From: Calliopsis andreniformis
Lineage: Eukaryota; Arthropoda; Insecta; Hymenoptera; Andrenidae
Assembly (NCBI RefSeq): GCF_051401765.1
Contig: NC_135073.1
Span: 496,001-560,000, forward strand
Length of the DNA: 64,000 nt
Direction of reading: 5' to 3'
The notes under the pieces were generated by a model, which saw only the letters and a program-made list of their open reading frames with translations, searched no databases and had not been told where the DNA came from. The translations under genes were made by a program, and so were the position numbers. Shown here one piece after another: positions 1 through 64,000 of this stretch; position 1 is the stretch's first letter; each line of letters begins with the position of its first letter.

Positions 1-223
1 CCTGAGTGGCAGATCGAATGTCTACCGCTGAACACGATCAAACGATTGAAACGAATTTTCACGTAATCACACGAAGACATTTTTATTTGTTGCAACGCGT
101 TAAATAAATGTTTCGAAGAAAACAAATTGAAGGGGAAGGAAACAAAAGAAGAACGAAAGGAACTAAAACAAGAAAATTAAAGAAATGATGGACGGTTTCG
201 TTACTCACTTTAATATTACATAA
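1..223. other. AT-rich flank, no gene recognised
   Basis: Frame 1 is open from the window edge to a TAA at 64-66 (21 codons), and an AATAAA-like string follows at about 110. This could be the tail of a terminal exon, but 21 codons are too few to tell. The rest is purine-rich and AT-rich sequence running up to the fold-back element at 224. Confidence 0.3.
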
Positions 224-1569
224 GGGTCATTCCACGCGAAATCGGGCACGTTTCGGAGCAAGTTCTTGTAATTTGCTCAAATTTGAATATGTTGTAGTCT
301 TTAACGATATTTAAACGTACCCTAAAGGATTTTTCAAAATTTTGAAAATTGTCGATTTTACAGCTGTTTGAAGTTAAGTGCTACCTTTTTTTTAAAAAAT
401 TATAGCTATTGAACTAGTAAGCGGATGGAGATGAGCTTTACGGTGCTTATAGAGAAAACATTGAAGTTTGTAAAAAAAATTATTTCGTTTAAAAAAACTT
501 GTTTTTTAATCATCTTTTTTGCAATTATTTTAAACAAATGCAGGTTTTTAAGATGATGCGCGATTTTAAAAATCTGAAAAAAAAGGAGAATATAGTTTGA
601 TCCTTCCCCTTGATGGACAAACTTTCAAAAAGATGGACATTTTAAAATTGGCTCTGTGAAAATTGCCGAAAGTTGACGCTGCGTCGAGTCGCACTGCTGT
701 GGCGGGCGCGTCGTCGCTAGCAGCCTACTCGACTCCAGCGGGCGAACGTGCGTTATTATTTGGAATCAAGGCGACTTCACCCAACATTACTCTACATTAT
801 CTCCGAGCATTTGCAAGGTTTAATGCAATCAATAAATATTGGTAACTCAATCTTCGTCTTATTCTTGAAAACATAAATATAATCTCTTAAATCCTAGCTT
901 TCATTTCGAAGATTTTGGTATGAATGCAGAATGGCACTTTTTTGCAACTTCACATGGCAAAAATGAATGTGATCTTGTCAATAAGTATCATTGACAAAGA
1001 GTGAGTTACCAATATTTGCCGCCTTGATCGCAAATAATAACGCACGTTCGTCCGCTGGACACGAGTAGGCTGCCAGCGACGACGCGCCCGCCACAGCAGT
1101 GCGACTCGACGCAGCGTCAACTTTCAGCAATTTTCACAGGGCCAATTTTAAAATGTCCATCTTTTTGAAAGTTTGTCCATCAAGGGGAAGGATCAAACTA
1201 TATTCTCCTTTTTTTTCAGATTTTTAAAATCGCGCATCATCTTAAAAACCTGCATTTGTTTAAAATAATTGCAAAAAAGATGATTAAAAAACAAGTTTTT
1301 TTAAACGAAATAATTTTTTTTACAAACTTCAATGTTTTCTCTATAAGCACCGTAAAGCTCATCTCCATCCGCTTACTAGTTCAATAGCTATAATTTTTTA
1401 AAAAAAAGGTAGCACTTAACTTCAAACAGCTGTAAAATCGACAATTTTCAAAATTTTGAAAAATCCTTTAGGGTACGTTTAAATATCGTTAAAGACTACA
1501 ACATATTCAAATTTGAGCAAATTACAAGAACTTGCTCCGAAACGTGCCCGATTTCGCGTGGAATGACTC
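224..1569. mobile_element. Fold-back (long inverted repeat) element with 4-bp target duplication
   Basis: The left arm (224 to about 852) and the right arm (about 999 to 1569) are near-identical reverse complements of each other around a spacer of roughly 145 bp. The termini are GGGTCATTCC on the left and GGAATGACTC on the right. ATAA sits directly outside both ends (220-223 and 1570-1573), the expected target-site duplication. The left arm carries about 60 bp (774-832) that the right arm lacks. The inner parts of both arms hold a GC-rich CpG stretch (about 668-760 and 1025-1120) unlike the AT-rich outer parts. No transposase is encoded, and the short open frame at 663-845 is the arm itself. 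It is probably a non-autonomous DNA transposon. High arm identity suggests recent insertion or arm-to-arm gene conversion. Confidence 0.92.
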
Positions 1570-1573
1570 ATAA

Positions 1574-4500
1574 GCAATTTGTAAAAGTGTTCTTAAATAT
1601 GTATTAGGCATTTTATTGACACTTTTATTCTATATACATGTAATTTCCGACTAATATGTGTAAGATTAAAAAACGTGCAAATATATTAAATTGTAGGGTT
1701 GATTTAACAAAATACGATACAATATCTATTTCAAGTTTGACTTTCGAATTAATTGAATCTTGAAAAAATTGAAGAATTAAAATTAATAAGTGTCAAATGA
1801 AGGCAATAAATACTAAATATTAGTGTATAACACTATAGTAGGCATATGTTTTGCACTACTAAGAACGCGAAATTAACTAAATAAAACTAATTTTGAATTA
1901 GTTGAAATGAATTTATCGAAACATTTGGAAGAAAACTTCTAAACATTTTTGTAACATATTTCAAAATTCTAGTTAGCCGTAGAACTAGTCGATGTTTGCA
2001 ATCTATTTTCTTAGTTATCTCTGATTGTCTAGGCTGAAGTGTGAATAGAGATCCAGAGACAGGTTAATAAAATTGAAGTTCTATGACTCTCCCTTTATAA
2101 TAACTTTAAAGTTTAAAACTTAAACTAGTAAACCAAAGAGATGGATGGAACCAAAGTTGCACTAATATAGATATTTCTTGAATTTTTTGCTGTAAACTAA
2201 GAAACTGTCAAGTTATCAACAAGATTTTAGTAAAAAGTTTAGATCGACCGCAGCGAAAACCGTGAAATCAGTATTCGATAGTGCAGAACCCACCACTACA
2301 CTTTGGCAAATTCATCAGAACGGAAAATCGTTCAATATTTCACGTTACCAGACTGCCTTCTCTACTCCAGATTCCTATATCTTCTCAACAGTTATGCAAG
2401 AACATGGACTTGGCTCCAAATACTTACCGTAGAAAGACTATCTATCCATAGTAAGAAAGTTATCGCAGATAGATGTATGAATACTATCCAACATCTCTCA
2501 GGCCACTGTTTGTTCGATTGGTTCATCAGAGAACAGATTATACTAAAGAATAGCTCATAAGGCAACACTTACAATCAGTTGTACTGGGTGAGAGTTTAAA
2601 TCGTGAGTGGTAGTCTATTCGGCTGCATTGGCTTTAGACCATAGAGATGTATGTGTAAATAAAAAAGGGCTTCGCTCAACCGTCAACACTCAGACTAAAA
2701 ACAAAAGAACTAAAAATATGGACTATAAATGTTTAAAGTAAAACTTATTTGGTACTTTGATGGGTAATTATTTGCGATAGTATAAATTTTTAAAAAACTT
2801 TTAATTAAATAAAAAAGTCAAATCAATTTACCTTTTTTAAATGACATTATACATTTTTGTCTTACTTACAATTAGTTGCATTCTAGTGGACAAAAGAATG
2901 AGTTCAATAACCTTTAGGAGACCTTGATCTTAGAAATATACAGATGTTAAGAAAACAAATTTTTTTATCCTGTTGGTTAAAAAGATAGATCCTGGCTGAA
3001 ATTTTGACTTTCAAAATGGCAGTGGCTGGCTCCGTTACTTCTTAGAATTGTCTTCTCAAGATAGGTTCGATCAGATAACAAGAAAACGTGTCACTGAGGC
3101 CCTAAACTTTTATTTGGTTTTTAAAAAACCAAAACTTTTATTTTGATTCCGTCGTTAGCTCAAATCATCTAACAAAATTATTCGACCAACTAAAAATTAG
3201 ACCAATTTCCTGTACGAAATTCCTTGAGTTCAGGTTATGCCGACAATAACTCAGTTCTCTGATTTTTCATCAGTAATCGATGAATAACTTCTTTGAATAA
3301 TTAAAAATTAAATTTGTGTGTAATTTTTCTTGTCTTAATGAAAATATTTGTAATAGATCAGAACAAAGTTTTCAGAACAAAATAAGTCTGCTGCAGCGCA
3401 ATACAACGTACAATAGTTCCTTGTAACCTAGGACCATGGTTATCCGTTGCTTAAGAGCATCATAAATCAGATATACCTCTGAGTACTTGAAATCCACATG
3501 TATTGGACTCTAATGCTAAAAAATTTAAACAACCAAGTGTTGTAACAACAAAATTTGTGTAATATTGAAAAAATTTATTTTCAAGAAAGATAAAGTATAA
3601 ACGTGTGGGCTGAAATATTAGAAATATAATTGTAGGATCTCATTTTTTCCCACATAATTTAAAGTTTGTAGACTATGACCCACCCGCTTTTTTAGAAACT
3701 GTACTTCTAGCTAGTAAAAGAATCTACTTTTTCAACTTAATGAAACTCTACCGCATTTTTCCCGACATATTATGAATCAACTTACTAAACACGTGATATA
3801 AATGTTATAAATGTTGGTTGTTGCAGTACAGTAACTTGGCTACCGCGATTGCTAGATTTGTCACTTTTTGATCGTTTTTAGGGATCTTTAATGAGTAGAA
3901 AATAATTTGGGAAGTATGCATAATAAATTAATTTAAAAAGCCAATAATATTCATAGTGCTGCAACACAAGCATTGTGTGGAGCCTTTGGGCAACATTTAT
4001 ATTAATAACACAAATGTGTATTAGATCTTTATTCATCACCCACTTTATCAATCAGGTAGACGTAGGTAGTAGTACATAAATCACTGATAACGTCTTAAAA
4101 CAACAGAATTTCGATTGAATACAATATTTGGGTTAAAATTACGATGGTTAAATATTAGAAAGTTTAGTAATACCAAAAGGTAATGTTACAGAAAATAGTA
4201 TTCTTGAAAATTCATTTTCATCGATTAGACCCACAGACTCGGTCTCGTTTGCAAGAGATTGCATTAGAATGGATTCGACGTTAATAGACAGAGGATTAGT
4301 CGCAAAGGAGAATTGTTGAGTTTGTCCTTTAAACCAATTAACGGAAAGCCTCTCTGTCAGTCGAAACATCGGAACTGTTTAAACTTCTTGATATATACAG
4401 AATTCTATCAGTGAGAAAGCCGTGTGTATTAGGAAGTTGGAGCAGTTACCAGACCTGTTCTATCTGTTCCATAAATACAAAACTAATGAGAGCCGTTCTT

Positions 4501-5755
4501 CGAGTATAACTATTTGATTGCTGTTAAATAAAGGGGCAAGACAGATCATTCAATCTAATAAACAGATCCTTACAAAAAGAAGTCCTTTGAATCTTTAATA
4601 ATTTTATCCCATCAGACCAAACTAACTTTCCATAAAAGGCCGAATCTTGAAAAGCCTAAGGGGTATTTTCCTCCATCTCACAATTAGACAGGTTTGATAG
4701 GTAGCCAATCGGAGATACTGATTTCTCTGAACTTGCAAAATGCTATCTTTTTCATTTTGCTAGACAGCACATATTAATCGTTAATACTGTTAACAGCAAG
4801 CCATCCACGCATAATCACTAATAATCAGGGCTTCCATGAACCTTATTCTGTTGTTATACAAGTCTAGCATTTACATAACAAAACATTGGCATGTAAAAAG
4901 TGTCTGAACAATATCTGCGCTTCGCATAGAAAAAATATTGCATGTCATAATGTATTCACTGATAAAAAAATTTTGTTATTACACTTTAGCCTTATTTATT
5001 TATTATTGTAATTTGTGGTAGTAACTATTCTTCTTATGTAATGTCGAATGTGACCGCACTCAAAATAAGAAATAGTAAATGTAATTTCTGATGGGTGAAA
5101 GTAGATAACAAAAAGTCAGTATGTACTATTTATAACAAAAAGATTGTGGAAATTTATTTCATATTAGGCAATACTATAATTCTTTACATAAAAAAAATGT
5201 AAACAATTATTCATTATAGGAAAAACACCAATCATGTACACAGTGTACTCACTCGATATTGTGAAAATATTCGAAGATTACTTATAACACTGACTTCTGT
5301 GATCTATATAGCGCAGTCCATGCAACTTGCACACCTCTATAATTTCTAAAGTATACGTTGTACGAAAATTCACTTTCCGAAATAAATTTTCCAGAAACAA
5401 CAAAATTACTCATAAACGATTAGGTTATAAGGGCAAATACTTTTTTACTCGACATTCGAGTAAGAAGAATTCTACATTCTCCCATATTCTTGTATAAAAA
5501 ATATAGCATTCTATTTAAAAAAAATGAAATTGACCTTCAAATCTCCGAAATGCCTCTACCTACAAAGAAGTGGGTGCACTACATAATGTGACCCCAAAAC
5601 CATACAGCTTCTGTACACATAATTTTTTCTTACAACGTATAATTTAGGAATGAGATGTGCAAGTTGCGTGGACAATTGTATATTGTAACTGTAACGATAT
5701 TCATGCTTTTTGGACCACTTCAGTTATCTTGAGAGAAAAAGTTAATACATGAAAT
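1574..5755. other. AT-rich intergenic or intronic stretch, nothing recognised
   Basis: About 4.2 kb with no recognisable gene, RNA gene or transposon terminus. Open frames are short. The one on the minus strand at 4148-4369 is listed separately because its amino-acid composition looks somewhat protein-like. Confidence 0.5.
4148..4369 (-). CDS. Unrecognised 73-codon open frame, doubtful
   Basis: An open frame of 73 codons runs from an ATG at 4369 to a TAA at 4148. The product has balanced composition (for example NVESILMQSLANETES, then LIDENEFSRILF) and no transmembrane segment or signal peptide. On the minus strand the ATG follows a CAG that could be a splice acceptor (about 4377), but the polypyrimidine tract is weak, and an in-frame TAA lies four codons upstream of the ATG. 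I recognise no domain. It could be a chance frame, a decayed exon or a transposon remnant. Confidence 0.12.
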   Translation of the reverse strand: MFRLTERLSVNWFKGQTQQFSFATNPLSINVESILMQSLANETESVGLIDENEFSRILFSVTLPFGITKLSNI

Positions 5756-6155
5756 TGTTGGAACACGGTCGTCTGCGATGTGGTTTATATCCGATCGCCG
5801 CACCGTCATGTGTGTTGGAGATAGGATTTTTGGCTGCTTGGCTAGGTTAAAGAGTTGGAACTCGCCGTGAACTTTGACTACTTTTTATTCAAGCACTAGT
5901 ACTGTTTATTATCATTAGCTCTATTAGCTCTATTATTATTAGTTAAGTGTATTAGCTCTGGTACTGTCCCCATCTGAATTGCAAGATGGGCTACGTCTAC
6001 GTGCGTCGAGCTGATTGATTTCTTCAGCGACCAGCGATTTCGCGATGCAAAACGGTGAAAGCCTAAGTCTGGCACGTTTTACCGAGTTTCGTGGAAATAC
6101 ATAGGCAACTTTGCGTGAAGTCACGCGGCTTAACACGGCTGTGCATCCGATCACA
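5756..6155 (-). mobile_element. Possible solo-LTR-like segment, about 400 bp
   Basis: A 400-bp block of higher GC content begins TGTTGG and ends ATCACA, so it has TGT...ACA ends. Read on the minus strand it contains an AATAAA-type signal (about 5885) and a TATAAA string (about 5785). No target-site duplication is visible: the flanks are AAAT and TTTA. The TATA follows the poly(A) signal, which is not the usual LTR order. The minus-strand open frame at 5939-6154 (71 codons) is not recognisable. The block could instead be a promoter or exon region of a host gene. Confidence 0.25.
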
Positions 6156-9100
6156 TTTAGCCAAAGCGAGCTATAACAAATTTATTGGTATTCTGTGGCC
6201 AATAATCATAATAATTTAGCTTTGCAAAATATTTTGTTTTATCAAAAAAATGGATCATCTTAATTTTTTTAAAAAAAAATTATATTTTTTAATGCAGTAT
6301 TCATTGCACGCCATTATTCCCTACAAAAAAGTATGTATTAAATTATTTTTCCGAAAAATCATTACAATAAAAGTTGGATAACTGCCTGAATCTGTCTATG
6401 GCATAAATGCCTGATAGTCATCCCCGTCACTGGGCGGGTTGCAGAAGTTTTATTAAAAAATTATCAAAATTAAAGAAGTTTTATCATTGCATTAGTATTA
6501 TGTTAATGGTGTTTCCTTTACCTCTTTCACTCACTGTACTTTTTTACATTCAAAAAACTTCAAAAGGATACAGGGGCCCTCGGTTCAAGTTCAGTCAGGG
6601 CAAAGAATCTATCTCCGCTTGTTAATCGCCGCTTGTTGCCTGCTACCAGTTCTGAATTTCAGACAGTTATTCAACTCTTACTGTATAGAGAACAGTGTTT
6701 GCATTGTTTCATTTTGTGATTATCAACAAGTGTAAACTTTTTATTTGTTAATCACATATGAAATGGAGTTCTAAAAACATTGCTTATTTTTTAACGCCTT
6801 AATGTCTCCACTTAACATACGAATTTACTACCTCTGTAGTCAGAAGTAATCAATACTAATTTTAATTTACAATGAAACAGTTGCTTTATAAATACATTGA
6901 CAAATTAAAGGAGAATTTTGGCTTTTCACTTTGGGTGAAATGCAAATAAAACCAACCTTTATACTTTTTATTATACATGAATCATCCACGATGATTACTC
7001 AAAGTGAAAAGTCCGAATTTGCATTCAAATAATGATAATGAACACTGTTCTCACTATTTTTCAACTCTATTCAGCCGAACATTAGTACGATTTCGTAGTA
7101 TTAAAATTGTATTAGTGAATTGAAGAACAAAACAGGTCCAAATACCAGATTTGGAGATATTGAGTTCCGATATTATAATTCCTGTGTACTTTACATATTT
7201 GAACCCCAGGGTTAGAGTGTATCAAATATGCTAGTTTTCTCTGACGTAATGCACTTTGAATCGCAAGTCCAGATATATTATAGTTTCGAGATTATTTGAA
7301 AATGGCTAATTTTGAATTTGTGCTATTTTTTAACTAACTGATTCAGTTAATATATGTCCTAAACTTATGGCCTTTTGGAAAAATAGCTTAAACTTTTTCA
7401 TAAAAAGCAACGAGATACAAAGAATAACACATTTAAAAATGTATAGTTCTGTTCAAAAAAATTAAGGTGGCTCATTTTTTAACGAAAAAAACATTTTTGA
7501 AATTTAAGTTACTGCAGTTTATTAGTGAAAAATACCAATTAATTTCATATGCAAACTTTTTCTGTCAAGTTATTTGAAACGCGATGTAAAAACCGTGGAT
7601 ACCGTTAGACTGTACATCTTGCAAATCGAACAATAAAAACGTGTGACAGTACATTGAAGTATGACATACAGATGTTGAAAATTAAAAAAAATACTTATTT
7701 ATACAAATTCCTATTTAAATATTAGAAAAGCAGTCGATTAAAAGCAAAATTATCGGACATTTTATAAATATAAGTTAAAAGTCTAAAATAACAAAAAATT
7801 CGATATTTCTTACATACATAAGATTTCTTAAAGTACTGTAGTGAATTTGTGTGAATATAGTTTCTCTAAACTTTCCTTGTTCTGTTACGTACCATTTTCT
7901 AGATACTCTCTTTAATTTTCTTCAATCTGTTGAGAATAAGATTCACCTCTAATTAAAAGTTTCTTTGTTAGAATTTCAAACTCATTGTTCGTAGACTATT
8001 ACGTTGTTACTATATTTCCGAAATAATTTCTAGGAAAAGAGTTAAATTCATGCACATTCAGCTCATTTAATTTTTATATACAGCTATTACATTCTTACAG
8101 ATTTGTATATCACCAATTTGATGAATCAAATGTAAAGTAACGCGTAGAACCAATGCTATAGACTTCTCATTGCTTTTAATTGGATAGATTGGTAATGCAT
8201 TTTGTGCAGCCATAAAATAAAATAGGGTATCTATATGTGTAGATGTCATATGTGTTATGTGTGCATCCAACATACATATTTAACTATTGTTATTACATAT
8301 TTTCGGTAGTATGAAAAAATTGTATGGTTGTACAAAAATTTGTTTAACACTCATCTAGTGAATGTTGTTCCGCGCCAGATACTTTTGATAGTACAGTAAT
8401 ACCTAACGATTAGCTTTCCAACGGTTAAATTTAAAGAAAACACTAAATAAGAAAAATTCATTTAAACGTAATTTTTGGAAATTTGGCGTACTTCTGATAT
8501 CTACTTACGTATTCATTACTTTTAAATGAGATTACAGCTTTGAATCGGATTGACAATTTTTCTTGTGTTTGGGTTGGGAGCCTGAAAATTTAGAATGTTT
8601 GGGTATACAGTGCAGTTCCTAAAACAGGCCACCTGAATGACTCGCTTGCTTTTGGTGATAGAAAAAAATGCATCAGATCAAAGTTATTTAGTTTCGGAGG
8701 AGGCATAATCTAATGTCAATAATTTTTCTATAGATGGAGGCGTAGACGAGATATCAAGGTCAAGTTCATTTTTTTAATGGAATGATAGAGCTTTACCTTA
8801 ATACTATATAGTACCTGTCTATCACAAATACGTACCATGTGTGTAGAAACTTCGTTAACTTGTTTCAATCTTGTGAAAATGATTTGATTTCGCTAAATCA
8901 GGCATAATGTTCGATCAAAGCATGTCGTGTAAACTTACTTTTAGAGATATATATTTTTTGAAACGGCTAAGGTCCGATATAATAGTTTATTGGTTGGTAG
9001 GTGCCCGAAATGTACATTTTTAAAGAGAAAAATGAAGCGAGAACAGATATCTAACTATCAAACAAGGAGCATGTCTTCCATTATTTCCTATCTTTCTGTT

Positions 9101-10020
9101 TCATTAACCTGTTTACATGGTCACATTTAAAGTCAGTTTTTTGAAAAGTGAATTATTATTATTTTCCTAAACTATACATAACTGTACGTAGTCAATAGAT
9201 AGAGATTCGAAATGAATGCGAAATTTTGACAGTATCAAGCTGTACCAACCGCCTTTGATGTTCCTTTGCTGTTTCTTTTCTTCCAGCAGCTTAAATTGTG
9301 ATTAAGATTCAAATCAGTGGGTGGTACTTCTCGAGACACGATTTAACACTCTGTAATGAGCATTGATTTAATATATGAGTTCACACGGTTTGTATGTAGT
9401 ATATAAGGTCGAGTTTAATTGAGGGAATGAATTTCGTTAAGGACCCTCTTCTAATATGAAGTAATTTGTTGATTATCACATAAATGTGTAATTTAAGATT
9501 TTTCTGATCTGAGAAATTAGTGTAACTTCATTATTGATATAAAAATGCTCAATTAAGTAATATAACAAGCATTTTTCTCGAAAAGAATATATAGCTATTT
9601 TCTTCTAAGTTAAATAATTAGCGTTTTCATATTTTCTAGTGTTTTTATATTAGTCTCTTTTTAATTTTTAATATCGCATCAATTTCTGTCTAAGTATATT
9701 CCTCGATTATTTACTCACAGTTTTTATTACCATTTCTTTTGTTCTGGTAAAGCAACTTCAACAAAATTAGCAAATTTGAATATTTAATCTTTTGTCGAAC
9801 AGTTTCCTTTGATGTTATGCATTCTTACTGTTTTAATATATTTTCGAATTCTCGTACATCTGTTTATAATTAACTTTCATTTTTAACTTCGTGTTGGCTT
9901 GACGTTGTAGGAGTTCCCAAGCAGTCAGCTTTCCAAAAGTTAATATGCAGAAAACTTTAATGTTATATGGTACGCGTTACTCATTTTTTGGATGTCCAAG
10001 AACCTTTAATATTAGGTATA
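6156..10020. other. AT-rich stretch, nothing firmly recognised
   Basis: About 3.9 kb without a supportable gene. A segment near 8610-8770 begins ACAGTGCAGTTCC, which resembles a Tc1/mariner-type terminus. I found no matching inverted terminus, so no element is called. Confidence 0.4.
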
Positions 10021-10230
10021 CAGGATGAATCACGCAACCGAGTCCCTTGAATTTTCTTTAAACTATTTGTTGCAGGAAGAAATGTATTAAATGAAAGTTG
10101 TTTGATATCGAGGTTATGCTCCTTTTTGGTATGCTTCGTTTAATACCAAATAACTTTCGTTGAAAAGATTTCTTCGTGCAATAAATAGTTTATAAGAAAA
10201 TTTAGATAATATAGTTGCGAGGCTTACCCT
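10021..10230. mobile_element. MITE with about 100-bp inverted-repeat arms
   Basis: A 210-bp element whose halves are diverged inverted repeats. The left end CAGGATGAATCACGCAACC matches the reverse complement of the right end, AGGGTAAGCCTCGCAACT. Inner segments such as AAACTATTTGTTGCA pair with TGCAATAAATAGTTT. It is flanked by TATA on the left and ATAT on the right, consistent with insertion at TA. A partial relative lies at 28165-28305. It has no coding capacity and is probably mobilised by a Tc1/mariner-type transposase. Confidence 0.8.
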
Positions 10231-11480
10231 ATATGATAGGAACTAGTTGCACCGTACGACCCAGTTCTGGCTGTGTAACTATCAAACTATGTTTTAGCAG
10301 CAGTTTTACACAGTGCCCTCAAAGAATTATATGTTGCTTAGTCATGTTTTTTATTATACATCCCGAATCGGCTCAAAAAAGACTGCACTCGAGAACGAAA
10401 ACACGTAGGTAAACAGTAATTTGCAATTAATACAATATAGAATCACATAGGAAGTGGAATACTCCATTCAAAGGTAAACTACTGTTTAAAATCAATAAAG
10501 TTAAAGATCATGAGATAATAGAAGATATATAAAGGTGTTTCCACTTGAATGTTGGATACATTTGTGGAGATGTGGTCAAGAGTAGTTCCGTGATCACAAG
10601 GAAAGATACTCAATTAATAAATGTTATGGCAGCAAGTTTCAGGAATAAGATTTCAAAGAAGACTTGTTTTTTAATTAGATGTTTAAAGTCATAAATACGC
10701 AGGCCATGTGAGGATCGTTATACACATCAGAAAAAATGACATTGCGAAAAGAGAAATACAAAAACAAGTTATTGATGGTATGGTAGTGGTCAACAAAATC
10801 GATGAATTAGTAACAGAACTGAATACAAATCATCTACGATAAAGGATTGTCACCTAGAGACGATGTTCACAAAGAACTGCTCAATGTGATCATCAAAAAT
10901 TCTAGTTCTTATACTATAAAGAGTCTTATTGAGAGTAATAAGCACTCTTCCACCGTTAAACAATACGCTATGATTGGGATTCTGGTTACGATAGCATATC
11001 TGGTAATTTAATAAAGTATTATTACCAATATTATGCTTTCATCACATCTTCACTAAAATGATATTATATGATACATTAAAACATGAAGTATTACGAAACA
11101 ATTCCCTACGTTTAGTTCGTTGACCACAAACTTTCTGATACTCTTAACAAATTATCTACGAATGCTTAGTTATTGATCCTTACTTATTCCCTATCTTTGT
11201 CTGTTGTCTTTTCTTTTCAGCCGGATCATCTAGCAGTATTTCAGTAGGGGGTTGCAAGCGTATCGAATTCTATTGGCGGTCTAAAGAAGTTTGTTTCGTA
11301 CAGCTAAAATTGCGGAAATCTCGGCTTCATTCATTTCAAAATGAAAACAGGTCAAACAGTATCTTAAATTACCTCGTAACATTATGCGAGTTTATATAAT
11401 ATTGAATCATTACCAGAATCTCTTAAAATGGTAAAGAAATATGACAAAAAGTAATTAATTTGACATAAGGTGACATACAC
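10231..11480. other. AT-rich stretch, nothing recognised
   Basis: No open frame of note, no repeat termini and no RNA gene recognised. The 65-codon frame at 10215-10412 overlaps the MITE end and is not credible. Confidence 0.5.
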
Positions 11481-11695
11481 TTGAAGGAATCTGCTTTATC
11501 GAGTCAGTGAGAGAGGACGCACTTGCCACTAAGGATAGAAGAAGACATCCAATCTGCTACACAATCTGACAATAGTGCAGTAAATATGCATCTAGCGTTT
11601 GATCTTTGCCAAGCCATGTACTGGCCGCCTGCATGCTTTAGGGCTGTCTTTAGAAAATCGGGCAGTAGTAATGATGTTGTTAATGTTAGTATCAC
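11481..11695 (-). mobile_element. Partial copy of the 38519-39178 MITE family
   Basis: The minus strand here matches the left part of the element at 38519-39178. Shared blocks include CGATTTTCTA (11665 region), GCTAGATGCATATTT (about 11587-11601), a TTGTCAG...TTGTGTAG block, and GCAAGTGCGT...CTGACTC...ATAAAGCAGAT near 11490-11525. A third relative is at about 54250-54460. The overlapping open frames on both strands (11504-11708) follow the repeat and are unlikely to be genes. Confidence 0.65.
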
Positions 11696-11699
11696 CTCT

Positions 11700-13384
11700 T
11701 GCATGTAGTTTCTTTAGATGTGATTGTTGCAGTTTTGTTTTGTCGCCAGAGATTTTGCACAGCCCTTAGTATTTGCACTTGTACCTAAAATCTGTTGAAG
11801 CTTTGGTAATGGTAATTTGATTGTCACTAATTTGGTGATAGATCCGTCGGATTTCCCGAGTTGGAATATCTTTAAACTCTGATGTGTATCCGTATTCAAA
11901 TAAATATTTTTAATGTAGTGTGCAGGTTGTGTTGTTCAGTTCACTTGATTGTGGCGTCATAACCTTCGTATTTGCGTTATATAGTTTTAAAAACAGCTCA
12001 AATAGAGCATTTAGAAGCTGAAAAATATGTTAGACAATAAGAAAAAGTCGACAACTGCAATATCCTGAACTCAGAATGTATGAGTCCTTTGATACCGGCC
12101 AAAATGAGATAAAAAGAGACCGATAATCCTAGTCTATCAGAGAAAGTTGATTTCAACACGCCAAGTGATGTTATGACAGACTTACATCTGAGCAGGCGAT
12201 CGTTATGCCAAAAAAGTCTCAATCTGCAAAGACAAGATACACAAAAATAGGAAATGGTATCGTAGGTCGTCAGAACAACCGACCAGATTAATGACTGAAG
12301 ATATACATTTCTTCAGATTGAAGTATGTAATTTAATGGCTAGGCAGGTGACATCACCGACGCACAAAAACAGCGTACATGGAGCATGGAATTATGCAGTC
12401 ATTAAGATCAATAAAAGCCTAATATCCAAGTCCAAGATATATCCAATAAATAATAAGATTAGCGGTTTCGTATTTCAGATTACTGTCTACGGAGTAACAT
12501 GAACACATATTATGCTTTCAACTAAGTACATCTGATAACTCTAACAACTTCATTTGGCTGCAAATACACTCTAGCCCAAATAAAAGCCTCGCCTTACCGA
12601 TTAAATTCAGTAGAGCATGTTTCGAGAACAAAACTACGTTTCTAGTCGCATTCAATTATCGTTCGCTGAGTTTCGCTATTGTTAATATGTTTATCATAGT
12701 CCCCTATTCTAACATCCTTTACTAGGTTCGTGTATCCACTTGCTTTAATGTGCGTGTATACAGCAAGAAATATTGTGCGGATATGCAGATAAGACGAATT
12801 TAACTAAAGTTGTGATTATAGTGGTTGCGTTTTTTGACGAACATTCCGAACTATTCATCGTATGAGCGAAACAAGTTCAGAAATATTAGTCAGAACATCA
12901 GTTCATCAGAAAACGTATCCACTCTAACCACAGCCTAAGCAAGTGAACGTGCGAAACGTTTGAGTCTTGCGGGCAATCGATAGTCAACTTGGATCTTGGC
13001 ATGATAGTGTCGGGGAGAAAGGTTCCGAAGTAAAGTGCCGGCAGTTCCTGCTTCTGGGAGAAGAAGGGCATGGGCCTAAGAGCTCACGCTAGAATGACCT
13101 TTTGTGTATCTTATTTTGCGTCAATACATGCCCTGAGAGAACAAAAGCATTCGCATGGCATGAACGTAAAAATTGAAGTATATCTTTCGCATTATGTACA
13201 TCATTCATTATGCAAGGTGCGACATAATAAACTAATTGTCGGTTGTACGATTAGACTTGTTTAAAACAAGTCATAAGTTACATATATTGTTAAAAACAAC
13301 TTCATGCACAACTGTTTCCTTTATACATAAAAAAGTGTTACTGCTACTACATTCAATTATGCGTGAGGTTTATTTGCACATATC
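11700..13384. other. Mixed AT-rich stretch, no supported gene
   Basis: No supported gene. The plus-strand frame around 12087-12250, interrupted by stops, reads as a basic, serine-rich peptide that could be a decayed transposon fragment. I could not assign it. The opposite-strand 74-codon frame (11998-12222) has no recognisable features. Confidence 0.35.
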
Positions 13385-14050
13385 TCTCCGTGCCCATCCG
13401 TCCGTCTCTGTCCGTTCTTTTCAGAGACCTGATGCAGACAAGTGTCTTTCATCTTAATTTCGCATTAACAAAAGCTGAAAAGTTTTAAGCATTTGTATTT
13501 TTTAAATGATTTATAAATTAAGAAACTGATGCTTTAACTCCCCTCCCCTAATTACATGTGCACTATAACGTATTTTAATATTGTTAAAACCACTAACACT
13601 GAATAGCAAAAGTAATCGAGTTGGCGTGAAAAAGCCCATAATTAAAGGGTCAATAAAAAAACATGATATGACAAAGGGTCATAAAAAAAGGGTCTGTTTC
13701 GCTCAATTTTAAAAGACATTCCGTAGGTCTACTGCAAACAGCAAAAATGTCGTTAGTAACGATATTTAGCTTTTCCGGACAGATACGGACAGGTACGGAA
13801 CGGAACCGATCAAGTATGAACTGCTCTATTTGAAAACAAGGCACCAATATTTCTGCTTACTGGACGGCTACGGACAGGACGGAAGAAAACTTATGTGCAA
13901 ATGGAACCAGCCATCCGTTTTGCCAGACGGACACTGAACGTCGTATGCAAACCGCTCCATTTAAAAACAAGGGGACGATATTTTTTACTAAGGGAGCAGA
14001 ATGGTACGGGACGAATCGGCCTTCATACGTACCTGTCTGCGATAGTGTAA
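13385..14050. repeat. Degenerate CpG-rich tandem repeat with ACGGACAGG motifs
   Basis: A block of roughly 110-130 bp recurs two to three times in diverged form. For instance, GTATGAACTGCTC...TTTGAAAACAAGG at 13814 recurs as GTATGCAAACCGCTCC...TTTAAAAACAAGG at 13943, 129 bp later. CGGACAGG/CGGACGG motifs recur throughout, and a related CCGTCCGTC lies near 13395. GC and CpG are high compared with the flanks. The two minus-strand open frames (13650-13847, 13857-14060) run through the repeat and are not credible genes. It may be the interior of a non-autonomous transposon. Confidence 0.55.
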
Positions 14051-14394
14051 CAATCGGCAATTATTTCGACGTCATTACATTTTGAAAAGTATCATTAATT
14101 ATTTTGAATAATAATATGGTTAATAATAGTAAGAATAAACTAAGTGATAACATAGATTTGTATAGATAGTAGTAAACCTAACCTAAATCCTATCCTAATC
14201 TCAATTCCACAATTCAAATGTTTACGCTAGCGGCGCACTATGCGTATCCATATAGAAACAGGATCTCAGCAAAGCAGCATTCTATTATAACGACATGACA
14301 GGCCTATCAGAAGACGAACCCCTTTGACGTCTGCATAAGCGTTATCATACGTATCCGTGCTCAGGAACTGTCGCAGGATACTTTTACTACAGGT

Positions 14395-14600
14395 TTCTTT
14401 TGTTCAAAACAACAAGATCGTATACTTTGAGGTAAATTCCGTTGCTGTGATTTTGTAGCCTCGCGATCTGATTTTTGAGTTAAGATGTTACAAATTGTTT
14501 CGTCTTGGCATGATCTTTCCAATGATATATAGATCTTACTCCATGCTTCTTCGGTTAGTTCACATCTTAAAGACGGTACATTGTCTTTTCAATCTATGTA
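14395..14600 (+). repeat. Diverged copy of the right arm of the 50924-52421 element
   Basis: The order of motifs matches 52250-52421 on the same strand: a CAAGATCG...ACTTTGAGG block, then GATTTTTGAGTTAA, then TTTCGTCTTGGCATGATCTTTCCAATGATAT, then ATCTTACTCCATG, then TTAAAGACGGTACATTGT. It is diverged but clearly related. No second arm was found nearby, so this is a single-arm remnant. Confidence 0.6.
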
Positions 14601-14640
14601 TCCGTATTTTTAAAATTTTCAAATTCTTAAAGCTTTATAA

Positions 14641-17150
14641 AATTAAACCACAATAGTATATGTATATTATCTTTAATGCTAAATTAATTATTATTTGTAA
14701 CTACAATTAATGTTTTAGAATGAATAAAAGGTGTATGTCAACGATTTGAACCGGAGCATGATTTGTAAATGTACTTCCCCACGCGGGCTGTGTACATGCA
14801 TCGGCACTTAAAGGTCAAAGTGAGAAAAAATATCCTTATTCTATTTTTTTTCTTGGCATACGATAATTCGGCAGCACCCAGAAAAATTTATGGCTCGTCG
14901 CTGTAAGAACCCTTTCGGTCGCTTGATGAGAAGACCCCCACTGAGTGGTAAGGATAGTCTCGAGTCATTTCCCGTGCCTAATGCTCGACCATTTTACGGG
15001 ACAGTACTGTATTCGCTGCTGATAGGACCCAATATTTGGCGCGCGTATGTAATACGCCACTAGCGAGATCGTTTGAATGGTGGAATTCAAGTTAGAATAG
15101 AATTTTGGTTACGATTTCTGCTAACTATAGAAATCTATGATATCACTTGTTTTATTTTTACTATTATAAATAATAATATTATGAACCGTTTGCACAGCGT
15201 TGTCGCCGCTGCGGCGACGCGGCGCGACGGCATCTAGAAACAACTTTATATTTTTATACATGTAGGGAGATATTTCTGCATATGCTTATTGTAATCAATC
15301 TGGCGACCGAGCTGGCTGCGTGTCTTCCGATTGTGCCTTCGTCAACATATTTCTTACCCTCACAGTAAAAATGACTCAGAGTTGATGAAAGATCATATTA
15401 AAAATTGTTTGGAATGCAAAGGGTTAAAGATAATTAATGATACTTTTCAGAATGTAATAGCATCGAAATAACCACCTGTTGTTACAATAGGGTAAGTGTC
15501 AGCTCGGGACCTCCATGCAGTGTATACTGTTTATTTTTACGGAAATTTGTAGTAATCTGTATATCTATAGTAATCTGTAGTAGGGACATTCCGCGGATTC
15601 TACCGATTATAGAGTGATTCGGGTGCTTAAGATAGTTGTCTGTTTTGGAAGGTCCCTAACACGTGTTAAAATCCTCATAGACACAAATTCTTCAATGAGA
15701 CTCTTACTGCAAGTAGTCTCTGCTTTATCAGTTACTGGACCATCTTCAATAGCTGATTATCGGCAGTCTTTTGGTCTACACTCCATCTATGCGTGTTACC
15801 TACGTTTTTTTCCGCAAGCATTTTATAAAAATTAAACCGTAAGAGATACGATATAATGGATTCAGACTTTGTTCTTCTATTACTTCTCTTTAATATATCT
15901 GCAGAATTACAAATATGTTATTACGTATATGTTATGTTACAAATATGTATAAATATGTTAAGTTTAAAGCATTATTACTGCAAAACGAAAGCAGATCGAA
16001 CACTGAGTTATGGGACATTTTGTGATACACCCTGTAGACATAGATACATGTTCCAATTTAAATCTTTATATAATTAAAAAGCTGACTGTACACAGAAACT
16101 GTATGAAAATGTGGTATCTAGCATAAGTTTCATAAATTTTTTACTTGATTTGATGGTTTAATGAGAACCTGTGAAATTACTTTTCCTAGCATCAGTTCAA
16201 TGTCTATGTTCTTGTTGTGCTGAACGCTTGATATAATGCCATAACATGTGTGATCGTTTTTTATATAAAATATAAAAATATTTCCGTTTTTGCAAATGAA
16301 GATTTAAGTACCTGGCAAACTAATTATTTATTTGAGTGTCTGCTTGTGTAACAATTTTAGCATATCCTCTACCATGTTTTCAGCCTGTTATAATTAAAAA
16401 ATTGAACGAAAGAACAAAAGGTACATGTGGACAAAATAGACAGCCAAATAATTTTCATTTCTGTAGTATCATTAATTCATATCATTATAACACGTTCTTT
16501 AATTCGCCTCGTTTTGTAAAACATACATAAAAGTAGTTGTGAAAAATGTATTTCAGAATTTATTTAGTATAAAAATCGTCGTTAAAGATTGACTTTTCGG
16601 TAGACTTTAAGAACTTTAACAATGAAGTGCCAATGTTGACAGTGTCTGCTGAATAAATTTTTATTTTTCCATCTTCAGAGTATACAGGTTTCATTTATTA
16701 TTACCTGTTATTTTAATATAAACAGATCAGCCTTTTTAGAAAAATTTCTTGTAGCCTTTCAAAGTCGTTTTTCCAATATAAAAATGTAAATCAATTCTTG
16801 TTTCGCATATTTTGATTCGATATTGTGTTTTAAGAAAACCATGAAAGTATACGTAGTTCAACTTTATTCTTCTGTGTAGCTGTTGTTAGCAAATACTCTT
16901 CATAGGTAAGGGCATTTGAATTTAACATTATTATAAGTTAGTCAGGCCTCAGATGTTGAAAAATCTATATTTATTGTTTTTGTGTACAACATTTTTCTAC
17001 ATGTATCTGTTAACCATATTTAATAAACATTTATGAGTGTTACATGTAGCATTACTATTAATTATTCAGATCTATAGGCGCATTTATGGTATTCAAAAGT
17101 ATTAAGAATTGCGATATGTCTTAGTTTAAGTAATGGATCTCTCAGTATTA
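14641..17150. other. AT-rich stretch with a GC-rich hairpin, no gene recognised
   Basis: No supported gene. A short GC-rich island at about 15190-15235 contains a perfect 7-bp stem (GTCGCCG at 15202-15208, CGGCGAC at 15212-15218) around CTG. Open frames at 15614-15835, 15856-16077 and 16336-16530 show no domain or composition that suggests coding. Confidence 0.4.
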
Positions 17151-18691
17151 ACCAGAGAGTCGAGACCGAAAGAATTACGGTTACGGTCACGGTCAGGTCA
17201 GAGAGCCGAGCAAAATGACACGACGGATTACTCTCGGAGTTATTGGGAGGTTTGAGCGGTTACGGGTTTCTTCTCAACTGTATAGCCTGACCAAAAGGAA
17301 CGGTCAAGATTTTTGGTCAACCGGAATTAGTGAGCGATTATAACCGGTCGAAACTCTGGTCTAGACTGTCTATCGTGAGAGGAAAAAACGGTCAGGTTAG
17401 GAGTTTTCTTTTAACCAGTATCGAGCTGATTTGGTCAGCTGACACTCTTTAAAGATAGAAATTCGCACAACCTGATTTCACGACCACAATTCAGCTGTAT
17501 CTAATTGTGTTATGATTACCTCATAATCGATTACTGAAGTAATCATGGTAATTGTAATTATTCTTCGATTAAACATTATTGAAATAAATCAGTAATTATA
17601 GATAATGCTTTTAATCTACAATCATAAATAAATAATTTATATTTTATACTAAAGGTAGATGTGTAGATTATACTTCTATATTAAAATCATAATTTTCATC
17701 AGTTCTCACTACATAAAAAAATGGTTTGTTCATTTAATTATCTAATAAATATGTATTTTCAAAGAAATGTTCACAATATCATTATTATTATTACATATTA
17801 TAAAGGAACACTCCGAGGTGTGAATCTCCAATTTTTACGAAACTTGGCAATTGCATATTTTTAAACACGAATACAACTATTTACAGTCTTTTTAAAACAT
17901 TTATTTGTTTAAATGATATATTAAAAATAGCATATTTTCATTGTTTTTACCAAATAAATGTTGATTGATCTTTTGTATAAGTCGAAATAGTAAATAGAAC
18001 TTTGGATTTTTGAATTGTAACAAAATAAGAACAATCTGTTCACATTTTATGCTAAATTGAGCCATACAACGAATAGTTTTAATAAAAATACATTCTTACA
18101 TCTTCATCACTGTATTATGATATATGTATCCCCACCACTTCATTCTTTCTATGCCATGGAATAAACACATAATGAGAATCCTCGAACTCGAACTCTACGC
18201 CCACAACAGGCAAGGATCGGAACAGGGATTAAGAAATGTAGAAGGGCAAATTTCTTATTTGTAATGACATCCTTACGCAAGTAACGCTAATCGGTCCCTT
18301 GTGTACTCCCGATGAAAATGGTACCAAACACGACACAATTTCGATTATTTATAACAAAGGTACATAACGGAAGAAGGGAAGTAGGGGTAGCGAGCTCGAG
18401 TGTGAGCGGCCTAGCCCAGCTGTGTCCATTGTAAAGGGGATCGACTCCAGGCCTAAGCCTTGACCGTGACTGTTTCTCTCGTTACTTTTCAAAATCTCTT
18501 AGAATCGGTCTCTCACCAAGCGGTCACGGACTCCTGACCAAAACTCAGTCGGTTAGCTTTTCTGGTTAACCTTGTAACCGTTCACGTTCTTATGGTCAGG
18601 ATTTCGGTCATCTCTCATTACGGTTACTAGTCGCTGAGAGGTTATAACCGGTTCACAATTCTGGCCACAATTCCGGGTTCAACTCCCTGGT
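17151..18691. mobile_element. Diverged inverted-repeat element with GGTTA/GGTCA-rich ends
   Basis: The left end (ACCAGAGAGTCGAGACCG, from 17151) and the reverse complement of the right end (ACCAGGGAGTTGAACCCG, ending about 18691) match at most positions. Both terminal regions (about 17151-17450 and 18460-18691) are GC-richer than the interior and full of GGTTA, GGTCA and CGGTCA motifs. A direct target duplication is not clear: CTCAGTAT on the left against CTCAATGG on the right. The interior (17480-18300) is AT-rich and non-coding. Around 18300-18370 it carries a fragment of the 36670-38370 repeat family (the GATGAAAATGGTACCAAACACG motif region). It is probably an old non-autonomous DNA transposon. 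Confidence 0.55.
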
Positions 18692-19479
18692 CTCAATGGA
18701 AATTAAAAATAGTATAATTAATTTTGTAACAGGAAGATATTAATATATCAACTTAAAATTTTGCATCTTCGTTTATGCATATTTTATGAAGTTATGTGAA
18801 TTGCATATTTGTTAATATTTAGTATTGAAAATTATATCATGTAAGAAAGTAAAACAATATTAAATACAAATGAAATGTTATGTTTATATAAAAAATTTGT
18901 ACCAGCAAGTACAACTTTCAGTCGATCACAAATGTATCTGGTCATCTAATAGTAGGAACATTATCAGAATATAATAAAAAGAACTTCATTCAATTTGTTG
19001 TTCATTTATGTGAAAGTATGTATTTAATCTGTTCGGAATGATTTCGGATATTTTAGGAACACAGTATTATACATATATGCATATGTGGCACATTAGGGAT
19101 TAAGCTCATTTACTTCTATTTGATACACTTTATGCATGTATAATTAGAAAATGTATACCTATTATGTGTAAAAGCAGGTTTGAATGACATGGACTTTCCC
19201 TAACTCATCTTGGCAGTGAACATCTTAAGGATAACCGTACACAATTTTTTTAAAATATTTATTAAACATTTGTTAATTTGTTGAATGCAAGTTATTTTTT
19301 TCCTTACTTATTAGCTATCGTGGCTGGATAGGTATTTTTTTGCCATTGTAGGTACTTTCGTAAGTAATTGCCGATACAAGAGTAGTACAGTATCGATCCG
19401 ATAGTTCGTTAAGGCATTTGCGAAGAGGACATAAGGACCTACTTGTCGATGTTAAACCGGAATAAATTCAGTTCATTTG

Positions 19480-19700
19480 TTGGCATGCAGTATATCGTCT
19501 CGTCGGCGTCTGTGCGCGCGACGCGGTACAACCGATGAGTTCGTCGTGAATTGGAGTTCAATTGCAGATTGACCCCTCCGGCGCAAGACTTCTATAATTA
19601 CATTTCGCATTCCTCGTTGTTACGAGCGACTCAACGAGCAGTAAACGAGCACTACATGTTCGTTCTTGTTCGAGGCCAGTTTTTTCCTGCGTACATGTAA
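19480..19700. other. CpG-rich island in AT-rich DNA
   Basis: About 220 bp markedly richer in CG dinucleotides than its surroundings, including GTGCGCGCGACGCGG at about 19512-19526 and several CGAG/ACGAGC repeats. No long open frame or recognisable transposon terminus is present. It could be a host promoter or first exon, or a piece of a transposon. I cannot decide from sequence alone. Confidence 0.3.
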
Positions 19701-20096
19701 CATTTGGTAGGTGTAAATTCTACGAAAAGTTGAATGTCGAAGTCTCTCCCATCTTTATAAGTAACTCCATACGAACATCTGCTATTAAAGTTAACTTATA
19801 ATCAAAATTAATCAACCGGAAGTTTGAAAAGAACAAGGTAAAGCTTCGACAAGTGATTAAATCCATCTCAGGGACAAACAGGAAATTTTTACTTTTATTT
19901 ACCACATTTATAAACTAAAAAGTAGCAAATGTACTACCAAATCAGTCTACCAATGTCTTGAGAAAGATACTTCATATAAAATATACATTGTATATTCTCA
20001 TTATGATTCGGAATACTAAAAGAATTAAATATTCGAAATAATAATAATTCTCAACAACTACCAAAAATTTAAAACAAATCGAATGAATGTATACTG

Positions 20097-21284
20097 ACAA
20101 GGAAGTGGTTTTAAGTGTCCATCTCCGATTGTTTTAAAATCTTAAAGAACCTTGAACTTTATGCTAATAAATTATTATGTGAGAACAAATTACTACTTCT
20201 ATTACCTCCGACCCTTACTAAGGGGTGCACCATTCTTGATTGGTGAACTACATTTGTCTTACTAGGAGCCGATCAAATTCAAGTAAATGTTATTTCTTGA
20301 AAATTGAATTCCAAATGATAACGATTGTTAGATGCAGTTTTTCTTATTGAGAAAATAAACCTCGGAGCACAAGTTACATAACTGTAAACAATAAACGCCG
20401 ACTCTTCCAAAGATTCTTCCGTTAATAACAAATTCAACACGTTTACCGGATTAATAATCATTTTTAATCACTGGAATAGCAGAATTACTTCTGTTAACAT
20501 CTCAAGTACTCGCTGTGACTAGAGAACCCGTTTTTGACGAAAAGAATAACAACGTCTTGGCAGAAATAATGCGTAATTTCATAACGTTCCAAAAATAAAA
20601 AATATCCAGCTGACTATATGTATTCCGTACGAACGAAAACAAGTGTCATTTCACAGACACTTGATTTCTTCACATTTTTTTATTTCTTACAGTATTTTAA
20701 TTTCAACTTATATTTTTAACAATATTTTATATAATTTTTTAAAAATAATATTTTTATTAATGAGGTACTTATGCAGGACTCGATTTTAAAGAAAAAATCT
20801 TTACTTGAATTTGATCAGCTCCAGTAAGACAAATGTAGTTCACCAATCAAGGGTGGTGCACCCCTTAGTAAAGGTCGGAGGTAATGGAACCAGTAATTTG
20901 TTATCATGCAATAATTTACTAGTATAAAATTCAAGGTTCTTTGAGATTTTAAGAATCTTCTTCCAGGTTTTCAGTTTTAAATGTATATTTAAACGATTAG
21001 GGGTAATTTAGCTCGTGATAAGGGTGACTGACAACAAGGACATTATTCACCACGTACATATACTACAAATTAAATTTATATCAAGTCTGATAATAATTTT
21101 TTAACTAACTTAAGCTATTTCTCGTATTTCATCTTATCAACTTCGGGTGGTAGTTTCACCACATAAATATGAAAAAGGGCCAATATAAAAAAACACGTAT
21201 CTCTTATTTTTTGGTCCTCTATACTCTATAATGTATTTGAAAAGCAAAACAATCGGAGGTGGACACTTTAAAACCCTTCCTTGT
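20097..21284. mobile_element. Fold-back element with an insertion in its right arm
   Basis: The left arm is 20097 to about 20290. The right arm is split into about 20797-20975 and 21245-21284. The outermost segment ACAAGGAAG...AGTGTCCA(T/C)CTCCGATTGTTTT pairs with 21245-21284. The inner segment (AACCTTGAA, ATTACCTCCGACC, AGGGGTGCACC, TGGTGAACTACATTTGTCTTACT) pairs with 20797-20975. The about 270 bp at 20976-21244 have no counterpart in the left arm and look inserted. They include a GGGTGGTAGTTTCACCAC segment related to 25375-25480. No transposase was found, and target duplications are unclear. Confidence 0.75.
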
Positions 21285-22645
21285 AGGTTACTATTAACTT
21301 TTCTCACTTAGCATGTGGATTATATAGCTACATTATTATCGCGAGAAATGTGAAACAAATATTTTTGCAAATACTTGATCCAAATATTCTTAATTTTATG
21401 TGTATTTAATATTGCATAACAATAAAACAATATATATTGCCCTTAAGTTATTTATTACAACGGCGTCCCAAAAATTTGTAAGGTCTCAGGTCTCTTGAAA
21501 AGTAAATCCGCCATGGCTCCCTTTTAACAAGCCGAAAAATAAAAATATTAGGTCAATTGAAAATTCATGCATAGCTCGTGTCGTTTACCAGCAACATAAA
21601 CAGTTGAATCTCAACGTTTTAAGAGCGAGAGAGTAAGGATCACATCTACCTTCTCTCTCGACTGTTCTCAGCTGTGATGTGCCAAGCTCACATACATGTG
21701 TTCGTATGTGTAGTGGATGAGGAATTTTTCTAGTCTTTGGTTAAGGAAGCATCATGGAAATATGATCTTTGCAAATTCATGTCCAAGTGTCTAATGTTTG
21801 CAATTTTTAATATTATTTATGTATTCACGAGTAAATACTAGACAGAATCCACTGATACATAAACGAGTAAGGAATTGAGTAGACTCTTATTATACGTGTA
21901 AACAGATCTGACTATATGTAAGTACATAGTATACAGAACTGCAAAGAAATGCCGTAAAAGGAATACAGGTTTAATTGGTCAGAGTAAATTGCGTTACGTA
22001 ACATTAGCCGACGCGGTCACTTGTATTGCACTTGTTTGTCCTTTAGACAGATTCATCTAAATGGAGTTCTACTATATATATTACCACTGTGCAAGGTTTA
22101 AATGACATTTTGAGAGTACTTAATTCATTCAATTCAAATAAGAAACGTTCAATAAAACCAAAAAATTTGTAAGATGACCTAATAATATTATTGATGTAGG
22201 TAAATACTGTGAGAAAGTAAGTGGGGCTTTATATGTCGCAAGGATTATCACTGCATGAACAGTATGACAGATCTGTCTTGCAGTCGTGTTGTACGAGAGT
22301 CAAGATAAGACAATATTCTTACAAATATTGTAAGAAAAATCTTAGAAATTTATATATTATCTTGGTCTTGGTTGAAATAATCTTATATTGTCTCCAACTA
22401 ATTATTCAATTTATAATTTATTTTTTATAATTATACATGTATAAATATTTATAACCAGCGCAAGGCAAGTAGCAAGCGGATCGAACTAAGAATGTGAACG
22501 TCTTTTTAGAATACACGTCACACAATGTTTTAATTTAACTGTTTAACTTATAATATAATCTATGATGCGCAGTAGTAAAAGTGTAAGAAGAAAATAGCAA
22601 GAAAGAACAACGATGAAGGAAACACATCTAACGCTTTGTCTACGT
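21285..22645. other. AT-rich stretch, no gene recognised
   Basis: No credible coding sequence. The 69-codon frame at 22221-22430 is AT-driven. Around 22300-22400 and again around 23460-23560 there are short AAGATTA/TCTTGTCTTG inverted words, but no definable element. Confidence 0.4.
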
Positions 22646-22820
22646 CACAGTCAACTCTAGCACTAGCCATACTGAACGAAAAAAAACAGCAATGCGAGTT
22701 CGATTTTGCATTGGATAGACAGAGACACAATGCTACATACTTTTTCTATCAAATGCAAAATTGGGCTCTCGCAGTGTTGCTGTGTTTCGTTCAGCATGGC
22801 TAGTATTAGAGTCGGCTGTG
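22646..22820. repeat. Long hairpin, 75-bp arms with 24-nt loop
   Basis: The arms at 22646-22720 and 22745-22820 are reverse complements at roughly 80 percent of positions, for example CACTAGCCATACTGAACGAA against the right-arm complement TACTAGCCATGCTGAACGAA. The loop is about 24 nt. A transcript would fold into a stem of about 75 bp, far longer than a usual microRNA precursor and closer to an hpRNA or a small fold-back MITE. No target-site duplication was recognised. The 62-codon frame at 22663-22851 lies across it and is not credible. Confidence 0.7.
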
Positions 22821-22859
22821 CTTGCGTATTAGACATATTTTCGCTATTCAAAAAAAAAG

Positions 22860-23862
22860 GTCAATATTGAGAAAATACAAGTGTGCTTCCTATGTAAAGA
22901 ATAGAACGTCACAAATGAAATTAAAATGAAAACAGTAACACATTAGGTCTTAAATTTGACATGAATAAGGTTAAGGCGTTATTACTAGAAATATTTTATA
23001 CCTAACGTACATTTCTCTCCTGTGTTAATTTAGATAAAGTTAATTGGGCCAACATTTTTTTTATATTAGATTCAATTAATATTAACCCTTAACTATTGAC
23101 ACGAGATCTGACAAATTCCTGAACGAAATTTTACTCAAAATTTAAAAAATACAGGTTTTATTTCTCTTGTAGATTTTTTAATTTATTTTTTGTAAGTGTA
23201 ATATGTTTTTTAATAAAAATTTGTACCATATGATACGTCTAACCTTTATAATTTAGAAGAATTAATGTCACAATAATTTTCCGTAGTTAAGAGTTAAAAT
23301 AATTAATGAATTTATATACATAAACAACATAGATCTAATAATTGAAAATTAGTTTATATATAAATAAGTAACGTAATTATACGTAATTTTATATATTTCT
23401 AAAAATGAAGAAAAAACTTAAATTATTGTAAAAAAATAATGTTTGGGCCAAGATTATTAACAACATTGTCTTGTATATTGTGTAAAGTTGTCTTGTCCTG
23501 TTATTGTCTTGAAATTCGAGACAAGGCAAGATTAATACCAAGATTAATCTTAGAATCTGGAGTAGCACTAGTATTATAGAGTAATTGTAGGTAGCATTCT
23601 TGTGCGTTAAGCACGAATCTAGATATTCTTCTTGCGCCCAGTTACAGTATCCTCCATATAGAATGGTAATATGTCACTATTTTTGAAAGAAGTACCTTTT
23701 AAATACAATTTTCTATTATTTATATACAGTTTGATTAAAAAGGGTGCAGTACAATTTAGAAGATTAATTTTAAATATATCTTATAAATCATAGTCGTCTT
23801 TAATTAGGGTTCTAAAAGTTACTAAATATAATTTCAATTGCATTTGGTAATGTAGATATATA
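22860..23862. other. Very AT-rich stretch, nothing recognised
   Basis: No gene or defined repeat. Word-level inverted repeats of TTGTCTTG/CAAGATTA type occur near 23460-23560. Confidence 0.4.
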
Positions 23863-24277
23863 AGGTGTTTCAGAATATGTCCTATATGTATATCTTTTAC
23901 TACTCGAGTTATGGATGATTAAAAAAATGTTTGAAACGTTCACTGTGTGCCTCAAAACACGCTACTACACGCCTTTATCATCGCATTCCACACTGACTTG
24001 AAAATATCGTGTTCCTCGAGTAGTCTCAAACTCATTTTGTATTCTTTGTTGCAGTTCATGCATATTATTCACTTGTATTGAGTACTCGATAAATTTTAAA
24101 TCGCCCTACAAGTAAACATCTAATGAGTAACGGACATTTTCAAACATTTTCTTTAATCATCCATAATTCGAAAAGTAAGTAAGGTGTATAGGACATATGT
24201 TTAGATAATATTTTTTACTTGTTTTAATGTGCAGATTTAGCTCTTGAAGCATTGGCATGTATTTCTGAAACACTCTG
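23863..24277. mobile_element. MITE with GGTGTTTCAGAA termini
   Basis: The left end (AGGTGTTTCAGAATATGTCC) pairs with the right end (reverse complement AGAGTGTTTCAGAAATAC). Further in, ATGTCCTATA and TTATGGATGATTAAA...ATGTTTGAAA recur inverted at about 24125-24200. The right arm has about 60-90 bp extra between its terminus and the ATGTCCTATA block, probably an insertion. TATATA flanks both ends, consistent with a TA target. There is no coding capacity, and the 62-codon frame at 24157-24345 is an artefact of the right arm. Confidence 0.75.
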
Positions 24278-25279
24278 TATATATAAATATTACAAGGATG
24301 AATTATTGTATTGTTTCGATGTAAGGAAAAAACGAGCCATACCACATATTTAAATAGTCCTCAAAATGTACATTCCAATCTATATGTTCGTTGCTGACCT
24401 CAAGTTGCGAATTTGCAGTAAGAGAATATAGCAATTTGTTATCTACTTAATCTTCAATTTAGGCTGAAACATTTTCACAAAAACTGAACATGTAGCTTGC
24501 ATGTGAAAATGCTATGATTTATTTGATCCAAAACTTTCAAGAAGTACCTAAATATTATTCAAGGGAACAATTAAATGTTTGTTGAGATGGTATTGTTAGT
24601 TGTGTACAAAAATAGATAGCTATAATAATATCAGAAATTTTCTCTAAAAATAATATTTTTTTTACCTCCGTTCTGAAAATTTATCACATGTACCACAGAC
24701 TGAGTACAGTCAATAAACTACGTTACAGTGGCCATTTTCCCATTTGTATTATCTACAGCAGCGTTTTCCAGTGATATGGTCCCTCTCTGACTTGCTTTTT
24801 CTTTCAGCCGCTTTTTTTTATTTACTAATACATATCTTTCGTAGTGTTTGAACTTTTTTGGCAATAAAGACACTAATCTATCATATAGACTACTAGACTT
24901 TCTTGTAAATTTGTTCAATTAAACAATGTTTACTGGTGAAACTCTAATTGTTTGAATATGGTGAATAATTATTCATGAGAAATGACTTATAAACCATCTT
25001 CACTTGCTAGGCTTTCATCTACGCGAAAGTCACCGATACTGAACCCATCGAACTATTTGCAACAAGTGCGAGTATTCAAGTATTCACTAATGGCGTTATT
25101 ATTTATAGATTTAGTGAACAATAAACAATATATATCATGATATAATGATGACAATAGTATTCACATACAAATTTGTAAAAAGATCGACCAACATTTAAAC
25201 AAGGGAAACATCAAAAATTGTGTTAAACAACAAAAAGTTTTTTAATATATTTTTTAAACAAATTGATATTTTAAAAAAT
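24278..25279. other. AT-rich stretch, nothing recognised
   Basis: No supported gene, RNA or element. The minus-strand frame at 24718-24918 is lysine- and arginine-rich with no recognisable motif. Confidence 0.4.
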
Positions 25280-25520
25280 TCTTTATATAGGTGGGTTCGT
25301 CGTCGAAACATATGCAATCGCTTCATTTACACCACTTCGCTACACGGCAAATGTTCTCGAAATATTAAGCCAAATATGTTTCAACTTTGGGGGTGGTTTT
25401 CGCCCCTTCAACATGGATACCAGCAGATAAAAAAAATATACGAGCCTATTTTTGGCTAGTCTACAAACATGCCAAGTTTCATCAAAATCGGATATTCACA
25501 CTTCGTTTAGGCACGATCAC
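25280..25520 (+). repeat. Fragment of a dispersed GGTGGTTTTCGCCCC repeat
   Basis: The segment ACTTTGGGGGTGGTTTTCGCC...CAACATGGATA...ATAAAAAAAATATA, followed by GCCAAGTTTCATCAAAATCGG, resembles 21145-21215 (ACTTCGGGTGGTAGTTTCACC...AAATATGAAAAAGGGCCAATAT). Only these two partial copies were spotted in the window. The 79-codon frame at 25220-25459 runs through it and is not credible. Confidence 0.45.
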
Positions 25521-26219
25521 ATTAGACAAGTTACTGGAATGCAAATGGCTTAAATGCAAGTGATTTAGGATAATATGAACAATGTGTATGTGTTATATTA
25601 CTTGTGATATGTGAATATTCTTTCAAGGTTCAGCTAAAGTTGACATCCTTTCAACTTTTCCTAGCCTTAAAATACACATTGATTGATATGTGTTATACCA
25701 TATAGGGCAGATCTAAAGCAAATCGCCAAACATGTGAACATTTAGAAACTTGACAAAAGTTCATGTCTTGTTTGAAACATACATAACTAAATAACCAGCA
25801 TGCACCAACTCTGCCGTCACTATTTTTATTACTTTTGTATGACAGCTTAAATTCAAGTTACTTTTGAATTCAAGTGGCTTGTGTACAAGTAAAATTCATT
25901 ATGTTTGTAATGAAGCAACACGAAAAGCCCATTCTCCAGCACCGATTTGTGTAAAGTTGAAGATGTAAGAATGGTCATTTAAACACCCTATCTCAACATA
26001 CAGAATACGTATTTATGTATACATGTATGTATATATAGAAAATGCCTGCAAAATTGACTTTGAATTTGACATTCAGTTTGTGATTGTATCTTATTTTACT
26101 CGTTACAGAGATAAAAAGGCTGAAATAAACCGTGTTAAAACTGAACTGTTTTGTTGCAAAATAATATTAAAGTTTTATTTATCTCTTGAACCAGATATGT
26201 ATACAGAGTTAGTTCATGA
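25521..26219. other. AT-rich stretch, nothing recognised
   Basis: No supported gene. The 76-codon frame at 26023-26253 has no recognisable domain. Confidence 0.4.
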
Positions 26220-26850
26220 GGCAGCTGAATGCTCGTTCCCGCTACCAGAGTAACACGCGACTGGAGTCACAATACAAAAAGCAAAAAGGGTCGGGAGAAT
26301 CTTCGAATGTAAACTGTAGAAGTCCACTGACAAGTATAACTGGACATAGTGTGGAGCGTATCCGTCTGAGAGCTTTTCTACACCATCTTGTAAAAATATA
26401 CCATACATGGCGCAAGTGAAGAAACAGAGTACTAAGTTTTGTTGATTTATATGTATGCTCATGCCTCGTATAATTTGCAGTATCTGGTAAAAAACATTAT
26501 GGAGGAATTACAAATCAATGAGAAATGTAACTTACGTGTACTATTATCTCGCAGAAAATTAGTTAGAAATAGTGTCACAAGTATACACATGTGAATCGAA
26601 AATATCTAAGTACCACCCTCTCCCTCCACTTGCGTCGCTCATGGTATATTTTTACAAAATGACGCAAACCTAGTGTTCTCAGAAATGTCCTATGGTCAGA
26701 AGTTCTACATCGTACCCAGTTATACAGATCAATGTAAAAGTTGTACCCACATCTATTACGTCACGATCCCCACTCTTTCACTCGCTCACTGCCATTACTC
26801 ATGGAGCACCGAAGAACGTTCCTTCGCCGGGAGCGGGTTCTTGGACATAC
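26220..26850. repeat. Diverged inverted-repeat element
   Basis: The best-matched arms are 26383-26419 (CATCTTGTAAAAATATACCATACATGGCGCAAGTG region) and 26627-26670, its reverse complement with few changes. Weaker complementarity continues outwards to the CTCGTTCCCGCTACC (about 26231) and GGGAGCGGGTTCTTGG (about 26829) blocks. Four overlapping short open frames lie inside it. Because they sit on inverted-repeat arms they are best treated as shadows. It is probably an old MITE-like element. Confidence 0.55.
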
Positions 26851-28164
26851 TGTATTAAATTAATTCTATTCACAATGAGTTTAGATTTCACGATGAAATA
26901 CAAAATAAAGAACCAATCAGATTATTTACGAATTGCTGCTGCACGCAAATGACATTATGTAATCACTAATGCTGTCAAGTAACATTTTTTTGTACCTGTA
27001 TTAGTTGCAAAGATATAACTCCGGCCAGTTGCGCGAAGCACTCTGTACTGTATAACGCTGGTAAATTTGAACCCGGAAAGAATATGGGTCTAACTGGTCG
27101 TTGGGATAGAATTACTGTGTAGGGTCACACGAATTTTCGCTAATGGCCAAATTGATCATGTGTACTAATCGGTGCCTGTAGCGTCATGTGACAAAGGTGA
27201 GAACAGGCGAAGCGAACGGCTGACTCCCCTTGCTACTGTGTCGTCCCGACTTCCACGTTTCCAACTTACCAATTGTATCATCAGTCATTAGTGTCATTTG
27301 CTTGCAGCAACAGTGCAGTAGCAATTTGTAAATGCTCTCACTGATTCTTTACTTTGTATTTCACCGCGAAATCTAAATCCGTTATAGATAAAATCAGTTT
27401 AAGAGGTAACTGAAGCTATAATATCATTTTGCAACAGAACGATTAAATTTGACCCATTGTTCCTTTTAGATTTTTTATCTTCGTGACTAGTAGAATAAGA
27501 TGCAATAAATTAAAGAATTTAACTTTGAATTTCAAGGTCAGAGACAATTTTTAGGGGAACTTTAACAGATCTCCACCGATTCTGAAATGTATAATACCGT
27601 TCTGATAGTCATGACATGTGCGAGTAGACGATCCCAGTTTGTAGGTAGTGAATCAACATCTTGTAACCATAAACTAATGGTTTCGAAGGCAATGTTCGAG
27701 CTCGATAGTTACAGTAAGTCCTGATAATATTGGTTGAATCCTGTGTTTTTATAGAAACAATAGAAAAGCATCTGTCACATACTAACTCGTACGCTGCCAG
27801 TTTACAAATATCTTAGGTTAATGCCGAGTGGCGGGTGTATGTATAAAGAAAAGTTGTTTACAATGTTGATTTCTACAATATATTTTAATTTCGTCATAAT
27901 CGGTGACATGTACATTTTTATGCATAATTACCAACATTCCTTTAATATTAAAAGAAATTAATTTATTTCGGATAGTTTGGAGGTATACAATGAAGTAGAA
28001 TGGTTCTCAATAGAGATTTAGAAATGGTGTATAATTTAACCAGTTTTCGATCGACTGATATACTTGGTGTCATAAAAATACGTGACAGCGATGGTTGATA
28101 TACTTGGGGCCGAGAAACTGTCGCATCTATTGATATTGAATTTTACATTAAATTGTGTGTAGTA
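26851..28164. other. AT-rich stretch, nothing recognised
   Basis: No credible open frame, repeat terminus or RNA gene was recognised. Confidence 0.4.
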
Positions 28165-28305
28165 TCTCAGTAATTTTTAAACAAAAGATATACACTTGTT
28201 TAGTGTATGCTCCTCGATACTAAACAACTTTTGTTTGAAACGTTTTTTCATACAACAAATGGTTTATAAGAAAATTCAGATGCTAGGGTTACGTAACTCG
28301 CCCTG
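28165..28305. mobile_element. Partial copy of the 10021-10230 MITE
   Basis: The right half matches the family in order: GTATGCTCCTCGATACTAAACAACTTT, then CAACAAATGGTTTATAAGAAAATT, then GGGTTACGTAACTCGCCCTG at the terminus, followed by TA. The left terminus is missing or too diverged to see. Confidence 0.65.
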
Positions 28306-30136
28306 TATAGTGCATTCTGTTTAGAATTTAAACAATACACTAATTTTACTACAGATAATACATAATATGGATATATTATAGTACGTTTAAACCAAGCAAG
28401 CGAATACTACCAAATACTTAAAAATAAAATTTCTAGCGAGACTGTCTCTTCCACACGTACATAACGTAGAAAACGTCATTATGTCGCAGCAGGTAGTCGA
28501 CATCTTCACGCCTACGTACGGCGGTGACGAGACCGTCGCTGATTGAAGAAGTCGTACTTTCACAGTACCATGACATTCCTGGTTAATTGGTCGAAAGCTA
28601 CAGGGATAGCTAAAGACTCTGTTCCTCGGAACGTTACTTCCTGGTAGGGGAAAACGTAACTACATCCTTACCATTGACATTGTCTGTAACCGTGGGTCGC
28701 ATAATCTTTTGTAGAATACGTTACAAGGTGCAACATTTAACAAATGTTTTTCATAAATACAGAGTAATTCAGCTTAAGGAGGATATCTAAATATCTCCTT
28801 GGTTTTTAATAACCAAACTGTGAGTATAAAAATGATACGAATATAAATTTACAGCTAATGAAATTGTAAGTGAGTGAAGGTCATAAATCGATTGTAGTTA
28901 CTTACTACTTTACTCAAAGAGTCTTTCAAATTGTGTCGTCTAGAACACTGGCACAAAAATCGATTATTCTGAAGGGGCGTGAGATAGTAATCGTTTTCTC
29001 CCCAACACAGTGATAATGAGAAAAGGCGAGAGATTGAGGCTAGCTGTAGTTTCGTAATCGTCACTCGCGGATGGTCTAATTATTAGTAACTTTGCAGCAA
29101 TGAGATGCTGGTTCCATCTACCTCTTGTCTTGTCTTCATTTTTCGCATTCCACAAGCATGGATGATCGTGATATACAATGGCACCTTGCATCATGACCAA
29201 AACTTTAACTGATAAGTGGCTATTCCTACCACTTCTTGCAATTTTCTTCGCAAGGGAAGTGCATCAGATAATACCTGTCTAATGTAGTGGTCCAATACAC
29301 TAAGATAATAGTTAATACAGACTTTGAATGGAGAGCGGTTTCTTCACGAATTTAGGATAGTAGGAGTCTATGTGGTGTGCGGTCAAAAAGTAAAGTCTAC
29401 GATGTTTTATACCGAATAGTTTATTAAATAAAACTTAACAATAGAGATAATTTATACATAATATCACTCATGTCCAATAAAAGTGACATAACTTAGAAAA
29501 CATAGTTTACAAATTACGATCATAAGCAGTTTAATATAAGGTATATTTTGGTAAACGTACTTTCTTGAGTTGTATCACTTTTATCGCATGTAAGCGATAT
29601 ATTAAATAAAAGGAACGAAATTCAGATATAATATTAATTAATTAAATTTGGATCGTACTTACGAACTGAATTAAATATTGAATGTGTATATGTGATTATA
29701 ACTCTTTATAATTGTTACTTAAACTAAGCGCTGCCTTTTTATAATATTGAACATGTACATGAGTTTTATAATAATGGCTTCATGTATATCAAAATGCATT
29801 TTAGTTTATGAAGGTATTATGCAAAAATATAAATATTACGTGCATATAAGATCATAAGACATTCTATTTACAATGCGTCGGTACTAGCGACAGTAGTAGT
29901 AGACACACAATTGAAGAAGTTAGGGTGTTAGTTGATCTGTACTTGTCAAATTCTGAGTCGCTGTCTTAGTTATAGCTTACATAAGTGGTTTTCTGATTCT
30001 TAGTAGGACGAACCCGATTATCGACTATATGAATAAACATCTTTAGAGCAAATATGGGAGGTAGATTCCAGACATGAAACAACGAAAAAAATTCATGTAC
30101 TCATATATTCAGAAACGCTTAGCTCTTTATTTCTAC
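28306..30136. other. AT-rich stretch with one GC-richer segment, no gene confirmed
   Basis: A GC-richer segment at 28430-28700 contains an ATG frame (28481-28546, starting MSQQVVDIF) ending in TGA after 21 codons. It has a possible GT splice donor inside (CAGCAG then GTAGTC), but no recognisable product. Two overlapping minus-strand frames (28855-29200) are unremarkable. The 4 bases just before 30137 (CTAC) are the LTR target duplication. Confidence 0.35.
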
Positions 30137-30292
30137 TGTTACGTACGGAGAATATTTTCCGTCTACTCTCCCAAATATTCAAGTCTCTGCCTGTTAAGAG
30201 AAAACGCCCTAGCACTCTCGTTTTTTCGTTATCTTAATGTAAGCGCGACTCCGAGCAGCTGGGTAGCAACTATGACGATGTACCAACCGTGA

Positions 30293-30316
30293 GAAATTTC
30301 CTTATATGGAAATTTC
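30293..30316 (+). promoter_or_regulatory. CArG-box-like palindrome upstream of TATA
   Basis: GAAATTTCC and GGAAATTTC form perfect 9-bp inverted arms around TTATAT. The centre reads CCTTATATGG (30300-30309), which fits CC(A/T)6GG, the binding consensus of SRF-type MADS factors. It lies 34 bp upstream of the LTR TATA box. The second LTR copy loses similarity inside this palindrome (at about 34657). Binding is inferred only. Confidence 0.5.
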
Positions 30317-30343
30317 TAACGAATCCCCACTCATTTTTCGGCC

Positions 30344-30380
30344 TATATAAACTCAGAGATTTTAGCCCTAACGGGTTCAG
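30344..30380 (+). promoter_or_regulatory. LTR core promoter: TATATAAA and TCAG initiator-like site
   Basis: TATATAAA at 30344-30351 is followed by TCAG at 30377-30380, a spacing of about 30 bases that suits a TATA-initiator pair. This would mark the start of R, with U3 being 30137 to about 30378. Confidence 0.6.
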
Positions 30381-30792
30381 AACAGTACCGTCACGTTGAT
30401 AGTCAAGTTCGTCAGAGTTGGTTGCTATCCAGTTAGATCGGGCTAAAGTTCCCTTTCGAGTCTACAGTTAACCTCATAGAATCCGCGAGTCGGCATAAAT
30501 TCTATCTGGCAATTCCTACGACCACTCTGTAAGTCCCCGCATCGCCAGTGCGTTAACACCGTGCATTAAAATCATACACTTTACGCGACAACACTACACT
30601 GTACACTTGTACGTAAAGACTGATTTAGGATATATTCAAGTATTCATTGTAATTTTGCGTAGATTGCTTACAAACCTATAACTACCTTAAGCGATCCCAT
30701 TCGAAGTTGACAGATCCACCACGATACAGCTTAACCGCTCAAGTTGTATCAATTAATAATTTAAAAAGTTACGAGGCTCACTAACATCTCCT

Positions 30793-31271
30793 GCGGCTCA
30801 CTGATCTTACATCAGTTTCGTCCGCTTACCCTTACTTCCAAAGAAACTGCATTCAACCTAGTGGCTCCTCGATTTATTCGAGTTCGTCCACGAAAGCTAA
30901 CCTATCCTGTAGCTAACTGATTTTTACATCAGTTTCGTCTACTTCCTACAGCTACCTGATACCAGGTTCGTCTGTACATTATCCAACTTCCTTACAGCAC
31001 CCTGATTTCGCATCAGGCTCGTCTGTTCGAATTCGCCAACCTCCTTAACAGCACCTCAATTTAATTTGAGTTCGTCTGTAAAACTGATCCTAGTGACTCC
31101 CTGATTTCGCATCAGGTACGTTCACAAACTCACTCTCCTGCGGCTCACTGATCACCGATCAGTTTCGTCCGCAAGCACACCTATCCTCAGAGGCTACCTG
31201 ATTTTACGTCAGGTCCGTCCTCGTCTACAATAATCCTAACGGCTCACTGATCTCGCATCAGTTTCGTCCGT
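30793..31271 (+). repeat. Array of ten covarying hairpins in the LTR
   Basis: Ten units begin at 30793, 30861, 30909, 30948, 30994, 31048, 31093, 31140, 31190 and 31239. Nearly all fit the same plan: 4-nt stem, CTC/CTA/CAC, 4-6-nt stem, usually a 5-nt loop ending in C, stem partner, then TTCGT or a close variant, stem partner. Outer stems are GCGG/CCGC, GTGG/CCAC, GTAG/CTAC, ACAG/CTGT (three units), GTGA/TCAC, GCGG/CCGC, GAGG/CCTC and ACGG/CCGT. Inner stems include ACTGAT/ATCAGT, CTCGA/TCGAG, CCTGAT/ATCAGG, CTCAA/TTGAG and CCTGAT/GTCAGG (one T-G wobble). Both stems therefore covary across units while the internal loop stays constant. Linkers are pyrimidine-rich, usually with TCCT just before the stem. 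Spacing is 39-54 nt except the first (68). A possible core-less eleventh unit (GACGG...CCGTC, 31323-31352) lies at the LTR end. Confidence 0.9.
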
Positions 31272-31364
31272 GTACCAACTAACACATCAACCACTATATT
31301 CTTTGGAATTATACCTATCCTCGACGGTCTCTCGCGCTGCTCGCCTCCCGTCTCGTAACACTAC

Positions 31365-32276
31365 CTACGTTATTTTATATTGTTATATAGTACGGTGTGA
31401 TACTTCTTTTAAAATTTATGACTGCGCGCGTGCGCCACTCATTCAAGGAGCCGGAATATCTCTAGGTCTAGTAGGACGTTAAAGGGAAAGACACATCGTC
31501 CAGACAAGACGTTTTACGCAATATTAAACCGTGTGTAACTAAAAAATGGTGCATTTTCGAGCATATGTGTATTTGACCTTTTTACTTTGGCTTCGTATTT
31601 GGAATAATTCTTATTCTAATTCTATTCTTCAAAAGTTTCTCAAACGTTCCTTACTTTTTACAGAATTCGATTTAGAATTTTACGTAACTCAACATAACGA
31701 ATAACTACAAAAGTAGGCATTTCCGGGAATATGTGCATATGACTTTTTTTCATTGTCTATCTATGTAGAACCTATCCTGCGAGAATGTCGCACATTTTCT
31801 GATACGTTTTGTATAAATGCCCTCATCTCAGGCGCAATGTCTGCTACCCTGCGAGTGTCGAACTGTTTCGTTGAGCCTGTTATTTCGAGTTGTAAAGAGT
31901 TTGGACGTCGGCGCTATCAGTCTCTAAAGAAACATCAAACACCTATTATCCTCTAGATATTCAAGGCATCCTCTGGGCTCGTTAGAACCGTTGGGACCAC
32001 GTATCGAGCGGAACGGTCTTTGATAACCATGGGGAACGTATCAGCTGCCTCCAAATATCAGCTAAAGCGTGGTCTTCTTGACATCCACATTTGCTTTCAC
32101 GAAAATACGACTTGTGCGCGTTTTTATACAGGATGTTCTTGAATAAGTGGAAAGTATTTTACATACTGATTCAGCACCCAAAAACTAAAGATCTAAAGAA
32201 GAATATACATATATATAATTCTATCTATTTTTCATAAATAAATTACGTTATACGAACATACGTACATGTACGAGTA
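31365..32276. other. Sequence between solo LTR and pogo-like relic
   Basis: No gene supported. A segment of about 60 bp (ATGGTGCATTTTCGAGCATATGTGTATTTGACC, 31548 onward) recurs in diverged form near 31708-31750 (AGGCATTTCCGGGAATATGTGCATATGAC), a local duplication. An ATACAGGATGTTC word at about 32137 resembles a MITE terminus without a partner. Confidence 0.4.
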
Positions 32277-32517
32277 TAGTGAAACCTCCAGTATCCAAAG
32301 ACCTACTATCGGAACGTTTTATTATTCAAACAGTATATTTTCTTGCTTCTGCTCTCTACTATCCAAACAAACAGAGATGTACTACACTACGTAACTACAG
32401 TTTATTTCCTAAATGCTCGAATTCTTCCTGTGAATATGTGCTCGGTACAGATGTGCGAAATTCTGACTTTCTGAGATCGGGACGAGACAGACAATTAAAC
32501 ATTCGCGACTGCAATTA

Positions 32518-32640
32518 GAGTGGTGATGATGTGCCTTCACATTTCGAAGCATTTATGAAACTAAAAAAGGAACTTAAATGGTTAAAAAAACAAACAGTAT
32601 GTAATTCAACATAACTTGATACATTAAAAATTGACCCATA
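32518..32640 (+). pseudogene. C-terminal fragment of a jerky/Tigger-type transposase
   Basis: The plus-strand frame reads SGDDVPSHFEAFMKLKKEL, then KWLKKQTVCNST, an in-frame stop, then LDTLKI. This resembles the tail of Tigger/jerky transposases, where a helix ending in (K/R)W(L/F)xxQ is followed by C(D/N)xxQLxxLK. The stop replaces the expected Gln codon (CAA to TAA). There is no DDE domain or DNA-binding domain upstream, so it is a non-functional remnant within the deleted pogo-like element. The family call rests on this short motif plus the element's termini. Confidence 0.6.
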
Positions 32641-32658
32641 ATTTATATTTAAAAAGTA

Positions 32659-33942
32659 TTGGGTTGTAAAGAAAGTTCCTAGCGTTTTTTAGTAGGTGGC
32701 GCTGGAAGCGTGTGTCAGTTCAGTGTGTTCCTAAAACAAGAAATTTGTTTACATGTTCTGAAAGCTATTGTTTCAACGCGTCTCTCTGTGCAAGTGATTC
32801 TTGAATTCGTTAATTTTACAGCTACTTAATAGAAGAGTAAAGATGGAGGAAAATAAAGTGCATTTTCGTTATTTAATGGTTTTTTATTTGCGGAAAGGAA
32901 AGAACGCTGCACAAACAGTACGAAAGATTTGTGCTGTTTATGAAGAAGGTTCTATAGCTGAGAGTACCGTACGGAAATGGTTTGCTTGCTTTAAAAACGG
33001 CAATTTCGATTTGGGAGACGGCGAACGTTCTGGTAGGCTTTCAACTGCTAATGATAATCTAATCAAAACGCTGATTGAAAATGATCCATGGCAAACGATG
33101 CAGGGCATTGCACAGATAGCCAATACATCCCGTACAAGCGTTGCGAAACGTTTGGAGGCCTTGGAATTCGTAAGCCGTTACGATATTTGGGTACCGCACG
33201 ACTTATCAGAAAAGAACTTAATGAATCGCATTTCCGTAAGCGACTCACTTTTGAAACGAAATGAAAACGATACATTCTTAAAACGGCTAATCACGGGTGA
33301 TGAAAAATGGGTCTTATACAACAGTGTGCACCGGAAAAGGTCATGGGGAAAACAGACTGAGGCACCATTAACTACGGCAAAAGATGGTTTACACCCGAAA
33401 AAAGTTATACTCTGCATTTGGTGGGATTGGAAAGGTGTTTTGTACTATGAACTCCTATCGCATAATAGAACGATAAGTTCTGATACACATTGTTCTCAAC
33501 TGGGCCGATTAAAGGCAGCCGTCGAGGAAAAATGACCGGAATTAGCGAATCGGAAAGACGTCGTGTTCCAGCACAACGCCAGACCACACGTTTCTGTACA
33601 GACCCGGCAGAAGTTGCTGCAGTTTGGGTGGGATGTTCTTCCTCACCCACCATATTCACCTGATCTAGCACCATCAGATTTTCACTTATTTCGATCTCTA
33701 CAAAATTTTCTCAATGGTAAAAAGTTCGACTCCATAGAAGCTTGTAAGGACCATGGGGGCCAGTTCATCGAGCAGAAAAATGCCGAATTCTGGAAGAATG
33801 GAATCTTCAAGCTACCAAATATATGGCAAAAAGTAGTAGATCAAAGTGGCAAATACATCGTAGAATAAAATCAGGTATAAGAATATAAATTTTGTCTTTA
33901 AATTTTACTCAAAAAACGCTACGAACTTTCTTTCCAACCCAA
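32659..33942 (+). mobile_element. Mariner transposon, near-complete
   Basis: A 1,284-bp element with terminal inverted repeats that match at 30 of 32 positions (left TTGGGTTGTAAAGAAAGTTC..., right reverse complement TTGGGTTGGAAAGAAAGTTC...). It is flanked by the TA target duplication at 32657-32658 and 33943-33944. Its length is normal for mariner. It carries one transposase frame (32843-33868). It is inserted in the pogo-like relic 32277-34082. Confidence 0.96.
32843..33868 (+). pseudogene. Mariner transposase with one in-frame stop and a lost catalytic Asp
   Basis: The frame has 341 codons before the final TAA, close to the usual mariner length of about 345. Start: the ATG at 32843 (MEENKVHFRY) is chosen over the upstream in-frame ATG at 32801 because family members begin here. 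The N-terminal paired helix-turn-helix region (about residues 1-110) is followed by the linker motif WVPHDL (116-121). The first catalytic Asp is D153 (TGDEKW). Codon 231 is TGA (33533-33535) where Arg is expected (EKRPEL), the change a CGA codon makes by CpG deamination. The second catalytic Asp should lie 34 residues before D279 (LAPSD). That position is H244 (FQHNARPH instead of the usual HQDNARPH), and one residue also appears missing just before it. The third Asp (D279) is intact. The protein is therefore inactive for two independent reasons, although the rest is well preserved. Confidence 0.95.
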
Positions 33943-34284
33943 TAGTATAAGAAGAGTATAAAACAATAAAAAAATAAAAAATAAAAATAGTCATGAGAAA
34001 AGACGAATGTTCTACTATTCGAAAATTCTGTCAACCAAACAGTCATGTCTCTCTATTAATTCGGATACTAGAGGTTCTATTGTATTTTCCTTAATATTCT
34101 TCTATACTGAATACAATGATTATGATGGAAGGTCATTTAAGGTTACTAAAGGTCAATTACAATGAAAAATAAATTGTTTCTAGACTTTACTTTTGGTTAC
34201 ACTGCTGTTCCTGCTAGTATGACTGTTCAAAGTGATCACCTTAAACATCAATAATAAATATAACCCAATATGAAACTGCTAAAT

Positions 34285-34492
34285 ACAGAAGAAAGAAACA
34301 ATACAATTTTTTATGTGATAAAGGTTTATTACTATGGAAAATTGCAGATAAGTGTGGTATGAGTCGCACAACAACTGCAAAAATAAGAAAATAATATGGT
34401 AGTGTGTCAACACCTTCAAAAAATGGTAGACCGCAACTTATCTGAGTGTCATAAATTACTGAAAACTGTTAGTCTAGCATTTGAGTTAAGAG
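34285..34492 (+). pseudogene. Tc1-like transposase N-terminal fragment
   Basis: The plus-strand translation contains RKKQYNFLCDKGLLLWKIA, then DKCGMSRTTTAKIRK, a stop, YGSVSTPSKNGRP. After a frameshift, SECHKLLK follows. This is the helix-turn-helix plus GRPxxLSExxxxLL hinge of a Tc1-type transposase DNA-binding domain. Coding similarity stops at the start of the truncated LTR copy at 34495, which may have been inserted into it. No catalytic domain is present. Confidence 0.7.
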
Positions 34493-34494
34493 TT

Positions 34495-34660
34495 TGTTAC
34501 CTACGGAAAATATTTTTCCTTACTCTTCCGAATATTCGAGTCTGTGTCTGTTAAAAAAAGGCTCTAGTAGTCTCGTTTTGTTTCGTTTATCTTATGCGAG
34601 CGTGACTCCGACCAGCTGGGTAGCAACCACAACGTTGTATCAACCGTGAGAAATTTCTAT
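34495..34660 (+). mobile_element. Truncated copy of the solo LTR's first 165 bp
   Basis: It begins TGTTACCTACGGA and matches 30137 to about 30300 along its length, including the block GACTCCGA(C/G)CAGCTGGGTAGCAAC and CAACCGTGAGAAATTTC. Similarity begins exactly at the LTR first base and ends inside the CArG-like palindrome. The TATA box and hairpin array are absent. Confidence 0.85.
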
Positions 34661-34663
34661 ATA

Positions 34664-34745
34664 CTACGGGTGATAAGGGCGAACTGAATCATTTCAAACA
34701 TACTTTTTATTTTATTCACCTTTATAGAAAATAAATATTCAATAT
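34664..34745 (+). repeat. Dispersed repeat shared with 40190-40260
   Basis: CGGGTGATAAGGGCGAACTGAATCATTTCAAACATACTTTTTATTTTATTCACC and the following TTATAGAAAATAAAT match 40190-40255 (GGGTGGTATAAGCAAACTCACTATTTCAAAAATACTTTTTATTTTATTCGTCC, TTATAGAAAATAAAT) over about 70 bp. It starts right where the truncated LTR similarity stops, so it probably marks the insertion or deletion breakpoint. It may be a transposon terminus, but the opposite end was not found. Confidence 0.65.
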
Positions 34746-35147
34746 TCAATCACCTTTTCGACATTTTCCTACAAGTAAATAGCTTTCAAATTCGTCTTAA
34801 AGTAAGTTAAAATACTAGCAAAAAATAAAACTATGGTTTCATTTCAAAGAATAGTCGTGACCTTCATCTCACCTTTGCATATCCACCGGGAAAGATAAAA
34901 GTCCCACTACATGATATTCCCCTCGGTCTGAACCACTTTCATCTGAAACATTTTGGCGTATATTCAATATTTTTGGAGATATTCATCTGTAACACTTTAT
35001 AATTTCCACCTTGTATGTGGCCATAGAACAGATTTTGACCTGCCACCGTATTACAAGACACAGCTCAATTGCGTCTACAGTGCAAGTAAACGCATGTTCA
35101 AATATAGACGTGTTGCTTCTCTTATTCGGAAAATGTTGGACTGCAAA
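34746..35147. other. Short stretch without recognised features
   Basis: AT-rich, with two overlapping frames (34953-35220), parts of which run into the start of the mariner relic. Nothing else was recognised. Confidence 0.4.
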
Positions 35148-35726
35148 AGTGAGCAACGAGTTAACGTCAAATGTCGTGTTAAGCTGTAGTAATCCGCGAC
35201 GGAAACTTTTTAATTGCTGATTCAGGTTTACAGTGCAAATTGCATGTTACATGGACGTGTTTTTGAATAGCACAAATGATTTTCGGAAGGCAGAGAAAAT
35301 GTAAAAGATGATTATCGTACCTAGCGATTAGACGGTAAATCAGCTGAATTACATTGAATTCTTGACAAAATTGCATGAACGTGTGAGAAAAAAAAGACCA
35401 TAATTGTGGAATAACGGGTGGATTTTGTACCAAGACAACGCACCAGCCCACAATACTTTGTCTGTGAGGCAGTTGTTAGTTAAGAAAAACATCACGGTGC
35501 TTGAGCATCCACCCTATTCGCCAGATCTCGCTCCTTGCGATTTTTATATCAAGTCTGTGTTCAAGCAACTCAGTTTTTGTCGGTAGAAGACGTGAAAGCA
35601 AAAATAGCGAAGATGCTCAACAGCCTTACAAAACCTGATTTATGGAATTGCTTTGAACGTTGGAATCATCGTATGCAGCTGTGTGACATCTCAGCAGGGA
35701 ACTGCTTTGAACGCGATCGCAGTTGA
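35148..35726 (+). pseudogene. Mariner-type transposase relic with internal deletion
   Basis: Parts of a mariner transposase appear in order in shifting frames. The start region SEQRVNVKCRVKL is at about 35148. The HTH segment SATETF...LLIQVYS...GRVFE, with stops, follows. The hinge SEGRENVKDDYRT is at about 35285-35325. The catalytic C-terminal half is YIEFLTKLHERVRKKRP, then LWNNGWILYQDNAPAHNTL, PPYSPDLAPCDF, and the tail FLSVEDVKAKIAKMLNSLT...GNCFERDRS, ending at the TGA at 35726. The middle of the protein, including the first catalytic Asp, is deleted. The second (QDNAPAH) and third (LAPCD) Asp remain. Stops and a frameshift near 35540-35580 show it is dead. It is a different subfamily from the mariner at 32659 (DNAPAH against NARPH). 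Confidence 0.88.
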
Positions 35727-35939
35727 TTTTTTGAATTTGTTAAATAAAAAGGGTTACACGTACAATTCTCGTTATTATGGCGTCAAACCTCGTAAGATGA
35801 TATTGATAAAAGAGGCGCTCGTTTTCCAAAGTTTCGAAATTATGACACAATTGAAAAAGTTATATTGCTTTTAGAGCAAACTTAATATAAATAAGAATTA
35901 ATGAGTGTAAAAAGTGGTTATTGAAGTTTGTACTACACT

Positions 35940-36246
35940 TCTTAACAATAAGGCCTTTCATAACGCAACTATCGTTAGCGAATTTCTCTCAAAGAAGAGC
36001 ATTACTGTTCTTAACCATGCTCCTTATTCACTAGAGGTAGCCCCTGCGCACCATTTTCCACTTAACTTCTCAAGTTGAAACCTCGCTTGAAGAGGCGTCA
36101 TTTTGACTCGACTGAAGAAATCCACAACAATGCAACGCGTCAGCTGAATAGTACTCTGAAAACTGATTTCTATAAAAGAATCCAGGAGCTGTATAATTGT
36201 ACCACTTGGCCCAGAGATTTAGAAGAAGGGTATGTGAAAGGTTAAA
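35940..36246 (+). pseudogene. C-terminal fragment of a third mariner-type transposase
   Basis: The plus strand encodes AFHNATIVSEFLSKKSITVL, NHAPYSLEVAPAHHF, a frameshift, then KLKPRLKRRHFDSTEEIHNN and ATRQLNSTLKTDFYKRIQEL, ending at TAA (about 36246). This is the last third of a mariner transposase, starting just after the second catalytic Asp. The third Asp position (normally APxD) reads APAH, so it is lost. It lies about 210 bp after the previous relic but is from a distinct copy, because the C-terminus is repeated with different sequence. Confidence 0.8.
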
Positions 36247-36669
36247 AAGGAACAAAGTTATTTTCGGCATAGTTTAACATTTTATGAACATAGTTCTAAA
36301 ATTAGTTTTAAAACTATAAGTATTTAGACACTTGTTGATACCAGATTAAAACATCTATATCATTATTTTAATGAAAGTCTCTTTAAATGAATTATCATTA
36401 ATGAATGTTGTTCATGCCTAGGTGCTAGAGGAATAAATGTAAGTTCTATAATAGAAATTTTATAGGAAAATGATGTGTTGATTGAACCGTTGCACCGCCA
36501 GACCAACACTGGGCCAAAAAATGATCCGACGTTTGCTAGCTGCGGGTTAAAGATACGTTAACATCAGTCAACACAATTAGTTAACAAGAAACTGTTTTAA
36601 AATTACAAACTTCACAGAAAATACTTACCTAATCAACTTGATCAATACCGAGAATTAATAATATAGTAG
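36247..36669. other. Short stretch without recognised features
   Basis: AT-rich, no open frame or repeat terminus recognised. Confidence 0.4.
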
Positions 36670-38370
36670 TGTAACGTATAACTGCATCCAGTACGGGACC
36701 CGCTGGATGCAGATACGTGTTACAAGGACACTAGTTTCGTATTCAGTCCCTTGACCTACTAAGGATTCCATTTTCACAATTTTACCCTAACTTCGTTAAA
36801 ATTAGTTTGATTTATATTGAATTTGGTATAATTTTAATTGGTAGAAAGTAAGAAATTCATTTGTATCACTCTTATAATGATAGCATGCATAAGGACGAAG
36901 TTGATATTTTGTGGCAAAGCCACAAATTTTCAATTGCCGGCCATAAACCGATATGTGCTCGATGCTAATAGGCGAGGGACCCAAGCAACCCTCCCCCAGA
37001 CTGCTCTTATTAACGAAAATATTCATTGATACTTATTGGCAATTTTTAATTTTGATTAAAGTTTCTTAAAAGTAATGCAACTGAATTTCTCTTTATTTTC
37101 TGCCGATAAAAATGATACCAAATACGATACTATTCGAATCACTCACGATGTATTAAAAATTAAATTAAAAGCGTATTAAAAACCCAAAATTTTTACTAAA
37201 TAGCTTTGAATATTCTTACAAATGCATTGTTCGTACCCTACCAACAACTCTAATACCAAACACAATTACATTCGCGTCAGTCATGCGATCGAAACTGTTC
37301 TGGTGCAGTTTAGTGCAATTTCCCGTTACAGACGGTGCTATATATTAAAAATCTGAAAACGATATTAAACGTTTGTGTGTAATACTGCTCCTATAAAATA
37401 AAGAATATGAATTTCACACTTACCTTCCGTTTTTTTATTGTTACCCGCTGTTCGTGTTCAGATTATGCATCTTTCGCAATGCGTAGAAACTGATATTCTA
37501 AATAAATTATCAAAAAAATTGTAACGTATTCTAGCATATTGTCACATTAACATCAACGCGTACGCTTAGAATATCCAAATTGAAAATAAATTGTAGAGTT
37601 TGACTAGGCTGTACCATCTGTAACACCAGACTGCACCGAACTGCACCAGGGTAGTTCTGGTCGCATAACTAACCCGAATGCAATTATGTCTGATGTCAGA
37701 ATTATCGAGAGAGTACGAGCACTGCATTTGTAGGAATTTTCAAAACTATTTAGTAATAATTTTGGGTTTTTAATACGCAGTTCCGCCTGTAACTTCTAAC
37801 TGTACCTACGCATCCAACGGTATGATACAGATGATTGACAGCCGTCTGAATTGTGTCGTGTTTAGTGTCATTTTTATCAGTAGGGTATAAGGGATTCATT
37901 CGTACTACTTTTAAAAAAGTTGAACTAAAATTAGATTTTCAGTAAATAGCAATAAATATCTTGGCTAATAACAGAACCGTCTCAAGGAGACCTCCTTGGG
38001 TCCCTTGTTTGTCGGCGTCGAGCACACATTGGTTTATGGCCTGACACTTGAAGATTAATGGCTTTGCCTCAAAATAATCACTTTGGTATTATACGTTCTT
38101 TAATTATTAGACTGATACAGATAAATTTCTTATGTTCTGCCGATTGAAATAATACCAAATTCTATGTAAATCGGACTATTTTTGATCAAATTAAGTTAAA
38201 ATTATACAAATGGGTTTTTTATACATAATTTGTTTATAAATCAACCAAACTGTGTCGTGTTTGGTATAAATGTCCTCAGAAAAATATAAAGAATCGATTG
38301 GTAGTGCTTGCGTCGGAATATGTTAAGAAATTAAAAAATTATATTGGTTTGCTAAGGCCTAGTCTGATTT
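36670..38370. mobile_element. Long inverted-repeat element with internal subrepeats
   Basis: The left arm (about 36780-37330) and right arm (about 37730-38225) are diverged reverse complements. For example, GGCAAAGCCACAAATTTTC...GGCCATAAACCGATATGTGCTCGATGC...GGGACCCAAG (36915-36985) pairs with 37990-38085. A short motif, (C/T)TGCCGATAAAAATGATACC followed by AAA(T/C)ACGA, recurs many times: about 37100, 37250, and inverted at 37865, 38140 and 38265. It also recurs outside at 18305, 58575 and 58910. A third, single-arm copy is at 58370-59060. No protein coding is recognisable, and the frames at 36802-37029 are arm artefacts. Exact ends are uncertain. Confidence 0.65.
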
Positions 38371-38518
38371 TTAAATTTTCTGACTGCATTGTTCCTTGAG
38401 TTTCAGGCCTTCGTTGGGGTAGCTCTCCACGAGGCAGATAGCCCCTAAGGTAGAAAAGATGTTCCGAGTTGTTATGATTTAGGTGCAGTTATGCCTTACA
38501 TTACTGTATTTAGCTATA

Positions 38519-39178
38519 CAGTGCGATTTTCTAGAGTTGAGTTCTGGACGTGTCAAGCTGTCGACGCATGGACTGGCAGAGACTCAATACTAGATGCGTA
38601 TTTGAAGCAACGTTGTCAGCTTGTGTAGCCGTAGTCAATTGGATCCTTCTTTCTATCCTCAAGAGCAAGTGCGTTTTTCTCAGTGACTCAATAAAGCAGA
38701 TCTGCAAGACACCCCATGCTAAATTAATTACTTTTTTTGTATTCGTTTATCAACCAAAAAGATTCTGACACCAATCTAATATTATACGGCACTGCAAGAA
38801 GTTAGAAGATAATTTAAGACACTGTTTAACCAGTTTTGAGTATGAGTTAAATGAAACCGCGTTGTCCGCCATTTTTTCTGTGCGGCACGAGCCTCCTTAA
38901 ATTGCTAATAGAATTCGATACCCTTGTCAACCGCCATTGAAATAGCGCTAGGTGACCCCGCTGGGAAGGAAAGACAACAGATGCTAGACAAAGATAGAGA
39001 ATAAGCAAGGACCTGTGAGCGCCCACGACTAACAATAAGTATTCGTGGATAATTGGTTGAGGCTCAATGAGTAGGAGGCGCGTCGTGTAAGAGAAACACC
39101 ATTCCCGAGTTAGAGAAGCGACAACATCGCAAGTTAGAGGACCCGACCACCAGGGCTCAACTCTAGAAAATGGGACTG
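38519..39178. mobile_element. TA-flanked MITE with 29-bp terminal repeats
   Basis: The left terminus CAGTGCGATTTTCTAGAGTT... (38519-38547) and the reverse complement of the right, CAGTCCCATTTTCTAGAGTT... (39150-39178), match at 25 of 29 positions. TA abuts each end (38517-38518, 39179-39180). The CAGT start and TA target fit the Tc1/mariner superfamily. The 660-bp interior has no transposase. The left 200 bp recur at 11481-11695 (minus) and, more diverged, at 54250-54460. The 72-codon frame at 38550-38768 and the 62-codon frame at 38847-39035 are not recognisable. Confidence 0.85.
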
Positions 39179-39180
39179 TA

Positions 39181-40189
39181 ATAAATATTATTTTCTATAT
39201 ACTCACTTTAATTTGTAACAATAACGGTACGATGTAGACACGTAACAACCGACTCGTCGAATACTTTCAGACTAAACTGTAAATGACCATCCCGAACTTT
39301 CCTTCGATTATACATAGGTATATAAATACTCGTAGGAAAAAAAGATAAAGTGGGATGTACTGTAGTATAAAGTATATTGAAAGTACCCGCGTTGAAAGCC
39401 CGGTAGGCGTGTACGAATACCCTAAAATACGGATAATAGATGATGAAATATGAATTACATATGACATACGTATTTCCATATTGTTAATTTATTGCAATAA
39501 TAACATTCTTCAAAAATGTATCAGTACTAAGCTATTAGAAACACTCAAATCATGAGTTCTGTTATAACTATAAATATAACATTCAGTAATATGAAATTCA
39601 TTATTTTAAACATAACATTTTTGTATCGTTTCAGGTAAGCATCGCACAGTTGCATGAAAAACCCATATTATGTAAGTACGAATAAACCGATATGCATTAC
39701 GAAAAATAGCATGTCTCCTTTGTCTTATGAAAAATATGTAGCATATTTTGCCTATTCAGGAAAAAGAGTACATTTCTTTTTACGAATAATATGTAATATA
39801 TTTCGCCTTTGCCATGAGAAGTAATCTCCCTTAATAACAGAAAATTATAATTTACAGTTTCATATTTCACTAAAGCTTGAATATGAGACTAATAAATTGC
39901 ATGAAATAACCGTAATTTCAAAGAGAAGTTTAACAGAGACAGTTCTTTTATGAACAATAAAACTTCATAATAAAAGCTCATTTTAGCCAATTTTTGGCTC
40001 AGAAGTATGTTTGCATTTTGCGTTCTTTTCAATAATTTAGTCGTACACTACATCTATGTGTCAAAAACTTCATAATAGAAACACATACATTTACAACAAA
40101 AAACTTCAATTGCACTTCAAAATTTTAGGATTGATTTTTCCTTGAGAAGAACACAATCATATACATTAGAAAGTGTATGAAGCGTCGTG
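39181..40189. other. AT-rich stretch, nothing recognised
   Basis: No gene, repeat terminus or RNA recognised. The frame at 39267-39479 (minus) is hydrophobic and probably random AT sequence. Confidence 0.4.
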
Positions 40190-40260
40190 GGTGGTATAAG
40201 CAAACTCACTATTTCAAAAATACTTTTTATTTTATTCGTCCTTATAGAAAATAAATAAAA
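40190..40260 (+). repeat. Second copy of the 34664-34745 repeat
   Basis: About 70 bp similar to 34664-34745 in the same orientation, including TACTTTTTATTTTATTC and TTATAGAAAATAAAT. Flanks beyond about 40260 are unrelated. Confidence 0.65.
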
Positions 40261-40699
40261 AGCATTTTACGGCAAAAAACTTTTTACGCATGAGTTTGCT
40301 GACAATGAAATTAATCGACTCTATTTTATGTAAATTTTTTAGTAGTGTTTAAGTTTTCAACAATCGAACAATTTGTCTGTATAATTCTATCTACTGTTAT
40401 GAAACAATAGAATTATGCGGGACTATGTTTAACATAGGTATTTCTGACATCGTTATGATTAACTTTAAGTATTTTAGTCAAGAATTCAATATTTCAAAAA
40501 CGAAAACTGATTAACTATCTCTTAAATAATTCACTATATCATTTTGTTGTATAAAACCACATTATATCACTTTGATTGTTTATGAGGTTATAAGCGTGCA
40601 AGTTATGACGCATATATAACACTACTATTACAAAAATAACTGTGATACAAGAATGTGATATGTGACTTGTTTGGAAGTTCGAGCAGAAGTGAATATCCT

Positions 40700-40926
40700 T
40701 CACTCGCTTGCCTTTTTTCGGCAAAAAGGTAAAAAGAGAAGGTGGAAGAAATGGTATAACGAAGAGAAAGATAGGAGAAGATCAGAAGGGAAGAGGAAAA
40801 CAGAAAACAGAGAAAAATATAAAGAAAGTACGAAGAGGACTATTCTCAAGGACTGCCGAGTCTGGTCGCCAAATGTGCTTGGCGATGTCCAGGCCCGCAC
40901 AAGCCTGGAGAAACGGTAAAGGATAG
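40700..40926 (+). other. Purine-rich tract followed by a GC-rich alternative-hairpin segment
   Basis: Positions 40730-40850 are almost entirely A and G on the plus strand. They are followed by a GC-rich piece with two perfect hairpins: CGCCA (40867-40871) with TGGCG (40880-40884), and CCAGGC (40889-40894) with GCCTGG (40903-40908). CCAGGC can alternatively pair with GTCTGG (40860-40865), enclosing the first hairpin. The Lys/Arg-rich open frames on the plus strand (40662-40919, 40708-40926) follow from the purine tract and show no domain. It is probably the end of a transposon, but I cannot name it. Confidence 0.45.
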
Positions 40927-40929
40927 ACC

Positions 40930-41755
40930 GTAAATTAGAATAGTGAAAATTAAAGCTAAAACCTAGAAAAGATACAATACGTTGCTCAACTACGCAAAGG
41001 CGATGTTAGTAGCAGTGTCAAATGCTACATTTACCTCTCACTCAATTTTAAGATACATTATTTACTGTTCCATCATTTTTCTATGGTTTTAGCAAATTAA
41101 TCAGTATGGCATTTGAGCTAATTTCTCAAATATATGAAGGAAGTATTTATTAAACAAACTACACACATAAAATATTAATAAAGATATTAGCTATAGGTAG
41201 TTATCTTGACGTAATAATGAAATAGAAATATCCGGAAGACAAACATGATTGTACGGACCTGGATATTAAATCAAACAAACGTTTATATTAAAGTAAATAT
41301 TAATCACTCTAATATCTATCGCTAGTCCACAAGTATAACAAACCATAGTTACGAAAGAGTTAATATGTAAATTTTAATCTCTTGCCGTAACTATCATATT
41401 CGGAGCAAATCACTTTTTTTTAAACATATATGTACGTATGTATATGTATAGCCGCCATTCGTTTCACATCAAAGTATTAGGTCGTTACAATAGTCTCAAT
41501 CAATTGGAGTCTGAATTATTCCAAGTCTTTTGTTTCTTAATAACCAACTCCTTGTACGTATCTTATCATTTTTTCCTGTTTCTATTGCTATTGCATATAT
41601 ATTAAGTGAATAGGCAAAATATAAAAATGAATACCAAAGGAAAACGTAATGTTAGTTAGAACAGAGAAAAAAGGCTAAGGTATTGCAACGCATAGACTCG
41701 GTCGAGCAATTGATATTAGTTGTTCTTGATTTTGGTGTACTTCGGCGAATCTACT
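40930..41755. other. AT-rich stretch, nothing recognised
   Basis: No gene or repeat recognised. Confidence 0.4.
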
Positions 41756-41759
41756 GTTA

Positions 41760-42010
41760 GAGCTCTTTCACACGGCGATTCGTGAATCGCGATTCACGTA
41801 TGATGAATACCGATCATGCATATAATTTCATTGAACCATTCACACAGCAATTCTCGTGAGATACAGAATCGGGATACGAAGTTTGTGTAACCTCAATCGA
41901 TTGGTCACTAGCGGCTTTCTTCAGATTGAGAAGGAAGGAAGATGACGAAAGAAATAAATGACGGCGTGTTTACACGGCAATTGCAGAATCGCGATATGAA
42001 TTTCTGTCGG
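41760..42010. repeat. Repeated TTCACACGGCGATTC motifs with an 18-bp palindrome
   Basis: TTCACACGGCGATTCGTGAA (41767), TTCACACAGCAATTCTCGTGA (about 41839) and TTTACACGGCAATTGCAGAA (about 41969) are three versions of one motif in the same orientation. Within the first lies a perfect palindrome, CGTGAATCGCGATTCACG (41781-41798). Such clustered subterminal motifs are typical of the ends of hAT- or Harbinger-type transposons. The matching right terminus was not identified. Confidence 0.5.
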
Positions 42011-44072
42011 CCGAAAACGGCGGCTTTCTTAAAAAAATTGATGCGGCTAACAAAACATAGAAAAAAATGACGGCGCAGATTTGAAAAAACTGACAAAATT
42101 CATATATGTGTCGGAAAAAATCAAATGTAGGAAGAATTAAATATATTGTTGTTGCTTTCATTCATTATTTTATCTATATACAATAATATCTATTTTTTGA
42201 CCCATAAAAATTCTATGTCAGAGTACGTGTATTACTCGAACATATTATAATTACTTGAACATGTTCAGAAAATGTCGGAATTATGGCATATTTGTAAAAT
42301 AGCCAGAAATATTCATACACACGTATATACATTTTGATTGACTATTTTATATTTGTACCACAACGATACCAATAATCCCTCTCTTAGTGATATACTAGCA
42401 CGCATATTTGTTCTGTTCTTTATTATTGAATGTTATACATTATGTAGAATAAATAATTAAAGAATTTATTAAAATTCTTTTGAAGTTTTTCAAATAAGAC
42501 GTGGAAAGTTCCCTTTTATTTTCTTATGCTATTAATCGGATGAACTCAATATTTTTTATACATTTTCCTTTTTTTTATTATTTCTTTTATGTGGAAGCCA
42601 AATGGATAAAACTTTAATTTCATCCATTTTCTCAGGAAAGTCTAGTCAAAAACGCGTGCATCATGAACAAGAAGCAACAAGTATATTACAACCAAAAAAC
42701 AAATTCACGATTCCTTTATTACAAATTCCTTTGCTACCCCTTTGCATGATATATTAAGTCGTTGAATTCATCTTGACAGCAGTTACAATATGAAATCAAA
42801 AGTATATGATCCCATCTAAAAAAAACCAAAGGTCAACTTGGTTATTTCTTGAGAAAAAAAGTGTTTTTTTGGAATTTTTTGATATTGCAATTTATAGCCT
42901 ATTTGAAGCTCACTAAACTTTTGCTAGGAACTTTATTTTTTTTTTTTCTTCTTTAAATTATTATCGGAAAAGCCTGAAAAATTAAGGAATATTTTGACGT
43001 GTGAACTTGTTGTAATGATATGTCTGTTTTCATTGTTCGTAATTGGAAAAACAAAGAAAAACAGACATGAATTGCGATTCATCAGTATATGAGAGTTAAA
43101 AATCAGTATATGAAAGAATTTTAGGAAGATAAGACAAATAGGAATTGAACATTATTCAATAGAAATGATTACTCATGAAGTAAATTCCAATAAATGTAGG
43201 CTTATCTATCAATAGTTCAATTTACAAGCAGTAGTTTTGTATTTATTCATTATGAAAATTAGCATAAAAAAGCCTTGTAATTTAAAAATTAACTAAATTG
43301 TAATTACATTCCAGCAAAAAATAAGTCTTTCAAAAATAAAGGGCTTGTGTTGCACAGAAATGCGCTTTTAGCTATTTTTTTTTTGAGGTTTGAATTCGAT
43401 ATCTACTCGTTGGACCTTAATTTATACGGGTTGTTTATTTCCCGATTACATCTCTTTATCGATATAGTAGTATAACTGGTAGTATATAAAAAATGTATAC
43501 TTTTCAGTCTGTCAGTGTCCAGAAGCTAACAGATAAATTAATTTAATACTATGATTTTACTGTACTAACTAAATTAGTATACTTATAATTAGTTTTTCCA
43601 TGAATAAAAATTTCTGATTACAAATATTCGCATTCGTCTATATGTCTGTCTATAAAAAGCATTCTACGTAATTTCTTACTTTAGGTAAAAATACTAATAA
43701 TTGCAGGAAAAATCGAACTATCGTTTCAATATGCCCAAGGGAATATCAATACTTCACCTAAGATTAATATTGGAGTGGAGCGAGCATAAGTGATCGGTTG
43801 AACTGATCTGGAAAGTCGCTTAAGTATTTCAGGGACCGTCACTAAATTATATACATAAATCCTTCGAAATAACTTTCTCATTTATTATACATATGTAGAG
43901 CAGTATCGAATTTCTATCCGGCTTACCGTGCCGCGATAATATGAAGGCACAAGAAAGAGTGCGTTCATCCGATTCCACATCGACCTTTAATTTTGAGGCT
44001 TGGTTTAATCAGAGCCCCACCCAAAGCATTTTGAAACGTTTGTAGGTATGTGGCCTTAGCTAACGAGCCAAG
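42011..44072. other. AT-rich stretch, nothing recognised
   Basis: No supported gene. The minus-strand frames (41908-42161) lie on the repeat above and AT-rich sequence. Confidence 0.4.
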
Positions 44073-44375
44073 ATGGCAGCCTCTGCCTCCTTTCTGACTC
44101 TCGTGAGTTTAGCCGTGTACTACTTAGATGAACTCCTTGGCAAACTGGGGCTTGTGAATGGAAAGAAGCGGAGGATAAAAAGACGCCTTTCGTTTTATGC
44201 CTGCCACTTAACCACCAAACATGGCAACAATTTTTATGCCTTGCGCAATATTAAAAACGTACTCGTGTACGAAAGCGTAAGCAAACAACGAATAGAAAAT
44301 AAAGTAGCTTTTGTAGAGTTAAGGCATAAAGGACGAAAAAGCAAATTGAAATGTATCCAAAAGAAAATAGAATAA
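44073..44375 (+). CDS. Unrecognised 100-codon open frame, basic product
   Basis: The ATG at 44073 lies in a favourable context (CCAAGATGG). The first 30 residues (MAASASFLTLVSLAVYYLDE) are fairly hydrophobic and could be a weak signal anchor. A basic stretch follows (NGKKRRIKRRLS), and the C-terminus is Lys/Arg-rich (HKGRKSKLKC). GC content is about even at the start and falls towards the end. I recognise no domain. It is one of the longest frames in the window outside transposases, so it could be a real small gene or first exon, or part of an unrecognised transposon. It ends with a TAA, and no clear poly(A) signal follows directly. Confidence 0.25.
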   Translation: MAASASFLTLVSLAVYYLDELLGKLGLVNGKKRRIKRRLSFYACHLTTKHGNNFYALRNIKNVLVYESVSKQRIENKVAFVELRHKGRKSKLKCIQKKIE

Positions 44376-44700
44376 TTGTATTTTATAAACGTATTCATTT
44401 CAGAAAATTTTATGTGAAAATATTCATAAACATGTAAAATTTATTCTAACAACATTGTGAACATAACACAAATAATTTAATATTCATAAAGATTAAAAAT
44501 TCTCTAGCGTCGCAATAATATTTTAATGAAAGCAGCACCATTTATTTTTAAGTTGAAGTCTTTTTCGATAAACGAGTGTAATGGTACGAAGGAAAATTCT
44601 ACGAATGTTCTCAGTGCCGCGAACTGATTCAGCTGCGATGAACTAAGGATGAAGCTTGCGGCATTTTATCAAGGATTCGATAAGAGTTTCTTGGCTTGAG

Positions 44701-44762
44701 AAGAAAGAAAGGAAGGAAGGAAGGAAGGAAGGAAGGAAAGAAGGAAAGAAGGAAAGAAGGCA
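44701..44762 (+). repeat. GGAA/GAAA microsatellite
   Basis: About 62 bp of (GGAA)n grading into (AAGGAAAG)n, uninterrupted from 44701 to 44762. It lies in a purine-rich strand context. Confidence 0.95.
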
Positions 44763-44799
44763 GACATCGTGTCTTTTCTAACCGTGTCTCGTGGAAATC

Positions 44800-45170
44800 A
44801 GTTTCTTATTGTTCGTAAAAGAAACGTATCCACGACGGACAAGGCCAAGCTGGCGTTCCGTCGATGAGTACCGAGGCGATAAGATCTTTGGCTAAGTGAT
44901 TTTTCGCCTCGACGAAACTACTGCCGAGCCGTACCATGCCGTGGTCGGAATTTATTTTGATCGATATATATCTCTCTGGTGCATGGCTGCACGGACAACG
45001 TGTTCTGTACCGGGTCCAATCGATTCGATCGCTTCATACCGAAGTGGGCTACGCCGAAGCGTGTTTAACTTCCCTTCGCTTTATGAACCCATGAAACGAA
45101 CTCCCTGGTTAAAACGAGACTATCGATTCGAATATCCCCACATCAGTTAACGAGACGTTGAAGATGGATG
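44800..45170 (+). other. GC-richer island with an 84-codon frame
   Basis: This roughly 370-bp segment is clearly richer in GC than its flanks. It holds an open frame (44896-45150; residues such as LDETTAEPYHAVVGIYFDRY, ending PHIS) of balanced composition. No domain, signal or splice pattern is recognised. It could be a conserved regulatory element, an exon or an old transposon piece. Confidence 0.25.
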
Positions 45171-48100
45171 AATGGGCTGAATAGGAGAATGTAGAACGAA
45201 GCAATTTGACGGAAATGATACAAACTGAGAACATTGTGTTCTTCGTTGTTAACAATGGTAGAACTTCAATTGTCCGAATACCGGTTAACTAAGAGTTTAG
45301 TTAAGATTACAGTTTGATCTACTTAATATTTTTTGTGTACGACACATGAACGACACACGTAGAGATGAAAAAGAAAATTAATGCACAATATAATATGATA
45401 ACCTTAAATACTTATGTATAAAAATTCTCCAAAGCACCTATAGTTTAAATATATTCAACATTTACATTCTTCCCTGCATATAATAATCAACACACTTTAT
45501 ACATAAATACCCCTATTTAAAATAAATTGATAGATTGTGATCGTGTTATCAAAAAGCTAGAAATAATTTTTTATTTTCTAATTTAGATGAATTGAAAATA
45601 ACACGTTTCAAATGTACACAACCATTTATAGAATGTTTTACTGAATCTTCGATTAAAACTAAGTACTTATCTACGTTATTACAACAAATTTTGAAATTAT
45701 TTTATGACTTAGTGTAGGGGATGAAAATTTCTACATTTCTGAATTAATCATTTTCTTTCGCACAATAACAACATTGTGCATTGATCCGAAATGCATATCT
45801 CCAATTAATTTGGACAATCAAAGTTTCATTATATTTTAATAAAAACATAGGTATATATGGAATGAAATTCTTTATTGTTATGGTTACTCATTTTTAAGTT
45901 TGTTACACCCTATACCATCTTCATTATCATTTATTTTAACATATTTTCCTAATAGTAATTATTACTTCAACAAAACGAAAATCATTAAATAGAAATTTAA
46001 CAATTTTCTTAGATCTGTGTTCTCCTTCCCAATCCTTCATAACTTTTGATTGAACGTTCTATTGAAAATAGGCGATGTTCTTAAAATTAAGGTCTTAGTA
46101 CAAATTAGCAAAAATCAGTATTCGTTTTCCTCTGAATTCTTTAATAATCGGAAATTCGTAGATTTCTTCTCGGTGCGTGTTCCACTACATAACAACGTTT
46201 CCATTGATATCTATCACGAGCTTTATGATGACAATAGTGTTATACGATATGCCAAATTTCAAATGCTTATGATTGAGAAATGAAGGTACAGCTGTGATTC
46301 TGCCATTCTTGATTTTGTTCTTGTGTTGACATCTAAAATCACCCTTTAAATTTTCGTTTACTTGTAGTCGAACATCTTATATAATAAAGTATTTTTTACT
46401 TAAAGTTAGTATTTTCAATTATATTTAATCCTATTTGTTATTTAAATTGCATGTTTAACATGTTTTTTTCAACGCAGAAAGTGGTTTGAAAGATAAGATT
46501 ATTAGATTATAGTTATAGCTAAAATATTAATGTCTTTTCTGCAATAAAACATTGTACAATATTCAATGATGTGTAAAAACTAAAGAAAAATAAGATAAGT
46601 GACTTCAATTTCACCATGCTACCGCTTAAAATGTTGTATAGTATTTCTAAATACGTATATAATGAAATTATTAAATGTTTCATAAAGCTTAGAGTCTTAT
46701 CTAACATCTACAATAAATTGTTATCCGTAAAAGAGATTTTTAATTATAGTTTAGAACAAAATAGTAAAAGGCTATAACTGGCGAAATTGCTATACCCGCG
46801 GTAAGTAATTTCGTCATATCGAAGCGGAAAGGGTTACTAACTCGGTTTAAGGGAATTTTTTTCTGGGTTTACTAGTCAAACTAATTAGATGGTCTACCCT
46901 AGTGCTAAACTTACATATAAAACGAGACAACTCTTACTAAACACACAGCTTTGTGCAACTCATCTCGAATACTTTACGCGATAATATTGCATTTTACAGA
47001 AATGTTTATTATTCACCAGTATATCGTAATTTTTGGTTGAAACGTTGTCAGCTATTTTAATTATGAGATAATGAATTTCTCATGGGTGGCGAATTTGAGA
47101 GCTGAACTAAAAGAAAGGAACCTTGACGTATTTGTGTAAGTTCCATTTTCGGTGAAATGTAAAGTCTCACGAAATGTATCGATAAGCATATAAGATTTCA
47201 TCCACGAGCATCATCTGACGAACGTTATTCCGAAACTTTGCTTGAGTAAAATAAACCAAGAGAATCGTTCTTTCTTATTGTTAGTGATGTATCTTGTTTC
47301 ACTTAAGCCGTCGAAGAGAAAATTTCGATCTTAAAAGTTATTTAGACCAAATTGTCGAAGTGTTCTTAAAAGTTCTCTCAAAAAGTCATGTCCACAGTAT
47401 CTTTATACAATACTCAAGGATTGGTCTACGTTGATTACAGTCGTTTACCTGTCGAGAAATTCCTGAACTGGCTTTAATGCAACGTGCTTCGCGATAAAGG
47501 GATCACATAGAAGAGTAGGTAGATAATGTTCTAAGAAGAAATTCCTCTAAAGGTAGTTATAAATTACAGGGTTAAGAGGAATGGCATTATTTAAAGAAAT
47601 GCGTTAATATTTTAGAACTCTAAGGCGAAAGCTCAGAAATTGCATTAAACTATTAGCATAAACGTTCTCCTTTTCTGTTCTGAAAGTTTTGTAAATCAAT
47701 ATTTCACGATTATTTTAATGTCTGGTAAAGAACTGAAATACTATAATGAAAATTTGTCGAATGGTTATGTTAAAGTTGTACCTCTTTAATATCATCAGTA
47801 TTAAGAGTTTCTACTTTAACCATCCTTTGTCTAAAAAGGATAACGGTTAGTTAGTCTGTCTCTGAATGCCATGTGCATTAAAATTCGTTAAGAAGTCACT
47901 ACGAATTTATTTTAGAAAGTTTATTTCTGTTTATTATTTCATAACTTTAGTCTAATACTAACATATCTGTTAACTATAATAGGTTATACCGGGCTGATGA
48001 TTTGTTAAAGAGGATAATTTTTTTACAACTTTTCCGTCACAACTGAAAATTTTTATTTAATTACACGCAGTACCTTATAATAAACAAAATTTATCATCAT

Positions 48101-48500
48101 TTATAATTTTAAAGAATGAATTTTTAAGTAACTTCTAGCTAACATGTTTCATAATACAGTAATTAAGTAATTTTATAAATAGAAACTTTTTTCATATTAA
48201 AGTAGTACGTTTATAGGTACCTTCATTAAGGTAATTAAGGGTACTACAACTTGAATCTATGTAATTCTCAAAACTGTTGAGTAAAAATCTAAAGTTTATT
48301 TTAAAACCGCTGCCATTGTTTAAAAAGTGAACATTGTAGACTGCAACAGTGTATAAATTATAAATGCCCTGCTTTTTCCATTTTAAATGATTTAGTAATT
48401 AAATAGTGTCTCTGTCAGCAAATTACGTTTTTGTCAACAAATTTGTTTTTCTAATCTGTGTTGATGTGTATTGCATTGTAGAAGTTATAAAAGACATATC
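45171..48500. other. AT-rich stretch, one doubtful exon
   Basis: Apart from the doubtful exon at 47071-47135 nothing was recognised. The 77-codon frame at 46050-46283 and the minus frame at 46519-46707 have no recognisable features. Confidence 0.4.
47071..47135 (+). CDS. Possible short first coding exon, doubtful
   Basis: The ATG at 47071 opens a frame reading MNFSWVANLRAELKERNL then DVF. It is followed immediately by a consensus splice donor GTAAGT (47136-47141). Read through, the frame stops at once in the would-be intron. The peptide is amphipathic and plausible as protein but too short to identify. No partner exon was found, so this may be chance. Confidence 0.13.
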
Positions 48501-48584
48501 GTGTGAATAAAGCGGTTTGCATCAACAATTTGACTGTTAACTAAGTAATGGACTTTCAAAACGGGTACAACAATAAAGAACCAG

Positions 48585-49565
48585 TGAAGAATCAGGAGAC
48601 GCGTAGTGTCTGGTGCCAAGTAGTTGTGAGTGGCGCGTGACGCTAGTGGTGTCGGGAGACGCTGGTACTGTCTCGCATCAAGTAGTTGTGTGACGCGTGA
48701 CGCTAGCAGTGTAGCTCTTCTGCGACCAAACTTTGATAGTGTGTCAATTCTTTTGACGCAGTATGTAACAGATGTTACCGATTGCCACTTTATTAAGTAT
48801 TACCACGAGCGGGAAATGAGTCCTCACCATGTATATTAACTAGAAAGAGCTGAGATATCGATATATATGAATTTTACGTGCAGGAGTAATTTAACATGCT
48901 TCAGTTTCATCCGGCGGAGATACTTTTTCTGGCTTTCACATTTTTGCCGCTAGGTAATTTTCTGGTTTTCATATTTTTGTCGCTAGATGGCTAGAATGGC
49001 CGCTCAGCTACGCAGCTAGAAAAGTATCAAAATCCGTCAAGTTTTGAATGAATAAAAGCTAGTATATATGTATATATATATTATATGTTTTATTGGGGTT
49101 TTCTAATTAAAGCGCTGTGGAGCACAATGTACAAACGGGGTTACTATTTTTGATTTTGTTACTTTCTTCGAATCAAATGGTAATGAACATTTTCTGGGAT
49201 ATTTTTTTATTATATTTGTTTGAAGTTTTAAGTTTCATTTTTGTCGATTAATATTTGTTGAAGGTATTTTTTAGGGGTTCATTAATATCCTTTGGATGCT
49301 TTTTGGGATTTATTTAATATCTTTTGAATGCTGTTTTGAGCGAATTAATATCTTTTGGACGCTTTTTTAAAGGGATTAAATTTTTTGGAGATTTTTTGTG
49401 ATATTAATATTTTTTGGATGTTTTTTTGGGTGGATTAAGTTTTTTGGAAATTTTTTGTGAGTTAATTTTTTTGAAAATTTATTTTATGGATCAGAGTCCA
49501 AACTGGTCTCAAATACTTGGTACTCTTACATTTTAAATGTTTTTTTAGGGAGGTGGGGCAGTGTT
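48585..49565 (+). mobile_element. Composite repeat: GC-rich tandem, T-rich motifs, minisatellite
   Basis: Three modules lie in order. First, a unit of about 60 bp with GCGTGACGCTAGCAGTGT occurs twice (48600-48720). Second, TTTTTCTGGCTTTCACATTTTTGCCGCTAGGTAA occurs with a second version at 48950-48985, ending near TACGCAGCTAGAAAAGT (49015). Third, a T-rich minisatellite with ATTAATATCTTTTGGATGC-type units spans 49265-49500. The first two modules recur at 57190-57535 in the same orientation. The third recurs inverted at 58060-58330 and 61274-61690, with shared flanking text (TGTGGAGCACAATGTA at 49120; AGTCCAAAC at 49497). The 69-codon frame at 48630-48839 is not credible. It is probably a retroelement or transposon of unknown type. 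Confidence 0.65.
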
Positions 49566-50923
49566 GAATATTTATATATTCCATACGTATAAATAAAAAA
49601 ATTGTATTCGTTGAAAAATTCTACACATAATTGTACTTAATCTCTGTACGTAAAGTGTTTTATTAAAAGGGTAACAAAATCTTATATGAGAGACACCTGC
49701 TCTCGATTATGTTGTGTATTGGACAAACATCGGCCAACACTGATCAAGTAAGTAACGATACCGCATTCTCTCTGTGTTGCATACACACAGGAGAACCGTC
49801 GCATTAACTACGGATGCGAGCTAGAATCCGTTACATAGCGTTCGATCGGATTAAGCACTTAATACACAGTCTATAATAATAATCCGGATATAATAACGTG
49901 ATATTATGCGAAAGATTGGTTTACACCATATAATTTCATCGCTGCGTAAGCCACCGTCAAAAGGGTTAGTTTAAATTTACGTTTCGCACGTCCCTGCGCC
50001 AAAAAGAAATAAACAAGGCAATCGCGGGATAAGATCTGTTTATCGTCTTCACTTCACATTTTTATTCTTAGTAAAGTTTCTTAATTCTTAGATAAGTAAG
50101 CGTGTTTCAAAAAATTGTTTTTAAGATTTTTTTTATAGCAAATTAAATAAGATGGCAATCTTTAGTTTTTGGCACTTTATTATATGCATGTATATCCTCT
50201 TAGTATATAAAAGATTGTATAATTTTTCATTTCATTTATGTGGGAAACCTATCTCCTCGATTGCATATCTGAAACAAAACAATTGAATATATTCACTATA
50301 TGAAATTTCTTAGATATTGAACCTACGAAAGTGAAAAAAGAATGTTTTTTATCATTTTTGGGCACCTTAAAGTCAAACATCAATTTTCACTTATTTTTTT
50401 ACAATTATACATTCTACACGTCTTCAAAATTAGTAAGTTTAGAAAAACCCAAAATATCGTAGGTTCACTGTCTGCAAGAAACTATAATCTTTAATTTGAA
50501 GAAAGATTTCTGTAAATTGATCAATTAGTTTTTGAGATGCTTGTCTCACCAATTCAAAAAAATGATACTTGCAAAGAATTAAAATTTTAAATAATGAGAG
50601 AATATTTTAATGTTTTCATTTTACCTGATAGAAAGTCCAACCAACAAATATTCATTTCTAATCTGCAATTTCAGGTTCGTCCATTAGTCTTGTTTTGTGA
50701 AACTCATTGAGAGTTTAGAATTGTAAAATAGCATTTTCATTCTTCCCGAGGCATTACTGCAGCAGTATGACGAGTTTGCTTCAATTCTGAGTCTTTGTTA
50801 TAGATTTCAATATTAAACTCATGCAGCACGCTGTCACTTAACATCTCATAACTTTTGTAAGTACATATTTTTCAAACATAAAAAAAGGAAAAATCTCTAA
50901 AAAAGATCGAGTTTTTGAAAAGG
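49566..50923. other. AT-rich stretch, nothing recognised
   Basis: No supported gene or element termini. Confidence 0.4.
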
Positions 50924-51111
50924 ACAACGTTAAGTCTTTAAAATATGAACTGATGCAAAGAGCGTGCAGTAAGATCTTTATACATGTATCATTAGAAAAA
51001 TCTTGTGAAGCCGAATCGATTTATATAATTTTTAACTCCAAAATCAGATGGGAATACTGAATAAAGTAGCCTCAAAGTTCACGATCTTACGATTTTGAAC
51101 AAAAAAAAAAT

Positions 51112-51411
51112 CAGTAGTAAAATCCCATCTGACCCAAGGGTACGCGACTCGATACTCTACCGCAGATTAGGTCGCCAAATTAATCTTTTAACTTCCGTCC
51201 CAGGTCTGTATTGGGCCTACATACGATTCTGTACAATTTTCGAAAATTAAGAAAGGGGCATAGGTTAGAAGTGTAGATCCAAGACGGTCCTGGAACGAAT
51301 ATCAAACGATACATTCGACAACTCAATTTGCGCTAGAGTATCGTTTACACCCTTGCATTCTCTTCGAACGTCGAGCCTCGGACCTTTGAACCAGATGAGA
51401 TTTTACTACTA
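51112..51411. mobile_element. Nested MITE with about 28-bp terminal repeats
   Basis: The ends CAGTAGTAAAATCCCATCTG and (reverse complement of the right) TAGTAGTAAAATCTCATCTG match closely, continuing into CCCAA/TTCAA for about 28 bp. Its absence from the other arm of the host element shows it is an insertion. The CAG(T)... start is compatible with hAT. The expected 8-bp duplication is not clear because the left flank is a run of A. Confidence 0.75.
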
Positions 51412-51517
51412 AATTTTAGGAGTGTGCGAGCAGATCGATGTATGAGATCCCGACGTTCGGAACGAGACGGAGAATTTCGAGCGAGATCGGACGAGATACC
51501 GAAGCAATACGAGCGCC

Positions 51518-51644
51518 CGGGATTTCGAGTCATCTCGGGATCTCGAATTATCTCGGGATTTCGAGTTGTCTCGGGATCTCGGGATCTCGAGTCGTCTCAA
51601 GATGTTGAGTCGCCTCGGAATCTCGAGTCCTCTCGAGATCTCGA
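51518..51644 (+). repeat. 18-bp tandem array in the left arm
   Basis: About seven copies of an 18-bp unit (consensus CGGGATCTCGAGTCGTCT) run in tandem, with one 8-bp partial copy at 51572-51579. Because 18 is a multiple of three, it yields the long Ser/Arg-rich frames seen on both strands (51345-51711). These should not be taken as genes. Confidence 0.9.
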
Positions 51645-52547
51645 TTGCCTTACATACTCACGAACAAGTCAGGACTCGATATGGGGTCTCGTTTCACATT
51701 CGTTTGTATAATAATAATAATAATATTTTAAATATCTTACAAATTACATAATTTATTAGTTTATATTAGTCTATAACGTTGCACGAAATAGTTTCCCCCT
51801 GTTATTAATAAGTATTACGAGTATGAAAAAGTCGAGTAGCTGTAATAGTTTTACTCATATCTTGTGTGACTCGAATATTTCATATGAATAAAACAATAAA
51901 ATATATATCATATTTCCAATACTTTCTGGAACAAAAACATTGAGACACGGAGGCTAAATATTATTGATCGTGTGTGGACTTTTTAGCATTGCGAAGTACT
52001 TAATTACCCAAAAAACAGAAGCAAGTTAAAAGCAACAAAATCCTTGCAACGAAAGTTAGACAAAATCCCGTATTAAGTTTTGACTTGTTCGTGAGTACGT
52101 AAGGTAATCGAGGTCCTAAGACGACTCGATATCCCGGGACAACTCGAAATCCCGAGCGTTTGTATTGCTTTGATATCGCGCCCAATCTCGCTCGAAATTC
52201 TCCGTCTCGTTCCGATCCCGAAAAATCGGGTTCCTGCACACTTCTACTCAATTTGTTCCGCAAGATCGCGAACTTTGAGATCATTATTTGCGGTGTTCCC
52301 ATATGATTTTGGAGTTAAAAATTGTATAAATCGATTCGTCTTCACAAGATTTTTCTAATGATATGTAGGTCTTACTACATGTTCTTTGGATCACATCACA
52401 CCTTAGAGACTTAACATTGTGCTTCAGACTGGAACTTGCCTTTACCATAAAGATATACAGAAAATGAACATAACACAATCTCGTATATATGTAAGTACGC
52501 TTTTTTATTTAAGAAATATGTATTTATTGATACTGTTTTCTCCCATA

Positions 52548-53927
52548 CAGTGCCGAATAAAATCAGAGAACGTTTTATATTTTTAAATGTTTTGCATAAT
52601 ATAATGAAGTATGTACAGTACGTTTTACATACCTTATGCATTGGATATATTCTTGGAGGTGAGTATAATAAATCTTAAGTTTGAATCTCATGCACGAAAA
52701 GAGTTAAAGAAAATAATGCAAAAATCTATTGATTGTAATCGGACAAAATGGTAGGATGTTACTAAAAAAAATACAATTGTTTAAAACAAATATTTTATTA
52801 AACGCTATATTAATATTTAACGAGACCACTTTTTTGTTGTACAACGCCTAATAACCGTTTAGGAATTGACTTATATAATTTTTTAGTACGTTTTTGTTTT
52901 AAGAGATTTTAATTTTTAATAATTCTGTCTTTTAATTTTTTGACATCTTTGTATTGACACATTTTCAATAATGTTCAGATTAGGTAAATGGGCTGAACTA
53001 TTTATACGGCCTGATAAAAAGTTGATATCAGTTTTTCCATGATAGTCAATACCGACCCATACCATACTACTACCTTCGTTCCTTTGTTGACGGCTCAAAC
53101 AGTGTTCTTCTGTTGTTAGGTCATGGAAATAGTAACTACAGCCATCAGGGCTGTCAAAATTAAACTTCATCGCTAAAAATTACACACTTTCACTTCTTTT
53201 TCCATAGAATATAATCTCGAACAAACAATAAACGGACTTCCTTATGTTGTTTACCTAAGGAAGGTCTGCTTTTCAATTTTTTGCGTTTAATATGACTACT
53301 TCATTGTAAAATACGTCATACAATCCGAACTTTAGCTGGAACTCCCGCCTTTCTGCGATTTGTCTTGCCATTTCTTTATAATTTCAAGCAATGCGTAGTA
53401 TAACCCGTCTGTCACGTTCTCTTGTTAGAGATCTGCCCTTTGTTTTCTTTTTTCCGTAGATTTTCGGATTTTTTAAAAGATTATAAATGACGTTACGATT
53501 CCAATTTGATAATGTCGCAATTTTCGTGATGATATAATTCTGTGACCGCAATAACAAAATACGATCGATTTTGCTTCCGTTTAATTCTATTCCTCGACCC
53601 ATTTTGCACTGTTTTAGCAATTAACTATACCAATACTATAGACAAATTAACTTGTCCGTTTTTAGTCAATGCTGAGGAACGATTGACAAGGAACACAATA
53701 ATGGAAAATGTGTCCTATCATTTTGACCGAGCCAGGTCAGTTCATGTTTACATTTTTTTCTCTAGTTTCCTTCGTGGACAATGTACCCATTTTACACATT
53801 CAAGGTTTACTATGATTCGTTTAGAGGGTAGTTCCAATATATAGAATGCGTAGAATATACATATACTTCATTATATTATACGAAACAATTAGAAATATCG
53901 CACGTCCTATCCTTTTGTTCGGCAGTG
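52548..53927 (-). mobile_element. Decayed Tc1-like transposon
   Basis: The ends CAGTGCCGAATAAAA (52548) and, reverse-complemented, CACTGCCGAACAAAA (ending 53927) match at 13 of 15 positions. TA is outside both (52546-52547, 53928-53929). The 1,380-bp element holds a broken Tc1-type transposase on the minus strand (see 52810-53602). It begins 126 bp after the inverted-repeat element that ends at 52421. Confidence 0.9.
52810..53602 (-). pseudogene. Tc1-like transposase, frameshifted and internally deleted
   Basis: Reading on the minus strand from ATG at 53602: MGRGIELNGSKIDRILLLRS, a helix-turn-helix (IITKIATLSNWNRNVIYNLL), then KNPKIYGKKKTKGRSLTRE, then RDRRVILRIA before stops. After a stretch with several stops and frameshifts comes IFSDE (first catalytic Asp), a one-base shift, then KFNFDSPDGCSYYFHDL, SSMVWVGIDYHGK and TDINFLSGRINS. 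The protein then jumps directly to LPNLNIIENV, deleting the second catalytic Asp region. The C-terminus LYKSIPKRLLGVVQQKSGLV ends at TAA 52810-52812. The order and motifs (GRGxxLxxxE-type start, DGPDG-like box, MVWxGIxYxGKT, PxLNxIEN) identify a Tc1/Tc3-like transposase. It is non-functional. Confidence 0.9.
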
Positions 53928-53929
53928 TA

Positions 53930-54249
53930 TATTTAGCAATATAATTTTTTAGCTTTAATAACTTACTAATATTTGATTTACAATTCTTTAACTTTTACAA
54001 GATGAATTAACTTTTTCAGAATGAATTTTCTTTCTACTATTTTTTTAAATAAAATCCGCTAGTTATTTTGCGTTACAACTTATCTGCTTCTCTTTCTTTT
54101 GTTTGTACATACACAAGTATGATGCCTCAAAAAACATTTATCTTCTAGCCATTTGTGTATTCCTTTCGTTAGATTGTGACGACAATATCGATTGTGATAA
54201 CGGTTATAACCGCCTGTTATCCTGATAAAGTTGGCAATCTCTATTGTCT
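53930..54249. other. AT-rich stretch, nothing recognised
   Basis: No supported feature. Confidence 0.4.
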
Positions 54250-54460
54250 GTATTTCGAAAGAAGATCCCTGAAACGTGCCAAGCGAGCGGCGCTAGGCTC
54301 GGAAAGGACCTAACGCGCATTTCCCGCAATATTGTCAGATTGTATAGGTGATCGGATCTCTCTTTGTATCTTTAAGAGCAAGTTCGTCTGTTTCACAGAC
54401 CCGATAAAGTCGATTTCTCTAAAGCGCCCATGTGAAGTCGGCTATTTTACTTTTATGAAA
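54250..54460 (+). mobile_element. Diverged copy of the 38519-39178 MITE left part
   Basis: Shared order of blocks: CGTGCCAAGC, ATTGTCAGATTGTATAG, TCGGATCTCTCTTTGTATCTTTAAGAGCAAGTTCGTC, and ACCCGATAAAGTCGATTTCT. The terminus itself is poorly conserved. It is more diverged than the copy at 11481-11695. Confidence 0.5.
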
Positions 54461-57064
54461 TTTAAATTATGACTACTAATCATTTTTTCGACAAATGCAA
54501 GGAATTCTAATTAAGATACAATATTATATGCACCTAGATGAATTCTAGTGCATATTATACTATTGTATGTGATAGACGTACAGTTTATTTTATGTAACAG
54601 TTATTTAAATCTGCATAGTTTACAGTTTAGAAAAGATAAGAAGTTAAAATATTATAGATAAATTAAATTTAATTAATTTAATACATAAATTAAACATACA
54701 AAATTAATACGTGTTTCTAGCAAGAAGTTGTTTATTATTATCTGCGTACACAAATGTTCATAAGTATTAAGACACCAGAACTCTTGATGGAACTTGATCA
54801 AAACATTTAGGTATATCTTTATTTGAGTAGAAGTTTCTTTAAACGAATTGTTACCAATACAAGTTTTTTATGTTTAGAAAAATTAATACGCGTTATATGT
54901 TAAAAATCTTTTATATTTTACGACCCACAACATTCCACAATCTCTCGATCGGAATGAAGTTAGCTGATTGTTATGGCCACTGTTAATGTTTAATTCATTG
55001 CTAATTATCCCTTTGTTAATAAGATTATGAACATGTAACCAATATTAGTTTTCCTAAACATTAATAACATGGATTTATGACAATCGAAGAGCACATAACA
55101 AAAACAACCCTTGCTTTTATCTTTTTCTAGGAAAGCAAAAAAAATACTATGGTATCTTTCATTCTCGCTCAATTCATTATTGTTCTTTTTAACAAAATAT
55201 TCATCATCATACACATATTACGTTTTTGATGGAAATTTCAATTATGTTATAAATTCCTTTTAGCCACTAAAATATGTTCTTCTTACAAAAAACGTAAAAT
55301 TTGACAAGAGCTGTTTCTGTTATGAGCTCTTGAATCGATTTAAAGAGACTTTTATTAAAATGATAGTGGACACATTTTAATTAAGTTCAGTCCAGTGACC
55401 AAACACTCATGGACAATAACGTAGACGTAGAGCGAAAACGAATTTTATTGTAACAGTATTTTCACTTGACACAATATTCTTTGCTATCCGTTTCAAGTTG
55501 CTGTATTTTGATGCTGTATATCTTCGAGGACCTCACGGACGAAGTCAATGGCAGGAAAAGCGTGTGAGGACTGCCTCGTCACCAGCGCCTCATCTACAAT
55601 TTTCAATCGCCTGACTTGCACCTTTGAGATGCCTTTCCGATTTTACGATCTTCTTTTTGCTTACGTCTTCTATTCTACCTCCTCTCTTTTCCGCCTTTCC
55701 TCCCCGGGTTCTCCTCCCTCTCCTTAGCATTATATACAATGAAATCTGATCTTCCTCCTTAGATGGGGGGAAACAGGTCGAGGATCATGTGTACATCGAA
55801 AAATCCTTTGGTGATATTGTCGCACTTTCGTGGTTGTCTCGTATATTTTACTGTATTGCTGCTTCCGTACTACAATAAGAATTGTTTAAATTCAGTATAT
55901 TCACGAAAAGTCAATTAAGGGATTATTTATATCTTAAAATCGAGTTACACTTACATATTTACATTTACTTCCGAAATTTGAATCACCTTTTATTCTTTGT
56001 TTTTTACTTACAATAGAATACAAACAAATAAAAGCCTCTTTTAACTTTTCAATTGTTATTGAATAACTTAGAAAATTTAATATTTATTATGTACACATTT
56101 TATTAAATATTTTTCATTACTAGATTTTAAAATTGAATTTACTATTACATTAAAGAACAGAATATTACTGAAAAAAATAAAAAGTAATATAGTAACATAT
56201 TTTTGTTGTTAATTTATGAAATTAAACGAATATTAATACGTACAGAAAATCACATAACTTCCTTATTTTTACTATTTTCATAAGTATTTTTTTTTAAAGT
56301 TGTCAAATTTTTAGGTGTCGAAACTGTTAGATAAATAGTTTAAAATTTTAAAAGAAAAATCAATATAATCTATAATTTAGTTATACAGGTATAATGGCCA
56401 ATACCAACTTTCATGGTTAACATAATTCTAATAGTTTAATAAATTACATCTTCAATAACATTTCTAGTAGTAGAGGGAAAAAAATATCTATTGATCAGTA
56501 GGTAGTTAATAAATTAAAATAATTTCTTCACATTTTGATAAACACACTTTTGTTAATTCTACCACTAATTTATTATTTCCATGTGTGTATATCATGGACA
56601 TTTATACTCTGGAAGTCGGGAGAAAGGAAGAAACTTTTCCTGATAAAGCCTCTCTATAAAGGGCAATTTTATTCTTGAAAAATATCGAATTTATTTTCCT
56701 CTTTTCCGTTTCCATAAATCGGTATAATGGATTCCATCACAAATGTTCGTCTTTAAAGTACGGTATCTACATCATACCTACAATGCAATGCGCTGGATTT
56801 CTCGGGTTGATTCGTCTCGATACGGTTCACTGAGTAACCTCAATTTGCCTAGGTTACAGTAGGGACTCTTCTAAGGAGACACAGAGTTACTCGGACTACC
56901 TATTACGGACGAATTTATCTTATCCTTCTCATCGAAGCTGAATAATACGAGTATTACTCATGTAATGAATTTAGATTTTGAAACGGTTGCCGTGGTTGTA
57001 TCCGTATAAACTTCAATTGATGAGTTCCTAATCGATTATCATGGGAATTATACAATATATATAT

Positions 57065-57067
<3 letters not shown>
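54461..57067. other. AT-rich stretch with pyrimidine-rich patch, nothing recognised
   Basis: Positions 55620-55735 form a C/T-rich patch (TTCTACCTCCTCTCTTTTCCGCC-type), possibly a polypyrimidine tract or the complement of a purine repeat. No gene is supported. The minus frame at 55005-55214 is unremarkable. Confidence 0.35.

Positions 57068-57099
<32 letters not shown>
57068..57099. repeat. (TA)n microsatellite
   Basis: A run of about 16 TA dinucleotides, with a shorter TA run just before it (57055-57065). It generates the IYIYIY-type frames on both strands. Confidence 0.95.
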
Positions 57100-57101
<2 letters not shown>

Positions 57102-57189
57102 TTATAATCCCTGCTATACAGCTGCAGAATATAGATATGTATACTTTTTTGTTTTTGTTTCCTTTTCGGCATTATGTTATTTTATATAA

Positions 57190-57535
57190 TCATATAATCA
57201 GGCGATGCGGCAGCGTCTCGCGTCAAGTAGTTAAGTGGCGCGTGACGCTAGCAGTTTATCTTTTCTGCGACCAAAATGTCCAAAATCTTTGATAGCGATG
57301 TATTCTTTTAACAGTATGTGTAATTTGTTACGAACGTAGAGTACCACGTTGTTAAGCAAGCAAATTGGGATAGGAAGGGATGAGATATCGAGATACCAAT
57401 TTTTCTGGCTTTCACATTTTTGCCACTAGGTAGTTTCTTGATTTTCATATTTTTGCCACTAAATGCTTCAATTACGCAGCTAGAAAAGTGTAAAAATCCG
57501 TCAAGTTTTGAACGAAAAGGCTAATAATGAAAGCT
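57190..57535 (+). mobile_element. Second copy of the first two modules of the 48585 repeat
   Basis: GTCTCGCGTCAAGTAGTTAAGTGGCGCGTGACGCTAGCAG (57213 on), TTTTCTGCGACCAAAATG, TGAGATATCGAGATA, TTTTTCTGGCTTTCACATTTTTGCCACTAGGTAG and TACGCAGCTAGAAAAGTGTAAAAATCCGTCAAGTTTTGAA follow the same order as 48650-49050. The GC-rich unit is single here but duplicated at 48600-48720. Confidence 0.75.
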
Positions 57536-58059
57536 GATAATAGTGATATAAAAATAATAATAAAAAAATAAAAATAAATAAAAAAATCGAGGACCTTTCT
57601 AACAACGCTCTAACACGGGGGAAGTTGTTACGCAATGAAGAATGAGTTTAATACAATGTTAAATTTTGAATGAGAGGTTGTACATAAGTGATCATCTTTT
57701 ATTAATAACCGTTTCAAAAGTGAATAAGTATAACATCACAGTTGTGCCTACTACAACATTGCAAATAACTTCGGAAACGATGATGTTATTAGTGCTATAC
57801 TTCATCATGGCGAATCTATTCATAAAGGATAGAATACTTGTCTTCTAAGGCAAAAGAATTCTATATGGATGCATGCTGGTGATAGTAACAGTCGCCAGAC
57901 GCGTTGGCCACGAGGTGCCAAAGGCGGTTATACATTTATCTTAAAAAACCGTATCACAATAGAGTATCAGAAATCACAATACATACGCATAAAAAGTAAG
58001 AAAGACGCGTGGACACGGTAAATTGTATAGAAATAATAATGTTTAACATATCAATAGTA
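57536..58059. other. AT-rich stretch, nothing recognised
   Basis: No gene supported. The short frames at 57666-57848 and 57954-58142 lack recognisable features. Confidence 0.35.
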
Positions 58060-58330
58060 AAAATAAGTGAAATCCCTCCCAACAAATATTTAAAATGTAA
58101 AAACACCAAGTAGTGGAATTTGGTTTGGACTGTGGTTCCCACAACAAATTTTAAAAAAAATTAATCCACCCAAAAAAGCATCCAGAAGATATTAATCCCA
58201 TAGGAAATCTCCAAAAAAATTAGTTCCTCCCAAAAAATATCTCCAAAAGTACCTTCAAAAGATATTAATCCATAAAAGTGAGGCCAAAAACTTCCACCGA
58301 TCCGGAGGTATAGATTCACTGTTGAAAGCC
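58060..58330 (-). repeat. Inverted copy of the 49265-49565 minisatellite and flank
   Basis: Reverse-complemented, this reads as AATATCTTCTGGATGCTTTTTTGGGTGGATTAA-type units. These are followed by AGTCCAAAC...CTTGGTGTTTTTACATTTTAAAT, matching 49400-49550. It therefore lies in the opposite orientation to the 48585 copy, although the neighbouring 57190 module is in the same orientation. Confidence 0.65.
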
Positions 58331-58369
58331 ACGACCATTAATTTTTTCACACCCTGTACATAGTGTAAC

Positions 58370-59060
58370 ATTGTATAATTGCAGCCAGTGCGGAACCCAT
58401 TAGGTGTAGATATGTGTTACATGGACACTAATTTCGTATTCAGTTCATGGCCTGCTAAGGGTTTCCATACAAAAAAAAAGGAAAACCTCTAAAACAAAGA
58501 TAGTACTAGGTCTTAGCAAACCAAAATATGCAATTTTATGCAATCGATTCCTTATGCTTTTCTGATGAAAATGATATCAAACACAAGCTAGATGATTTAT
58601 AAAGAAATTATCTACAAAAAACGATTTGCACAATTTTAACCTAACTTCATTAAAAATGGTCCAATTTACATAGAATTTGGAATGATTGTAATGGAAAGAA
58701 CATAAGAAATTAAGCTGTAACACTCTTATAGTGATAGCGTATTATAACAAAGTTGACGTTTTGCGGCAAAGCCATAAATCTTCGATTGTAAGGGCCATAA
58801 ATCGACGTGCACTCGACGCCAACAGGCCAATATTGTTACGTATTGAAAATCTCTAATTTTGGTTAAATTTTTTTCAAAATAGTATGACTGAATTTCTTAT
58901 ACTTTGCCGAAAAAATAATACCAAATACGACACAGTTCGAATTGCTGTCAATCACCTGTATCGTACCGTTGGATGCCCGAGTGCAGTTTCACGTTACAAA
59001 CGGTTCCGCGAATTAAAAATCCAAAATTTTTACTAGACAGTTTTGAAAATCTTACCATTG
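58370..59060 (+). mobile_element. Single-arm copy of the 36670-38370 family
   Basis: GTGTAAC...TGCAGCCAGTGCGGAACCC...GTGTTACATGGACACTAATTTCGTATTCAGT matches 36671-36760. Further blocks (CTTAGCAAACCA, TTCTGATGAAAATGATATCAAACAC, AATTTTAACCTAACTTC, GGCAAAGCCATAAATC, GGGCCATAAATCGACGTGCACTCGACGCCAACAGG) follow the arm order. The opposite arm is missing. Confidence 0.75.
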
Positions 59061-59215
59061 CATTGTTTTCTCCCGACGACTCTGAATACCTGCAGCACCA
59101 AAGGGTGTCGAGCTTGAAGGAGTGGTGATGGGTGTAACAGGAGACAGCAGACCGAAGGAAAGGGAAAATCCGTTTCCTGTCTCAGAACGGCCCGACTTTA
59201 GGTTATATTTTATTT

Positions 59216-59580
59216 GTATCCTACCGTCCTTATCTGTAACAATTATTTTAACGAATAATATTAGTGATTATATTAAATTAATCAAACTAAAGCTAATTAT
59301 TTGTGGGTTAATATAGCAATGCAAAACTATGCAATTGAATGATACGCCATTTTGTAATAATAATTTGTTTACATTTTTGGTGTTTCTTGCGAAATTAAAG
59401 TATATCTTACATGTAAATTACTATCCTTACTTTTAGACGACTATTTTAATGAATAATATTACAAAGTATGCTAAGAAAATTACTATTTATATGTTATTTG
59501 AGAAAAAAATGTAAAACGCTCGATTGCTCAAAACTCCTCATTTGTGAATTAACATAACAATGCAGAACGGAGTCCAATTA
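59216..59580 (+). repeat. Diverged tandem duplication, about 220 bp apart
   Basis: ACAATTATTTTAACGAATAATATTA (59238) recurs as ACGACTATTTTAATGAATAATATTA (59438). TTTGTGGGTTAATATAGCAATGCAAAAC (59300) recurs as TTTGTGAATTAACATAACAATGCAGAAC (59551). It looks like an old tandem duplication with later change. Confidence 0.5.
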
Positions 59581-59702
59581 TCCAATATAGTGGACGCAGT
59601 CCGGATGACCTTGACCTTGACATATGTCGTTAGAACACTCCTAAACAACGTCCAAGAGATTTTCGCCGTCACTCGTCACTCTTTAATCCATTATTAATTA
59701 TT

Positions 59703-59895
59703 TAAAATAAATAAATTAATTTAATAATGTATTAATACATTAATAATTAATATTAATAAATTAATATTTAAAATAAATAAATTAATTTAATAATGTATTA
59801 ATGCATTAATAATTAACATTAATAAATTAATATTTAACATAAATGAATTAATTTAATAATGTATTAATACGTTAATAATTAATATTAATAAATTC
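59703..59895. repeat. 66-bp AT-only tandem repeat, three copies
   Basis: A 66-bp unit made almost wholly of A and T (TTAATTTAATAATGTATTAAT core) is repeated three times with few changes. Confidence 0.9.
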
Positions 59896-61273
59896 AATGT
59901 ATTATAAATATATTGAAATGTATTACAAATCAATATTAAGCATTTTAACACTGTCAGTATTGTTATGAGTACTCATATCGTTAAAAGTTCAGTGTGACGT
60001 ATGTAAAAAACACATTGTGATTGTGATGAATTGTTGTGTTTCCACTAGTATTTATTATTTCTGTTATCTTCTTTGGGATTCATTAGAACATCACTACCAC
60101 TGGTTTATTTCTAAACTAATAATAAAGATCGTATCCAGCCATTCTTAACCTACTTTGCTTTTTCTACAAAAGCTGCTGTTTTCAGAATTACGTTCACAAT
60201 GTTTAACGCCATTATTTAAATTGAACTTAACATATGTTGTCAAGGACCTAAGGAACCTTGAGGAGATTTAAAAATTAAAAAAATTACTAATTATTATTGA
60301 AGACGGACAGAACATTTTCCAAGCGACTATGTTGGGTGTAACGGTGTTTTAATTTTTGTAAGTGTTAATTGTTGTAAGATTTATAAAATACGTTGGGGGG
60401 GGGGCTATGCATCTTTACCCCGAAAAATCTAATCCATAGTGATGCTCAGGAAAAGTGCCAACGTGCGTTCTACCCAACTCCACGAGAAACAGTCTCATTG
60501 TTAAAGTTGTTTCGACAGCTTTCTATTCTGCTTGAAATCGGCATTGAAACCGTTCGCGAACAATTCCGGGCATATTCGGTCGCTCACACTGGCTTTCGAG
60601 ATACGTTAAGTATCGTTAGATTCTAACTTCTAACTCTAACCCATCTCAGGTTAAACTTGCAATTAGTACAGGATAGCATAGTTTTATAAAAGGATAAATT
60701 AAAGTAAGTCTGGGCTAGGTTCTTTTTGAGGGAGGGGCTGGAGCTGGGAAAGGCGGAGTCTCCCCTCGCTCACACGTTAAAATACAATTAGTATTTCCAA
60801 ACAGTACAATGTCATTTTGGTAAATATTGTATTGCTTTACTTGTGTAACTGAATATATTGTGTTGAAAATATATTTTCACACACTTCATGATAATTATGT
60901 GTTAAATGCAAAGATTCGTGGTATAACAGTGAACTAAATTGATAAGTACCTCGCACAGTTGTTCGTAAACGGCAACTAAAAAATAGCGAATGACACTGTT
61001 TGTATACGTATATAATTGTCTGAGCAAAGTTAAAATATTCTCATAGAAATTAAAATCGAAAGCAAATACATATGTCATTATGTTAATCTAAATACATGTT
61101 AGTACTGAAAATATGTGGTATATTTTTCAAATATTTGTTATTAATAACTTTTTAATCCTCAGGTAAGTGCCCTTGACAACATATATCAAAGTCAAGGTGA
61201 TCCGAGCTGTCTTTCCCAAAAAGAAAACATTTATCAAATTGAGATGCAGTGCATTATACTTTATTACAATTAA
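59896..61273. other. AT-rich stretch with a poly-G run, no gene recognised
   Basis: A run of 10 G occurs at about 60395-60404. The 77-codon frame just after it (60393-60626) begins within the G-run and has no recognisable domain. Nothing else is supported. Confidence 0.4.
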
Positions 61274-61690
61274 CCCACAAAAAAGCTCTAAAAATGTTAA
61301 TACCCCCCAAAAAATTACCAAAAAATATTATACCCACATAACAGCTCTAAAAATGTTAATATCCCCTAAAAAATTACCAAAAAATGTTATACCCACAAAA
61401 CAGCTCTAAAAATGTTAATACCCCCCAAAAAATTACCAAAAAATATTATACCCACAAAACAACTCCAGAAGAATTAATCCCTCCGAAAAAAGCATCGAAA
61501 AGATATTAATCCTCCAAAAAAAGTATCCAAAAGATATTAAATAACTCCTAAATAAGCATCCAAAAAGTTTAATTAAAAAACACCCGAAAAAATGTTTATT
61601 ATCATTTGATTCGAAGAAGGTATTGAACTCAAAAGGAGTTGCCCCGTTTATACATTGTGCTCCACAACACGTTAATTAGAAAATCATGAT
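61274..61690 (-). repeat. 59-bp minisatellite grading into 30-bp units, inverted copy
   Basis: Three near-identical 59-bp units (61274-61332, 61333-61391, 61392-61450), each with CCCACAAAACAGCTCTAAAA then ATGTTAATACCCCCC, are followed by degenerate units of about 30 bp to 61590. Then comes flanking sequence (TACATTGTGCTCCACA at about 61652), the reverse complement of 49110-49135. It is the same family as 49065-49500 in opposite orientation. The 59-bp unit looks like a fused pair of the older ~30-bp units that was then amplified. The frames at 61127-61409 are artefacts. Confidence 0.85.
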
Positions 61691-61959
61691 AAAACATTAA
61701 TATTTTAAATGCGTTCACAAATAACGAATACATGTGAAACTCAGAAAAATTAAACCTAAAGTATACTTGGTGGACTCTTTTTATCAAAATCGAACAAACG
61801 TATATGCGTTGATACACACATAACGTGTTGTTATTTAAGCGATAATTTTATATGTTTATATAAGACAGAAATAAAAAATAACAGTTTAGAGTTATTAACT
61901 GTTGTAGAAATACTTGAAGTTCGCATGAAATGTATTACTTAAACGTAAGTACATTATCA

Positions 61960-62160
61960 TTATTTTCGTTTTATTTTAGCGTATGGAGTCATTCTTTGAC
62001 CCTCGCTTAACCAACATCGTGTCATTTGTGGGCCTGTGTCTGCTTCGCAGATTAGCAATTCCAAACAATCGACTTTCCGGGGTTTTAAATTTGTGATACA
62101 GATTGTTGTACATATAAGTGGACTACCGGTCGATTTAGGACCTTGTAAGAAATCAAACAA
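61960..62160 (-). CDS. Possible host exon or unrecognised coding fragment
   Basis: A 66-codon minus-strand frame reads MFDFLQGPKSTGSPLICTTI, then CITNLKPRKVDCLELLICEA, then DTGPQMTRCWLSEGQRMTPY, and ends in a Lys-rich tail at TAA. Codon choice and amino-acid mix are more protein-like than most frames here. A possible splice acceptor (TTTGATTTCTTACAAG, about 62142-62157 on the minus strand) would put the exon start at the GGTCCTAAA codons rather than the ATG. Several cysteines are present, but no domain is recognised. It could be a real terminal exon or a transposase piece. Confidence 0.22.
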   Translation of the reverse strand: MFDFLQGPKSTGSPLICTTICITNLKPRKVDCLELLICEADTGPQMTRCWLSEGQRMTPYAKIKRK

Positions 62161-64000
62161 ATATCTTTGGTAAATGAAAGAGTATAGGATATGTATTTAT
62201 ACTGTTCTCTTTGAGATGCGGATACAGACTGGCGAGGAGAGTTGCTATCCTTACGGCCCCTTCATCCGAGAAAACTCTGGAAAAAGGGAGAGGTGTGTTC
62301 TCAAGTGTCGTACATTTAAGCAATTTGCTCGTCTCTAAAGGTACACAGTATTATCAAAAGACTGTGCGTAGCGTCTCAAAGACTTAACGCTAACATACAC
62401 TTTGTATGTACTAGTCAGAGTTGACTGATCTATTAATTAAATCTATACTGATATAGATGGAGGTTTATATAATGCTAAACTTGAAGAAAATAGAATAAAA
62501 CAACTTTTTCTTAGCAAAATTTCTTAAAACATAAATAAAAGCCAATTATAAGGATGTTATTTTTATTACGAATATCTAAAGCAAACGTTATATTTAAAAT
62601 GATGATTAGTTCTTTTATAATCAAGTAATGTGAAATTCAACTTGTCACTACTAATTATTGAAAAGGTAGAAACGCAGAAATAACTGACAATGAGTAGTTG
62701 AGTACCAAATGATCTAAAAGAAATTTTTTTATTTCCCTTGAAATGACACTTTAATTTAATCTTGTGCTATCAAATATCGTTGGAAAAGAAATCAGGCAAC
62801 AACGCTCATTTCATTTTCACATAGTCGTAAATCAAACTCGTGCGATGCATCTCTCAATTGTTCACGGATTACACGACACTACACGACGCCGATGCGTGAG
62901 TCGGAATACGTATATGTGAATGAAGCTTAAATACCGATATCCAACTCGACGCGTGGGAAGCCGTATTCGCGATCGTAAGTCAGGCACCAGTTGGAACGTT
63001 TTAATCTATTTCAATTGGTAAATACGTATGAGCCTCGGCTATATACGTAATCTAGGAACCTAGTGTTCGACGTTTTGCTATTTATAGGGATGAGAAAAAC
63101 GTCCCGTGTCGATATATCGATTCACCTCGGCCGCCGTCTTCGGCTGATACCTATACCTGTGTCTATCAACACTTTCAAACTATATCGTCACTCGTCGCCA
63201 AAAGCCTTTTTTGTTTGTGAATTTATCTTTTGCTTACACTAATGTCGTTATTCACATTGATATATAGCTCAGTATAGTGAATTTTTATTAGTATTATTCA
63301 TATCATATAATAACGACATAAAAAATTATATAAAAAAGAAAGTTTAAGTAGTCTTGTTAAATGTATATTCTGTAGATAATAAAAAGTATTAGCACACGAT
63401 AGAAAATAAGTATTACGTTATATTGTTGCTCTTTCGAAGAATGTTCAGTTGTCAGTTTAGAGTAAGTATAAGAAAATTCCGGAAAGCATTTCCTATATTA
63501 TTCGGTTAGGCAAATGAAATAGTCAAAATAAAGATTAACGATCACTTCAACGTTAATCACGTTGATTATCAGTCAAGAAATACAATCCTTACCTAACTAT
63601 CATGATGTGCTTCATAAAGTATACGGTAGTGTCTGCTTTGTTTAAGTTTAGCTGCTCACGATTAGCGTTATGTATATCTAGCAATTTCATTGAACAGATC
63701 TTCCACGAATCGAAAGTGAGCAAGTAGTAAACTTCGAGTATGAATGAGATACCAATATCCAGGTCAAGATAGTGAAATCTTGCCTAGGTATTATTCTGTG
63801 AAGCCAGTTCTAGGAACAGATAGGAATAACGATGGTCATGTCTACCGATCAATATACATTCTTACGTTGATTACAATTAGGGTGTTGTATACGTTAATCT
63901 CGATATTAATAACCAAAATGTCTACCTATGCATCTAGCCTACACCGAAATAAATTTGATAGTGCAAAGTCCATTATCGGTCAAATCGAAAAAATTATCAT
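62161..64000. other. AT-rich stretch to window end, nothing recognised
   Basis: Slightly GC-richer pieces occur at 62840-63000 and 63060-63190 (TCGATATATCGATTCACCTCGGCCGCC region). No open frame, RNA gene or element termini could be supported. Confidence 0.35.

Follow-up and report, generated by a model that had tools for sequence, protein, structure and literature searches.

Ten covarying hairpins in tandem within the long terminal repeat of a gypsy-class retroelement of Calliopsis andreniformis

The window (the whole stretch of 64,000 nucleotides from Calliopsis andreniformis that was analysed) contains, at positions 30793-31271, an array of ten hairpins in tandem that lies entirely inside a solo long terminal repeat (LTR; 30137-31360). 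The RNA structure of this array is well supported by pairing, by covariation and by comparison of old and young genomic copies, and it agrees with the proposal of the first-pass annotation (a reading of the letters alone) that the LTR holds a structured, multivalent RNA motif. As for its function, we infer, with rather less than even confidence, that selection maintains the array as an RNA structure in the U5 leader of a retroelement, where it would act as a multivalent site for the Gag protein in packaging and/or in a translation switch.

The ten units (Table 1) share a single plan, comprising an outer stem of 4 bp, a 5′ internal loop of 3 nt, an inner stem of 4-6 bp, a terminal loop of 4-6 nt, a 3′ internal loop of 5 nt and the closing 4-nt arm of the outer stem, and all of them (10/10) are on the + strand. 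The first-pass annotation had claimed one plan for nearly all ten units of this interval, and this part holds in full, while the usual terminal loop of 5 nt that it gave is corrected here to 4-6 nt. Two elements of the plan have letters that are fixed in 10/10 units, namely the C that opens the 5′ internal loop and the CGU (CGT in DNA) that ends the 3′ internal loop; none of the 50 sites of the 3′ internal loop varies among the 30 young genomic copies described below. Furthermore, a CCT, absent from the first-pass annotation, is found 0-2 nt before each of the ten units. The units are clearly homologous to one another, start 39-68 bp apart and are separated by spacers that are poor in G (9 G in 156 bases). 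A loose form of the plan has 206 non-overlapping + strand matches in the 64 kb, the ten units included, and thus about 1.5 would be expected per 479 bp.

Searches with a covariance model and of Rfam had been proposed as a check of the motif. A covariance model built from six units recovered nine units and, with filters off, also the tenth, unit 6, whereas elsewhere in the window it found only one weak partial match (3259, E 0.22). Rfam, on the other hand, returned nothing: its 4227 models gave no match at the gathering score in the window and none at E ≤ 10 in 30370-31360. A hammerhead or other ribozyme, considered because of GAAA- and CTGATG-like letters on the minus strand, was rejected since units 2 and 6 are without CTGAT and Rfam was empty; a minus-strand kink-turn or tandem G.A motif was likewise rejected, as the loop letters are not kept.

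Table 1. Features of the solo LTR and of the hairpin array in the window
Feature	Position	Strand	Evidence
Target site duplication CTAC, left copy	30133..30136		Direct match of flanks
Solo LTR, 1224 bp, ends TGTTACG...CGTAACA	30137..31360	+	Sequence ends and flanks
TATA box; transcript start probably near 30374, from spacing	30344..30351	+	Motif search
R plus U5 leader without ATG	30374..31360	+	ATG count against shuffles
Putative 5′ splice site GTAAGT, upstream of array	30529..30534	+	Motif; use putative
Putative polyadenylation signal ATTAAA	30565..30570	+	Motif search; use putative
Hairpin unit 1	30793..30825	+	Plan search, pairing count, covariance model
Hairpin unit 2	30861..30891	+	Plan search, pairing count, covariance model
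Hairpin unit 3	30909..30942	+	Plan search, pairing count, covariance model
Hairpin unit 4	30948..30975	+	Plan search, pairing count, covariance model
Hairpin unit 5	30994..31026	+	Plan search, pairing count, covariance model
Hairpin unit 6	31048..31079	+	Plan search, pairing count; covariance model only with filters off
Hairpin unit 7	31093..31125	+	Plan search, pairing count, covariance model
Hairpin unit 8	31140..31172	+	Plan search, pairing count, covariance model
Hairpin unit 9 (31208 wobble private to window copy)	31190..31222	+	Plan search, pairing count, young-copy comparison
Hairpin unit 10	31239..31271	+	Plan search, pairing count, covariance model
Target site duplication CTAC, right copy	31361..31364		Direct match of flanks

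All 96 designated pairs form in the window copy (95 Watson-Crick pairs, one wobble and no mismatch). The T-G wobble noted previously is indeed present but belongs to this copy alone, and the majority letters of the 30 young copies give 96/96 Watson-Crick pairs with no G-U pair. The claim that the stems change in matched pairs is borne out by a structural alignment of the ten units, in which two-sided changes occur at 8/10 pair positions, with pair types per position that include G-C/A-U, C-G/U-A/A-U and C-G/A-U. When the outer 3′ arms were dealt among the units, 40/40 outer pairs were reached in none of 200,000 shuffles, and on dealing the inner-core 3′ arms all pairs were kept in 0.013% of shuffles. 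Covariation was judged on the same alignment by means of shuffles and slid partners; its score of 0.676 compares with 0.294 ± 0.042 for shuffled arms (0/500 as high) and with at most 0.138 when the partner is slid. Since the shuffles ignore the relatedness of the units, the comparison of old with young copies weighs more.

The + strand of the array also folds better than 100 shuffles of it (z -4.29), while the preceding 411 nt does not fold better than its shuffles (z -0.64). In the unconstrained ensemble, the probability of the outer stem is low for units 2, 3 and 10 (0.05, 0.35 and 0.07, respectively) and that of the inner stem of unit 10 is 0.11. The minus strand is more stable than the + strand in 9/10 units. 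For RNA stems it is unusual that the young majority has no G-U pair, which counts against the RNA reading.

The 4-bp target duplication and the TG...CA ends of the LTR are those of a gypsy-class (Ty3/Metaviridae) element. When the array was searched against the DNA of the genome (489 contigs, 1,019,246,659 bases), 292 candidates emerged, and the 40 of these that were scored are all 99-100% identical to it. Thirty of the 40 scored loci constitute the young-copy set; both flanks were available for 18 of them and only one or neither for the other 12, and these copies are not all separate insertions, given the flanks common to L123/L125/L126 and to L122/L124/L132. Among the 18 loci with both flanks, the LTR is followed directly by AATTGGTGACAG, i.e., by internal sequence, at six and preceded by GGGGGAGA at two more, and ten are solo LTRs, with matching 4-bp flanks in nine. 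The sole miss is L149, where a young LTR adjoins an older one.

A copy flanked by an LTR on either side encodes, in the pieces examined, gag, an integrase with domains of the H2C2/rve type (PF17921, E 4.8e-21; PF00665, E 4.1e-9), a baculovirus-F-like env (Baculo_F, PF12259; E 6e-16 in L153 and, below the cut-off, 8.3e-4 in L152) and a Tudor-domain ORF. No Pfam family matched the gag piece, the start-of-pol piece or one ORF of L153, and gag was assigned by its position and its CCHC motif, its translation carrying CX2CX4HX4C, i.e., one CCHC zinc knuckle. A search with gag matched 15 proteins, the named ones being from the bees Lasioglossum, Colletes, Osmia and Anthophora. The same motif is present in 11/15 of these relatives, and the four without it are three 594-aa proteins that cover 76% of gag and one 220-aa fragment. 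From such sequence features, the LTR is predicted to belong to a young, env-bearing, errantivirus-like element of the gypsy class (Ty3/Metaviridae).

The Tudor-domain ORF (PF00567, E 1.1e-16) encodes 196 aa and follows env (L153:1262-1849, +). This env-bearing retroelement thus seems to carry a Tudor-domain gene, which is of interest for piRNA defence. In the window, a truncated and diverged 5′ piece of a second LTR is present 4.4 kb downstream (34495-34657; 82.6% to 30137-30300), and 32657-33944 holds a mariner-type transposon whose inverted ends are 34 nt long and whose ORF has Mos1-like HTH and DDE domains; a search of IMG/VR with this neighbouring mariner ORF found no match. At G000:C381, LTR copies spaced 12,200 bases apart occur twice, at ~53-66 kb and 160-172 kb (L122-L125); in both pairs the second LTR has GGGGGAGA before it and internal sequence after it, while the first LTRs are preceded by identical 8 bases. 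These pairs are perhaps head-to-tail elements with a common LTR in a duplicated segment.

For the comparison of old with young copies, a diverged set of 11 was used (L162, L175-L177, L189-L194 and a partial second copy in L149). L162 was found by sampling 20 stretches of 6 kb each, among which there were two LTR copies, and L189-L194 are six chosen among the lower-identity matches with a complete array, from 41 listed; other lower-identity matches (for example on C4, C5 and C1) and those with an incomplete array (C10:6674191 and C7) were left out of the set, as was position 30921 from the majority count, being a gap in 11/11 old copies. Between the majority letters of old and young copies, the array shows differences at 15 unpaired or spacer positions and at four stem positions, and the latter make up two complete compensatory Watson-Crick pairs. 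The first inner pair of unit 1 (30800/30816) is T-A in 11/11 old copies, while among the young copies it is A-T in 18/30 and a T.T mismatch in 12/30; the T.T copies represent the intermediate, a compensatory change caught half-way. The second outer pair of unit 3 is C-G in six, T-A in three, T-G in one and a gap in one of the 11 old copies and T-A in all 30 young ones. Two complete pairs would arise from four random stem sites with a probability of 8.3e-5. Slower change in the stems overall is not significant (Fisher P 0.098), and the orthologous compensations number only two, from one genome, which is a caveat on the reading as a selected structure. The first-pass annotation had proposed to look for covariation in other genomic copies, and compensatory changes common to many diverged copies are what was found.

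The 11 old copies provide 996 pair cells (and 60 gapped ones), of which 857 are unchanged. One-sided changes have left 72 cells broken and 44 as wobbles, while two-sided changes account for 22 Watson-Crick cells and one broken cell. The two shared pairs of units 1 and 3 contribute 17 of these 22; each of the remaining five is private and possibly a double transition by chance, apart from one change from A-T to T-A in L189. All eight core pairs are kept in 55/102 scorable old units, and 281/300 young units are fully paired. Freely broken stems in copies of the LTR had been named beforehand as evidence against a selected structure. Single old insertions do show such breakage, which is as expected of dead insertions. 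The old copies diverge from the young majority by 7.7% in the outer stems and by 8.5% in the inner ones; the internal loops differ by 9.3% on the 3′ side and 11.1% on the 5′ side, the terminal loops by 13.9% and the spacers by 10.1%. Divergence of the 3′ internal loop thus resembles that of the spacers (50/540 vs 169/1676 cells), which is as expected of dead copies and adds no support.

Promoter, polyadenylation and internal-boundary signals (Table 1) place the array in U5, and hence in the leader of the full-length RNA; R probably ends near 30590, and the R/U5 borders are putative. In the older LTR copy of L149, the ATTAAA is replaced by AATAAA. There is no ATG in R plus U5, where 8.1 are expected (0/2000 shuffles as low), while CAT, the ATG of the minus strand, is not clearly depleted (16 vs 19.5), so that the depletion is specific to the sense strand. 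As the next 136 nt up to the gag ATG (into L151) also hold no ATG, the AUG-free leader before gag extends over about 1.1 kb. Among the young copies, 23/30 have no ATG, 5/30 have one and 2/30 have two; the counts in four diverged copies are 2, 0, 1 and 2. The putative 5′ splice site at 30529 sits in 30522-30556, the longest run identical across the four diverged copies. A simple acceptor pattern found no splice acceptor before env, but a stretch ending in CAG just ahead of the env ATG, read by eye, could be a candidate acceptor. Because the putative donor is upstream of the array, spliced RNA may lose it, and the env RNA would do so if both sites are used.

Stems that are free to change and loop letters that are fixed form the pattern of a protein-binding RNA and, the Gag of this element having a CCHC knuckle, binding by Gag is favoured. 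The position in U5, the AUG-free leader, the possible env intron and the CCHC Gag together fit a mark on the unspliced genomic RNA best. We infer that in such a mark the stems could vary as long as they stay paired, the C and CGU signature of the internal loops would remain constant in all ten units, and the units, set apart by G-poor spacers, would form a multivalent binding site. Gag, through its single zinc knuckle, would bind the repeated loops on the full-length RNA and mark it for packaging, and accumulating Gag might switch this RNA away from translation and towards assembly, much as has been proposed for Idefix. Ribosomes would come to gag first because the leader has no AUG, and splicing of env would remove the array so that the mark is borne by genomic RNA only. 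Against the array as a packaging site speaks the location of retroviral packaging sites, which lie mostly after the primer site.

The main rival, which fits nearly as well as Gag, is a host RNA-binding protein that reads the array, either as an export element for the unspliced RNA that would act in the manner of the NXF1-binding constitutive transport element, in which fixed internal loops likewise lie between stems, or as a translation element (IRES or shunt) for the long structured leader, and we consider it possible, if on the unlikely side. Fixed internal-loop letters between variable stems and the perhaps intronic position of the array suit such a protein as well. The leader, however, has no match in Rfam even at E 10, the loops of constitutive transport elements are larger, and an AUG-free sequence of this length, which agrees with a translation element, suits scanning and internal entry equally. 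Translation of Idefix, of the gypsy superfamily, is both cap-dependent and cap-independent according to PMC3735527, which would be in line with a translation element. A defence-related role, in which the array serves host small-RNA or other defence proteins as a decoy or handle and perhaps works together with the Tudor-domain product, could also account for the tenfold multivalency and the presence of the Tudor-domain ORF in a copy of the element; this appears improbable, and the link of the array to that ORF is conjectural. More speculatively, the modular, ten-valent scaffold of covarying hairpins might gather a protein in many copies on every genomic RNA and so provide a countable mark that decides between translation, export and packaging, possibly along with the element's own Tudor-domain protein against the small-RNA defence of the host, a broader proposal that we regard as rather unlikely.

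An insulator in the DNA, template switching and plain decay fit less well. If the array acted as DNA, through ten protein-binding sites comparable with those of Su(Hw) in the gypsy insulator or by forming cruciforms, this would agree with the repetition of sites close to the 5′ end of the element at the spacing seen here and, as a demand on both strands, with the lack of G-U pairs in the young majority. A DNA-binding protein should nevertheless need fixed arm letters, whereas the arm letters of the array differ among units and change as matched pairs with pairing kept, and ATG is depleted on the sense strand only, which makes an element of this type quite improbable. Arm-to-arm template switching, a mutational artefact that keeps arms complementary without selection, would yield Watson-Crick pairs only and is compatible with the T.T intermediate; yet it should also have made the asymmetric internal loops pair, and these remain open and keep their letters; in addition, the broken and wobble cells of the old copies far outnumber the two-sided Watson-Crick cells, most of which are in the two shared pairs. 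We therefore find it very unlikely. Plain decay of a tandem repeat whose arms are complementary by chance is consistent with the evident homology of the units, but the shuffles, the slid partners and the compensations between old and young copies are so strongly against it that it is scarcely credible, as the first-pass annotation had already argued from the matched stems.

A hairpin array in an LTR was not found among the literature matches listed, which is a weak test of its absence from print, and in PMC13172572 (on insect endogenous retroviruses) the words 'hairpin' and 'leader' both have 0 occurrences. A strict hairpin-array pattern had no match in IMG/VR; a loose pattern matched at least 120 stretches, and the 80 listed have a single match each and were taken for chance. 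To our knowledge, the way in which insect LTR retroelements discriminate genomic from messenger RNA is poorly known. In this respect, the ten natural variants, the many genomic copies and the compensations between old and young copies are a ready-made data set for relating sequence to binding, in which the fixed C and CGU letters predict contact and the AUG-free leader adds a testable link to translation.

Among known systems, Drosophila Idefix reportedly (Meignin et al. 2003) has a structured 5′ leader, with Gag acting on its own leader RNA as a switch. The likeness lies in a gypsy-superfamily element with a structured leader on which its Gag acts, an action that in the present element is proposed from its features; the difference is that Idefix is not known to have a tandem array of ten covarying units, and here the structure is in U5. 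Retroviral packaging signals consist of several stem-loops near the 5′ end that are absent from spliced RNA and are read by zinc-knuckle Gag, but such a signal comprises a small number of dissimilar hairpins, most of them downstream of the primer site, in contrast to a single motif present ten times upstream of that site. In simple retroviruses, the NXF1-binding constitutive transport element resembles the array in its repeated internal loops with fixed letters between stems, but has two such loops, with other letters, in one long hairpin near the 3′ end. The gypsy insulator, with its reiterated Su(Hw) DNA sites, likewise belongs to an env-bearing gypsy element and repeats short sites close to its 5′ end, but these sites are DNA of fixed sequence without covarying arms. 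A structured retroelement leader is of a known kind, whereas a tandem array in U5 that repeats one covarying hairpin ten times is, as far as we have seen, new.
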